Shown here: positions 1 through 64,000 of the stretch, one piece after another
How the letters are laid out: every line of letters begins with the position of its first letter
Position numbering within the stretch: the first letter of the stretch is position 1
Source of the DNA: Hoplostethus atlanticus
Lineage: Eukaryota > Chordata > Actinopteri > Trachichthyiformes > Trachichthyidae
DNA: 64,000 bases
Direction of reading: 5' to 3'
Assembly: GCA_034670405.1 (NCBI GenBank)
Contig: JAXDDX010000173.1
Location: 186,001 to 250,000, forward strand
Translations under genes and position numbers: made by a program
The notes under the pieces: generated by a model
Told to the model about the DNA's origin: nothing
Seen by the model: only the letters and a program-made list of their open reading frames with translations
Database searches by the model: none

Positions 1-51
1 ACAAAGCATTGGTCCTTTGCTTATTCCTACAACTGCCACAACCTTGCTGAT

Positions 52-790
52 ATAAATGAATAAATAAATAAATTCAACTAATCAGTGTATATATAGAGAA
101 ACAAATAAAAGAATAAATAATAAATAAATAAAATAAATAATACATGAAATCTGGTATAAATGTATATTTCTGTATTTTTTGTCCTATTTATTTATTGTCA
201 CAAGCTCCAACCCCAACTGGTCAGCTCCAGTTCTGCTCCTGGCTGCATCCTCTGGGAACAGGTTGGTCACCGCTGCTGGTCTCGCTTGCTCTCCGCTACG
301 TTTTGCCTGAGCAAAGCACTAGCCAAGCCAGCACAGTTGCAAGCACCATGCTAGGCTAGCTAGCAACCCGTGCTAGCCTAGCCTAGCTCTACACACTCTG
401 AGACCGATCAAACAATGGGAGTAAGGGAAAACCATGACCATCTCTGATGGACCGTCCCCCTCATTATCATAGGGACAGGGAAATAAATAAATAAATAGGG
501 AAAAGAATATATATGGAAATGCATTTATAAGGAAATAGATAAAAAGAGACATTTATAAATATGGAATTAAATTCTCAGGGGAATAAATACACAAATAAGT
601 AAAAAGGGAAATAAATATAAACAGAAATAAATTAATGAGACAATAAATAAATAGGACAAAAAATACAGAAATATACATTCATACCAGATATCTATTTTTT
701 TATTTATTACGGTGTGCATTAATGCATTCTTTTATTTATTTCTATATATATATATACACTGATTAGTTGATTTTATTTATTTATATACTT
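52..790. mobile_element. AT-rich foldback MITE-like element
   Basis: The left arm (about 52-205, containing tcaactaatcagtgtatata) is repeated inverted in the right arm (about 640-790, containing tatacactgattagttga). An inner inverted match around ggtataaatgtatatttctg and its complement near 660-690 extends the arms. Both arms are rich in (AAAT)n. The loop (206-640) is less repetitive and includes tandem gctag motifs at 352-390. No transposase is visible. Confidence 0.65.
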
Positions 791-1144
791 ATTTATGTAT
801 TTGTTTATACTTAAGTCAGTTTTGGCTCTCCATACAGCGCAGCTCAAGACAGCATCCAAGAAACAGCTTTGATAGTTTGGAGGATGAGGAAGATTAACCA
901 CGGTCAAACTTGAACAGAAGACCAACAAGCAGATCTTCAGCGTGTCTTTAAAGAGATATCAGCCTTGTTCTAACAGACACCAGGAAAGACCCAGCTGTTC
1001 CAGCACACGATCCACTTGACACTACTCCTGTCTGTTAGCATCCATACCGAATACCTGAGAGACTGGTGGAGACATTGAAGGCGGAGATCCAAACCATGGG
1101 CGTGATTGGGCCATCTTCTAATGAGTGGAGCAGGCCAATAGTCA

Positions 1145-1415
1145 ATGGGCTTCATTCACGAAATGTGCGAAAGATCAGATTTGATCATAAAGCATACGTA
1201 CGAACATTTCTACGAAGTTAGTCTGATTCATCATTTTGTTTGTATCTGAATTTGTGTGTTTGGAAACATTCAGGAATTTGTTAGTGTGTTTGGAAACATG
1301 CGGGAAGGCACTTAGAATGCCTTATTCTTTATGAAAAATCAATTACAAACCTCATTACCAACAAAATGTTTCAGTGGTCTTGTAGGGAAAAAAAGACAGA
1401 ATAGGCTGCATTGGG
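1145..1415 (-). mobile_element. Harbinger-like MITE fragment (family shared with 7189 and 57775)
   Basis: The fragment begins gggcttcattcacgaaa, matching the inverted ends gggcctcattcac and gtgaatgaggccc of the element at 7189-8285. It then carries ttggaaacatgcgggaaggc, aatcaattacaaacctc and tcagtggtcttgtaggg in the opposite orientation to that copy. It looks truncated near 1415. Confidence 0.7.
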
Positions 1416-1869
1416 ATTGATTTTTATTAGTTTTTGTTTCTTATTGACTATATACCGTCATTGATGAATAACAGTGAAGGTTAGTACTAGTATAAAAATA
1501 AGAATTCTCTTCACAAAACATTATAGCGTCCAGTGACCGCTGACTTGTAGTTAAACCAATGTTCCGCAGTGTGCATGCACATCTTGGTGTGCAGCCAGAA
1601 CTCGGCATAACACAGACACCTCAGGACTGCAGTTGTTCAGACAGAAATCCCATTAATAAGCCCATCTCGTTAATTCAGAAAAACAGGGCAAACATTTTTT
1701 CTCAGGTGAATGCATTACGCTTGCGAATCAATCCTTACAAGTCACCTTTTTTCCCACAATGGGAGTGAAGGAAATGGTCAAAAACATAGGTGCTGATTGG
1801 CAGAAAAGGAGTTCTGTGAATCTGCACTCGATTGCTCTTCCTCAACGGCCGGATGTGTGTCTCAGTAAA

Positions 1870-2160
1870 CTGAAATTGAATTGCAATAATTTAATTTTCA
1901 ATGAGGATCACATACAGTTTCAGAGCAAATTAATTCAATTTCATAAAATTACATACAGTTTCAAGTTTTTTGGAATTCAGTTCCAAACTAATACATTCAA
2001 TGTCAAATGATGCTATTCAGATTCAGTTTTTCAATGTAATTATTCAAGTTAAAAATACAAATTCAAATTATATGATTCACATTCAGTTTTTTAATGCAGT
2101 TATTCAAGTTGAGCAATTCAAATTCAAATATAAATGATTCAAATTCAGTTTCTAGTGACA
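1870..2160. repeat. Degenerate AT-rich tandem repeat, period about 63 bp
   Basis: Units centred on atgattca.attcagttttt followed by ttattcaagtt recur near 2007, 2070 and 2134, with looser copies upstream. No coding potential. Confidence 0.6.
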
Positions 2161-2240
2161 CATATTTCTGCCCATGTGTGGCTGAATTTGCACTTCCCCA
2201 TAGTAGTTGACCGTGGCAGAGATCATAAAGAAATGATTCA

Positions 2241-2680
2241 CATGGTGCAATCCATTGTACTCGGAATTCAGAAAAAAACAACCTCCGACACGGAAAAATG
2301 CGTGTCAGTGAACAGTAAACACAATTCCCTTTGCATACATTTTTATTTCATATGTCGTTTTTGTTATGAAAACGTGTTGAAACAACTTTGTAGTTTACAT
2401 TTGTAACGTAATTCGGTTGATTTGTGCTCAACGTTACGAGATAGAAGTCTTTACTAGCGTTAACATTACTAGTTTACTGATATGCACCGTTTCTCTTCAC
2501 TGATGGCGCTGTAGTAGTTGAAGTAGGTCCTCTTTAGATGCTTGTGAAATTCAGAGACTTGCCATACAAACATGAGTTTGCTGCGGGCGTCCATGTTTTC
2601 CCGAGCAGATGCACTGGAACACATTTAGATTGGAAGTTGGGAATAAAGACTCGGAACTATCGACTTCCCCAGACATGTAT
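2241..2680. mobile_element. MITE fragment related to the element at 40997-41243
   Basis: tggtgcaatccattgtactc near 2244 matches one end of the 40997 element. About 2475-2670 matches its interior in the opposite orientation, including ggcgctgtagtagtt, catacaaacatgagtttgct and gcagatgcactggaacacat. The distal end is lost. Confidence 0.6.
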
Positions 2681-3289
2681 ACTGATCTAAGAGGGGACAT
2701 GTTTGCTGAACTGAGTAAAGACACAAATACTGCTCCTCCTCCTATTCTGAATCACTCCCTTGGCAATGACTGTTTTCTGAACTCTAACTTTAGTGTCACC
2801 TACCCCTGAAGAGCTGAGGCACAGAGAGTAATCTTTGTTTCCCACAAAAGGAAGGAACCGGAACTCTTTCATAGAGATACCAACTGACGTTATTCCACTA
2901 GAACTGAAGGTGGGTAGGTTTGCAAGCTTAATGGATAATTAATCTAAAGAAATTTAGCAGTGACTCCAGTTGGAGTCAATGATCATGGGCTAAAGGAGAA
3001 CCCTGTGAATCTTGGATGAGTAGGGAAACTCCCCCCTGTAGACTGCTCTTCCATAGGCAGAATGGATCCACTGACGGCGACGCAGCCTGAAATGACCGAG
3101 ACACGGATGGGGCAGGTATCCGTATATATAGGGATGTGGCAGTTTGTGATTGGTTCCCTTGAGGGAGGAAGGGGATCCTTGCTTAATGGGCTGATTGAAC
3201 AACAAGCAAGGCCGATTGCTGTCAGAATACCAGGATTAGTAAAGTAGATATGAGCCAGGTAGTCTTCCTGATTGAACTTACGCTAGAAG

Positions 3290-4256
3290 TTGATGTGTTG
3301 GAAGCAGGAAGAATGGGCAAGCGACAGGATCTGAGAGACTTTGACAAGGGCCAAATTGTGATGGCTAGACGACTGGGTCAGTGCATCTAAAAAAACGGGA
3401 GGTTTTGTGGGATGTTCCCAGTATGCAGTGGTTAGTACCTACCAAAAGTGGTCCAAAGAAAGGACAACTGGTGAACCGGAGACAGGGTCATGGGAGCCCA
3501 ATCCCACAGAAGAGCTACTGTAGCACAAATTGCTGAAAAAGCTAATGCTGGCTATGATAGAAAGGTGTCAGAACACATAGTGCATCGCAGCTTGCTGCGT
3601 ATGGGGCTGCGACCCCTGTCCACCGCCGAAAGCGCCTAGAATGGGCATGTGAGCGTCAGAACTGGACCATGGAGCAATGGAAGAAGGTGGCATGGTCTGA
3701 TGAATCACGTTTTCTTTTACATCATATGGATGGCCGGGTGTATGTGCGTCGTTTACCTGGGGAAGAGATGGCACCAGGATGCAGTATGGGAAGAAGGCAA
3801 GCCGGTGGAGCTTGTGGATGTTACTTTGACAAGTACCACCTACCTAAATATTGTTGCAGACCAAGTACACCCCTTCATGGCAACGGTATTCCCTGATGGC
3901 AATGGCCTCTTTCAGCAGGATAATGCGCCCTGCCACACTGCAAAAATGGTTCCTCAAACCATTCAGGGATGGTTCATGATCAAAGAGCTCAAGGTGATGA
4001 CTTGGCCTCCAAATTCCCCAGATCTCAATCCGATCGAGCATCTGTGGGATGTGCTAGAAAAGCAAGTCCGATCCATGGAGGCCCCACCTTGCAACTTACA
4101 GGACTTAAAGGATCTGCTGCTAACGTCTTGGTGCCATACCACAGGACACCTTCAGAGGTCTTGTGGCGTCCATACGTCAATGGGTCAGAGCTGTTTTGGC
4201 AGCAGAAGGGGGACCTACACAATATTAGGCAGGTGGTTTTAATGTTATGGCTGATA
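3290..4256 (+). mobile_element. Tc1/mariner-like transposase relic
   Basis: The plus strand encodes broken pieces of a Tc1-type DDE transposase. A start region reads DLRDFDKGQIVMARRLGQ (about 3330-3387). A middle part reads WSDESRFLLHHMDG in a second frame (about 3690). A distal part, open from 3649 to 4242, carries QQDNAPCHTA and WPPNSPDLNPIEHLWD, the blocks around the second and third catalytic positions. Several frameshifts and an early stop make it non-functional. The end gtggttttaatgttatggct resembles the terminal sequence common in fish Tc1 elements, but a matching left inverted repeat was not found. Confidence 0.88.
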
Positions 4257-4969
4257 CAAATCTGCTCCATTTCACAAGCCTGATTTATTATTCACCTATC
4301 ATCACGAATACTTTCCTATCATACTAAATGAGATATACAACGTTTCTAGTAAGGATGTATTTAGATACTCACCGATCTAAAACAGCATCCAGGCCATCAA
4401 TAAACATCCTCTACTGAAGTCCATGCTACTAACATTGCTGTCTTCATCACAAACAAGTTCCTCATTGCTAGCAAATTTTTTCTCCTATGCCTCATCCACA
4501 GTAAACAGACTCTTCTGTTTGGCTTTTGGCATTGTAAATTACAACAGAAGTAAAACCAAAGTTTTATAGCCTGTTCTGCCGGTCCCTGGAGTGCCGCTGT
4601 GCCGTGCATAAATATCAGCGCTAGCGCGTCCTGAGTTACTAGCTAAAGTTGTTTACTTCTGTTACGCCACAGCAAAAGCCAGCCCTTTCACAGAACCATA
4701 ACAAACTATACATTGTTGGAATCATCATTTCATTGGTTACAAAGCCTGTCAGTTGTCAATAAACTTGGCTCCCTTTAGCTGGCTGTGTACCGAATAGAAT
4801 CTACATAGACAATGTTTATTAGTCGTCAGCATCGGTGGCACAGGTTGGATATACTGAGGGACTGTATGGCAAATACTGATCGGAGAATCATGTGGCTGGT
4901 CTCATTCTCTTCCAAACATCATATTCTACACAAATAGACCACACTCCCATAGGTCAAGACTACTCACAA

Positions 4970-5165
4970 GCAACAGGCAAGCGAGAAACGCCAGAGCTCT
5001 GGAAAAAATATTTGTCAAAAATGTATCAATTTGTCAAAAAATTGAACATGGACGTTTATTGAAATGTTTTTCAATGTTGGAACGTTTGTGGGACTGCAAC
5101 CTCATACTGGTTAGCTTCACTGGACGCCTGCAGTCATTTTAGAGACCAATTTTACCTCTTTTTTT
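4970..5165 (+). repeat. Dispersed repeat, copy A (pair with 8361-8512)
   Basis: caggcaagcgagaaacgcc, gagctctgga, catggacgtttat and actcatactggttag occur in the same order here and at 8361-8512, with indels between them. Family unknown. Confidence 0.7.
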
Positions 5166-6567
5166 TTTTACCATTTTGTCTTCAGACTGCTAGGATAAAC
5201 AAAATGTAAGGAGTCAACATTGTGAATTTGCTTGTTTTGTTAGCATTCCTGTTACAAAAGAGGGGATCATTTTTGCTGTAAGATAGATACCACAAATTGC
5301 TTCACACACTTAGAATCATGAGATTCCACGCTGTCAGGTGGTGCTTTGCATGGTCAGTTTGATTTAAAATTTCACTGTACAAACACGCTACAAAACGTGA
5401 TGAAAGTGAAGAAAGCAGCTCATATCCCAGGGGTGTCCTGGTGCTTGTTAAGTGGTTAATGATACGTTTTGGGTCACCCCTAAAAGTTTCATAATGATGG
5501 ATAATTTTTCCTTAATGTCGATGCCTAACACACACTCGGACAAAGATTGGCCTCCTCCTCCCCAACTGAATGACACTATTGTATATGATACGAAACTCAA
5601 AATTCACAATGTCTTGGAGGAGGCTAAGGCTATCTTATGCTCAATGCTGTAACGATTGTTTTGTTACATCAGAATATTAGCTCTAAGCTTGATGTGGCAC
5701 ACGATCACTTCACAGTAGAAGTTTAATGTGGAGAACATGTGGTCACTGCACTTTTCTTTGGATAGTTTGGTTGCTGTTAACGTATTGGAGATTGCATCTA
5801 TCTCATATAGTGCTCTATTCCTGTGATGTGGATTGTTACTTGTGTCATGTGCTGCTGTGCCAGGCAAGTGTTGTTACATCAACTCTAGACTAAATCCTAG
5901 CCCAATAGTGTCATACTTTCAAACCTCAAGCCTGCTTCAGAATCTTTACAACATTACCTTTTTACTGACCATTCACTTCAGGTCCACTTTTCAACTATTT
6001 AAGGTAGAGATTTCACATCTATTTAGAATGTTCACAATGGCTTTGTAAGACTTGATTTACATTGTATTGCTGGCATTTATAGCTTTTTCTGAACATTCTA
6101 TCCAGGTTGATGTTTCAACCTAGAGACATCAAACATAAAAACAATTTAAAATACTTTAAAAAACATGATCCTTCTAATGAATTCAACTTGTTAACAATTT
6201 AAATCTGAAGCAAGCACACATATCTTCAGAAAATGTTAACTTTTCTAGTTAACTACAATCTTTTTAATCACTTCATAACATATTTTTATAGACTGACATT
6301 TATGTTATTGTTTTTGTCCACTTTTAATCTTGTTTAATTTTTATGTTTCCATTTTATGTATTCTTCCCTCTAACCTATTCTCTTTTGAATGTGTTTCATA
6401 TTTTAATCTCCTCCTTATTTTATATATTTCACTATTGATGTTTGTATGACTTCCTGTAAAGTACATTGTAAATTGTGCTTATTTATTAAGTGAAATATGA
6501 AGATTATTTTTTTTAATTATTTTTAGTAGTAGTAGAAGAAATAATAGTAGTGGTATTGAATAGTAAC
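5166..6567. other. No gene recognised (gria2 intron, AT-rich)
   Basis: Only AT-rich intronic sequence was seen. The small open frames at 5452-5652 and 5833-6048 have no recognisable motif or splice context. A short run of tag/gta trinucleotides occurs at 6525-6565. Confidence 0.6.
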
Positions 6568-6642
6568 CTGTTCCATGATGTCTTTAACTTTGTCTTGTTC
6601 ACAGTCCAGGACAATGCGTCGCTCCTTGCGGATCTCCAGGTC
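6568..6642 (-). CDS. gria2: gria2 coding exon 4b (remaining 75 nt of the classical 197-nt exon)
   Basis: Twenty-five codons read DLEIRKERRIVLDCEQDKVK then DIMEQ, matching GluA2 DLELKKERR..LDCE.DKV.DI. The acceptor is tattttAG (6644-6643). The 3' boundary CAG|GTTACT falls exactly where the classical exon ends before VITIGKHVKG. The donor (GTTACT) is weaker than its neighbours. No open reading frame beginning with ATG covers the segment, so it is easily missed in an ORF scan. The next exon, a 54-nt block for VITIG..KGYHYI, was searched for by eye in 1-6567 and not found, so it must lie left of the window. Confidence 0.92.
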
Positions 6643-7188
6643 CTAAAATATAGAAAGGGGAAAACTTGGTATAAAATAATAAAAAATAATGAAACATCTG
6701 GTCAGGTAATTAAAGAAAACAATACAACATCTCCCCTAAGAACAAAACAACTCCTAATGGATACCTTTGTCAAACCATGGCATAAATGACTGCACTCTGT
6801 ATTGCCTCTGACTAACACATAGCCCTTCAGCATGGGTTGGAAAATTATATGATCTAAAATAATTGTATTAATGACAATGTGAGGAAGCTACATTCCTGGT
6901 AGTCATATGTTACTTCCAAAAAGCTACTGTGGTATGTAACTTTGCCAGTCCCTGCAATGTAAGGTAGGCTGAAAAAAACACTAAAGAAGAATTCAGCAAG
7001 ATAAGCATGCACAATATTTTGCAAAATCTGTTTGAGACAAGAGAAACAATTATTTTTTAATGTGGCTTCCTTGTTATAGACATTTAACAACCATCTTCCA
7101 TACACCCACCACACACATAAATCAAGTAAATTTACCCAAGAAGGATGTAGTATCAAGGTATTACCAACACCTAAATAAGATACTCAAT

Positions 7189-8285
7189 GGGCCTCATTCA
7201 CCAATGTTTTCGTCAATTATTTGTAAATGTGTCGTATTTGTGCGCGTACTAAAACACGAACGTGGGATTCATGAAACGTGCGGGAAACCTCGATTTGTTC
7301 GTAAAACAGGTGTATATTTGATGAATGCCAATCGCTCAGAAATTGGATGCGCATGCCTGTTGAAGCCGATTTGCATAGGTAAAAGCCCTGTTCAACACCA
7401 TAAAAGGCATACAGACTGAAGGGTCGTGTGCAAGTAAATCAGGGAAAAAGAAGGAAAAGAGGAACTTGGCGGAGTCCGAAATGGAAGTGTTGCGCGCATG
7501 CTTGTGTGAGAAAAAAACAACAGAGTTTTCAAAAGCATCAGCAGCGGAGTCACAAGAACTGATAAAAGTAAAGCATGGTAAGAAATTATTAACGCTGTTA
7601 ATTCTGTTTCACCAAAAACACACACCGTTGCTGAGGTAAAAAAAAGAAACAGTTTCACATGAAACTAGATTGCAAAAAAGTATAAGGAGAAGTAGACGTA
7701 TTATCAGCCAAAGGAGGACAGCAGCGCACTGTGGCGCTATCCGACAATTAATGCAAATTGGATTATTGCATTTTAATTTTTACTCAAATAACGCATACAT
7801 ATGTGGAAAATTATAATGCTATTATGGAATTGCATTTTCATTTTCAAGTTTACATTATCATTTTAATTAAGTCCCTTATGGGCTTCCATAGGTAGGACTA
7901 TGTAATTGTATTTGTAAGGCGTCCAGTCCATGTGATCAACCCATTACAAGTTTGGTTAATCTTGCGTTGTTATGATTGTGGACAGTTGAGGACAGCAAAT
8001 ACGCCATTTCAGCCTATTAGGTCTTTTTTTCTACAAGGCCACTGAAACATCTTGTTGTTGTTGAGGTTTGGCACTAATGTAATGGATTTTTCATAAAGAA
8101 TAAGTTCTAAGAGCCTTCCCGCATGTTTCCAAACACACAAACACATTTCCACATGTTTCCAAGCACACGTAGGATTTGATCGTACCAAACAAACAAATTC
8201 AGATACGAACAAAATGATCCGACTATGTTTGTAGAAACGTTCGTACTAATGTTGTCATCGTACGCACGTTTCGTGAATGAGGCCC
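7189..8285 (+). mobile_element. Harbinger-like element with decayed Myb/SANT-like ORF, inside the extra gria2 intron
   Basis: The ends gggcctcattcac (7189) and gtgaatgaggccc (to 8285) form a 13-bp inverted repeat, flanked by the trinucleotide aat on both sides. The interior near 7450-7640 encodes pieces such as AESEMEVLRACL in one frame and EIINAVNSVSPKTHTVAEVK in another. These resemble the Myb/SANT-like protein of PIF/Harbinger elements (W.KV..AVNAV....RT..EVKKKW). Frameshifts and stops show decay. It lies wholly within the 2.4-kb intron 6643-9028. Related copies are at 1145 and 57775. Confidence 0.75.
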
Positions 8286-8360
8286 AATGTGTGTACATGT
8301 CTGCATTCAGATAAACACATGGTCATGCTACATGGTCCCATGGCACATTTTAGCTAACCA

Positions 8361-8512
8361 CAGGCAAGCGAGAAACGCCGGAGCTCTGGACAAATGATTT
8401 GACTGGACATGGACGTTTATCGTCATTTTTTCCAACGTTGGAATGTTTGAGGGACAAACTCATACTGGTTAGATCCATTGAAACCCTGCCATCATTTAGA
8501 GACGAATTTTAA
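8361..8512 (+). repeat. Dispersed repeat, copy B (pair with 4970-5165)
   Basis: This is the same ordered blocks as copy A, with about 10 percent difference and two indels. It lies immediately right of the Harbinger-like element. Confidence 0.7.
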
Positions 8513-9028
8513 TTTCTGGGCATTTATTGTTAAATAGGTGTATATTATAACATGCAAAATAAGGTTATTTTTCATTTTGTTGTGACTTTAACAACAAGAC
8601 AGTGATGGTTAGCTTACCAGATACTATGTTTAGCTAGCTAACAAGCTGACATTATCTAAAAACAATATCAGATGTATCAGTGATGAAATAATTAGTTCCC
8701 AGTCAAGAACAGCACAGACATTAACCATGTCTATTCATTTCTATTGAGATGACCAAGTTGTATGTTTCAAAACATAATCACCTGTTCAAAGCCTCTGTTG
8801 CACAATAGCTGAGGACCTCCTGCCAGAGGGTGAGTTACATCACCTGAAAGCCTTCCACAGCGCTGTCATCATTCATATTTTACAAAATTATTGCATCTTT
8901 GTGTATGTGTGTTTTTGTGTTTTGTGTGTCGACATACTGCCCTTGTATTTCCTCTTGTTTGTAATACCTTACATGGGTTTTTAAATGAAAGCCTGTATGT
9001 GTATGATGTGCATAGAATGTGTGTGTAC

Positions 9029-9150
9029 CTGAAATAGAGAGCGGTAGGCTTCATCCTTCCTCTCGTCTTTCAGGTTTCCTACATTTATTGCTGTGACAAC
9101 CCATTTCTTCTCTGCTGCTGTGTCCAGAATCACCTGAAGAGTGGACAGAC
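9029..9150 (-). CDS. gria2: gria2 coding exon 4a (first 122 nt of the classical 197-nt exon)
   Basis: This exon encodes (G)[16 protein letters not shown], then [20 protein letters not shown] and SLFQ, continuing the amino-terminal domain after DSDRG. The acceptor is gtgtgtgtAG at 9152-9151. The donor lies between CAG (9031-9029) and GTACAC, so the exon ends in phase 0. In mammalian GRIA genes, as I recall them, this sequence continues without interruption into DLELKKERR to make a 197-nt exon. Here it stops after SLFQ and resumes at 6642. The 122 nt plus the 75 nt of the next segment equal 197 exactly, which supports both splice choices. Confidence 0.93.
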
Positions 9151-9432
9151 CTACACACACACCCACAAACACCCACATTATCCTGACAAGGTGTACCCAT
9201 CTGGTATAAAACAACACCAAAAATTATTTGTAACTACTATTTGAAGGACTAATGAATATTACAATATAATAATTTCTCCTATCGGTAGTGGTCAGTAGGA
9301 GAATTCTGCATAGCACTTAGCAGCATTGGTAATACAGATAGCAGTAGTACCCCTTAATAAGTACTGTTAGTAGTATAGCAGTAGAAACACTGTTACCATA
9401 ATCAATTTTATAAATAGTATTATTCTTATTAC

Positions 9433-9672
9433 CTCTATCACTATCATATAGATAGGCAAATTTCTCCCATTTGTAGTACTCCACTAAGGACACCAGGGGG
9501 CCTTTGATGTCTGGCCTCATCTGAAGAACAAACTGATTCATTCCTTCTGCTGGGAATGAGGGCGTGATGAAGGAGACATGCAGTGTTTCACAGAAAGATG
9601 TGATGGTGTTGACCGACTTCTTGTCATAGAAACCAAAAATGGCGTAGACACCTCGGGAGAACTGGGAACAAA
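9433..9672 (-). CDS. gria2: gria2 coding exon 3 (amino-terminal domain)
   Basis: The 240-nt exon, the length I recall for vertebrate GRIA exon 3, encodes [20 protein letters not shown], then [19 protein letters not shown] and an end at [28 protein letters not shown] is diagnostic of GluA2. The Cys of CSQF is, from family knowledge, one half of the conserved amino-terminal-domain disulfide; its partner lies beyond this window. The acceptor follows a ctctctccccAG tract (9674-9673) and the donor is GTAATA at 9432. A (GACA)n microsatellite lies just upstream of the acceptor and supplies part of its pyrimidine tract on the coding strand. The intron to the next exon is only 282 bp. Confidence 0.96.
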
Positions 9673-9681
9673 CTGGGGAGA

Positions 9682-9712
9682 GAGAGTGAGACAGACAGAC
9701 AGACAGACAGAC
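9682..9712. repeat. (GACA)n microsatellite
   Basis: An interrupted gaca tetranucleotide run lies just upstream of the gria2 exon 3 acceptor. A related run sits beside exon 2 at 29456-29480. Confidence 0.85.
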
Positions 9713-9839
9713 AGAATTAGTCTCTGAACTACTGGAAGATAGCATGAGATAGAAAAAGAGAAATGCAGAGAAATTTGTCCCTGGGCCTGTAGTTGCCTGA
9801 ATGACCCCAAAACACAGATACAGTCAGCAGTCAAATAAT

Positions 9840-11539
9840 AGTTAGGTTAAAGCGTAAGTATTGGGAAAGGCTGAGTGCCCTAGTGCTTAGAGAGACCAAC
9901 TTAAGCTCTCTGTAAGAATTGGACTCTAAAAAGATCAACTCAACTCCCTGTCCCAATACCTGGGCTTTTGAAACATGAAGTATAATTCACTGCCCCAGTA
10001 CTTCTTTGGCTTTTGACGGGATAGCATAAATTATGCATCTGATGATTTCGTCCTGTAGTTAGACTTTCATGATTTATGAATTAACCAAACCAGAAACGCA
10101 CTATTATAAACCATTACAAACAGTAAAAGAATATCAGATATAGTTCAGAGAGATTTCATAATTTAAAAAGCATGTGTCATTTTCAATATATCAATAACAT
10201 TACATCATGTTTAAAATATAAGACATCTTAAATCTCTCTCAGTCAAGCCACAGCTAGGTATCATCCCAAAGTCCCTTTTCAGGAACTGTTCAGTTCAGTC
10301 CAGACTCTTTGACCTGACATACAATGTGGTGAATTCTGGGATCCCCTGCAAAGTTGTTAACATTTTAGGCACAGTAAATTCTGCACTGGTGATTGGCTTC
10401 CTCCTATAGGTGGTACTTGCTTCAGCAAAGCACACTGCACTTATTTACTTTACTTCTTTATTCTTCTTCTTTGCCCCAAATTTCAGACTTCAACTACTTT
10501 CACACCGTTTAAGCTATCAACGCAGTTTAAACTGTCCGTTTATAGTCCGGAATCGTGCGCCTCCATGATGAAAAAGGGCATGTGTGTGCGGTGTGTTTAC
10601 AAGCCACTAGAGGGAGTGAGGGACTGTCAACTATGACCCAACTATGACATCAAATAAAAGTCAAATTAAATTTAAATTAATTTAACACTCACAACACTGT
10701 TAAGCAGAAATAATTCATCATGCATTTACATTTTATAACAAAATATAACATTGCAGGAAGAGGAAGAACAATGAAAACAGAGAATCTTGGTATTTTCAAA
10801 TAATTATTTTAAATTATTTGCAGCTGCAGGTGGAATTAAGAGACCTAACACAAAACTGTGTGGCTGATACCATACTCATGACCAAGAGTGGACTCCAGAA
10901 CTAACAATACCCAGGTAAGGAGGGGGGTGCGCAAAGGGTGTATATTTAGTTGTTCTACTTTAATGACCTGATTCTTTATTCTCTCAAGAAAAAAATGTCC
11001 TGTTTCACCTTTGTATATATTACAAAGAATGATATATTCTAGTGGACGATCTTACATTCATTCTGACATGAGGTCCTGCTTTAAGCTGACAACCTGGCAT
11101 ATGAATAGGACACAGCTACAGATGAAAACCCCTCTAGACAGGCTGCATTATTAGAGAGAAGTCTACCTGGTCAGGTTGGGAAATGATGTCCAGACAGCCC
11201 TATTCTTTAGTAAAGGAAATGGGTGGAGGTGGAGATCTTCCACCCCACTTTTGCCATCTGCCAGTTGTATTTTTGATTATTTATATTTACTTCTATTTAT
11301 AATCAAGTGGTCAAAATCACAAGCAGAAACTAGTAACTGCTCCGCACCCAGTGCACCAGTACAGGGGTCTTAAACGTGAGGAGTAAAGTTGCAAAGTTTC
11401 ATCTGGCTGTTAATATAAATTTATAACACCAGCAATTGGCGATCGTAAGAGCTTAACGCTGACTTTTAGAAATAAAATTAAATCAAATTTGTGTTTTATC
11501 AATCTGAAAATTGTAAGTATTTCCCAGCGCTTGAAAGAG
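9840..11539. other. No gene recognised (gria2 intron 2)
   Basis: Nothing identifiable was found beyond AT-rich intronic sequence. Small open frames such as 11176-11373 lack domain motifs. Confidence 0.55.
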
Positions 11540-11775
11540 TGTTGGTAGTTTGTTGCTAGGTGATTACTCATGATTGCTAGAATGTTACTAGGTGGCTGCT
11601 AAATATTTAACAGTGGTTGCTAGGGTGCTACTCAGTGCTTTCTAGTGGTTACTAGGGTGTTTCAAGTGGGTTGCAAGATGATAATAAGTGGTTGCTATGG
11701 TGTTTCTATGGGAATACTACTGGTGATTACAACTGGTTGCCATGGTATTACTAGGTGGTTGCTTGGTACCTGTTG
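11540..11775 (+). repeat. Degenerate minisatellite of ggttgctagggtg units
   Basis: About ten variants of a 20-26 bp unit (gtggttgctagggtgtt and relatives) are arranged head to tail. This type of tandem repeat is common in teleost introns. Confidence 0.8.
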
Positions 11776-12000
11776 TTCAGTTTAACAACATAGCAGAACA
11801 CAGATTTCAGATTGCTACAGACCAGCTATCTACGTTATTCATCTAAATTCATCTAAATTCCTTTGACCTTGTACTAGCTTTGCATAATTGAACAAGGATC
11901 ATACAAATGATATCTTGTGGATTATGTTTTAGGGTAATTTTGTCACCAACTGGTACATTTGGAGACATTGACTCCTACCTCTACATACTACTGGCTGAGA

Positions 12001-12162
12001 GTGTCTGTGTGTGTGTGTGAGTGAGTGAGTGAGTGAGTGAGTGAGTGAGTGAGTGAGTGAGAGAGAGCGCGCATATAGGACAGTGAAGAAAAGAGAAGCC
12101 GCCAGCACCAAGCGGCTGACTGAGCACCCTACCCCCACCCTAACACACACACACACACACAC
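12001..12162. repeat. Compound microsatellite (GT)n(GAGT)n ... (AC)n
   Basis: A (gt)n run is followed by about 12 gagt units (12019-12062), then 75 bp of unique sequence, then (ac)n at 12142-12162. Open frames across it are repeat artefacts. Confidence 0.9.
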
Positions 12163-12739
12163 ATGTGAGGAAATTCCAAGACTAAGGTTCCATATTTACC
12201 AAGCGTTTATGGTGGCATTAATACAGTTGCATGCATAAAAAGTGTCAATTCTGATCTGTGTGCACAAGCATTTTGCAAGTGGAAATGGGATAGTTTGACC
12301 CAATTGCAATGGTAGGGTGCAAAAATAGAGGAAGACATTGAAATTAATCAATCCTATAGATTTTCTAAACCAAAATGCGCCAGTTTCACCTGAATGCATG
12401 GTATTTAATGCTGAGAGGACCCTTCTCATCGTGAGAGAGCTTCATTTGAGAAATGTCAGAAGATGATCAAAGACAATTATAAATAGCCAAGGTAGATGAT
12501 ATTATCACTGCTCAATGAAATAAAAAACAGACTGGAACCTCGGACCGAGAAGACTCATGCCATAACCGCATTGACAAAACTCAACTCAAAACTCTCCTGG
12601 CCTCTGGCTCATTCCAGTGGATGGTGGCAGTGGCGATATCACTACTCTCTTATCTGTGCAATGTTAAAATGGCTTGCCATACATGTTTCACCTGGTAGAC
12701 ACAGTATTGCATCTCAGGTATTCTAATTGGAAAATTGCG

Positions 12740-13920
12740 CCTGACTGACTGTCTCTTTATAATGATATCCGTCTAATAATCAGAAGAGGTGAGCCCTCGA
12801 TTTCACTGATTTTCTACCATCATGTCCAGGATACATAAATAACACACAATAGTCAGTTCTTTATAAATGCAAAGGTTTATTAACTAAGTAAAAACAATTA
12901 ACAATAATAGATGGATAAAGGTATTCTAAAGCGTAAACAAATCATGGCAAGAAAGACTAGCAAATGAAATGGCAAGCAACATTGGCAAATGGTATGGCAC
13001 ATAACAGTGGCAGATGATATGGCAAGTGACAATGGCAGGCGAAGGACGATAGCGAAGGACGGCTTGGCGGACAGCTGACAGTTTACAGGACACTTAGGAT
13101 AGAATGGAAAGGACAGAGAATAGTGGTGAGAGAGAGGTTGTTCTATCCTCACTTTCACTGTTCAACACTGCCTTTGCATCACCCGTGCATCAACAAGAAA
13201 GTTGGTTACCGTCTGGTTTGTAGTGCGTCCGTGGGGTCTTCCTCTCTGTGGTAACTGTCATGCAGTCGCAGTAGACTTGTAAACACAAGCACGTGTCGGT
13301 CTGGCCCAGTTGATGTCCGGGAGAGGGAGAGGTTGAAGTTTTGACTCACGTCGTTCAGGGAGCAGAGAGTAGCGGCTGGCTACTGACTTTGTTTCGGAGA
13401 CTTCTGTTGGTCTTCTGGATCAAGCTGCGTGAATTTGATCGGGCGCCTCGTCGAGATTCACTGTAGAGCTGATCTGTTAGTTGAGTTTGTTGTAAGAGTT
13501 GTTCTCAGTTGTTCTTTGTTCGTTCAAGTTCTTCTTAGTTATTTTTTTTTGGTCAAGGGCTGAAAGGGTTTTATGGTATGTCAGGTGGCTAGGTGTTTCC
13601 CTCATTTGCATGCATCAGATTTACAACCATTCCCTAAAACTGCATTTCCAGCTCAGGTTTGGAAAACATCATCTCACTTGATCACATGGGGATGCAAGTG
13701 ACATATTTAATCACCTTAAAGCCAATAGATTTGTATGACACCAAACATCACTGTCTTACCACAAAATACTGGCGAGTAAATAAAAAGTCCTAATAAAACA
13801 CTCTGTGTGCCTTGAATAACAGATAGAATACATGAGTGTAAGGTACATCATCTGCCACAGGATGTGAAGTTTATATCTAAGAGAACACATACAGAAAACA
13901 CATTCTTGCACTACATTGCA
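12740..13920. other. No gene recognised (gria2 intron 2)
   Basis: The segment 12940-13045 has recurring atggca/tggcaa motifs, loosely tandem. The rest, including GC-richer sequence at 13190-13460, showed no gene or repeat family I could name. Confidence 0.5.
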
Positions 13921-13922
13921 GC

Positions 13923-14655
13923 TAGTGCTGCACGATTAATCTAGTCGCAATGTCAACCTGTGCGATTATATAACCGCAGGTCCTGACAGTTGAGTAGAAT
14001 TTTTTGCTCAATGCAGTTTACTCATATGAGCTGACAGAAATACACTGTAGGAATCGTTAAGGAGATTCGTCCGTCACCCATACACCCCCCCCCCCCAAAA
14101 AAACTCTTTGGATCGGGGCGAATCACACAAGGTACCCAAATTGACGTGAAGACCTGCTCTTAAGCAACAGCAGACAATCTGCTTCCTGTTTACACCGGCA
14201 CACGCATGCCCAGTGTAGGTGAATGGTTACGTGATATGCGTTTTCAGGTGTATTAGCATTGACGGAGATAATTTCTGAAACGGTGCTAAAACGCTTCTGT
14301 GAACGGAGATCCTACGTATCCTACATTTTTAGAAGAGGTTGTACAAAGTATGCCCCATTTTGTAACTTAATCACTAATTTTTATGTTACACCCTGCTTAA
14401 ATGTCCTTGTTTGTTTGGGCATTCAAAATGTCTTATTTGAATGAAAATTTGTTTGCAGAAATGCCTTTATTTTGAAAAATATTTTGTTATTTATTTAATT
14501 TTGTAAAATATTAAGTTATTTTGAAAACAGTACTGTACAAATTTTTGTTTTTGTATTTTTTATGTTAGTTTGTATGTTTGAGTTGAGAAATACACATTTC
14601 AAAATTATCAGTAATCTGTGCATTTTTCCTTGATAACCAAGCAAGTAGACTAGGG
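13923..14655 (+). mobile_element. DNA-transposon MITE, 'tgctgcacgat' family (copy of 47957)
   Basis: It starts agtgctgcacgattaat. Its distal part (about 14510-14655) is the reverse complement of 48035-48187, sharing ttgaaaacagtactgtaca and ccttgataaccaagcaagta. The copy near 47957 begins tagtgctgcacgattt, so the family has this motif at its end. The right boundary here is uncertain. Confidence 0.6.
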
Positions 14656-14659
14656 TAAC

Positions 14660-15647
14660 TCTGGCACCTAAAATACTGTCAGCTGAAGACCAAGAGTCAG
14701 TTTCTCTACTTTTGGTTTCAATGGCTTGGAGTACCATGAGTAAGGTCATTCATTTGTGTCCCCTCAAACTGGATTTTTTTCTTAATTTGGGGTCTTGGAG
14801 CAAGGTGTGTTTGTTCATGAATTGGGACACTTCAATTATGCTCTCGTAGTTGTGGTACAAGGCTACATCTTCAATATGCAGGATTGCATCACTGGGGACA
14901 TTTACCCAAAGTGTTTGGTTGTAAGTTAAGGTTGTAGCTTGATCCCATCCATGCGTTCTTTAATGAATGGCTTACTTGGACAGAGTGAATGTCTTTGGTC
15001 AATGCTTTTACAGAGGTATCACATAGGTTGGAATGTGACCTATGGCTAGGCTGTCAACAGAAGAACTGACTTCATGCAGCATGTCAGTCATCAACATGGA
15101 GACAATCTGGGTGTGAGCATGATCGGTCTGAACTACAGACAGGAGTTTTTTGACGGTCTGGATAGTTTGGTTGAGGGCTATGTTCAAAGCTAAGACTGCT
15201 CTTGTACATATTTGCCAACGACCTGTAGCTGCACAGCTTGATCAAGCATCTGCCTTCTAACTTTGGGAATTTCACTCTGCAATTCTCCTTCCTGTTTCCT
15301 GACTCTAGTTAGGCTAATAGCATTGACAGTGGACTAAATAGAGTGCTAATTGCAGCTGCTGCTGTGAATAAAACCACCTACAAATCGCTTTGGTCGCTTG
15401 TGGTAACCGCTCAACTCAGCTTGAGTCAGAGTGAAGCTGTTGTAGCATAGGGGTAATGTCAACTTCAGCATGCATCAGTGTATCTCAGGTCCAACTAACA
15501 CCTGCCCAACTGGTTATAGAGGCAGTGGTAGTGACATGCTTCTGGGACACTTCGTAGGGGCTGAGTCTTGTGTGTGTTCAGCAGTTAGTGATCAGTAGCC
15601 TGGGTTGGTGTCTTAGTACAATGCATGAACTAGGGCCTGGAGACTGA
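14660..15647. other. No gene recognised (gria2 intron 2)
   Basis: Unremarkable intronic sequence. No splice-flanked open frame or repeat family was recognised. Confidence 0.5.
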
Positions 15648-15936
15648 TCTCTGGTTTCAAAAGGGTCCAGCTGCAGACCTCCACTCACATCACCCTACCT
15701 CCACTCTCATCACCCTAGTTCTGTGAGCCAATGGGGGTTGAGCATGAGTAGTGGGGTTGGTTGAGCATGAGTAGTGGGGTTGGTTGAGCATTAGTGGGGT
15801 TCCGTTGTATGAAGTACGTAAACTTTCACTTATTTCACCTTAGCAGTCCACCAAAATCTGTTTCTGAACAATTTTGAGGCGAGAAATAAGCTATCCAGTT
15901 GCTGAATCTTCACTCATATTAGATCTACAAGGCCTA

Positions 15937-16003
15937 ATTTAAAAGTTTGTTCCAACTTTCGTAAGTCAACGGCACTACTGCACTGCCGGTTGCCACCGTT
16001 TTC

Positions 16004-16038
<35 letters not shown>

Positions 16039-16553
16039 GATCCTTAAATAGTTCAATAAAATAATTAGCCTGCCTACTGTGTTGTGAATGTTTTCTCTTT
16101 TTCAAGGTGTGCTTGGACCCCTTCAATCACCGCCTGCAGCTACACTGGAATCTGTAATGTTTTAAATGGTAAATGGTAAATGGACTGTACTTATATAGCG
16201 CTTTTCTAGTCTTTTCCGACCACTCAAAGCGCTTTACACTACATTCACATTCACCCCATTCACACACAAGGCGCAGCTTCGGGAGCAATTTGGGGTTCAG
16301 TGTCTTGCCCAAGGACACTTCGACATGTGGACTGGAGGAGCCTGGGATCGAACCGCCGATCTTCTGATTAGCGGACGACCCGCTCTACCGCCTGAGCCAC
16401 AGGCTGATAGGTTTTACATAACTGGAGTGACAATTATCAATTTAATATTTGTAATATATATCACTGTGTGATAGATAGATAGATAGATAAAAGCAGTGGC
16501 AACTGGCAGTGCAGTAGTGCCGTTGACTTACGAAAGTCGGAACATTAGGCTGT
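15937..16553. mobile_element. Nested TIR element (with SINE) inserted in the left palindrome arm
   Basis: Ends gcctaatttaaaag...ttcc.actttcgtaagtc and the complement cgaaagtcggaacattaggc form inverted repeats that extend over gtaagtcaacggcactactg. (TATC)n at 16004-16037 is mirrored by (GATA)n at 16469-16488. The right palindrome arm lacks this block and reads straight through (ggccta joined to tgtggcgg near 17425), giving an approximate empty site. Confidence 0.75.
16164..16406 (-). mobile_element. tRNA-derived SINE, copy 1
   Basis: Read on the minus strand it begins with a tRNA-like head: TGGCTCAGGCGGTAGAG as A box and GGTTCGATCCC (16343-16353) as B box. It ends in a tail with the stem-loop half AAAGCGCTTTGAGTG and AGAAAAGCGCTATATAAGT, then a run of ACCATTT units. 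The tail resembles those borrowed from L2-clade LINEs. A second, longer copy lies at 60922-61241. Confidence 0.82.
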
Positions 16554-17879
16554 GGCGGACTGGGGGGAGGGAGGGTGGTAGGTTCGGCTGGTCTCAGCGG
16601 CTGCGGCCAATTAAAGCTGATTGCAGCCAGGCCTTTTTTAACCTGTGTGTGGATGTGTGAGCGTGAGGGACGCGCCAGTGTGAGAGGCTGGTGGCGTGGA
16701 TGCAGGAGCCGGCGGTGATCGGGAGGATCAAGGGTCTGCGGCTGGAGTGCCGGGACGGAGGCGAGGGCGCGAGCTGGAGAGGACGGAGTGGGAGAGCGCG
16801 ACAACTGACGGAGGCGACAACTGACGGAGGTCTCCGGGGGTGCAGTCGGGAGCTGCCTGGAAGAGCCGGTGACAGTCGGGGTTGGAGCGGGACGCTCCTG
16901 GAAGCCTGGCCGGCTTTGGGGTTCCGCGGCTGACTCGCCGGGGAGGACTGAGGTGCGTCGGCGGAGGGAGACGGCGCAATCAACACCGGGGCCGGGTTTA
17001 TTGTGTGTGCCAGCCGGCCAGGCTTCCAGGAGCATCCCGCTCCAACCCCGACTGTCACCGGCTCTTCCAGGTGGCTCCCGACTGCACCCCCGGAGACCTC
17101 CGTCAGTTGTCGCCGCGGAGGGAGACGCGCACTCTCCCACTCCGTCCTCTCCAGCTCGCGCCCTCGCCTCCGTCCCGGCACTCCAGCCGCAGACCCTCGC
17201 TCAGACGCGGCTGCTGCTGGCTTGCCGTCGCTCCTCCAATCCGCCGGCCCTCGATCCTCCCGATCGCTGCCGGCTCCTGCATCCACGCCGCCAGCCTCTC
17301 ACACTGGCGCGTCCCTCACGCTCACATCCACACACAGGTTAAAAAAGGCCTGGCTGCAATCAGCTTTAATTGGCCGCAGCCGCTGAGACCAGCCGAACCT
17401 ACCACCCTCCCTCCCCCCAGTCCGCCACATAGGCCTTGTAGATCTAATATGAGTGAAGATTCAGCAACTGGATAGCTTATTTCTTGCCTCAAAATTGTTC
17501 AGAAACAGATTTTGGTGGACTGCTAAGGTGAAATAAATGAAGGTTTACGTACTTCATACAACAGAACCCCACTAATGCTCAATCAACCCCACTACTCATG
17601 CTCAACCAACCCCACTACTCATGCTCAACCCCCATTGGCTCACAGAAGGGTACTGTGAGTGGAGGTCTCAAACCCCATTGGCTCACAGAACTAGGGTGAT
17701 GAGAGTGGAGGTAGGGTGATGTGAGTGGAGGTCTGCAGCTGGACCCTTCTCTCTGGTTTAGCTGCTATCGCGACAATGATGAGTGTCAAAAGAATCTGCG
17801 TTTGGATTCTAGCAACACAGACAAGGAATATACCCAACATCAGTAACTCGACAGGTATTGCATTACTGCACCCCCACTT

Positions 17880-18420
17880 GCAACTAAATTAGTTTTCTTC
17901 ACCGTGTTGAGAAAGCAAAAAGAAACATAACTGTTCTTATAATCCTAGAGAAAATCCTTTAGTCTCAAACGACTGCAACAGCAAACAAGTTACTTATCAG
18001 GCTTTGCTTTGGGGGCAGCTTAAATGCACCTGGTGGGTTTTTTACTCATATTTGACTTACTCAGGAACCTGGCTGTCCCCTACAAGTCCCATGGGGTTTT
18101 TGTGTGCTTTAATCTTTCGGTGGAACCGAAATGTGCACGCTGCATATGCGGCCAATAGACTACCTGTGTCGTGTCGTGGGTTTAACTTAACGAAACACCG
18201 GTGAAGGAAGGTGCCCACTTGATAACCCCAATGACGTGCCGCATAGCGCTGTTGGCTAGGGTAGGTAACTGGCGAATGGTGCCATCTGAGGAATGACTCT
18301 GTAGATCTATTGACAGTGTAGCCTGATGTCTGCTATGTGTTGCATCTGATGGTGGTTATATCACTCGTTTGTTTTTGTTTTTTTTAATCTGAATTGGGCT
18401 TCTATAATTGTTTACCTTGG
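17880..18420. repeat. Dispersed repeat shared with 52080-52315
   Basis: From about 18185 to 18420 the sequence matches 52080-52315 in reverse complement: ggtgaaggaagg, ttgataaccccaatgac, ggtgccatctgaggaatgac, gcctgatgtc and ttaatctgaattgg. It adjoins the LTR-retroelement relic at 18422-21215, so it may be part of that element's LTR. The portion 17880-18185 was not matched. Confidence 0.55.
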
Positions 18421-18421
18421 A

Positions 18422-21215
18422 TTATGGCACAAGGGATAGCAATATCTTGTCCTGTGTATTAATGAATGCCTGGCGAAGGGCATCACATGTTGATTTGATG
18501 CACACACATGGTGTGTCCTGGGAATGCATGATCATAAGCCCCCTTTGGCTCTGATGACTTACAAACCGAGGTGGAGTGCAGTCATCAGAGACATGGGCAA
18601 GAAGTCCCTGTTCTAGGCACACACCGTGCTTTGCCACGAGCAGATGTTGTAAACCATCAGAAAGATCAAGGTCTGCAGCAGTGTTTTTGTGATGGATAGC
18701 ATCCATCAAGCAAAGGAGGAATCTTTTCAACAGACGACACAGACTGGGTGCACCAGCTTCATTGGACCAATGGTAAGGTGCACCAGGGCGATAGAATTGA
18801 TCCTGGTACTCTAAGTAGAGTATGCTTGGATATCAACAAGTACGTCGACCTAACTGCAGGTTACTGTGATGGTTTGTTTGGGACTGGTGGGTGCTGCTTT
18901 AAGTTTAGCAAATAGCTAAAAGGACACCAGGATGATTTCTGAGGCAGTGTCAACCATGGCATCATGGGTGAGATGTTCAAGAAAATGTTGCCCAAGAATT
19001 TAATGAATGGTGGGGAACCCTGAACCGCCGCTTTGTCATTTTGGACCAGCAGGTCGCCCAGGTGGATTGCTATGATTCATTCTCCAGCACCAATGCTGGG
19101 TTTGAATCAGAGATCTGAGTTAGCTTTACAGAGTCGGAGTTAGTCAAGCTGAGGTCAGGCTCCTCGTTGGTACTCATCTGATTCCAAGTAGATATCCTCT
19201 TCAGATATCCTCTGTCTGAGCACGGAAGAGTTTCAAGAGGTTGGCCGTGGTGCTGGGAATCTAGGGCAAAAAGGTTAGTGTCTGCTTGGGATTGGTTTTG
19301 GGGTTTCAACTGACTAGGCTGAGGGGGTGCCTTTGGTGAATCTTTCGATTTCTTGACCCATCTGGGAGGACAGGTCGTAGACACTCTGTCCACACCTAGT
19401 CATAAGGAGGCTTCCTTTTTCAAATTCTTCAGGATTGTATCTGTAAGAGTTTGGATGTCTTCCTCGTTGAGGCCAAGTTTGCGCGGCTGGTGGTTCAACT
19501 CACCTGTCTTTCTTTGGGGCTTGTGATATTCCCTGTCCCCAGTATCCTGTCTGTTGTACCGGTTACATTTGGATAACTTACCTGCAGGGTGATCACGGAA
19601 AGAGACATTTTTAGACTTTTATTGGGATTCTTCCCATACTCCTTATGCTGGCATCGGCCCTCCCATTGATTTGCATTGCGACTGTAGCTCCCCTTGTTGT
19701 GGGAGTTATAACTCGGGTTGGACTAGGCAGCGGATGCACGTTTAGTTTACTTTCCGGTGGTGAAGAAAATAGTGGTGATGTGGTCGGCTCGTGGTTGTGA
19801 GCGCCTTCCAAGTTCCATAGCTAGTTTTTGGGTTTCAATGTTTAGGATAGTGTTATGGTCTGGATTCTTGCCCAAAGCCATTCTTTGTTTAGTGAAGCCT
19901 TTGAGAGCCAACTTGTGGAAGAATTTATGTATCATGTGTTGATTCTGTATCCTTAGTGTAGCGTCTAGGAGCTTTTAGGTGTAAAGTGATTTAGGTGTGC
20001 ATGTGTGAGAGTGTTTTGCGTTCTGGTCCAGAAGTTCGTACATGACACTAGGCACTGGGCCCTAAGTCAGGATTCGCATAAACCATACTAGAAGGCCAGT
20101 ACCATGAGGGGCACTGGAGAGACCTTACCCAGGACACTTTGACACAGCACACATTGTTCAGACTAAACTATTAGAACGACCTTGCAGATGTGTAGAAGTT
20201 ACCCCCCTTGTTTAGAAGATAACCCCCTTGTTTTTCTTAGCTTTATAATTTCTGTTCAGAGGCTTCTCTGGCAGAGATCTGCATACCATCTGAGGGGGCA
20301 ATGTCCCCCCCTGTTTGATCACTTTGTTTAGGCAGTGGGAGGGAACTAGCTTGTTGCCGACTGCGGTCATCGACTAATCGAGATCTTAGTTCACCCTTGA
20401 GCATTGACTCACTGGCAGCATCTTCATACTGGATTTTCAACCTCTCTCGATACCTTTGGGCATCGTCCAATTTATTATTTAGGTCTTGCATCTTGGTAGC
20501 TTCAGATAAATGTTGTGTCTTGAGGGCATCTATCTGAGTTTCGAGTCCTGCCATTTCAGTGTGGGCATTTCATTTCAACTGCTGCTTATTTTCATCTCAC
20601 TCCCTTTTGAGCATTACATTCTCTGCGTCTATTTCTTTCAGTGCGATTTCACATTTGTTGCATGTCCTGGTTTAGGTGATGATACTCCTGCTGCAGCTTA
20701 CTGTTCTTACTACGGATTGCTTTCATCTGTGTGATGGGGGGCGGGGTTGCAAAGCCAACCGCGGACAACCAGGGTTTCAAAAAGCTATTCTGAAAGCGAA
20801 TAGCCACTAAATCTGCGTAAACGGAGTAAGGGAAGGGAACACAAAGGTGATAAGGGAGAACTAAAATAATTCCGAGGTGCCCCTACAAGGAATCTAAAGA
20901 GGAACAGAAAACAACCCACTACGGGCGATAGTCTCTTAAAGAAGTAACAGAAAACTACCCTAACAGGCAACAAATTCCCCGAAAGAAAAGAGACAGAAAG
21001 AGAGTGGCGCCGAGTCAATAGACTTTCTTTGGATAGAGCGAGAGCGTACCGATACCGGCCAAGTGTAGTACAAACTGACACTGAAGCGCAGTACAGGGAG
21101 AGGCCGGTTTATAAAGGGCGCGGTCTCATTACCGGGATGAGCGGCACCTGGTGTTAAAATGGTGAAGGGGGAAGATCCAAAGGAACCACCGCCCCCAGTG
21201 GCTGAGTCAGTCACT
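18422..21215 (-). mobile_element. Decayed LTR-retroelement (Gypsy/ERV-like gag-pol relic)
   Basis: On the minus strand a coiled-coil gag-like segment (20554-20243, MAGLETQIDALKTQHLSEAT...) is followed by a Lys/Arg-rich segment (19935-19747). Broken gag/protease-like sequence continues to about 19000. A block at 18730-18422 carries TPPRFVSHQSQRGLMIMHSQ and is reminiscent of the integrase zinc-binding region. Reverse transcriptase is missing, so a large internal deletion is inferred. The upstream segment 20740-21215 has a TATAAA-type element near 21105-21112 and could be LTR or leader. Many stops and frameshifts. Assignment is by resemblance only. Confidence 0.5.
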
Positions 21216-21659
21216 GCACCATGACAATCTGGTTCTGTATTTGATCTGTCTCTTTATCAGTTAGTTTGAGCTGAGCTATCAAATTAAAAACCATGGTACC
21301 GAGGAGCTCATTAAGGGGCACTGCCTTTGGGTGTCTTACTTGTTCCTTGGCTGGAGGCACTGCTGTCTTAACTAGTTGCTTATCTGTTCAGAGCAAACTA
21401 ATTAATGAACGATTGGGTAAAGCCTATGCTATGGTTCATCAAGGCGTTACCAGGCAATGGTGTTTACAAAATTAATGTAAAGCATATAGCTGCAAGAGGC
21501 CATTTGTGGGTTCAAACCGTTTTGTTACTGCAAACTGCATGCAGAGTGACAGAAGAAGATAAATTCCACAAACAAATATATGCAGTTAACACTATGTTCA
21601 AGTAAGCAAGGCTGCTAGGACAGAGGCTTCCATTCTTGTGGAAGCTATAATTTTACAAA
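21216..21659. other. No gene recognised
   Basis: Nothing was identified between the LTR relic and the tandem array that follows. Confidence 0.5.
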
Positions 21660-22380
21660 CTTAGTATAACATAAATATCTATGAAGTTTTGTGATGATTG
21701 GACAAACTCATTGATTTATGGCACAATTTGCGCCAGACCCACGCCCTTGATCGGCAATGCCGTCACCCCCTATTGGTCAAAAAAACATTTTGTGGACATG
21801 TTTCAACAGTTTAATTAAAAATGTCCACCAAGTTTGGTGATGTTTGGACAAAGTGTCATTGATTTAAGGCCAAATTTGCACCAGGCCCATGCACATGCTT
21901 GGGACTGGTGGCGCCCCCTATTGAGAGATTTAAAAATAATTTTACACACGTGGTTCAACATTGTTATGAAACATATCCTGCAAGTTTTGTAATGATTGGA
22001 CAAACAATTTCTGATTTTTAGTCTGATTTGTGTTATGCCACGCCCATTTTTTTTGTTGCCATTTTAGCGCTCCCTAGTGGTCGATTTGAATGAAACTTTC
22101 AGAGTATGTTTCAGGTACTTTTGTGGAAATATCCTGCAAATTTTGTGATGATTGGCCCAACAGTTGTTGACTTTGGTCTATTTATGTGCTGAGCCACGCC
22201 CATCTTTAAGTTCATTGGTCAATATCTTGAAAACTAAATAAGATATCAACAAGCTTTATACACCTCTTGATAAGCTTAGTCCAATAATGATCCACATAAA
22301 ATTTGGTAGCAATCGGACCTACGGTTTAGGAGGAGATGTCAAAAATGTGTTTTTCAAAAAATTCAAAATGGCGTCATGTT
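21660..22380 (+). repeat. Tandem repeat of about 151-160 bp, five diverged units
   Basis: The phrase gttttgtgatgattggacaaac or a close variant recurs near 21682, 21833, 21984, 22140 and 22301. Each unit also holds a variant of gccacgcccat and gcgccccctattgg. Intervals are 151, 151, 156 and 161 bp. A similar repeat is widespread in teleosts. Confidence 0.8.
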
Positions 22381-22439
22381 GTCCTATTGGCCTCATTGGA
22401 GCATTTTGTGATGTGGTTCAGCACCTCTAAATGCCATGC

Positions 22440-22910
22440 TTCTCTGGAAAAAGGTGTCCTTTCCCCATTCAGGTGAAGGGTGAGCAACTGCCCCAAGTGG
22501 AGGAGGTATCCTGGGGTTGTATTCACCAATGAGGATAAAATAAATTGGTACATTGACCGCTGGTTAGGTGTAACAGCTGCAGTAGTGCGGGTATTGTATT
22601 GGACCATGGTTGTAAAGAGAAAGCAAAGCTCTGAATTTGATAAAATGAGGTTTCGCCTCAAGGTGACATGCTGAGGACCTCAGTGATCAAGGAGAACATC
22701 AGAGTTGAGCCATTGTTCCTCTGTATTGAGAGGATCCAGTGAAGCCAGATTCAGGTACCTGGTATGGATGCACCTCCCTTCAGAAGTATATCAGGCATGG
22801 CCGACTGGGAGGACATGCTGGGGCAGACACAGGGCATGGTGAAGGGACTACATCTCGTAGCATGCCTGGAAGGAGGAGCTGGGGAAAAGGATATCTGGGC
22901 TAGTATGGTG
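22440..22910 (+). mobile_element. RTE/Rex3-type LINE, 3'-terminal relic
   Basis: Degenerate coding sequence for the C-terminus of an RTE-clade polyprotein includes VKGEQLPQVEE near 22470, vvKRK near 22610, and phrases such as cagtgatcaaggagaacatc, gattcaggtacctgg, gggaggacatg and gggactacatctc. The 26015-26300 segment is a parallel relic. Stops and frameshifts throughout. A (gtgc)n run follows at 22911-22930. Confidence 0.75.
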
Positions 22911-23287
22911 TGCGTGCGTGCGTGCGTGCAATATTTAATGATAGACCTGTCCCCATGGGCAGAGCTACAGTGCTCACATCTACATCTTTTTCTCTCCCTC
23001 TGTTTCTTTCTCTCCATCACTCTGACAATCTATCTTTCTTGTCAATTCCTTGATTTATTTCTCTATCACCAAATAGTGGCCTGCACAGACTTTGGATAAC
23101 CTTTTCATCCTATTCCATCCTGCTGACACTTTGTGTGTATCAGGTTGACTTGTTAGAGGGGAATGAATCAACATGGTCAGAGTGCTGGGAGGGCATTCTG
23201 TTTAGTGTCATAATCAGACAAAATATTTTGGCTCATATTACACCATGGCTCAATTACATATAAACCAAAAACAGGTTTATAGACATA

Positions 23288-24680
23288 TACACTCACCAGC
23301 CACTTTATTAGGTACACCTATCTAGTACCGGGTAGGACCCCCTTTTGCCTCCAGAACAGTCTGAATTCTTCACGGCATGGATTAAACAAGGTGCCCTTCT
23401 GCACACCACTGTTGTAAATCGTTGTTATTTGAGCATTTGTGGCCTTTTTGTTAGCTTGAACAAGTCTGCCCATTCTCCTCTGACCTCTCTCATTAACAAG
23501 GTGTTTTTGGCCACAGAACTGCCCCTCACTGGATGTTTTTTGTTTATCGCACCATTCTCTGTAAACTCTAGAGACTGTAGTGCATGAAAATCCCAGGAGG
23601 GCAGCTTATTTATTTTATTTTTTATTTTATTTTATTGTTTATTTAACAGGGACAATGCACAATACATTTATTGTACCAGATATAGCTAAAAGCTAATTTT
23701 CATCTGTAGTCCCTGGGCAGAGGCCACTAATGATGCGCAGGTTACAGAAGTAAAAGATTTAAAAAATCAGTTGTAGTGAGTCTAAACCTTACATTTTGTG
23801 AAGACACAGTAAAACACATTATAAAACACTAAGAAACCAAACCAAAAATAACAACCCCCTAAAAACAAACAACAGAGGAACAATACTAAATTCCCACTCT
23901 GGATCACACAATCAGCAATCCCAACACCATTAAAAACAGACAGTTCATTCGTACAAGAAACCAACCAAACACTCAGTTCCAATGCTGGCCAAATTCAGCG
24001 TCTCTTTGTTCAATGATCACAGACCTGATTGTCCTTCAACCATGTTTTCACACTAAATTTAAAATGTTTAAAAGTACTGCACTCTCTACTACTAATTGGT
24101 AAAGAAATCCACATCCTGACTGCCTTAACTGAGAAGCACTTTTGCCCAAATGCTGTATACCAAAATTTTACATTACAATCCCCTCTAGAGGAAGCTCTTG
24201 TTAACCTTGAGCCAGCTCTACATGTTGTTACAAACTGTTTAAGAGGTTGTGGTGCTAGATTGTTTATGATCTTATATAGTAAGCCAACATTGGCCATAAA
24301 CATACAATTTTCAAATGTTAAAAGATTGTACTTTTTAACTATATTGCAGTAATGATAAAAGTTCGTTTTTTTATCCAGAATTTTCAATGCTTGCTTGTAC
24401 AAACTATGAAGTGGTTGCATTAGTGTACTATTTGTCTGAGACCAGGTTGTAATACAATATGAAATATGTGACAATACCATTGCGTGCATGTACAGTTTTG
24501 CTGCATCTGTTGTTTCTGAGATGCTGGAACCACCACATCTGGCACCAACAATCATGTCAAAGCCACTTAGATCACGCAACTTGCCCATTCTAATGTTATT
24601 TCGAACAAAAAATTAAACCACTTCACCATGTCTGCATGGTTTATATATTGAGTTGCAGCCACACGATTCGCTATGATCAG
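23288..24680 (-). mobile_element. Tc1-like element with N-terminal transposase remains, split by a LINE
   Basis: The left end contains ccagccactttattaggtac, a terminus common in fish. On the minus strand 24588-24500 encodes MGKLRDLSGFDMIVGARCGG SSISETT, a helix-turn-helix start. The continuation SRVYREW and related codons lies at 23605-23330. The two halves are separated by the LINE at 23606-24500, which shows the order of insertion. The matching right terminus is absent, so the element is truncated near 24680. Confidence 0.75.
23606..24500 (-). mobile_element. 5'-truncated LINE (L2/Rex1-like), with 3' UTR
   Basis: The minus strand carries the end of a reverse-transcriptase ORF (stop at 24010). 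It includes MVLSHISYCITTWSQTNS, YKQALKILDKK, and near the end AVRMWISLPISS..FKHFKFSVKTWLK, a C-terminal pattern of L2/CR1-group LINEs. The 3' UTR ends in an AATAAAATAAA-type tail at 23606-23640. Translation from the Tc1 host runs into the LINE in frame, making a 192-codon chimeric open frame 24010-24588. Confidence 0.75.
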
Positions 24681-24729
24681 CGCTGGCCATCAGCCATTGT
24701 TTTCAAAGTTCTTAGTTTAAAGGGAGACA

Positions 24730-25728
24730 GGCCGAATCCCAATTCTCATTTTCACCCCTACGGCTCATTTTCGAGGGCTCCCTCGCCCTTCGGCTTGGCC
24801 CTCGGAACAGAGTCACAAGGGGTAGTGGTTGAAATCTCTCCCTATGAAATGGGACAACCCTTCAAGACCCTGTTACGTCATCGATGACGTTTACGTAAAC
24901 AGACGCGACAAGTTTGTTATCGGACATTACTATGGCAATAATGGTATTATCACAGTGACATTTGCCATTCATCTGATGGCGATAGAAAAGCATGGACGCT
25001 CGCGATTCGTTCACAAATTATACGTTTCACGCTACTAATCAATCAAACAAGTCATCAAATAAAAAAGACCACTGCTTCATTACCGGGCCACTTCATGACA
25101 GAATAACGTTAGCGGTGCTCTGTAGGCTAGCAAGCCGTGCTCCTAACGTTACCCTGCCAGTCTGCACTGATATTAGAGGAGCCGTAACAAGTGCAGCAAC
25201 TTCGCTGCTGGACTTTAGTTATATTTCGGGCATCATATGCCATCAAAGGGGGGAAATGCAACATGGAAATATGTCAAAATGCGGGACTGTCATGCACAAA
25301 TCAGCCTAAAAACAATGTTGTAACCTTAACTAGCGAGGTAGAGACATCGGCATACTAGCGATTTTTTGTTATGCATGTTATAAAGAAAAGGTCTATAATA
25401 CATTGAAATGACATTAAACTAAGATAATACGACGGTTAGAATATTTTTTAAATCTTTATTAATGAAGAAAATACTACATTTGTGGTTTCCTTTTGTTGCT
25501 TGTGCGGCGTTCACCACCATTTTACCGATGATTATCGAAGATTTCTCCTAACCCTCGGTTTGTAGTGTGCCCCTGAAAAATCTTCGTTTGGAGGGCCATG
25601 TAGCCCTAGCACTTCGCCCTACCCCTCGATCCCAACAAGAATTGGGACACCCTACCCCTACATGTGAACGCGCAAAACGGAGGGGAAGGGCTAAGGGGTA
25701 GGGCGAAGGGGTGAATTGGGATTCGGCC
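24730..25728. mobile_element. 999-bp TIR element (MITE) with 3-bp target duplication
   Basis: The left end ggccgaatcccaatt and right end aattgggattcggcc are perfect inverted repeats of 15 bp. They are flanked by aca on both sides (24727-24729 and 25729-25731). Subterminal cccctacggctc/ccctcgc stretches are echoed inverted near the right end. No transposase is visible. Termini of this type are common in fish; Harbinger-like by duplication length, but superfamily is unproven. Confidence 0.82.
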
Positions 25729-26014
25729 ACAGTTTTACCCTGGCAGGCTGGCGCACAATGACAAGTTGGTCAATTTGCTCATTGTATTTTATTCAAGGAA
25801 GTAACAAATAGTTCCTCTTGGCGGATTACAAAACCTAGGTTTATTTCTCCCTCTCTCCGCAGCCTGGTAGAAACACACACCCCGCATCGCACTTGCTGCA
25901 CCTCTTTATCCTGAGTTGTAGTCTAAGTTGTAACTAGGAAGCAGGAGCATGCGCAGTAGTTGTGGGGAATATTTCTGGTTTTACATCATGTAGGGAGCTG
26001 GTTCTGAGCTCATT

Positions 26015-26300
26015 CTACTCTGAGGATCAATAGAAGGGGCTGAAATGAAGTTTCTCCATGGGGTCACTAGCTTTGACAGGTTGAGGAACTCAGTGATCCA
26101 GAAAGACCTCGGATTCAAGGTTGCTGCTCCTCCACATTGAGAGGAGGTGGTTGAGGAGGTTCAGGCTCCTGGTAAGGATGCCGCTCGCCTCCTTTTGGAG
26201 GTGTACCAGTCACAGCCAACTGGGAGGAGACCCCAGGGTAGATCCAGGACAACCTGGAGGGACTACACCTCCTAGCATGCCTACCCACTCTGCTTGCACT
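26015..26300 (+). mobile_element. RTE/Rex3-type LINE, short 3' relic
   Basis: It parallels 22680-22870: gaactcagtgatccagaa, ctcctccacattgagaggag, gttcaggctcctgg, caactgggaggagacccc and ggagggactacacctcc. It encodes degenerate C-terminal RTE residues (PTGRRPQGRSRTTWRDYTS). Confidence 0.75.
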
Positions 26301-26731
26301 GTTGCCACCACAACCCTGACCCAGATAAGCAGCTAGAAAACAGATGGACTGACTATGGAGGGTTAAATGTGACAATATTAAATAAATAAATCATTAAATA
26401 AATCATTAAATAAAATGGGAAATATATTAATAATTAATTAATTAAAATGGGAAATATAAGCTATTTAATTGTTCATTTCTACATTTATTTAATTATTTCC
26501 GCATTTATTTAATTATTTCCATATTTGATGATTTATTTATTTCATGGTTGCTGGTCTGTGTGTGCATTGTGAAATGTAAATCTGTCAACATCGTCCATCA
26601 AAGCCTGTGGGCGGAATCTAACATCTGATTGGTTTGACCGCACAGTAAGTCAAGAGCAATCGATAGCAGGCTACTCGATGTATGGGTGTCAGCTGTGTGC
26701 CTTCACATTCTCGTCCAGTTGGTGGCGGTAA

Positions 26732-27014
26732 GGCGCCAATGAGTTGGATTGCCAACCATTTCTCAACGACCAAAAAGAACACCAAGAACTTCATCAGTTA
26801 CTTGAGGAAATAGTTATGACCTTCAACTTAATGTTACAACTCATTTATCAGAATGTCGAAAAGCTGTCCAGAACTTTTGCGGGAGGCAGCCAACGTAACC
26901 CTCTAGACCCTAGTAGAATTCTAGAATGTTGCTGCAGTTCACTGAGAAAGTTAAATGAGCATTTTCTTACTCATTCCAAACAAACAGCTCTATTTAAAAA
27001 GCAAAAAGAAATTG
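26732..27014 (+). CDS. Candidate exon A of an unidentified element-borne gene
   Basis: The frame is open after a stop at 26729. It reads GANELDCQPFLNDQKEHQEL and continues through a helical, Leu/Glu-rich segment to KKQKEI, ending at GAAATTG before a GTAATT donor. The residues join in frame to exon B at 28152 (G plus TG makes Val). No ATG in this frame lies near the start, so a further upstream exon, a downstream Met, or a non-coding status is possible. The preceding ggtggcggtaaggcgccaat resembles a phrase recurrent in fish genomes near transposon-associated promoters. Function unknown. Confidence 0.35.
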
Positions 27015-27282
27015 GTAATTGAAAGTTGTTTTCCATTTTAAAGAACACATGGCAAAAGTGTACAACATGTACAACTTTCTTCAGATGGTACAAAGAAACT
27101 TTATTACTTCATTGGCATAACAGTGAAAGTTATCACATACTGTAAAACCAGTTTACAAAATGTATGACTTCAAAAGTCAACTAATCATATCCTATAATCA
27201 ATACTATTTATTTTTACTTGTATATAAATATTATCTATCTAAAAGAAGAGAGTCTCTTCAGGTTGAGATCACTAGTAACGTT

Positions 27283-28119
27283 CAGTGTTGGGCAAGCTAC
27301 TTGGAAAGTGTAGTGAGCTAAGCTACCAGTTACTCTACATTAAATGAAGCTTCACTACACTGAAGCTACCCCCCAGAGAAATGTAGCAAGCTAAGCTACA
27401 GCAACATGGCAAAAGTAGTTTACTACATCAAAGCTATTTTTTTTTTTTTTTACATTGAACCAACTTCATTCCAAGTCAATGCTGATCAGTCAAACAGATA
27501 TGCAGGCAAAAATGTTCAGTTCAATTGTTTATTAAATTACGTGTTTGAGGTCTTGGAAGTTGAGAACAGCTTCTTCTTGGGGTTGCACAGTAAGCACCTG
27601 AACGCCTCATTTTTCTCTGTTGTTTCACTTAAACTCATGTATTAGCTCAAGGTACGGCCACGGCGACTCCATTGGGATCAATTCCTCTATGTCCTCACCC
27701 TCTGCCATCTTTCCATCAAGTAAACTCAAGCTCGCGGGTCTGTATTCGCCTGCAGCAGACAAATGGACTGCATTTATATAGTCGTATTATATATATAGTG
27801 CATTTATACAAGTCGCAGGCATCAGCCCAAGGATTGGTAAGTGATGTCACCGTCACACAGAAGTGCTTCTGTCGGCTACACATAAAGGTCCGTGTATGGC
27901 GGTGGCGTCACTTACTGATCAGACCGCAGCAGAAAGCTCCGCTGCGCTTCAGCTTCAGGAATGCTTGTGTGGACGCTACCGCACTACTTGATCAATAAAA
28001 GAGCTTTGCTACTGAAAAGTTATTTGATTCAGAAAACAGCGACGCTACCACCACGCTACTGAGAAATGTAGTTAAACTAGTAACGCCGCTACTTGTAGCG
28101 ACGCTACTGCCCAACACTG
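27283..28119. mobile_element. hAT-like MITE inserted between candidate exons A and B
   Basis: The ends cagtgttgggcaagctac and gtagcgacgctactgcccaacactg form imperfect inverted repeats of a kind common in fish genomes. Flanks gtaacgtt and ggaatgtt agree at 6 of 8 bases, consistent with an aged 8-bp duplication. No transposase. Confidence 0.7.
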
Positions 28120-28151
28120 GAATGTTATATGATCCACATTTCTCCCTTCAG

Positions 28152-28338
28152 TGTCAAAATACAAGAGAAAACACCCCGTACTTCACACAGACCCATACAG
28201 AAGTCTAATAAGATCAGACAACAAAAGTCTTCAAACTTATAAGGATAAAACTCGGCATAAACTGGTCAGTCCTCCCGACGGACTCTTCGATGCACTCGCT
28301 CCCGAGAAACAGTGTCCCTCTCCGGCAGTCGCGACTAG
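28152..28338 (+). CDS. Candidate exon B of the same unidentified gene
   Basis: The acceptor tttctcccttcAG (28150-28151) and donor GTAAGT (28339) are both strong. Between them the frame stays open from exon A and reads VSKYKRKHPVLHTDPYRSLI, then a basic stretch and DGLFDALAPEKQCPSPAVAT. The peptide is Lys/Arg-rich in its first half. No further exon was identified to the right before the element ends. No known family was recognised. Confidence 0.35.
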
Positions 28339-29440
28339 GTAAGTTCCGCTATGTAATCAAGTTGATTTGTGGCTTGTTTTATCAAACAACAAGCGATTTC
28401 AATCAAAAAAACGAAACTCACAATGTCATTGTCACTTTCCATGATACATGCCGTTTCTGAATCTGTTCCACAGCATATCCTGACAGCTTCCATAAGGTTG
28501 TAAAACCGTGGGATGCGGCACAGCCATTTTTAGGACTACGGCGATAAGAAAATGAAACCCAGAAAAAACTACAAAATTGTCAACGTACGACCAACATTTT
28601 ACAGTTCCGGTTAATCAATGACAACCTGAAGTATATATAAAACACAGTTCAAAACTTGATTTTCTGTTTTTTTATGCATTTTTAATGATCGGAAAATGAC
28701 GGGCGCTCTTGGGCGCTATGGTGAAATATAGAACGGGCGCTCCAAGAGGCCCTGAGAAACACACCTCCGGCCACACAGTCCACTCCACAAGTCGTTGAGC
28801 AAGCATTAACATTCAACAGAAACCCTGTCCACTGAATCAGGGTTTGCAATATTAGACTATGTTCTCTGCTAATGCTAACATATTTCTAACTAAGTGAACT
28901 AAGACCTCTTGGGTAGGATCCGCCATTTTTTTGTAATAAAAACAAAGCAACAAGGAAAGATGCAGGCAAAAGCAATCGACTTAACTTGACCAACCAATCA
29001 GACGCAAGGCCCTCCCACAGGCTTTGATGGACGAGTTGACAGATTTACATTTCACAGTGCACACACAGACCAGCAACCATGAAATAAATAAATCATTATG
29101 GAAATAATTAAATAAATGTGGAAATAATTAAATAAATGTGGAAATGAACAATTAAATAGCTTATATTTCCCATTTAAATTATTAATATATTTCCCCTTTT
29201 ATTTAATGATTTATTTATTTAATATTGTCACATTTAACCCTCCATAACTGACACATCTCTTTCTATATTGTGAAAAGTTCAACATCACACTTTTGTAACA
29301 GTTTAAAAAATGACTGTGACCTAAACGAATAATAACAGGCACTGTATGAAGACCATGTGAATGAAAACCAAGATCTGCTGCATTGGTAAAATCCCCTCCA
29401 GCAGCAATTCATTCAACAGTGTTTAGCATCAGGAGATTTA

Positions 29441-31165
<1,725 letters not shown>

Positions 31166-31304
31166 CAATGCGAAAAGTTGCATTTCCCCTCAGAGATAGC
31201 CTAATCTTCGGGATGTCGGGTGTCACAGATGTCAGCGCGATACGCAGGCAGTCCTTAAGTGACTTGTGTGACAGTCGGTTTTGTTTGTGTATCTTGATGG
31301 CATT

Positions 31305-32929
31305 AATTTTTTTTTATATATATATATTTTTTTTGGCATCTTGCTTTTTATTTGACAGTCAGTAGAGAGAGACAGGAAAGATCAAGTGAGAGAGGAGGGA
31401 TGACATGCGACATAGGTCCCTTTTTTTTCTTCTTTATTTTTTATTTTCCTTTCAATTCACATTACATTTCCATTATACATCATTTCAATTCATTTTTAAC
31501 AACCATAACTTAATCCCATTCCCCTTCCTCCCAGCCAACACAAATTGTGTCTTCCAGAATTTATATGTAACACCATCCCATTCCCATCCGCCCCAATCCA
31601 TACCAACTTCACCCATTCCTCCCAGCCTGCTACCAATTAAACAGGATCCCTCCTCCCTCCCCTGCATAAATAAACATATTCCCACTGATGAAAAACTCCT
31701 TTACTTCCTTTTCTCCATACTTTCATATTAGCTCCGCATCCTGCTTCACTATTGCTTTAAATAATGCTTTTATTTTCACTTTCCGCCCCTCAAAATGTAT
31801 ACAATTCCATCTCAGCACGGCTGCGAGTCTGGCATGACTTAAAACATTATTAATTATACACACCGAACAAAAACAAACCGAACAAAAACTCCACCCTCCC
31901 TCCACGTCCAAGTCCACGCTCCAGTTGTCCCTCAACAGTTTTTTTTACAAAATCAAAGAAATCAACCAGATCAACACAATCCAAAAAATAATGCAAAAAG
32001 CTCTCATGACCACTGCTGCAGACATCACACATAGCACTTACATCATTATTTATTTTATTGAATACCACAATAGTGTATATTCTGTTATGCTTAATCAGGA
32101 AATAATTATTCTCACACTCCATATTATTATACTTTATATGCCCATTCGTCCATATTTTATTTACATCCATGCCTTCAGACACTCTGCTCCATACTTTCTC
32201 TGCTGCCCGGGTTTTATACACAGTCTACAGACTCTCACTTGTCTGTCATATATTACCCTGACATACTCCACCCCTCCCAGAGTCTCAAACTTTGCCGAGT
32301 ACGGCAACGACCTGACCTGGTTATTAAAACGGATCAGCTTTTTCTTCCCCTCCTCATCCTTCATCGTAATTTCAAACTTTCTTTCTCCCCTCACTCTGCA
32401 TCCCACCACCTCTCCACTCTTTTTTCACCTCCTTTAGCACTTCCATCATCGACACACCTTCCTTCTCCTCCACTTCCACTTCCACCGTCAACTCTTTTCC
32501 GTACTTCTCCTTCACCTTGTCTCCTCTGTTGTCACTCCGCCGTGATTTGCCATCCGTCTGTTCGCTTGTTCCGTGCCCTTTACCGCTGTCGCGATCCCTG
32601 TTTGTCTGTCCTTCTTCTCACTCCTTTCCTCTTCCTCACTGCGTCCGTCCGCGTTCTTCCTCGGCGCCATAGCTGTTCCACCTGTTGTTCCCCCCTAACA
32701 GCCTAATGCTGCCGGGGGAACCTAACCACCCACCTCTACTCCTCTCCCAAGCACTTAAGGCTTGACCAAAACCAACTTCTGTTTCCAAATTAAATTGTTT
32801 TTCTTGCACTTGTTCTCTCCTGCTTTCTGCTACTTCCTTGTCTTTGTGATTTCACACTTCTGCGCTCACATGAGATCAGGCATGCTCCATGTGGTATGCG
32901 CCTTAGACCACTGAGCCACCAAGACGCCC
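31305..32929 (-). mobile_element. tRNA-derived SINE inserted in the hAT relic, itself split
   Basis: The 12-mer cttgatggcatt at 31293-31304 recurs at 32930-32941, a target duplication within the hAT reading frame. On the minus strand the element begins GGGGCGTCTTGGTGGCTCAG then TGGTCTAAGGCGC (tRNA-like head) and ends with a tail near 31305-31420. The two ends are separated by the LINE derivative at about 31421-32845. Confidence 0.75.
31421..32845 (-). mobile_element. Internally deleted LINE (L1/Tx1-like), ORF1 start joined to ORF2 end
   Basis: A minus-strand ATG at 32670 starts MAPRKNADGRSEEEERSEKK, a charged ORF1-like N-terminus. It continues, with frameshifts, to FETLGGVEYVRVIYDRQVRV CRLC near 32220. 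Directly after, RVSEGMDVNKIWTNGHIKYN, then MCDVCSSGHESFLHYFLDC and VLSHARLAAVLRWN (31850-31750), resemble the C-terminus of a Tx1-group ORF2. Reverse transcriptase and endonuclease are absent. Plus-strand open frames here are shadows. Confidence 0.6.
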
Positions 32930-33600
32930 CTTGATGGCATTCATTGACGAAAAGGATGATTCACAGGTGTATATCGACCCAAACATTGTGAGCCCAACAT
33001 TACTGTCGCAAATTCTTCAGAGCATGTCAGCCAAAAAGAGCACAGAGATTCAGCACTGCTGAATGCATCGTTGATCTAGCTGGATGATTGGAAATCGATC
33101 AGTTCTAATTGAAAGGTCGCCTTGTCCAACAGTGGAATCACTTGTCTTGCAAGTGAAGAGAATTCTTCAACTGGCCTTGACAGCAGGTCGCGGACAAACG
33201 TGATTATATCTTTGGGGATGACGAAATCATCGAATCTGGCTGAGAAATTATCCTTCAGCTGGATCAGGAATTCACCCATCATCTCTGTGCTGCCACTTAG
33301 TCCCTCTCCCAGGTGCTTTTTCAGCTTTTTGAAGTGCAGCAGCCTACCAGATGACAGGTCTGATTGGAATAAATCAAGTTTATTTCCAAATAACTAAATA
33401 TGTGGATCAGAGAAGCAACTTTGGAGAGGAATTCCTGGTTTTCCAGAATTTCCGCCGTTTTCAATTTGCTGTTCTTGAAAAAATCCACAACTTGATCCCG
33501 CAGCTCCCAGAATCACTCAAATGCTTTCCCTTTACTCAGCAACCGCACATCGTTGTGAAGGTGGAGATCATCGCTAGTGGGTGCTGATTCTGACACAAGC

Positions 33601-34407
33601 TGTCGGAAAAAAACGGTGTTGGGTGTGTTGTGAATAATATACTTTGTACTAAGCGATGATATGCTTTGTAATAAGCAATATAATCCAGAGTGTGTGTGTT
33701 ATGATAAGTCTACAAAAATATAAAATATGTTTGATTAAGCATGTAACCTAAAAGATCATAAAGTAATCATAAAGTTTCAATAAAGCTTCAAAAAACATAG
33801 TCTAACAGTTTCCCTACAGTAATCATAAAGTTTAAAAAAAAATACAGTCTGGGGCCCTTTTTGTAATAAGGGTGTCCAGAGTCAGGCTGCAGAGGCCTTA
33901 AAAAACCAGGCGGAGCATGCGCAGACAGGAGAGGCCCAGGTGGCCATGTATAATGGTGAATAAGAATATCTCCAACGCCATGGGTTTTTCGGCCGCGATT
34001 GGACACCATTATTTAAGAATATCTCCAACGCCATGGGTTTTTCGGCCGCGATTGGACATCATTGTTTTCTTGCTGACAAAGAATATTTTCTTGCTGACAA
34101 AGCTGAAATTGATGAAAAATGGGCGTAGAATCAGTATTCTCCACCCAGTCTCCACCCAGTTTTTAGGATTTATAAGATTATGCACAGACAGTTGTACTTC
34201 AGTCTGGTTCCGGGACCAACTCGGGTTTTGTTTCTGTTGAAGAATAAAGCTCTATTGCATCGAACTCTGATCATCTCCAGTGACTTCTTTGAACCTGTTT
34301 GAGACTCCAGTAACTATAGAATCTACAGAATCGTGAAGAAGATTAAGTGTTGGCGTGGGGGTCCAGTCTTCATCACTGGCCTGAAACCTGGACTTCTTCC
34401 TCCGACA
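33601..34407 (+). mobile_element. Solo LTR (endogenous-retrovirus type)
   Basis: The 807-bp block begins TGTCGGA and ends TCCGACA. It carries a TATA-like element (ttataaga near 34170), an AATAAA signal at 34243, and a 53-bp direct repeat (33962-34014, 34015-34067) of the kind seen in U3 regions. A smaller 21-bp duplication follows. It interrupts the hAT relic. No internal viral genes and no convincing target duplication (flanks caagc and ggtgc) were seen, so this is an old or altered solo LTR. Confidence 0.6.
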
Positions 34408-34857
34408 GGTGCCTCGGACAAAATTAACGATTTTCATGACTTTTAATCTGTCACACAACACACCGTGGTGGATGAGACAGTGAAGGGCAGTAATTTGGGG
34501 TGCGATCTGTCTGTTTACCAGACCCTTATGTCTCCCGACCATTGAAGGAGCCCCATCGGTGACAACAAGTTTTACCTTTTCAAATGACAGTCAGTTCTGT
34601 TTAAACAATTCTTCTAATTTTACAATGATTATGTCCCCACTAATCTGGCCTTCCAGGGGAATTAAACCAAGCAACTCTTCTTTGAAGTCCTTGCCATCAA
34701 AATACCGGACATAAACTGTGGCAGAACGAGGTGTCTGCCATGGACAAACTGGGTGGAGTGGACTACACTCCCCAGCAGGCCACAGTCTGTCGGCCATCTT
34801 ACCCAAGCTGAACCACGTTAGCAATCAGCCAGCTGGGAGCTGATTGCAGCCAACAGA

Positions 34858-36384
34858 TAAGGCCGGGCTCAGACTAGAGGATAATTGGGCCGATTTATCC
34901 GCGATTTGCCCCTCCCGACAATCGGCAGAGTGATCTGGACAGGACCTTGTTTGGCACGATTATCTGGTAATGTGAGCGGTTTACAGATCCAATCTTAAAC
35001 CTCCAGATCTGCTCGGGGACGCATCGGGGCCACCCCGATAATATCAAACATGTTTGATATCTAGGATTTAAAATCGGGATGATTACATCACTGCTTTCCG
35101 AGCGGGACCACAATAACCAATGAGAGAGACAATCTACAAGGACACGGAAGTGAATGAAGAAACAACAACAACAAACTGTTGTACGGGTGCGTTGGACAGC
35201 TGAGATGGAGGAAAGGCTTGTAGATATGTGACAAGAACACGACATGCCTATACAACGTGTCTTCCTAGCACAAGCCCCGGATTCATTTCAGAAGTTCGGG
35301 GGCCAAAAAGAGTGTATGTGTGACTGTGTATGTGTAGCGGTAGATAGACCGGAGACTCGCACTAAACCTCTGCGGAGTAACTATAGCTTGCTTGCACCAC
35401 AGGCTGGCGGACGCCGTCATCTCCACATTTGGAGAAAGTTACAAACTGTTTGACAGCAGCAAAGAATTAGCCACTCTATTTTTGTATCAATCTGCATTAA
35501 GTACCTTTCTCTTTGGCCAAACGATCTAGCGGTCTCCTTTTTGTCTACAATTAGCTGTGCAGCTTTACCCGTCTCTATGTCCCGACAACAACCCTCCAGG
35601 CAGTCGGAGCGCTAGCCTGTTTTGGTTCAATGCCGGCGGTTTGACTGTCTCAGTGGGCACAGGGCTGCTGCTTTGGGGTTCTTCTGGCTGCCGCTGTGCT
35701 GGTCCTATGGTTGAAGGGCCAGGCTCCAACGGAGTTGTGGACGTCAGGGATGTAACATTATTAACGTTGAAGTTCAGTTTTGTTTGACTGTATTTTCCTT
35801 TCTGATGCACTGGTTCTTTTGACATGTTTGCAGAAGCATATTTGCAATATTGATAGTTAAGGTTAGTTCAGCTAGTTTAACGGCTCACTGTAAACAAGGT
35901 AACACATCACAGCATTGAAACAATTTTATTGGTTGCAATGTACACTGTATGCATTTGATTCTGTCCTCTTTGATTGGATTAAAATGTAAATATTCTTCCC
36001 GCTTTATGTCTGCTTTATTTTACCTAATGTGGGCGGTAATGCATGAAACGTCTTTTACCTTACGTGTTGCAATATAGGGGCATTTGAGGGGATACAGTGA
36101 TTCTTTCTCACTGCAAAGCATTAGTAAAGCAAGTTGCACTGGTTTCACCATGTCAGTCTACATTTTGTTTACATCTACTTCCCGGCGGTGCATTCATGCT
36201 CCCTCTGGCACGATAATCTTAGTAATATCCTCTAGTGTGATGCACCATTATTTTCAGATCTTGTAGTCTGTGCATGTTTGAGATTAGAGAGAAGAACATC
36301 TGTGAAGATTCTCCTCATGTGCGTGATGCAACCCGATTTCAAAATCATTTAGGATTTTAAAACTTGTGGTGTGAGCCCAGCTTA
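34858..36384. mobile_element. TIR-bounded DNA element inside the hAT relic
   Basis: aaggc.gggctcagac at the left end is mirrored by gtgtgagcccagctt at the right end. ctagaggata near 34875 has an inverted partner, tatcctctag, near 36226. The hAT coding sequence breaks off on both sides of a slightly larger block (about 34735-36615), so an outer insertion may enclose this one. No transposase was recognised. Confidence 0.45.
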
Positions 36385-36869
36385 AGGGGCAGAATCTGCA
36401 GTCCAAGAGAAGGAGAACAGACTGGTCCTAGTGAGCAGCCAGGGAGGCTGCTGGAGAGCCCCCATACAAGCTGAAGTGATAAATTCACGTATGACTTGAT
36501 TTGATGGAAAATACCCAGTAAAAGTATCATTTCTCTTTGAATTCCGTCTCCAGAGTGGTGTGGGTGTGGCCCCAGATTGGGTCTGTGAATGGCGACTTTT
36601 CCCCCAGGGTACCACAGAACACACCGCTGTGCTACATTAGATGATTCATCGATTGCAAGGGTCATATGTTCACACTGCTGGATCCTGTCAAGAACAAGCC
36701 TAAGGACTTCATCGGAAGGATGTGGATGCGGCATGCAGCTGTTGTTGCAGACAGAGGTACTTGCTTGACTGATGTGATATTGCCTTCCATTGATTTATTG
36801 TTAGCAAACTCCTCCAAGACAGGACAGACAGGCTTACATGGTACAATCAGATAGCTTTGATTGGCCAAT

Positions 36870-37683
36870 ATGATAGACCTTGTTTTTGGTCATTACTATT
36901 GTATTTTTGTACTGCACTACCCAAAGATCACTTGTCAAAGTGTGGCCAGTACTGTGGCGACATCCTTGGATTTTATGTTTATGCAGGTATAGTTAGTGTA
37001 TGCAGGAGACATCAACCAGCCCCCCCTCTTTGGACCATACAAAATACACAGCAACACCCAAAGACTAACACATTTCTCTCCCAGGGCCTTCCTATGAGGT
37101 CAAGACCACTGCTGTGCTCCCAGCAACCCAAGGAACACCCACTTTGCAGCAAAAGGTGGATTTCCCCCATAAAGCCACCAAAAGTGACACTTTGCAGGTT
37201 CGACCAGCCTGCTCTGGTGCCATTAGGACCTGGGGCTGGGGAACTGTACCTACTTTGCATTCCAAGGGAGACACAGAATAAGAGAACAAAGAAACTCTGC
37301 AATACACTGTGCAATACAAATGTGCTTTGTTTTATTAGATATGGACTTCATATCCTGTAGCAGGTGATGTACCGTACTCCCTCATGTATTCTCTCGATTA
37401 TTCAAGGCACACAGAGTGTGTTATCAGGACTTTTGGTTTACTCGCCAGTATTTTGTGAAGCAACACGCTCCGGTATTTTTAAACCTGGGCTCTATGTGTA
37501 CAAATTCGTCATTTATACCACAAAATGGGTACAAAAAGTTTTGGAATTGCTCCGGTAGGTCGCCGCAGTCGTGAAACCGGCTGCTATGGCTGCAACGTAA
37601 TCTGTTAGGGCAAGTGCGCCGATCAAAGTATGTCCACTAAAAGTGCTTGTTTTTGCCACTGACTGGCTCAGATTGTTGTTCGT
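36870..37683. other. No gene recognised
   Basis: The open frame 36857-37360 has no motif. The phrase agtgtatgcaggagacatc (36991-37009) also occurs at 61391-61409, so part of this stretch is probably a dispersed repeat. Confidence 0.5.
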
Positions 37684-37887
37684 GTGTCTGACAACATTAC
37701 GGAAAGGATCGTTACAGAGATAGACCTTTTTTCTTTTTTAACCAGAAACAGAAGTCTTGCTCAAGGAGAAGTCTCTCTCTGAAATCTGAAAGATGAGGTG
37801 AGTTGTTGCATGAAGAGGTTAAACAAAGGTTTCCGGTTAAAAAAGGTCTATCTCTGTAGCGATCCTTTCTGTAATGTTGTCAGACAC
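37684..37887. mobile_element. 204-bp MITE with about 49-bp inverted repeats
   Basis: gtgtctgacaacattacgga and onward to agatagacctttttt is mirrored by aaaaaaggtctatctctgta through ttgtcagacac at the right end, with two or three mismatches. No coding content. Confidence 0.82.
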
Positions 37888-37934
37888 TTGTCAGACACAT
37901 GAATAACAATCTTTTACATTTTTCTATTACATTT

Positions 37935-38275
37935 TTCAATACTACTACAGCTGTAAATGCTACTACTATTTCTGCTAATAATTCAGCTACTACTTTTGCT
38001 ACTACTGCTGTTACTACTCCTGCTACTACATCTACCATTACTGCTTCGGCTAATACTGTGACCCTGGCTGTCTTTGACAATGTCCACAGGCCAGAGACTG
38101 AGTTTGTGGTTTACTGATAATAGAAAACACAAACCACTACTTCTGCTAATACTTCAACTATTAGTACTTCTACTACTACTTAAGCTAATACTACTACTTC
38201 TGCTACTACTGCTGCTATTACTTCTGCTTTTTTTTTTTTTTTTACTTACTACTTTTACTACTACAATTTCTTAAC
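37935..38275. repeat. Interrupted (CTA/TAC)n trinucleotide tract
   Basis: Loose actactactgct-type repeats, ending in a poly-T run at 38229-38243. Open frames here are repeat artefacts. Confidence 0.8.
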
Positions 38276-38279
38276 ACAG

Positions 38280-39630
38280 TATCTTTCTGATTAAATTTAC
38301 TTTAAAAAAAAAACATTTTTAAGCTGAAGCAAGCACACAAATTTTCTTATATTTAACCTTTTCTAGTTATTTTCTTTGTCTTTTCAGTCATGGTGGTGAT
38401 CGCTGCCATTCTTTTTATTTTCCAAACAAACCAGAAATGTAAAATTCATCACTTTATTTGCACCAGATGATTCAAAATATCAGATATTTGCAGCTTCAAT
38501 TGAAAAATATCAGTATATCAGTAAACTCATATCCCTAAAATGACATACCATCAAAACAAAAAGAGGCCTCTCGTGAATGACAAACAAGTACTCTGTATAG
38601 CATTAATGGCACTAAGAGATAAACCTTTTTCCGTCATAATGGAGCTCAGTGTAAGGAATCAATCAGGAAGGCTACCTCCTTCATTCATAATTCTGTCAGC
38701 TGGAGCCAAACCCACCCCCAGCTCTGCATCGTCCAACCCTAGCCCATGCTCCTTTCTCCTCCCCTTTCACTCCCTCCAGAAACCAATCACTAACCATTTC
38801 CCACTATTTGTACCCCCTCAGCTGCTTCTGTGTTTCTGTCAGCTGCCTAAACCGCACTAGTTTGACGCACCTCCTTCACGGCCACCACCAGCATTACGTC
38901 TCCATCAGATATCCAGAAGGGTTAGATCTTGAGCCCAGGGGTTCTCTTGTCTCCTATCTGCCCCCAGGGAGCTTCACCCTAAGACTGGAGTCTAACCACA
39001 GGGAGTGATTTATACTAAAAAAGAAGAATACTTTGAACTGAATTATTTAATAGAGATTGCAAGGCCAGGCAGAAAGCCCACAAGCAAGGATGGATGTTTT
39101 TTACTTAATGATGATGAGGAACTCATAAAACGATACCTTTTTTGTGGACAGCTGACTTCAAAGTATGGTCATGTCCAGGTCAGTCCAGCATTAGCATCAA
39201 TCACTGCCTACTAGGGTTATCAGGGGTGCACATCATTTTTTTTGGTACAGTTCTCAAATGAGTACCAACAGATGTGGTTTGGTACTCACTTTTTATGTAC
39301 AAACACATTATATCTTGTGTCCACTGCAATGACGTGAAAGTTGGCTATTTAAGTAAATACAAAAAAAAAGACTTGCCTGCACCCTTGCTACAGTATTAAT
39401 ATTCAACTTAGATTGTCTTTCTCTCTGTCTGTCACAGACTTTGTGACGACTGACTTTACCAGAGTCACCCAAACCCAACGACACACCATGGCAACAGCAA
39501 ACTCTGTCTTGGGCTAATGCAGTCTGTGGACACTGGCTTTAAAATGGTGTCATCTCCCGTTCAAAAGTTTGGATGTACAAAAAGGAATCCGCGATCTGTA
39601 CTATATTGAATTGAGGCGGTTTAGTCCCTC
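38280..39630. other. No gene recognised (gria2 intron 1)
   Basis: Nothing identifiable. The open frames 38540-38860 and 39005-39214 lack motifs or splice support. Confidence 0.5.
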
Positions 39631-39960
39631 GGCACGGTACCCGCGGGGTCTTAAAAGTATTAAAAAAGCATTGAATTTAATATTCTGAAAATAAGGCCTT
39701 AAAAGTATTGAATTTCGTTTACAAAGGTCTTAAATTTTTTTCTTGTCCTTTCATAGGATTAAATAAATACCGTAACGTCATAAATAACTGTCAAATGTAT
39801 AAAATGTTTTGTGTGTGTAACATTACAATTTACTCTGTTTGGTGTGACTTGGACGTTACGACAGTACAGGTACTGTTTACGTCAGTGTATTGACGCTCTT
39901 GACCGTGGAGTGTGCTGCTAACAAGCTACCTCGTCGCCTCAGAATGGGCAAGTGTCGTTT

Positions 39961-40532
39961 TAAGGGGCTTTCACATGATCCGCGCAAAGCGTCGGCGTCA
40001 GCACCAGGTTGGGCGAGACCCCTTCACAGGATCAGCGTCACCTGCATCAGCCAGTGACCGTAGCTAACCACATCGCCAATGATCATACTAGCACAGCCAT
40101 AGAAGTGAATATAGACTGGCTGCATATACGAACCTGTACTAAGCTGTCAACCAACCTGGTAGTCCCATCTGTAAATCGACATCATTCCATGCCACAGATT
40201 TTTAGTCAGATTGTGGTATGATTTAAGCGTCATGTTGTATAATTCGGGATGCTCCGACACACATAAAACAAGTTTCTCCTCCATTATTTTTTTTCCATTA
40301 TATTTCGTGGCTATGATATCAAACTGTGCTGTGATTGGTTGCGCGTTGCGAAGGTCAAAGTTGATTATAGTTATATATAGAACTTTGAGTGCAGCGCCAG
40401 GGGGTCTTCCAGTGTCTGCACCCAGGGCTCAGAACTCCGAGGGCGGTGGCAACGCTAGGTTCAGCGGCAACACTTGCCAAATAGGAAATGAATGGCAGTG
40501 CCAAGCATTTTTGTCGCTGATCATGTGAAGGG
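39961..40532. mobile_element. MITE with ttcacatgatc inverted ends
   Basis: aggggctttcacatgatccg at the left end and gctgatcatgtgaagggggc at the right end are imperfect inverted repeats. GC-rich interior, no transposase. Exact boundaries and target duplication not fixed. Confidence 0.55.
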
Positions 40533-40698
40533 GGCTCACAAAGCTATTGTGTATTAAATATGAATGTGAGTATTATAATAAAATGTTTTATTAAATTCAA
40601 GTACTTGGTAAATAATTATTTTCTATTATTTAAAATCCATACTGATATCCATTATATCCTTCATACTTTTGCCAGTTTGGCTGTGAAATTAGCATTAA

Positions 40699-42442
40699 AG
40701 GTCCCATATTATGGAAAACGGTTTATTCCTGGTGCTTATACATGTTCCACAGGAAATTACTTCCCTAAGCAGCTGAGAAAATTTGAAATCTGGAAGTCAA
40801 CCCGTTTTTCTGTATTTTCCTTTTTCCCAAAACGGTGCCAAAGATAGGAGAGAAACAGCCCGTTTCAGAAAATGGTTCCTTTGGACGTCATAAGGTACAA
40901 ATCCAGCCCCTCTCAGAGCATGCCCACGCCCAGGTGAACAACCAATCCCATTTACGTCGTCGCAAAATGCACGGCAGTGCCGCAAGCCGTTGCTTATGGT
41001 GCATTCCATTGTACTCGGAAATCGATAATTCCGAGTCGGTATTCCTAACTTCCAATCTAAATGTGTTCCAGTGCATCTGCTTGGGAAAACATAATCGCCG
41101 CAGCAAACTCATGTTTGTATGGTAAGTCTCAGAATGTTACAAGCATCTAAACTCAACATTAACTACTACAGCGCCATTAGTGAAGAGAATCGGCGCATAT
41201 CACATTCGGACGCCGTTTTTTCCGAGTACACTGGAATGCACCATTACTTTGCTACGAGTGAAGCTAAAACAACATATCTACGGAGATATATCAACTCTCC
41301 AGTTATTATTTTGTAGGATGCAGGGAGCAACATAGATCCCTGCACAGTCTCCCAACACGCGAAAATGCCAGGACAGAGTGGATTAATTTTATTTTTAACG
41401 GCAACGGCTACAGTTTTTTCTGTGTGTGATGATCAGTCCTCAGACTGCTTGAGCAACGGCAGGATTATCATCTAAATTGAAGCTTAAAGATGGAGCAATT
41501 CATACGGTACGTGACCCATCTGCAAAATTGGAATCTGTAAGTGTCACCATGTTTTGATTTAATTTACCAAATTAGTCTGGTTAGTATATTCACTGCTGGT
41601 TAGCTAACGAGCTAGCGGGGCTAGCCACGGGCTTGTTGGGCGTGGAAGAAGTAAGAAAACTAAAGCTGGAGTCATTAAAAGTAAAGTAAAGTAAAAGTAA
41701 AGTTATTGGTTGGAGTCAGGACTCATCTTAAAGTTATTTGTTGGGACCAGTGTCTGTTTTATAAGTCTGTCGAACGTGTCAGGCTTGGTAAACTTTAGCC
41801 ACCATTAGTACAATCGTGTTTGGTTATTTGGCTGCGCTGTTTGGATGCAAATAGGTTGCATCCAATAATATATTGGTTAACTAGCTCAACAAAATTGTCA
41901 ATCCTAGCTTGTCTGCAAGTTGTATTCAATAAGCTTATGGACATGAGCCATAAATAGACCGGCTACAGCAGAGAGTGTCGCTCACACATCCACATCCACA
42001 AACACAAGGCACGAAAGTACTATATTACACAGAATTGTTATCAGTGAGAAACTAAGTGGAACCGCTTCAGCTGCCTCTTCCCATTCTGGGTCAGACTCCG
42101 TCTCAAACATGTACGGTCTCAGTGTTGGTTCTGGAGCGGCCGCCATGGTTATGGTAGATTTCTGCATCAAGCTTATTTGTTTACCTTGAGCAGCATGGGC
42201 GCTCTGCTCTCTGCCTCCGCCAGGCCATTGCGTGTAGGAGGCGGCCAATCAGAGCAGTGCTCATTACATACAACCTCCACGCCCTCAAAACAGCCTGTTC
42301 TTTACAATGGAGAAAATGAGAGACTGAAACACACACCACAGAAGCTGGTTTTAGGATTTTTTTTTATATAGACTTCACAAACGTCTTGTAAAGACCCCCA
42401 GGAACAGTTTAAATAGCCCAAAATGAGTACAATACCCCTCCT
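40699..42442 (+). mobile_element. Kolobok-like (TTAA-target) element with THAP-exon remnant
   Basis: TTAA flanks both ends (40695-40698, 42443-42446) and the element starts aggtccc and ends ctcct. Around 41315-41520 decayed coding sequence reads HRSLHSLPT, then WINFIFNGNGYSFFCVC and LKDGAIHTVRDPSAKLES across frames, the pattern of a THAP DNA-binding domain as found in Kolobok transposases. A second open piece on the minus strand (about 42000-42145) begins MAAAPEPTLRPYMFETESDP. No DDE region is present, so it is non-autonomous. A partial inverted copy is at 48192-48834. Confidence 0.7.
40997..41243. mobile_element. 247-bp MITE with TTA target duplication, nested in the Kolobok-like element
   Basis: The ends tggtgcattccattgtactc and gagtacactggaatgcacca are inverted repeats with one mismatch, flanked by tta on both sides (40994-40996, 41244-41246). 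TWA-type targets are typical of PIF/Harbinger MITEs. A related fragment is at 2241-2680. Confidence 0.8.
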
Positions 42443-42654
42443 TTAAATTTCATTCTAAGTGGTATTAAAAAGGTCTTAAAAAGTCTTAAATTTAACTTTG
42501 AGAACCCTGGGGGTACCCTGCCTCGGGTCTCTGATCGCCTACTGGATTCGGCTGATATAAATAGTTCCAATCCTTTCGGGGCGTAACAGGGAATACGGTT
42601 TATGAATACGGTTTATGGCAGCTTTACCCTGGCGGTTATTCTCCACTGTCGAGC

Positions 42655-43195
42655 GCTCCTGTCAACAGACTGAGCCATTTTTAGCAAGATTTGCTTGAAT
42701 GCTTAGGATTGTTGTTGGAACAGCCACTTTCAGCCCAGCTTTAGCTGTTGGACTGATGGCCTGATGTTCTGTTCTAGAATTCCCTCAGAATTCATGGTTC
42801 CCTTAATGATGTTAAGTCGTCCAGGTCCAGAGGAACAAAAACAGCCCCAGACCATGACAGTTTTGGGTTGTCACCAAATACCAGACAGTTCAGCTTTGGA
42901 CACATCTATCCAGAGAACAGACTTCGAGAAATCTTCTTTGTGCAGGTGGTTTCTGACAAACAAAGACAAAAAGACGGACAGCTTTGTTCTATGTAGACAG
43001 TAGGCTTCTTCCTGCCTTCCTGATTGCCCTTTCTGTTCAGTGTTTTCTTATTGATGACAGATGCACAATGACATCAGATGCAGCAATGGAGGCTTGTACA
43101 TCTCTGGATCTCTAGTTTTAATATTTTTCTTGTGGCTCTTGGTGATATTTTAGATGTATGTCCACTTCTAGGCAGAGTCGCTGTCATGTTAAATG
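42655..43195 (-). mobile_element. Tc1-like transposase relic
   Basis: Minus-strand fragments across frames include a start-side segment (SIAASDVIVHLSSIRKH, RAIRKA), a VVWGCF-like block with GPGRLNIIKGTMN, and IRPSVQQLKLGLKWLFQQ. These match the order of Tc1 transposase regions around the middle of the DDE domain. Heavily decayed, no inverted ends found. Confidence 0.65.
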
Positions 43196-43199
43196 TTCT

Positions 43200-44500
43200 C
43201 CATTTGTATACTTTCCCCTTTAAACTGTTTTAATTTTACTACATGCACAATTTCCTCTAAAAAAATATAAAGTTGGTAAATATAGATCCTTTAATTCAGA
43301 TAGGAAAATGCTAATTTTGATAAAATAAGGACTGTATGATAAAATCCAACATTTCTTCACTCGTGCAAGGGGTTCAAAAACTGTAGCTGTCTAGCTAGCT
43401 GAAATGCATTAGCATTTGCGGGTTTACTGTAGGCTGGATCGGGGCTGGCAGTGGTAGTAGTCTGTATAGTCTTTAGTGTAGTAGTCTATAGTCTACTGAA
43501 CTGTGTACTGTGCTATAGTCTATAGTATAGCAGTCTTATAGTTTATAGTACGATGTAAAGCAGTGGTCCTCAACTCTCAACCCTCTTTTCTTACTTTTGT
43601 GATTGTTTTCTTTTATACTTTTTGTGATTGTTTTCTTTTATGATGTATGAGTCTTTTTAAACATTTTGAAAAGACACATTTCCATGTGAATGGTCTGTGT
43701 CAATTAAGTATTATCTTATGTAATTTTAACTCAAGTCCTGGGGTTCTGGAGTACTGCTGGTTTTCTATCCTTCCATGTAGTTAATTGCATTCACCTGCCG
43801 TCACACGTCTACATGAGTCCCTGATTAGACAGCTATTAATGACATAAAAGAATGAAAACTACCTGGCAGAAGGGGGGGGGGGGAAGCAGTACTCTAGACC
43901 CACAGGTCCAGCTTTGATCAGTAGTCTATAGTCTACAGGGCAGAGTGAGCTGAATCAGAGCTGAGCTTGGATTAGATAATCACTTTCTCTCTACTGCTAA
44001 CTTGACAGACTGACAACTAATTACTATTAATGAGTCACAAAATATTTGTATTTCCTCTATTTAATGATGGACATGACTTATGGAAAGAGATTCGTGCCAG
44101 CAGCGACTGCATTTGAATTGTATAAATTTGACTTTGTTATACTCATATTGAACCATCGAAATCAAAGATTTGTGCAATAAATTAATTCAAAAATTGAATT
44201 TAAATTCACTTTTTTTCTTTGCTGACTGGAAAGCAGCTGCCTCCTCCAAGTTGGCCAATTGCGGGCTACCATTCCTCACTGAGCCCACCACACTCCATGC
44301 GTGCGCTGTGCTTTACTCACATGCACAATCACTACAGTGAGGGATAAAATGCAGGAATTGTTTTGGAAGAAATCATGTTAATTATAATTATATTATTATA
44401 TATTTTTTTTTTAGCTGCCCACAAATCTAGTTAGCCATTACCCACATCCTAGCCAACACCTAGCAACTAACTACTACTAAGGAAATAATGGATAATTAAT
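43200..44500. other. No gene recognised; short agtctatag repeats
   Basis: Irregular agtctatagt motifs cluster at 43458-43555 and again at 43920. A poly-G run (43870-43881) and AT-rich tracts follow. No coding sequence recognised. Confidence 0.5.
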
Positions 44501-44519
44501 ATCAGACAGGAAAATTTTA

Positions 44520-44868
44520 AGTTAAGTAACCACACACGTTTGAAGTCGGCATTTCAAGAGGAGGACGTGGTGGAGACGATATCAGAAACAGGGCGTCGGC
44601 AGCAGAAAAGGGGAGCTGTTCCAGTACTATTTGACTGGAACAACTACTCTGTTGAAGTACCGAGGCTGGGGGTATGGGAGAGGAAAGCCATGCAAGATGC
44701 TACACCAGAGGAACAAGAGATGGACGTAAGCCTGGAGGTGCATGACTACTGCTCAGCCCCCGATCCGCAATCTTTCTGAAAACGAGGAGCTCCGCAATGA
44801 GATCACACAGCTAACATGAGAAATTCAACAGCTTACTCTCAGGCAACACTTTGGCATCCCTTCACAAT
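44520..44868 (+). mobile_element. Exon remnant of a THAP-type (Kolobok-like) transposase
   Basis: The frame 44540-44779 reads SAFQEEDVVETISETGRRQQ, then VLFDWNNYSV and a Glu/Asp-rich tail with VHDYCSAPDPQ. After a frameshift it continues as ENEELRNEITQLT and TLRQHFGIPSQ, ending at a GTAAGT donor-like site (44869). This order (linker after THAP, then a coiled coil) is what I recall for fish THAP transposases. The probable C-terminal DDE remnant, same strand, is at 48835-49190. A complete hAT element is inserted just 15 bp downstream. Confidence 0.55.
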
Positions 44869-44883
44869 GTAAGTTATTTAAGT

Positions 44884-47849
44884 CGAGGATTCCCAACCAC
44901 TGGGCCGCAGCCCACAAGTGGGCCTCGAGCGCCTGCTTTTGGGCCGCAAGCCTACGATCAAAAAATGCCGGTAGTCTGCATTGGTCTGCAAGCATGAAAA
45001 AAACAGATTGTTCATATGTTACGGTAAATGTGGTAAAGTGGTAAATGTATACATTTCCGGTTAATGTGAGTGAAACATGCTGTCACAAATAGCACAAGGC
45101 TCTCTCTCCTTCAGTGGTGTCTTGCTGGCCGCATTTCTGTAATATGTTGCGCAATGTGCTGTCCGACGCTATAGTTCTGCACCTGAGGGTCTTTTGATGA
45201 ATTCAATCACATTAGGGTATTGACCAAAAGGTATTTGTTGTAGCAGAGTGTTATTAACAGGTTATTGGCCTCTACGTTCTTTAAAATCACATTTAAAATA
45301 TTTATTTGAGAGGCAATCCACATCTTTTTCATATGGATGGAAATTAGTTGTGTAGGCTACTGCATCCACTATTGGACTAAAATAAAATAAATCAGGCATT
45401 AATTTATTGGTCAAACTATATCTAAGTTTAATACATAGACTGTCAACACAGCAACGGCTTATCTGTCAATGCTCACCAATTTGGCAGAAAGAAAAAAAGC
45501 CCTCCATCGACATTTCATCCAATATTGGATGAAGTGTCATCTGGAGGCATCTGAGGGATTTTGAGATATAGTTTGGCCAATAAATTAAATTAATCCACCG
45601 ACGTTAGCAATGCTGCGTTATTGCTTGTTTTTGTGAGGCACAGGTGGGACAGTAGTCTTCAGGAGGACTTACTGTTTTGCGGGAACCTGCATACCAGAAC
45701 AACAGCTGAGGAAAGTTTCCGTTGCCTCGATGATTATTTCAAAGATAACGGACTTGCATGGAAAAACTGCGTTGGAGTATGCACAGATGGCGCTGCATCG
45801 ATGACTGGGAGGCATAGTGGGGTTGTGAAGCAAATCCTAGATAGGGCACCTGATGCAGAGTGGACACACTGTGTCCTTCATCACGAAGGCTTGGCTTCAA
45901 TATGAATGTCACCAGAGCTTCATGAAGTCATGGATGTGGCTGTTAAAACTGTGAACTATATGGAAAAAGAACGTTGTGAATGCCTGGTGTTTTTCTGCTT
46001 TATGTGAGGGAATGGAATCGGAGCACTTTCAGCTGTTCACTATATGGCCATAAGTCAGTGGACACCTGACCATCACATCTATATGAGCTTGCTGGACATC
46101 CCATTCTAAAGCCATGGGCATTAATATGGAGTTGGACCCCCTTTGCGGCTATAACAGCCACTCTTCTGGGAAGGCTTCCCACAAGCTTGGAGTTTGGAGT
46201 GTGTCTGTGGGAATGTGTGCCCATTTAGCCAAAAGAGCATTTGTAAGGTCAGGCAGTGATGTTGGACGAGAAGGCCTGGCTCGCATTCTAATTCCTCCCA
46301 AAGGTGTTCAGTGGGGTTGAGGTCAAGGCTCTGTGCAGGCCAATCGAGTTCCTTCACACCAAACTCGTCTAACCATGTCTTTATGGACCTTGCTTGCTGG
46401 TCATGCTAGAACAGCAAAGGACCTTCCCCAAACTGTTGCCACAAAGTTGGAAGCGCCCAATTGGCTAAAATGTCTTTGTATCCTGTAGCATTAAGATTAC
46501 CCTTCACTGGAACTAAGGGGCCAAGCCCAAACCCTGAAGAACAGGGTGGCTGAAACACCTGAACTCAATAATTAGTAGGGGTGTCCACTGACTTTTGGCC
46601 ATATAGTGTACATCACAGTGAGGTGAGGTGGCTGTCAAGAGGACAGGTCCTCAATCGCGTGTATGAGTTGAAAAGTGATGAAGTCTGTAGTTTCCTAACA
46701 AAGAAAAAGTCCCCACTGGCACACCACTATGCAGATAAAAGTTTCCTGGCCAAACTGCCTTACCTATCTGACATATTTGATCATTTGAATAAATTAAATC
46801 TGTCAATCCAAGGGAAGAACAGCATCTTTTTGGTTGAAGGTTGAAGGCTTCAAGAGGAAACTGACTCTGTGGAACAAGAGGGTGAAAGAGGAAAGAAGGG
46901 ACATGTTTCCACTTTTGAGTGACATTCTGGAGAACTCACCACGCATAAACATCACAAATGTAGTCTCCCATCACCTGTCGCTGCTAGCTGAGAAATTCAA
47001 GGAGTATTTCCCAGAGGATCCCAGAGATGACAATCTCTGAATTTTGGACCCCTTTTCAGTGGACCCTAATGCTGATGACATTGCCCTGTCTACAGAGTTG
47101 GAAACACAGCTTATGGAGCTGTCTGCTGATAGCAGCCTGAGGTTACAGCTGACCAAAGTAGACCTGGGCTCTTTTTGGATATCTATGTCAAATGAATATT
47201 CCCATCTTGCAGTAAGGGCTGTTAAGTTTCTTCTGCCTTTTACAACAACCTATTTGTGTGAATCTGGCTTTTCCATTTTGACCACAACCAAGTCCCACCA
47301 AGAGTTGACCCTCCTTGTGTCTCAGAAGCAAGCTCAAGTGTCACATTGACTCCACTGTCACCTAAATGAAAGTATGAAAGAATGATTTACAACAGCACGG
47401 TAATGTGGAAATATGATGGCATTTGTTATATGCTCATGTTCACCACAAATTTTGACTGAGACACTCACCCTCTTGCAACTGGAGCCACAGCATAACCGAA
47501 GTGCACCTGACTTTTTTTTTTATATATATAAAATATATTTGTATATATATCCCTCTGTTCGAATTTTACAACAGCTGACCTGAATTTACTTACTATTTTT
47601 GTACAAGGAATATCCTTATATTATAATATAATTTTGCCTTATTTCTAATTTTATTATTTTATTAGGCCTATATAAATGGAGGAATACGATGACTGCCTTG
47701 GCCTGGACAGAATGTTCAAATATCAAGGAAAGCACTTGGAATAAGAGAAAAAATATTAAATATTTTTAGAAAGAAATTGCCTTGTGGGCCTCGACTCATT
47801 TCAGTGGGAAAAGGGTGGTGCTTGAGGTGCAAAAGGTTGAGAACCCCTG
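44884..47849 (+). mobile_element. hAT (Charlie-like) element with 8-bp target duplication and broken transposase
   Basis: atttaagt flanks the element at 44876-44883 and 47850-47857. The ends cgaggattcccaacc and ggttgagaacccctg are inverted repeats of the Charlie type. The plus-strand transposase is recognisable from about 45650 to 47345: TRTTAEESFRCLDDYFKDNG, CVGVCTDGAASMTGRHSGVV, then HSEVRWLSRGQVLNRVYELK, FDHLNKLNLSIQGKN, MFPLLSDIL and TYLCESGFSILTTTKS. Stops (45903 and others) and the nested Tc1 derivative at 46038-46608 disable it. Without that insert the element is about 2.4 kb. Confidence 0.88.
46038..46608 (-). mobile_element. 571-bp internally deleted Tc1-like element nested in the hAT transposase
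   Basis: The ends cactatatggccataagtca and ctgacttttggccatatagtg are inverted repeats. TA follows the right end and tt (mutated TA) precedes the left. The minus strand retains the transposase C-terminal block LDWPAQSLDLNPTEHLWEEL. It cuts the hAT ORF just before HSEVRWLSRG. Confidence 0.85.
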
Positions 47850-47956
47850 ATTTAAGTTACCTATCTCTATCTATCTTTATACCTGTCCATCACAAAAATT
47901 GACCAAGAATAGCCTATTACTCACTATCGCAACTATTAAATTATTTCCATATTAAC

Positions 47957-48187
47957 TAGTGCTGCACGATTTGGTGAAAAAGTCATATTGCGATTATTGT
48001 GGACAATATTGCGATTGCGATATAATAAACAAATGGTATCATGAGTCTACTTGCTTGGTTATCAAGGAAAAATGCAAAGATTACTGATAATTTTGAAATG
48101 TGTATTTCTCAACTCAAACATACAAACTTAAACTAGCATAAAAAATACAAAAACAAAAAAATGTGTACAGTACTGTTTTCAAAATAA
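47957..48187 (-). mobile_element. 'tgctgcacgat' MITE fragment (copy of 13923)
   Basis: It starts tagtgctgcacgattt and matches 14510-14655 in reverse complement. It is cut off at TTAA (48188-48191) by the Kolobok-like fragment; the other copy reads on from that TTAA into tattttacaaaat. Confidence 0.7.
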
Positions 48188-48191
48188 CTTA

Positions 48192-48834
48192 AAGGGGGGG
48201 TATTGTACTCATTTTGGGCTATTTAAACTGTTCCTGGGGGTCTTTACAAGACGTTTGTGAAGTCTATATAAAAAAAAATCCTAAAACCAGCTTCTGTGGT
48301 GTGTGTTTCAGTCTCTCATTTTCTCCATTGTAAAGAACAGGCTGTTTTGAGGGCGTGGAGGTTGTATGTAATGAGCACTGCTCTGATTGGCCGCCTTACA
48401 CCTCACTCACGACGTGAGGCGGCCAATCAGAGCAGTGCTCATTACATACAACCTACACGCAATGGCCTGGCGGAGGCGGAGAGCAGAGCGCCCATGCTGC
48501 TCAAGGTAAACAAATAAGCTTGATGCAGAAATCTACCATAACCATGGCGGCCGCTCCAGAACCAACACTGAGACCGTACATGTTTGAGCCAGAGTCTGAC
48601 CCAGAATGGGAAGAGGCAGCTGAGGCGGTTCTACTTAGTTTCTCACTGATAACAATTCTGTGTAATATTGTACTTTCGTGCCTTGTGTTTGTGGATGTGG
48701 ATGTGTGAGCGACACTCTCTGCTGTAGCCGGTCTATTTATGGCTCATGTCCATAAGCTTATTGAATACAACTTGCAGACAAGCTAGGATTGACAATTTTG
48801 TTGAGCTAGTTAACCAATATATTATTGGATGCAA
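48192..48834 (-). mobile_element. Partial Kolobok-like element, inverted copy of 41850-42442
   Basis: After TTAA it starts agggggggtattgtactcat and is nearly identical, in reverse complement, to the right third of the 40699 element, including the frame MAAAPEPTLRPYMFEPESDP. It has a small extra palindrome (ggccgccttacacctcactc and complement, 48387-48435). It stops abruptly at the DDE fragment. Confidence 0.75.
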
Positions 48835-49190
48835 CTTATTGGGGAAAGTTCCTGCGGTCGAAAAGGGGCTAAAGAGATCCTGCAACAGTCAGGTATTGCG
48901 CATCTATTAAAACCAGAGATCATGGTAGACAGAGGCTTTCTGGATGACTGCGTGCCATGCAAAATCTATAGGCCTCCATTTCTGTCAGGTGAAGCCCAGA
49001 TGCCTGGAAACTGAGGCCATTGCCCATCTCAGAGTACAGCATCTTATCTGTTCTTTGACACAGTGATCACACTTAAAATGTTTGGAAACATCAACCAGTT
49101 GTATACAGTAGCATGCCTGCTGACTAACTATGAAAACAAACCTCTTGTGAAGGCTTGGGCAACAGAACTACGAGTGTAGGAAACCTCTTA
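48835..49190 (+). mobile_element. C-terminal DDE transposase fragment (THAP/Kolobok or Harbinger type)
   Basis: Across two frames the plus strand reads KPEIMVDRGFLDDCVPCKIY, RPPFLSGEAQMPGNEAIAHL and MFGNINQLYTVACLLTNYEN, then PLVKAWA. (m).DrGF..d.....PPFl...qm...E...ia.lR is the C-terminal signature of DDE_Tnp_4-type transposases. It may belong with the exon remnant at 44520-44868. The catalytic upstream part is missing. Confidence 0.6.
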
Positions 49191-49381
49191 CGAACAACAC
49201 ATCCTCCTTTAGTGTCTTACATGTATTATAAGTTGATTTATTTTACAGTACACCATATCACTCCAATTTGTATCATGTGTGCCAATGTATTGATTGTTAC
49301 ATGTACTATTTTGTATGTTAGGACCACATAAAATGTAAATATTTGAGTGATAGCATTCTACAGAAAACTCAATTTTTAATA

Positions 49382-51817
49382 GGGTAAACGTCCCTATTAA
49401 TCCCACGTACCATATAAGCCCACTTGCAACTTCTGAGTCAAATAAAAAAACAACTACATCATTTTTTGCTGTGTGATGTTTCTTCCAATGAAGCTGCTTG
49501 TTACATAAATTACACTTTTTATTGTAAGCCAATCAGATTTGTCGATATTGAGTTATCGAAGCAAAAAAATGTTGGTACCCTCAGAAGATTATTTTTTTTG
49601 CATATTTCTACTCCTGTTTTTGGTAAGTACTCATTTGTTATCAAAATTTAAGTGATTAGTGTTTTGAATAAGACATATGTTAGAATATTACTTGAATTAG
49701 AAATATTGTTTCTTTTGAAATCAAAATATGAGTTTTAGCATGCTAGCAAACAGACCACATGCTGCATCAATACAGTAGCTGCATAGTATGGTTCATTGCA
49801 ATGACATAAAGCATGATAAGCATGTATGGTTTACATTTTTTATGCAGTTTATATTATTATACTGTTAAATACATGTGTATGTTTATGTTTATTTATTTTT
49901 TAATTAACATTTTTACCTGGTGGGCTTAAAGGGGACGCTAGCAAAAAAATCACACTGTCTGGGGTGGATATAAATGAGTATAGCTAATTACTTCTCTGCA
50001 TGATCAATTTATACTTTTCATGTTATGTTAGTGCACCACATATAGAATTATTTCATATAGTTTTTTTAATGTCATGTGCGTAGAATAAAATATTCTGTCT
50101 TTTAACCATAAATTCACTGATGTTCCCTTTAAGCCCACCTGCTCCCATTAAGCCCACTTGACTGTGTTTCAATGGGGATTTTCTACCTTTTGACCTTTGA
50201 ACCATTTTCCTCCCTAATTTTGACCTCACCTGATGAATCAACTCCATAATTCAGATAATTAATATCCATATTTAAATATCAGTGATATTGCATAGGTCAA
50301 TTCATTTTGGATAGGCCTATGTTCTATCCTAACATTAACAATAAGTTTTTAATCTTTACTTTTCAGATGAGTTTTAGTTTGAGATGACTAAAACACGAAA
50401 GAACTACAGTTCATGATAGAAGCATGCCGTCTGTACAGGGACAGAACAGTGCGAAATCTCTCATTTCTGGCAAAAAGTTATGGAGTAGACAGGAAGTCGT
50501 TGAGGCAGAGAGTGAAGGAGAAGCTGAGCATTGATACACAACAGGGACATGTGATCTACCTGAGTCCAGTGGTAGAGCAGGAGATTTCAGAGTGTCTTCA
50601 GGTAGGGTTATAGTGACTGACAGGCTAAGAAAAAGATAACATGAAACAGTGGGTAGCCTAATATGAGGTCATGAAAAATGTCATTTTGCCTCATCCAGTG
50701 GTTCTCAATGTGTGGCTTTTGGGTATGTGTGTGGCTGTGTACGTGTTTGTGTGCGCGTGCATAAGTGTGTGTGCAACATGTGTGTGTGTGCATGTGCATG
50801 TGACGCATGTGCATCTCCTCAAAGAGCATGGGCCTACGTTTAGCCTATGAGAAAGTAGAAATTGCAGAAATGTTTCTTGTTTATATTGCTTAAGTTATAG
50901 GCTAATGATACATGAGCTTCAAGATGTTATGACTGATGTCTCCTCACAATGAACTGTATGTTTTAATGTTACTCCACAATTAACTGAATGGTTTTTAAAA
51001 AATGTCTTTTTACAATGTTTTCAAACTACTAGCCTAAATGTGATTAACATTCGAAAATCAGTTAAAGTTATTGTTTATTTGTAAATCCTGAAATTGACTC
51101 ATTTACTATCCTTAGAACATTAGTATTGAACCTGCAAACTGTTTTTCTTTCAGTCAGTCAGTCTTCATAAATCTTCATAAAAACATCTGCACTTTCAACC
51201 AGCTGGCTGGACCAGACATTTTGGCCAATTTCAAATGCTAACAGCACACCATAGGATAGAGATACAGATAAAATGACAACACATATTGAAAGATGAAGTA
51301 TTGAAGAGTAATTTCCACTATAGTTTTGATTTTGTTCGTAAATAGTTTTTTGGCTACATTCCAAAGAAGACATGTTGTAAGTTTAGCTTTTTCTGCGTTG
51401 ACAACACAGCAAAAAGGCTGGTCACGCCTATTTCAAATGCCATTTACAGGCCATAGGATAGGAGTGGAGACAAAATGAAAATAGCTATTGAGAGCTAAGA
51501 GATTACAGATTTGAATAGAACAAGTTTGTATTGTTAAGATTTTTTAAATATATATATTTATTTATCAACAAATCATGAAGTGGGCTTATTTGGAACACCC
51601 ATGGGCTTAAAGGGTACGTTAGGTACCCATTAAGCCCATGCCAGACTTTGACAAATTAAACAATAAAAACATTAGAAATTGGTATAAATTAATTATTGAC
51701 ACTTCAAATGAGAGATTAGACTTTCATTTTAACTAAAATGTTCTCACTTAAATTGGGGCAGTAATTTAAAAAATGTCTGAAAAGCGGATTTGGTGGGCTT
51801 AATAGGGACGTTTACCC
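49382..51817 (+). mobile_element. Pogo-like (TA-target) transposon, 2436 bp, N-terminal HTH remains
   Basis: The inverted ends gggtaaacgtccctattaa and ttaatagggacgtttaccc are perfect over 19 bp and flanked by TA on both sides. The frame at 50413-50610 reads IEACRLYRDRTVRNLSFLAK then SYGVDRKSLRQRVKE, a psq/CENP-B-type helix-turn-helix like the N-terminus of pogo-group transposases. It is joined by a frameshift to KTRKNYS just upstream. The DDE domain is absent. A motif taagccc/gggctta recurs at about 49415, 49922, 50129, 50149, 51582, 51603, 51631 and 51795. A (GT)n tract lies at 50718-50800. Confidence 0.8.
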
Positions 51818-52079
51818 TAATTGTTAGTATCAATAAATTTACCTTTGTTTAGCTGCAAATAACTTTTCTCCTCTCCATTACTGCTCCTCTTCCTGCAAAC
51901 AACATCAGGCTCACATGCCGTCTTTAGTCTGTCTTTACCTTGAATAGTGTAGTTATAATCACAAACAGGGTAATGGACTTGCCCTTAAGATCCTTTTCGC
52001 CAGACTTTCAGCGGGAACTCTGTTACCTGACAAACCTCCCTGACTTTGCAGGAGGTGATGCGTGCCATTTCCATAGTGT

Positions 52080-52315
52080 TTTTCCCCAAAGATGAATAGT
52101 ATAAATATATCCAATTCAGATAAAAATACAAATGATACAACCATCACCAAATGAACACCATAGCCGACATCAGGCCACACAGTCATAAATTTACAGAGTC
52201 ATTCATCAGATGGCACCATTCGCCAAGTTACCTACCTACCCTCGCCAACAGCTGTATGTGGCATGTCATTGGGGTTATCAAGTGGACACCTTCCTTCACC
52301 GATGTTTAGTTGAGT
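52080..52315 (-). repeat. Dispersed repeat, inverted copy of 18185-18420
   Basis: It shares ggtgaaggaagg, gttatcaagtgg/ccacttgataac, atggcaccattcgcca/ttggcg-type and gacatcaggcc blocks with 18185-18420 in reverse complement. It could be a solo LTR fragment of the retroelement at 18422-21215. Confidence 0.6.
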
Positions 52316-52319
52316 TGGG

Positions 52320-54900
52320 CCCACCACACCTCAAGAAGGCTCAACGGTGTATTCCAGCGTCCTGGACCCACCCACCCCCATGCCACCACCTCACAACTCC
52401 CCTTTACCCTGCCATCTACTGCCTCGCATCAACCTAGCATTAACCTAGCCTTGACTCAACATTAATATACCAAAACAAGCCTATCTATCTGATACAACAA
52501 CACAACTAGACAGTGTGTGTGAGTATATGTGTGTGTTAGGGGTGGGGTTTGGGGTGGGTTAGTGATTGAAGGGAGATCTTAAAGACTCCATGATGACAAG
52601 CAGAGGTAAGCGGCACCAGAAATACGTAACCTAACAAGGAAGTTGACGTGCACCTATGTTGGTGCTTGCATGGCTAAAAACAGCAACAGAAGTTACATGA
52701 CCACCTAAGATGCTTGCCTGCATTGCACGAAAACGGGCAATGGCACACTTCAAATTGTTGTTTCTGCTCTTTTGTTTATTCTGGGTCCGATATTAAGGCT
52801 ATCTTTGTTGCATGGCACATTGGATATAATACTATGACCTAATTTAGCCTACAAACAAAATGTTTTAGGAATTAATTCCAATTATAGTGTGTCCAATTTT
52901 CCCTTAGTACTGGTTGCTTTAATGTTACTCCTTTTCTTTTTGTGGACTGTATTGCACTGATTTTTTTTTTGTTTTCAAACTACCTGGCCGTCAAAACAGG
53001 GGCAACGCCATGGTCATGAGGGTTCCCTCATTTGGGCAGAAATGATAGATGAGATGATCATAACTACAGCAGGGTGAAAAATAAATAAATACCAATACAT
53101 GTCTGTATATCCTGATATTGTTATTTGTTTACCAGAGGTTTAAGACTCTAGGTGGCGCTTCAACAATCATTTCAGTTCAGTTTCAGTTCAGCATCAAGGA
53201 GTATGTAGGCAGATGTTTGAGCATGCAGATTTAACTAAAAGCAGCAACAGGAACTCAGTAACAGTAACATTATCTGTAAGGATTGCCATTCACTATTAAA
53301 ATACTTTGCTAATACAATGAACTTATGCACACACCTGACTAGACAGCAGTCGGATATGAAATCTGACAGAACTGGTAGTACTAGTGTGTGGATTTAAATT
53401 CAATATCAATGTGTTTCCATTAACAGTTATTGCAGTTATTCACAACAGCACACAGAAGTCTGCATTGTGCACATTTAATTGTACATAATCATGTACACAC
53501 AATACTAAAAAGATTATCTGTATAGTTTGTACCAATTTACTGCAAGTTTGAGTCATATACTGTTATGTAATACTGATATAATATTAAATTGTATCAAGAC
53601 CCATAGGATTGATGTATTGTATTGTGAGCCCTACTCATCACCACCACCAATCCACACCATTCCACTTGACTCAACCATGCATGAGCACAGCAGAAACAGT
53701 GTTCAGTTCAATCAGTTCACAGTTCATGGTCTAAGCAAACATGCTTGTAAACACAGGTACAGGTTATTATATGCCTACCTTGGCAATGCTGCCTTATGCT
53801 GGCGAATTGCCAAAAAATATGTGGAATCAACCACAGTCACAACACATGCACAAATTCTCCACCTTCCTTGTTCATTCATTGTCATCACAACCAAAATTCA
53901 TACTACTTCATGGCACAAGCACAATAACGTACGATTTGTTCAGTTTATTCAGCAGTTCAGTTGCTAGTGTAAGGGTAAGTAGCTCAGTTGCTGTATCTGC
54001 ATCTTTGGACTGAATTAACCATTCAGTTACTGTATCAGACTCAACGAACCATTCAACTGGTGTATCAGACTGAATGACCCCCTTAGGTGTGTAAGCAGTG
54101 CAACCTTTTGGTCAAAAGGCCCAATATGCTCTTGTCTGCGAAACTGTCATTTTTACAATGGTGAATCAAACTAGGACTGCAAGCAGTCATGAACAGGAGT
54201 GGCCTGATATATTGTAAGAAGAAAAGGAAAAAGAGTTAAGAGAAAGAAATAAGAAGAATATGAAAAAGCAAGCAACCATTCTGGAGGTTCTGAAGTCACA
54301 TTGTATGTGCTAATAAATTACCTTGATATATCAGAAGTTACACATTTGCCCAAATCACAGCCAGCATTGCTGCATGAAATTGTGTCAGTTTCTTCAGCGC
54401 CACCCTGGATTCAATCTCACAACCTTTGTTACCAATGGAAAGTCATGGATATTCAACATTTATTAAGCGAGAATTTCCAGTTACTGTGACAGTACCATTT
54501 AGTCAGCCATTTTCATGCACTGCGGCCTCAATTTTTAAGATAAACACAAAAACCTGTGGATCATTTATTGGTGAGGGTCTTTGGATCCTGTAGAGAACTT
54601 TTTGTGTCATTTGAACGTAAACTATGGGAAAAGATGCATGGGAATTAAAATAATTATTTAATGAAAATAAATAATTGTGACCACGTGAGGCAAAAGAAAC
54701 AAGATTATCATTTCAGCCATATCCTTTTTGTCCTCTTGGGACAAGCCTACTCTGTGTCGCTCTCATCTACTGGCTCAAGGCCATTCACCATTCACTCATC
54801 TTTAAGAAAAAAATAAAATAATAACTTAACTTTTATATATCAAGTGAGTCCTCTCTGAATGTGCATGAGTTTTTCCAGGAACATATTCATAAAGTTCCAC
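52320..54900. other. No gene recognised (gria2 intron 1)
   Basis: Weak cagttcagttt-type repetition at 53170-53200 and 53690-54060. The open frames 53527-53967 and 53741-54013 overlap, lack motifs and have no splice context. Confidence 0.5.
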
Positions 54901-54904
54901 ACAT

Positions 54905-55120
54905 ACACACTGGGAGCTGTCAACCACAGTCTTTGGCTACTGGGAGCTACCCAGTACAACCACTGCCTTTTACCGTTTGCCACTTGGAGCTTCCCTATAC
55001 CACCACAGTCTTCCACTGTGGGCCACTGGGAGCTTCCCTGTACCACCACAGTCTTCCAATGTGGGCCACTGGGAGCTGCCCAGTACAGCCAAAGTCTTCT
55101 TCTGTGGGCCACTGAGTATT
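54905..55120 (+). repeat. Minisatellite, period about 51 bp
   Basis: Units like gccactgggagcttccctgt followed by accaccacagtcttccantg recur about four times, with a more diverged unit to the left. The period is a multiple of three, so all frames stay open and give repetitive peptides on both strands; these are not genes. Confidence 0.82.
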
Positions 55121-55289
55121 GCAATGGAGCTATGTATTGCTCAAGACACCTCAACTGTAGTTGAGGGGGGAGCATTTATATTCACCACTCAGATTTTGCC
55201 CGTTGATCCTGGGATTCAATCCTGTGACATTCTGAACAAAGGCCTGTTTAAAGCTCCACTAGGCAACTTCTCTCGTGTTCCAAATTGCA

Positions 55290-56460
55290 GCAAAACATTG
55301 TAACATTGTTAAATATTGTAAAATTAGAACATGGCCCAGCCCTGATAACATTGGTAGCTATATGCTGACCTGCTATGCTGATCAACAAGGCCTTATTTTT
55401 AATTATATTTTTAACATGTCATTCACTCAGCAAAGGGTCCCTGAACTATGGAAACAATCTATAATAGTTCCCGTTGCTAAAGATAGGCACCCTAAGACTC
55501 TGAATGACTACAGGCCTGTAGCCTTGACCTCAATAGTTATGAAGTCATTTGAAAAGTTGATTAAAAAGCACCTTCTGGATAGGACGGAACATCATCTCGT
55601 CCCATTACAGTTTGCATATCGAACCAACAGGGGGGTGCAGGGTGCAACTATAAATCTGCTCAACTTCGTTTATAAGCACTTAGTGGCTAGTAAGAACCAT
55701 GCCAGACTGTTGTTCTTGGACTTCTCATCAGCTTTTAACACCATACGGCCTTACACCTGCTGGTGCAGAAGCTTACTGAGGGTTTTGGGTTGGACACTAA
55801 CATTGTTGGCTGGATCTTGAACTTGCAATAACACAGAGTGTGTGAGAGAGAGAGAGAGAGAATGGACATCTCTCAGGACTGACTAACATCAACTGGCTCT
55901 CATGACATTGTGAAGTTTGCAGATGACATGGTTATAGTGAGCCTGCTGAAGAAGGATGAAATGTCCCATGGTCCTGTCATAGATTATTTTTTAAAATGGT
56001 ATCAGGAAGCCTTTTAGGAATTAAATGTGACCAAGACCAAGGACATGTGTATTGATTTTAGACGCCATCACTCTGACCCTCATTGAGTCTTATAGGTACT
56101 TGGGCATTATAATTGATAATAAGCTGAGCTTTGACACCAATAAAAAAAAAAAGCCAGCAACGTCTTTTTTTGTCTGAGGAAGTTCCATGTTGACAAGTCC
56201 ATGATGACTGTTTTACAGATCTTTTATTGAATACATTTTACTTTTTCTTTTATCTGTTGGTATGCCTCTCTTAATCTAAAACAGGAAAATGCACTAACAA
56301 AGGTGATGAAGTTCTGTAGCAATATCACAGGTACTCAACAGAAAAGTCTGGCTGACTTATATACAAACAGCTGTTAAAGAAAGCAGGATCCATCTTGTCC
56401 GACAGCACTCATCAGCACTCACCCTGCAGCTAGAGTTTCAGACTTGAGACTCCCATTAGC
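55290..56460 (+). mobile_element. LINE reverse-transcriptase relic (L2/Rex1/CR1 group)
   Basis: The plus strand encodes QQRVPELWKQSIIVPVAKD, LNDYRPVALTSIVMKSFEKL and LQFAYRTNRGVQGATINLLN, then LLFLDFSSAFNTI (first catalytic-Asp block of RT), open to 55820. After a (GA)n run at 55843-55860 another frame gives VKFADDMVIVSLLKKDE (the xxDD block) and the relic fades near 56460. 5'-truncated and frameshifted. Confidence 0.8.
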
Positions 56461-56469
56461 CACAACCAA

Positions 56470-56800
56470 TTATTGCCCCTGGGCAATTGGTTGTGCAGAA
56501 GGGGTGGCATGGCTCTGCAGAATAGAGTAGTAATTCTCTTTGGTCAATGTGTAGTTGATCCTGTGCATGTCACCAACTCTGGAATAGGCAAAACATCCCC
56601 ACACCTGAATATTTCCACCACGTTTGACTGTAGGTTTTATGCACTGTTGCGTTAAACCTCTCATGCGGCAGTCTCCTCACATAAGCTCTCTGTTTGCAAA
56701 CATAAAGTTCAAATTTTTATCTATAAACAAGACTTTCTTCCAGTCTTCAGCAGTAAAGTTTTGGTATTGTTTGGCCCATGCAAAATGTTTAGATTTGTTT
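56470..56800 (-). mobile_element. Tc1-like transposase fragment
   Basis: The minus strand reads KKVLFIDKNLNFMFAN, then RGGNIQVWGCFAYSRVGDMH and LTKENYYSILQSHATPS, the middle of a Tc1 DDE domain (WS/FiDes...gGg..vWGcf). No ends seen. Confidence 0.75.
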
Positions 56801-56809
56801 TGTTAATAT

Positions 56810-57770
56810 TTGAATGAAATATATGGTGTGACAACAATTTGAGAAAACCTTACCACATGGTTTGCGAACAATATATTCAAATATATTTCAATTTCAAACA
56901 TGCATTGATTTATTACAGTTCTAAATGATGTATTGAATAAAAAGCATCAACTGAATAGAACATTTTTTTCTGATAAATGATGAAAACAAAGTTATTTGTA
57001 GTGGACCCCACTGTACATGCATGAACACACATACACACATACTTATCGCCTTTTTATAGCCACAGGTTGCATAGTGACCTACTGGGCTAGTTTTAGGAGG
57101 ACTAGGCTGGCCTTGTCTATGTTTGGATCATATTTTAGCAGAATAATAATCTCTATGTTGAATATCTTTTTGACCCCAACATTGTGGTTTTGTGGTTCAT
57201 ATCAATATTACTTTCCATTCTACTACTTAATTTGTATCTTATAATTGGAATCATGTCTATATCAAAATAACAAACTATTTTGGCTATAGGCTAGGCCATC
57301 TAACAAAGTTTACAAAGTGAGCGGCTGAACCATTCAGCTGACCAGACTGACTTGTTGTCTTCTGATTGGTCAACACCGTCAACATATGCTGTGCATGGTG
57401 TGATACACTACAATACAGCACTACTCTAAATCGATGTGCATTTGTTAGTTTAATTAAACAAATTAAAGCATTTTTTGAAGTCACAGTCCTCTGCAGTTTC
57501 AAATTTCAATGATTTGCAGCCCTTGTAGGATAGAGAACTCATTATAGAACTCACTGTGTCATGGGAACATGCAGTAGATTGTAGACAGACTGCATAAAGT
57601 TTAGATTGTAGTCACATCCACTACTAGTTTACAACTAGCCACATCCACTACTAGTTTACTACTGACCACATCCACTAGCCTACTAGTTTACTACTAGCCA
57701 CTGTCAACTATTTTACCACTAAAAAAAAAACAATCAGTTATTGTTAGGTCTGCACAGCTCTACCATCAGG
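56810..57770. other. No gene recognised; short tandem ccactactagttta repeat
   Basis: Three 27-30 bp units of catccactactagtttactact lie at 57612-57705. Nothing else identified. Confidence 0.55.
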
Positions 57771-57774
57771 CATC

Positions 57775-58260
57775 GGGCCTCATTCACAAAACTTAAAAAA
57801 GTTTTTTTTTTTAATGTTTTGTATTTATGTGCATACAAAAAACGACGACATGGATCAGAGAATCAGTTCCATAATGGGAGAGACCTCAGTGTCGGGTGTC
57901 CAGTCGGTATTGGAGTTGGACACAGATCAAATCCAGGCTGCATCTTCACCAGATGGCAAGACTATAATTGTATTTGTAAGGCGTTCAGTCCATTTACAAA
58001 TTTGATAACCATGTATTGTTATAAATCACGACAATTCTGCAACTACGCCATTGCTGCGTATTAGGTCTTTTTTTTCTACAAGTGTAGGCCACGGAAACAT
58101 TTTATTGTTAATGAGGTTTGACACTACTGTAATTGATTTTGCATATAGTATAAGGCATTGTTCCTTGCAAGTGCCTTCCCGCATGTTTCTAAACACTCAT
58201 AGGTTTTGATCATACCAACGAACAAATTCAGATACGAACAAAAATGATGAATGAGACTGT
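57775..58260 (+). mobile_element. Harbinger-like MITE, third copy of the 7189 family
   Basis: It starts gggcctcattcac and shares taattgtatttgtaaggcgt, ttaggtctttttt and gccttcccgcatgttt with the 7189 copy. It retains a coding remnant (57850-58005) reading MDQRISSIMGETSVSGVQSV, then ELDTDQIQA, the distal part of the Myb-like protein. The right inverted end is damaged. Confidence 0.7.
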
Positions 58261-58330
58261 GTGGCCAATGAGGCCAACTGTCTCAAGCCAACCTAGATAC
58301 TGTAGGACATAGAGAAAATGATTGTCTTCA

Positions 58331-58350
58331 GGACACACACACACACACAG
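58331..58350. repeat. (CA)n microsatellite
   Basis: A simple ac dinucleotide run of about 18 bp. Confidence 0.85.
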
Positions 58351-58695
58351 AGTTATGGCCAGATCCAGAGCAATAAATAGTTCCCATAAATAGTCCAGGT
58401 TGTACTAAAAGGTGTTGCTGGCTACATACATATACGGTACATATGGAGCGATGTCCTCCATAGGATCACCACCACCTAAACTTTACCTGCCATACAACCA
58501 CCAGTTACTACAGCAACAGCCAGGGAGCAGGAATGTGGAGCCAACATGGCGGCAAATTGTTGTTGCAGTGGAAACTGCAAAGGCCAGCTCTGGTCAGAAA
58601 CATCAGCCAGGGTTCACATCAGCCAGGGTTCATTTTAATCTACCAAATAGAGCTATCTTAATATAGCATATATTTACTCTTGACACATTTTACAT

Positions 58696-58726
58696 TTATA
58701 CATACATACATACATACATACATACA
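58696..58726. repeat. (CATA)n microsatellite
   Basis: About seven cata units. Confidence 0.9.
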
Positions 58727-59009
58727 TTTTAACTCCAAGATAATGGAGCAAAACAGGGAATAAGGCAGTGTTAGCAGGTTGTTTCTATAGGCAGGACTAT
58801 GGCCAGGACTAGGCAGACTTGATTACACCTCCTGTAGATGATTTACCTGCCTATGGCAGTAGTACACTTTGTCTCACACATACACGCACACACTGCTAAC
58901 TTTAGGCAATTCTGCTGAACCAGTCAAGTTAAGAATATTTAAAATATTTAAATCACCCAACCGCCGCAGCGCCAGCCCGGCTGCTGTACCATCAGAAGGC
59001 CTCGCGCTA

Positions 59010-59260
59010 AAGAGGGGGGCGGATGGATGGTAGGAGGAGACAGATAGACGGGAGAAGGAGAGGGATGGATGAGAAGGAGAGATAGATGGGTGAAGAGGAG
59101 AAAGAGAAGAGGGAAGGATGATAAGAAACAGATAGAGACAGGGCTGGATGTACGACGGAAGGAGGAAACAGAGTCGGATGAGAAGAGAGTGAAAAGTGAC
59201 AAGAGAGTGAAAGAGGATGGACGAATGGTTGAGAGAGAGAGACCGATAGATGGATGTTAA
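59010..59260 (+). repeat. Polypurine tract just inside gria2 intron 1
   Basis: About 250 nt are almost purely A/G on the plus strand, built from loose gatgga, ggagaa and gagaga units; the gene strand is therefore polypyrimidine. The tract begins about 20 nt past the exon 1 donor. It is low-complexity sequence with no coding content. Confidence 0.85.
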
Positions 59261-59280
59261 AATATAGAACATAATCCTAC

Positions 59281-59350
59281 CGATCTGGACGCTCGGAGAG
59301 CCGCAGAACGTCTCGCGCCATAAGAGTGCCAGCACAATCAGCAGCTTCAT
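59281..59350 (-). CDS. gria2: AMPA glutamate receptor subunit GluA2, coding exon 1 (signal peptide)
   Basis: This is the first coding exon of an AMPA receptor subunit, the cation channel for fast excitatory transmission at the neuronal plasma membrane. The ATG at 59350 opens a short hydrophobic signal peptide (MKLLIVLALLW...) followed by the mature start SPSVQI; the last base is the first base of a split Gly codon. The donor is GTAGGA, directly after 59281. An in-frame TTG lies further upstream, but no other ATG fits, so 59350 is the chosen start. The exon joins in phase 1 to 29628, giving VQIGGLFPRG, the hallmark junction of GluA subunits. The signal peptide is poorly conserved in the family, so the assignment rests on the join and on the downstream exons. 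Confidence 0.88.
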
Positions 59351-59700
59351 GGTCGTGTTCAGATTCCTCACGCCACTCCACGGTACGGTAATGCTTCCTA
59401 CCAAACCAATACTTCCATTACACGGGGAGCGAGCTCATAGCGTCAGGACGGTTTCGACTAGATGTGTCTCGAGCTCTGCAGATGCCGTATCCTCTCTCTA
59501 GCGAGGCGCGCGCTCCGCTGCTGCTGCTGCTGCTGGAGGTGGGGAGCGCGCAGAGGACAGCCAATGAATACCGATGAGGCACGAGAGATGACCGAGAGCA
59601 ACCGACAGCTCCACATAAACCCCCGTTTATGAAACCAGATATTATACCGACTGTAGACTATAACAACATAATACACTCAACTATAGGATGTATCTTGTAT
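59351..59700 (-). promoter_or_regulatory. gria2: gria2 5' UTR / promoter-proximal GC-rich segment
   Basis: The sequence upstream of the ATG at 59350 is richer in G+C and CpG than its surroundings, mainly 59465-59620. It contains a short (CTG)n run at 59517-59536, read as CAG repeats on the gene strand. The transcription start cannot be fixed from sequence. The position next to the first coding exon and the composition suggest the 5' UTR and a small CpG-rich promoter. No clear TATA box was recognised. Confidence 0.5.
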
Positions 59701-60920
59701 ATCCTGCAAGATTGAGGACTAAACTTTCCTAACCGTTTTTGTATTCATGAATCATAACTAATGAATCATGTTATGTCAGGTCAAATTGACCTGTTTAAAA
59801 GTGAACTAGAAAAATATTTGAAGTATATTTTTTCAATATGAAACCTTTTCTGCTGGCCTTAATTAGTGTAGTGAACATGTAAATGGAAAATGACTAATTT
59901 GATGCCTGCACATTCATATTACATATTACTTCGATACTGTTTGGGTCAATTTGACCCTGCATTGAGAATGGGGGTTAAAAGCTGTCAAAATTTGTAAATT
60001 TTCAAAACCAAAACCGTTAGCTAGCCTAAGTGTGGGTAGCTAACTATGATAGTCTTAAAGGCAATCATCTGTTAGCTTATGATAGCTTGCTGCAAAATGA
60101 ACTGTTAGCCTATTTGTTTATTTGTTTAATGAAACCGTAGCAAGCCCAACTAGGTGTCTTATATTAATTGTTGACTTAATGACTATGATAATTAATTCTA
60201 GCCAGCACATTAATTAAACTTCAAAAGATGATAAAAGCATGTTGATAAATCAGCAGTAGCCTACTGTCTTCAGTGTGAATGCTTGTTTAATACTCATTGT
60301 TTTACGTTTAAGTTTAAATAATCTTAATAATTAAACTGTGCTGACTGCCTGTTTACCCCACAATACGTGTTATCAGCAAGTCTCTTCATTTTGACATTGT
60401 TTTGTAATGTTGGATGAGACATTTGGCATTTTTAATAGTCAGTTATTATGTAGGCCTATTCTGCAGGCCTACACCTCGTGTTACCACGTGTTAGATTCTG
60501 TCATGTACTGTATAGCCTATATGAAGTGATTTCATGGACACAGATTAAGCTCAATCCAGGACAGAAGATTCAAAATGTCTTTTGGTCCAGTACTAGGTTT
60601 AGGCCTAATTTATGTCTGTGAAATGATCTCAAAATGTTCAATTTGACCAATTAGGCTCTCTTGGATTTTCAACAATCCAAGAAGTGAGATCCTTGCCTGA
60701 ATTAAAAAGATGCACCACATGCTGCAAGGACTTCCACTGCCCGTTCTGTAGCTCAACTTTGTACCACCCAAGGTCAGAACCAATTTAGAGAGCCATTTCA
60801 ACCATGCCGTTCTCCATGAAGGTAAAGTTTGCAAATATTCTCTCGGGAAATGCAAATATAGTTACAATGTGTCTGCATTAAAAGCAGCCCGAATGTTATG
60901 ATCAATTCCATTTGAGCAAT
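59701..60920. other. No gene recognised (upstream of gria2)
   Basis: AT-rich intergenic sequence with short gcctat-rich motifs. The open frame 60610-60855 on the minus strand has no recognised motif. Confidence 0.5.
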
Positions 60921-60921
60921 T

Positions 60922-61241
60922 AATGGTAAAAAATGGTAAAATGGACTGTACTTATATAGCGCTTTTCTAGTCTTTTCCAACCACTCAAAGCGCTTTACAC
61001 TACATTGACATTCACCCCATTCATACACTGATGGCAGGGCGCTACCATGTAAGGTGCCAACATGCACATCGGGGGAATCTAACCATTCATACACAGTCAC
61101 ACACCGAAGGCGCAGCTTCGGGAGCAATTTGGGGTTCAGTGTCTTGCCCAGGGACACTTCGACATGCGGACTGGAGGAGCCTGGGATCGAACCGCCGATC
61201 TTCTGATTAGCGGACGACCCGTTCTACCCCCTGAGCCACAG
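60922..61241 (-). mobile_element. tRNA-derived SINE, copy 2
   Basis: Same family and orientation as 16164-16406, with the B box at 61182-61192. It retains about 75 bp (near 61029-61105, actgatggcagggcgctacc onward) that copy 1 lacks. Terminal aatggtaaa units at the left end form the 3' tail. Confidence 0.82.
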
Positions 61242-61589
61242 TCAATGAAGTCCCTCTCTGTTTGTGGTGACCAGATACTTCAGATTTTGGGTATTCATAA
61301 TTTACACTTTTAAGTAATATGATCATAAAATAATAATACTACAATTCTATGTTCTTATGTTTTAGGGTATACCATTCACAGATGTGAGTGTAGTGTATGC
61401 AGGAGACATCGCTGCAACTAAGTTTGAACCTGGCTCTGGAGTGACCAGCTCCAGAGTGAATCACAAGGTGTCCCACAAGTGTTAATTAATAAGATATTAA
61501 TTACTAAGAATAACTTTAATAATTTTCAGAATTGACCAAATAGTCTCATAGTTCATAACGAAGCGGCACGCTACATGGGTTAGATTGCC

Positions 61590-62530
61590 GACCACAATGG
61601 CATTACCACTGCATCCACTGCCAGTCAATGCTGTCACGTAAACCGCACATTAAACACCTCCTGTCTTTGTGCAAGGACAAGCACCCTGCCATAACCCCCA
61701 CCATCCCAGCTCCAACAACCCCCACCATCCCAGCTTCAACATCTTCCACCATCCCAGCTCCAACAACTCTCACCATCCCAGCTTAGGGATGGGCAATATG
61801 ACTTCAAATCAATATCACGATTATTTCAAACTTTTACCTCAATTACGATTAATGAACGATTATTGATTAATGAAATTTGTTTTATTTTGAAAATTGACTC
61901 TATGCCGTTCCTGTGTCTGACCTCCTGCCCGACTTGACACATTCGCTCGCGGCCCGCAGAAAAAATAGACCAGACGCCGAAACTATCGAGCTGGCTGCGG
62001 AGCTACCCACCGCAGCGCGGCCGGTCTGAACGGTCAAGACCGGTCTGAGCCCGGCGTTAGTTGGACCGAGCGGAGGCACATGACTGAACACGACGTAGTA
62101 TTTTTTGTAAGGGGACAGTTCATGAAGGCATGCATTGGGGAAAGTATTAACCGAATTAACCGTCATGAGCAAGATTATGACAGTGAGAGGTTCTAAATGT
62201 CAGTTTCGATACATTTTCGGTTAATTGCCCAGCCCCATCCCAGCTCCAACAACTTCCACCATCCCAGCTCCAACAACCACCACCATCCCAGCTCCAACAA
62301 CTCCCACCATCACAGCTCCAACAACTCCTACCATTCCAGCTCCAACAACTCCCACCATCACAGCTCCAACAACCCTCACTGTGCCAACCACCCCAAGTGG
62401 ACAGATGCAAAGGGTCCGTGTGAAGCTAGTACTACAGAAAAAATGTCCCATATGCCAGGTTCTCATGAACAAAAACAATTTAAAAAGGCACATAGAAAGG
62501 AAGCACACAGGCAAATATAAGGACATAACA
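61590..62530 (+). CDS. Possible zinc-finger coding segment with Pro/Thr-rich repeat, interrupted
   Basis: From 61604 the frame reads YHCIHCQSMLSRKPHIKHLL, a Cys2His2-like finger, followed by four 8-residue TIPAPTTP-type units (61690-61782). The same frame resumes at 62237 with about seven more units, then KKCPICQVLMNKNNLKRHIE RKHTG, a second C-x2-C...H-x4-H finger, and KDITASSHL. Between them lies a 454-bp insertion (61783-62236) carrying stops. Upstream start and downstream exons are unknown. It could be an exon of a host gene broken by a transposon, or the remnant of another mobile element. Function is not assigned. Confidence 0.4.
61690..62390 (+). repeat. 24-bp minisatellite (accatcccagctccaacaac), split by an insertion
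   Basis: Units of 24 bp occur about four times at 61690-61782 and about seven times at 62237-62390, encoding TIPAPTTP. The unit length keeps the frame. Minus-strand open frames with CWSWDGG repeats are the complement of this array. Confidence 0.88.
61783..62236. mobile_element. hAT-like MITE inserted in the minisatellite
   Basis: The left end ttagggatgggcaat and right end attgcccagcccc are inverted repeats of a widespread fish type. atcccagc precedes and follows (61775-61782, 62237-62244). As this octamer is also part of the repeat unit, the duplication is suggestive rather than proven. Confidence 0.75.
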
Positions 62531-62659
62531 GCAAGTTCCCACCTTCAGAGTGAATTTTTTGGAGAAATGAGTAACTTTCCGTGGGCCTGTATATGCTTGG
62601 TAAACATATGCGTAAAATGCCAAGGTTTTAGTCAGTATTCCATCATTAATGTTTTTTAG

Positions 62660-63320
62660 AAAAAGCATTTTTTAAATTCCCCCATTAATTTCTCCCATAG
62701 GGATTTTAATTATGACCCAGGGGGTGTGGTTTTGACGTCACCACTTAGGTACTCTATACAGAAATGTTAGAAGGGGGATGAGTAGTGTCTGGCTGATCAG
62801 AGAAGAAAAAAAATATCAGTTTGCTAGAAAAGATGACATGTTCTAAGTGAAATATGTAAACAATGATACTGTAATATTGCCCAGCTCTAATTATTTTGTA
62901 TGCTGTATATGAATTCACGTTGTGGTTTGCTTACTACTTTTTATTACTATTTAAATTTGTACATTTTGAACATTCATACATATTAGGCTACATACTGTAT
63001 GGTGTATAATTGAATATTAAAAATTCCATATGCCTTACTTTTGAGCTTCTGTCGATCATTTGAAAGTTGATAAGCATGTTTTTTGTGTATTTTAACCCTG
63101 GATTATACTAGTAATATCACATCCTGTGTATCAATGAATGACCAAAGAGCTTTGTATTTGGATTATAGTAAGCCATGATAATGCCATGGTAAATAAATAA
63201 ACAAAAACTGGTTCCTCTCTCTTAGCCACAACAAACCATGGTAGCATCATCGATAAGAGTACAATAAGCATAGTTACCATAAAGTGCCATAGATAAACCA
63301 TGGTAGTACCATGGATAGGA
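62660..63320. other. No gene recognised
   Basis: AT-rich sequence with recurring ccatggta motifs near 63170-63320. No coding features. Confidence 0.5.
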
Positions 63321-63324
63321 GCAT

Positions 63325-63865
63325 TGTTACGGTATCCCAGGTGGGACCCAAAAGCAGAACCGAACTCAGAGGTAGGATGAACAAAGGTTTATTATGAAGA
63401 GAAAACCGGGGGGTAGACAGGAGCGGAGGTAGTGGACAGGGCTGGAGGCGGAAGCAGGGGGAGCCGGAGGGACTGGTGGTGAACGTGGCAGGCAGAGGAA
63501 GAGCAGGTAGACAGGCAGGGAGGAATGCGGTATGGCTGGGTACGGGTGGAGATCTTGGGATGAGAAGAGAGCAGGGTTAACAAACGAACACACAGGTAGT
63601 CAAGGCTTTAGTCCAAAATACAAGGGCCGGGAACGAGATATACCACACTGGCTGAATAACGATCTGGCGATGAGTGGATGCAAGGCCGGGGTTTTGACTT
63701 GATGGATAGCAGGTGTGCGGGGTAGAGCAGGTGATCGGGATGAGGTGATGATGCAGGGAGGAGCCGGAGACTGGAGCCACGCCCGCCGACACATACACAC
63801 ACAGACAGGGACAGACAGGTAGAGACACATGGGGAAACACAGGGGGCACGGTGGAGACCGTGACA
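63325..63865 (-). mobile_element. Gypsy retrotransposon 3' LTR
   Basis: Read on the minus strand the 541-bp LTR begins TGTCACGGT at 63865 and ends ACCGTAACA at 63325. An AATAAA signal lies at about 63392. A polypurine tract (GAGGGGGGGG) immediately precedes it on the element's strand, as expected for a 3' LTR. The Pro/Ser-rich open frames inside it are not genes. Confidence 0.85.
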
Positions 63866-63876
63866 GTACCCCCCCC

Positions 63877-64000
63877 TCAACGGGAGCCTTCAGGCGACCC
63901 ACCAGGCTTGTCCGGATGGGCCTGGTGGAACTCCCGAACGAGGGAGGGGTCCAGGATGAGACGACGGGAAACCCAGGTGCGTTCCTCCGGGCCATATCCC
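63877..64000 (-). CDS. Gypsy (chromovirus) pol C-terminus, partial
   Basis: The minus-strand frame from the window edge reads [20 protein letters not shown], then [20 protein letters not shown] and a TGA at 63877-63879. This is the end of the integrase chromodomain region characteristic of fish sushi-type Gypsy chromoviruses. The reading frame is intact here, and the polypurine tract and 3' LTR follow directly, so the element may be fairly young. The remainder of pol, gag and the 5' LTR would lie to the right of the window. Confidence 0.85.

Follow-up and report, generated by a model that had tools for sequence, protein, structure and literature searches.

An additional intron in exon 4 of a teleost gria2 gene, probably gained once within the gria2a lineage

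Results

The gria2a locus and its divided exon 4

The window, the whole stretch of 64,000 nucleotides of Hoplostethus atlanticus DNA that was analysed, includes, on its minus strand, the 5' half of a gria2 gene, which encodes GluA2. This gene is referred to here as gria2a and its sister copy as gria2b; these are labels only, and are independent of the published a/b names. Exons 2-13, followed through the window and the neighbouring stretches of contig C173, form a single open frame with GT-AG ends at all introns, which rules out a chance arrangement. The best match of the gene was GluA2, and the frame was open across the N-terminal domain, the ligand-binding domain and the channel. Exon 1 was looked for within the window and was not found; exon 5 lies beyond the window, 23 kb past exon 4b. 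The features surrounding exon 4 are as follows.

29488..29628, minus strand: gria2a exon 2, 141 nt, located by tblastn against rat GluA2, with AG/GT bounds
9433..9672, minus strand: gria2a exon 3, 240 nt, with AG/GT bounds and an open frame
9029..9150, minus strand: exon 4a, 122 nt from the 5' side of classical exon 4, ending SLFQ, CAG|gtacac
6643..9028, minus strand: extra intron, 2386 bp, GT-AG, phase 0, missing from gria2b and four other AMPA genes
6568..6642, minus strand: exon 4b, 75 nt from the 3' side of classical exon 4, beginning DLE

Exon 4 of the mammalian GRIA genes is one undivided 197-nt exon. Direct reading of the letters of the minus strand placed the classical 197-nt exon in two pieces of 122 nt and 75 nt, in the order tgtgtgtag, 9150-9029 (122 nt), gtacac ... 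tctatattttag, 6642-6568 (75 nt), gttact. Once joined, exons 4a and 4b contain no stop, the codon of the first G beginning with the final base of exon 3, and reading through the intron gives an in-frame stop after 15 codons. The 145 amino acid protein encoded by exons 3 and 4 together aligned over its full length, with no gaps, to GluA2 in the PDB (best E 5.8e-79). The split lies in the N-terminal domain, at the boundary between the Gln and Asp codons of SLFQ|DLE and in a CAG|G context. A first-pass annotation of this DNA had placed the two parts at 9029-9150 and 6568-6642, in phase 0 and summing to 197 nt, which the direct reading and the open joined frame bear out to the base, and the CAG|G proto-splice site that it named was read directly in the same letters. 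The extra intron that it placed in exon 4 is confirmed, and is one of at least three in gria2a. On a frequency table the donor of exon 4a (CAG|gtacac) was weak at 0.61 and that of exon 4b scored 0.57, so 4a is no weaker. The GT-AG ends and the frame-preserving junction suggest an ordinary phase 0 intron, which would be spliced out leaving the protein unchanged, and the effect of the split on the receptor itself is probably silent.

A second gria2 copy in the same genome

The sister copy, gria2b, is located on contig C32 and has exon 4 as a single 197-nt AG..GT block. The two proteins are 92.4% identical over 683 codons, and two gria2 copies at this identity within one genome are consistent with a pair derived from the teleost whole-genome duplication. 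The dN between them was 0.06 and 72% of synonymous sites differed, which argues that gria2a is under purifying selection; with a rat sequence as the reference, 26 lineage-specific changes were assigned to gria2a and eight to gria2b. It is scarcely conceivable that the divided exon belongs to a pseudogene or is an assembly artefact, as the frame of exons 2-13 is open and every intron is GT-AG, dN is well under the synonymous divergence and the identical split was found in 27 other fragments (below).

Exon 16 of gria2a was considered as another divided exon and was dropped, because the break after KKMK coincides with the position at which alternative C-termini are spliced in mammals. The start of the intron after exon 13 is nearly identical in the two copies (GTGGGTGGA, two bases, AGTATAACAATG; C173:130830-130856 and C32:1819537-1819560), as we would expect of the R/G editing hairpin. 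At the Q/R site an arginine (FMRQG) is encoded in both copies, at C173:144451-144605 (outside the window) and C32:1816448-1816815, so neither would need RNA editing at this position. Zebrafish gria2-alpha is reported to be edited (PMC4018279).

Exon 4 in other AMPA receptor genes and in database fragments

The genome (633 Mb, 1161 contigs) was searched with the exon 4 sequences of gria2a, gria4 and gria1. Searches with exons 10 and 11 gave a total of eight AMPA genes, and exon 4 was located for six of these, being undivided in five and split in gria2a alone. Subunit labels were assigned from matches to known peptides and from reading. The undivided copies, which the gria4 and gria1 queries found again, are:

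C32: exon 4 of gria2b
C21: exon 4 of gria1 and of a gria3
C18: exon 4 of a gria3
C15: exon 4 of gria4

The exon 4 sequences of the AMPA genes on contigs C3 and C84 were not found with the three queries. At the split position gria2b reads CTGTTCCAAGAC, with CAA where gria2a has CAG. No relative turned up when viral contigs and genome contigs were scanned for AMPA exons.

The joined exon 4, a short query that admits only short ORFs, was searched against 5.8 billion predicted proteins and yielded 107 short ORFs, most of them labelled with the source lgn, which we take to denote raw-read assemblies. None of the 107 had exon 3 or exon 5 next to exon 4, and they were therefore read as an exon with the non-coding flank of a genomic contig. 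In 78 the D of the intact exon follows YRSLFQ or YRSVFQ (among them, P0075 and P0103 depart from the alignment later and P0102 at once). A further 27 break after SLFQ or SVFQ, the next residue always being V (GTN), and KWVV, the mark of the gria2a type, was present in all 27. P0104 looks like an intact type with a frameshift, and P0107 has just the 3' half of exon 4; the source contigs of P0107 and P0098 are both 7723 long, and the two may be halves of one exon from the same contig. A crude cut divided the flanks of the 27 split fragments into 21 groups, which is an overcount, one group being a single residue and some being alike when shifted. Fragments that we take to be tetrapod-type gria2 read through the split position in a single open frame, with the coding residues to either side of it and non-coding sequence beyond.

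A profile search matched 413 proteins. Among the 120 matches listed 79 were new, and all 79 were intact (gria4, 31; gria1, 26; gria3, 21; gria2, 1), P0124 and P0184 continuing into exon 5 as spliced predictions. Intact exons rank higher in such a listing, so that it demonstrates the existence of intact forms and is no argument for the absence of split forms.

An exon 4 tree was constructed from 24 rows representing 63 sequences; fragments lacking a complete exon 4a were excluded, including P0025, the second intact KWVV sequence. The KWVV type formed one clade (support 97/94), within which the split rows formed a clade at 88/85, under the support mark of the tool, with the intact KWVV sequence P0001 outside. 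The tree was 66 columns in length (41 for the five split rows besides the window's own) and its bootstrap was unsettled. The presence of the intron on the 24 rows can be accounted for by one change.

These comparisons strongly suggest that the exon 4 intron was gained once in gria2a, between the Gln and Asp codons of SLFQ|DLE, and is common to other fishes. It is missing from the paralogues, that is from the five other AMPA genes for which exon 4 was located, and from the tetrapod-type fragments. The gain would have followed both the separation of gria2a from gria2b and the branching of the P0001 lineage, and preceded the divergence of the fishes that carry the intron; alternatively, within gria2a, P0001 and P0025 may belong to a lineage that lost the intron rather than to one that branched off ahead of its gain. 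A gain in this lineage had been proposed in the first-pass annotation. The derived state holds good, given the absence of the intron from gria2b, four other AMPA genes, tetrapod-type gria2 and the 79 listed fragments and the single change on the tree, but the intron does not look private, as 27 fragments with differing flanks carry the split. Surveys of a few vertebrate genomes are reported to have given losses and no gains (PMC3257199), which would favour an intron ancestral to the AMPA genes and lost everywhere outside this gria2a clade. Such a history is very improbable: separate losses would be needed in the lineage of intact KWVV sequences, in tetrapod-type gria2, in the gria1, gria3 and gria4 types and, within this genome, in gria2b, gria1, two gria3 and gria4.

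Extra introns in exons 10 and 11

Exon 10 of gria2a (64 + 143 = 207 nt) is interrupted within the glycine codon of YEG|Y, with the context AAG|G, by a phase 1 intron of 8524 bp, and exon 11 (216 + 155 = 371 nt) is split at FL|V, with the context CTG|G, by a phase 0 intron of 505 bp. Both exons are undivided in gria2b, at 207 nt and 368 nt respectively. Exon 10 was undivided in all seven other AMPA genes, gria2a alone of the eight having the split. In gria2a and two other genes exon 11 was interrupted at one and the same base (FL|V, phase 0), and it was undivided in five:

C173:144451-145326, gria2a: exon 11 split by a 505-bp intron
C3:15120672-15121439, gria4-like gene: exon 11 split by a 390-bp intron
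C84:394596-394820, gria1-like gene: exon 11 split by a 930-bp intron

The three exon 11 introns have no significant sequence likeness, and the proposal that they are copies of each other was rejected. Identity with the intron of kainate receptors was also rejected, as five loci which we take to be of kainate type have theirs 8 nt further on and in phase 2. From this genome alone, three gains and about four losses are similar in cost. Exon 11 is undivided in all four mammalian AMPA genes, and this tips the balance to repeated gain. The Val-Ser codons following the site are GTCAGC or GTCAGT in each of the five undivided genes and, beyond the intron, GTGAGT in the genes on C3 and C84, coding strings that resemble a 5' splice site; against a ready-made donor, gria2a itself has GTCTCC after its exon 11 intron.

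Two further observations were made in the gria1-like gene of C84. A further break appears to be present in the linker, past the exon 11 split, after ...TSELG (L042 / L053), and a sequence like the exon 9 end with its donor side (LTYVVTAVLVRLETNLRSHR and variants) occurs in repeated copies next to exon 9 of this gene (L056 490-1756).

Composition and origin of the exon 4 intron

Repeats make up more than half of the exon 4 intron, which is arranged, in the direction of transcription, as follows.

8862..9028, minus strand: intron start, 167 bp, no repeat copy among the matches listed
8588..8855, minus strand: interspersed repeat present in high copy number, about 268 bp, with at least 39 further copies that are 76-91% identical (1876 first-look candidates)
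8360..8511, minus strand: repeat common to 4973-5154 of the window, 70% identity over 182 columns
7182..8292, minus strand: DNA transposon-like element with terminal inverted repeats (TIR), genomic copies of both outer parts
6643..7181, minus strand: intron end, 539 bp, single-copy in the genome (self match only, simple repeats skipped)

A 517-bp query from the intron gave 39 other matches among those listed, all starting at base 168 or later (40 of 1876 candidates scored, simple repeats skipped). Copies of the TIR element elsewhere in the genome were 85-89% identical in one part and, for most copies, 74-92% in the other (40 of 1140 candidates scored), and the middle of the element, at about 7747-7890, did not align to other copies. 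A 145-bp insertion in the element was considered here and was dropped, as coordinate-checked copies also have some 70-105 bp unaligned at this place. No repeat was seen to touch either splice site, among the copies listed for the intron start or in the genome search for the last 539 bp. The repeats are internal and the outer ends are without repeat copies, so that the repeats look like later arrivals.

Elsewhere in the window, long inverted repeats at 41850-42449 and 48186-48840, 98-99% complementary and about 6 kb apart, may represent a recent mobile element or the pair of ends of one, and a minisatellite of 24-bp units (CTCCAACAACTCCCACCATCCCAG-like) occupies two blocks at 61662-62413.

The abundance of repeats, the TIR element and the high-copy repeat among them, raises the question of whether the intron was itself a transposon insertion whose ends gave the splice sites (introner-like), a mechanism reported for a notothenioid slc26a2 intron (PMC12357937). 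We regard this as unlikely. Element ends were not found at the splice sites among the matches listed, although old ends could have decayed and an old element may have passed beyond recognition. The first 167 bp are without a copy among the matches listed and the last 539 bp are single-copy; the TIR element, which both starts and stops well within the intron and has best kin 85-89% identical over one part, looks late.

Another possible origin is that a short exon stretch at SLFQ|D was duplicated in tandem and that the 3' splice site came from its second copy; this has a rather better claim and is still doubtful. The last 14 nt of exon 4a and the last 14 nt of the intron match at 10/14 positions. 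The mean was 7.4 for five extra introns (the three of gria2a and the exon 11 introns of the C3 and C84 genes) versus 4.5 for 21 old introns (permutation about 0.0014, in a test picked after the sequences had been seen). Unrelated 3' splice sites, however, matched equally in 2/25 cases for exon 4, 5/25 for exon 10 and 8/25, 17/25 and 1/25 for the exon 11 introns, and the comparison of intron start with exon start gave 4.0 versus 3.0 (permutation 0.12). The likeness may reflect only a site that resembles a splice site, and since 2/25 unrelated ends equal the 10/14 match, duplication is no more than possible.

Ahead of the intron the exon ends in CTCTATTTCAG|G, a sequence similar to that of a 3' splice site. 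The likeliest origin, to which we would give slightly less than an even chance, is that filler or duplicated DNA was inserted beside this exonic stretch, already 3' splice-site-like; transposons would probably have been inserted afterwards, lengthening the intron. We suggest more tentatively that teleost AMPA genes may hold latent splice sites in conserved coding sequence, at which introns would be gained repeatedly. The exon 11 intron would then have arisen independently in three copies at the identical base, Val-Ser (GTNAGY in most copies) being a ready-made 5' splice site and the exon 4 site a ready-made 3' splice site. If true, the coding constraint on a synaptic receptor would determine the places where new introns land.

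Comparison with known systems

Dated cases of intron gain are few, and the origin of vertebrate introns therefore remains an open question. gria2a combines three split exons with an undivided sister copy in the same genome, and its exon 4 also has an intact relative of its own type; it is thus a compact system in which the intron-making mechanism and the predisposition of sites by coding sequence can be tested. The coincidence most worth following is exon 11, one site having been hit in three paralogues. No report of intron gain in AMPA genes was found among the titles and abstract openings of the open-access papers listed, and teleost gains are known elsewhere, so gria2a appears to be a new, well-placed case of a known phenomenon. 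The first-pass annotation had called such gains rare, which is too strong for teleosts, as gains are already in print for muscarinic, slc26a1/2 and melanocortin receptor genes.

Intron turnover in teleosts is described as high, and teleost-specific gains are reported in the muscarinic genes CHRM2b, 3b, 4a and 4b (PMC6298421). These are, like gria2a, duplicated neurotransmitter receptor genes of teleosts; they differ in being GPCR genes earlier reported as intronless, whereas gria2a is an intron-rich ion-channel gene in which an exon was further split. In slc26a1 and slc26a2, gains are described in Eurypterygii and notothenioids (PMC12357937), and the likeness lies in multiple gains within one gene of a teleost clade and in same-site insertion in different family members. 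Intron 3 of notothenioid slc26a2 is unlike the gria2a intron in that the ends of the element contain both splice sites, the repeats of gria2a being internal. The introns of MC2R and MC5R were inserted at MAG|R proto-splice sites in ray-finned fishes only (PMC3151243), and share with the gria2a intron the proto-splice context and the restriction to ray-finned fishes; they belong to another gene family and their gain is linked to genome compaction, whereas the gria2a intron is 2.4 kb long and rich in repeats.
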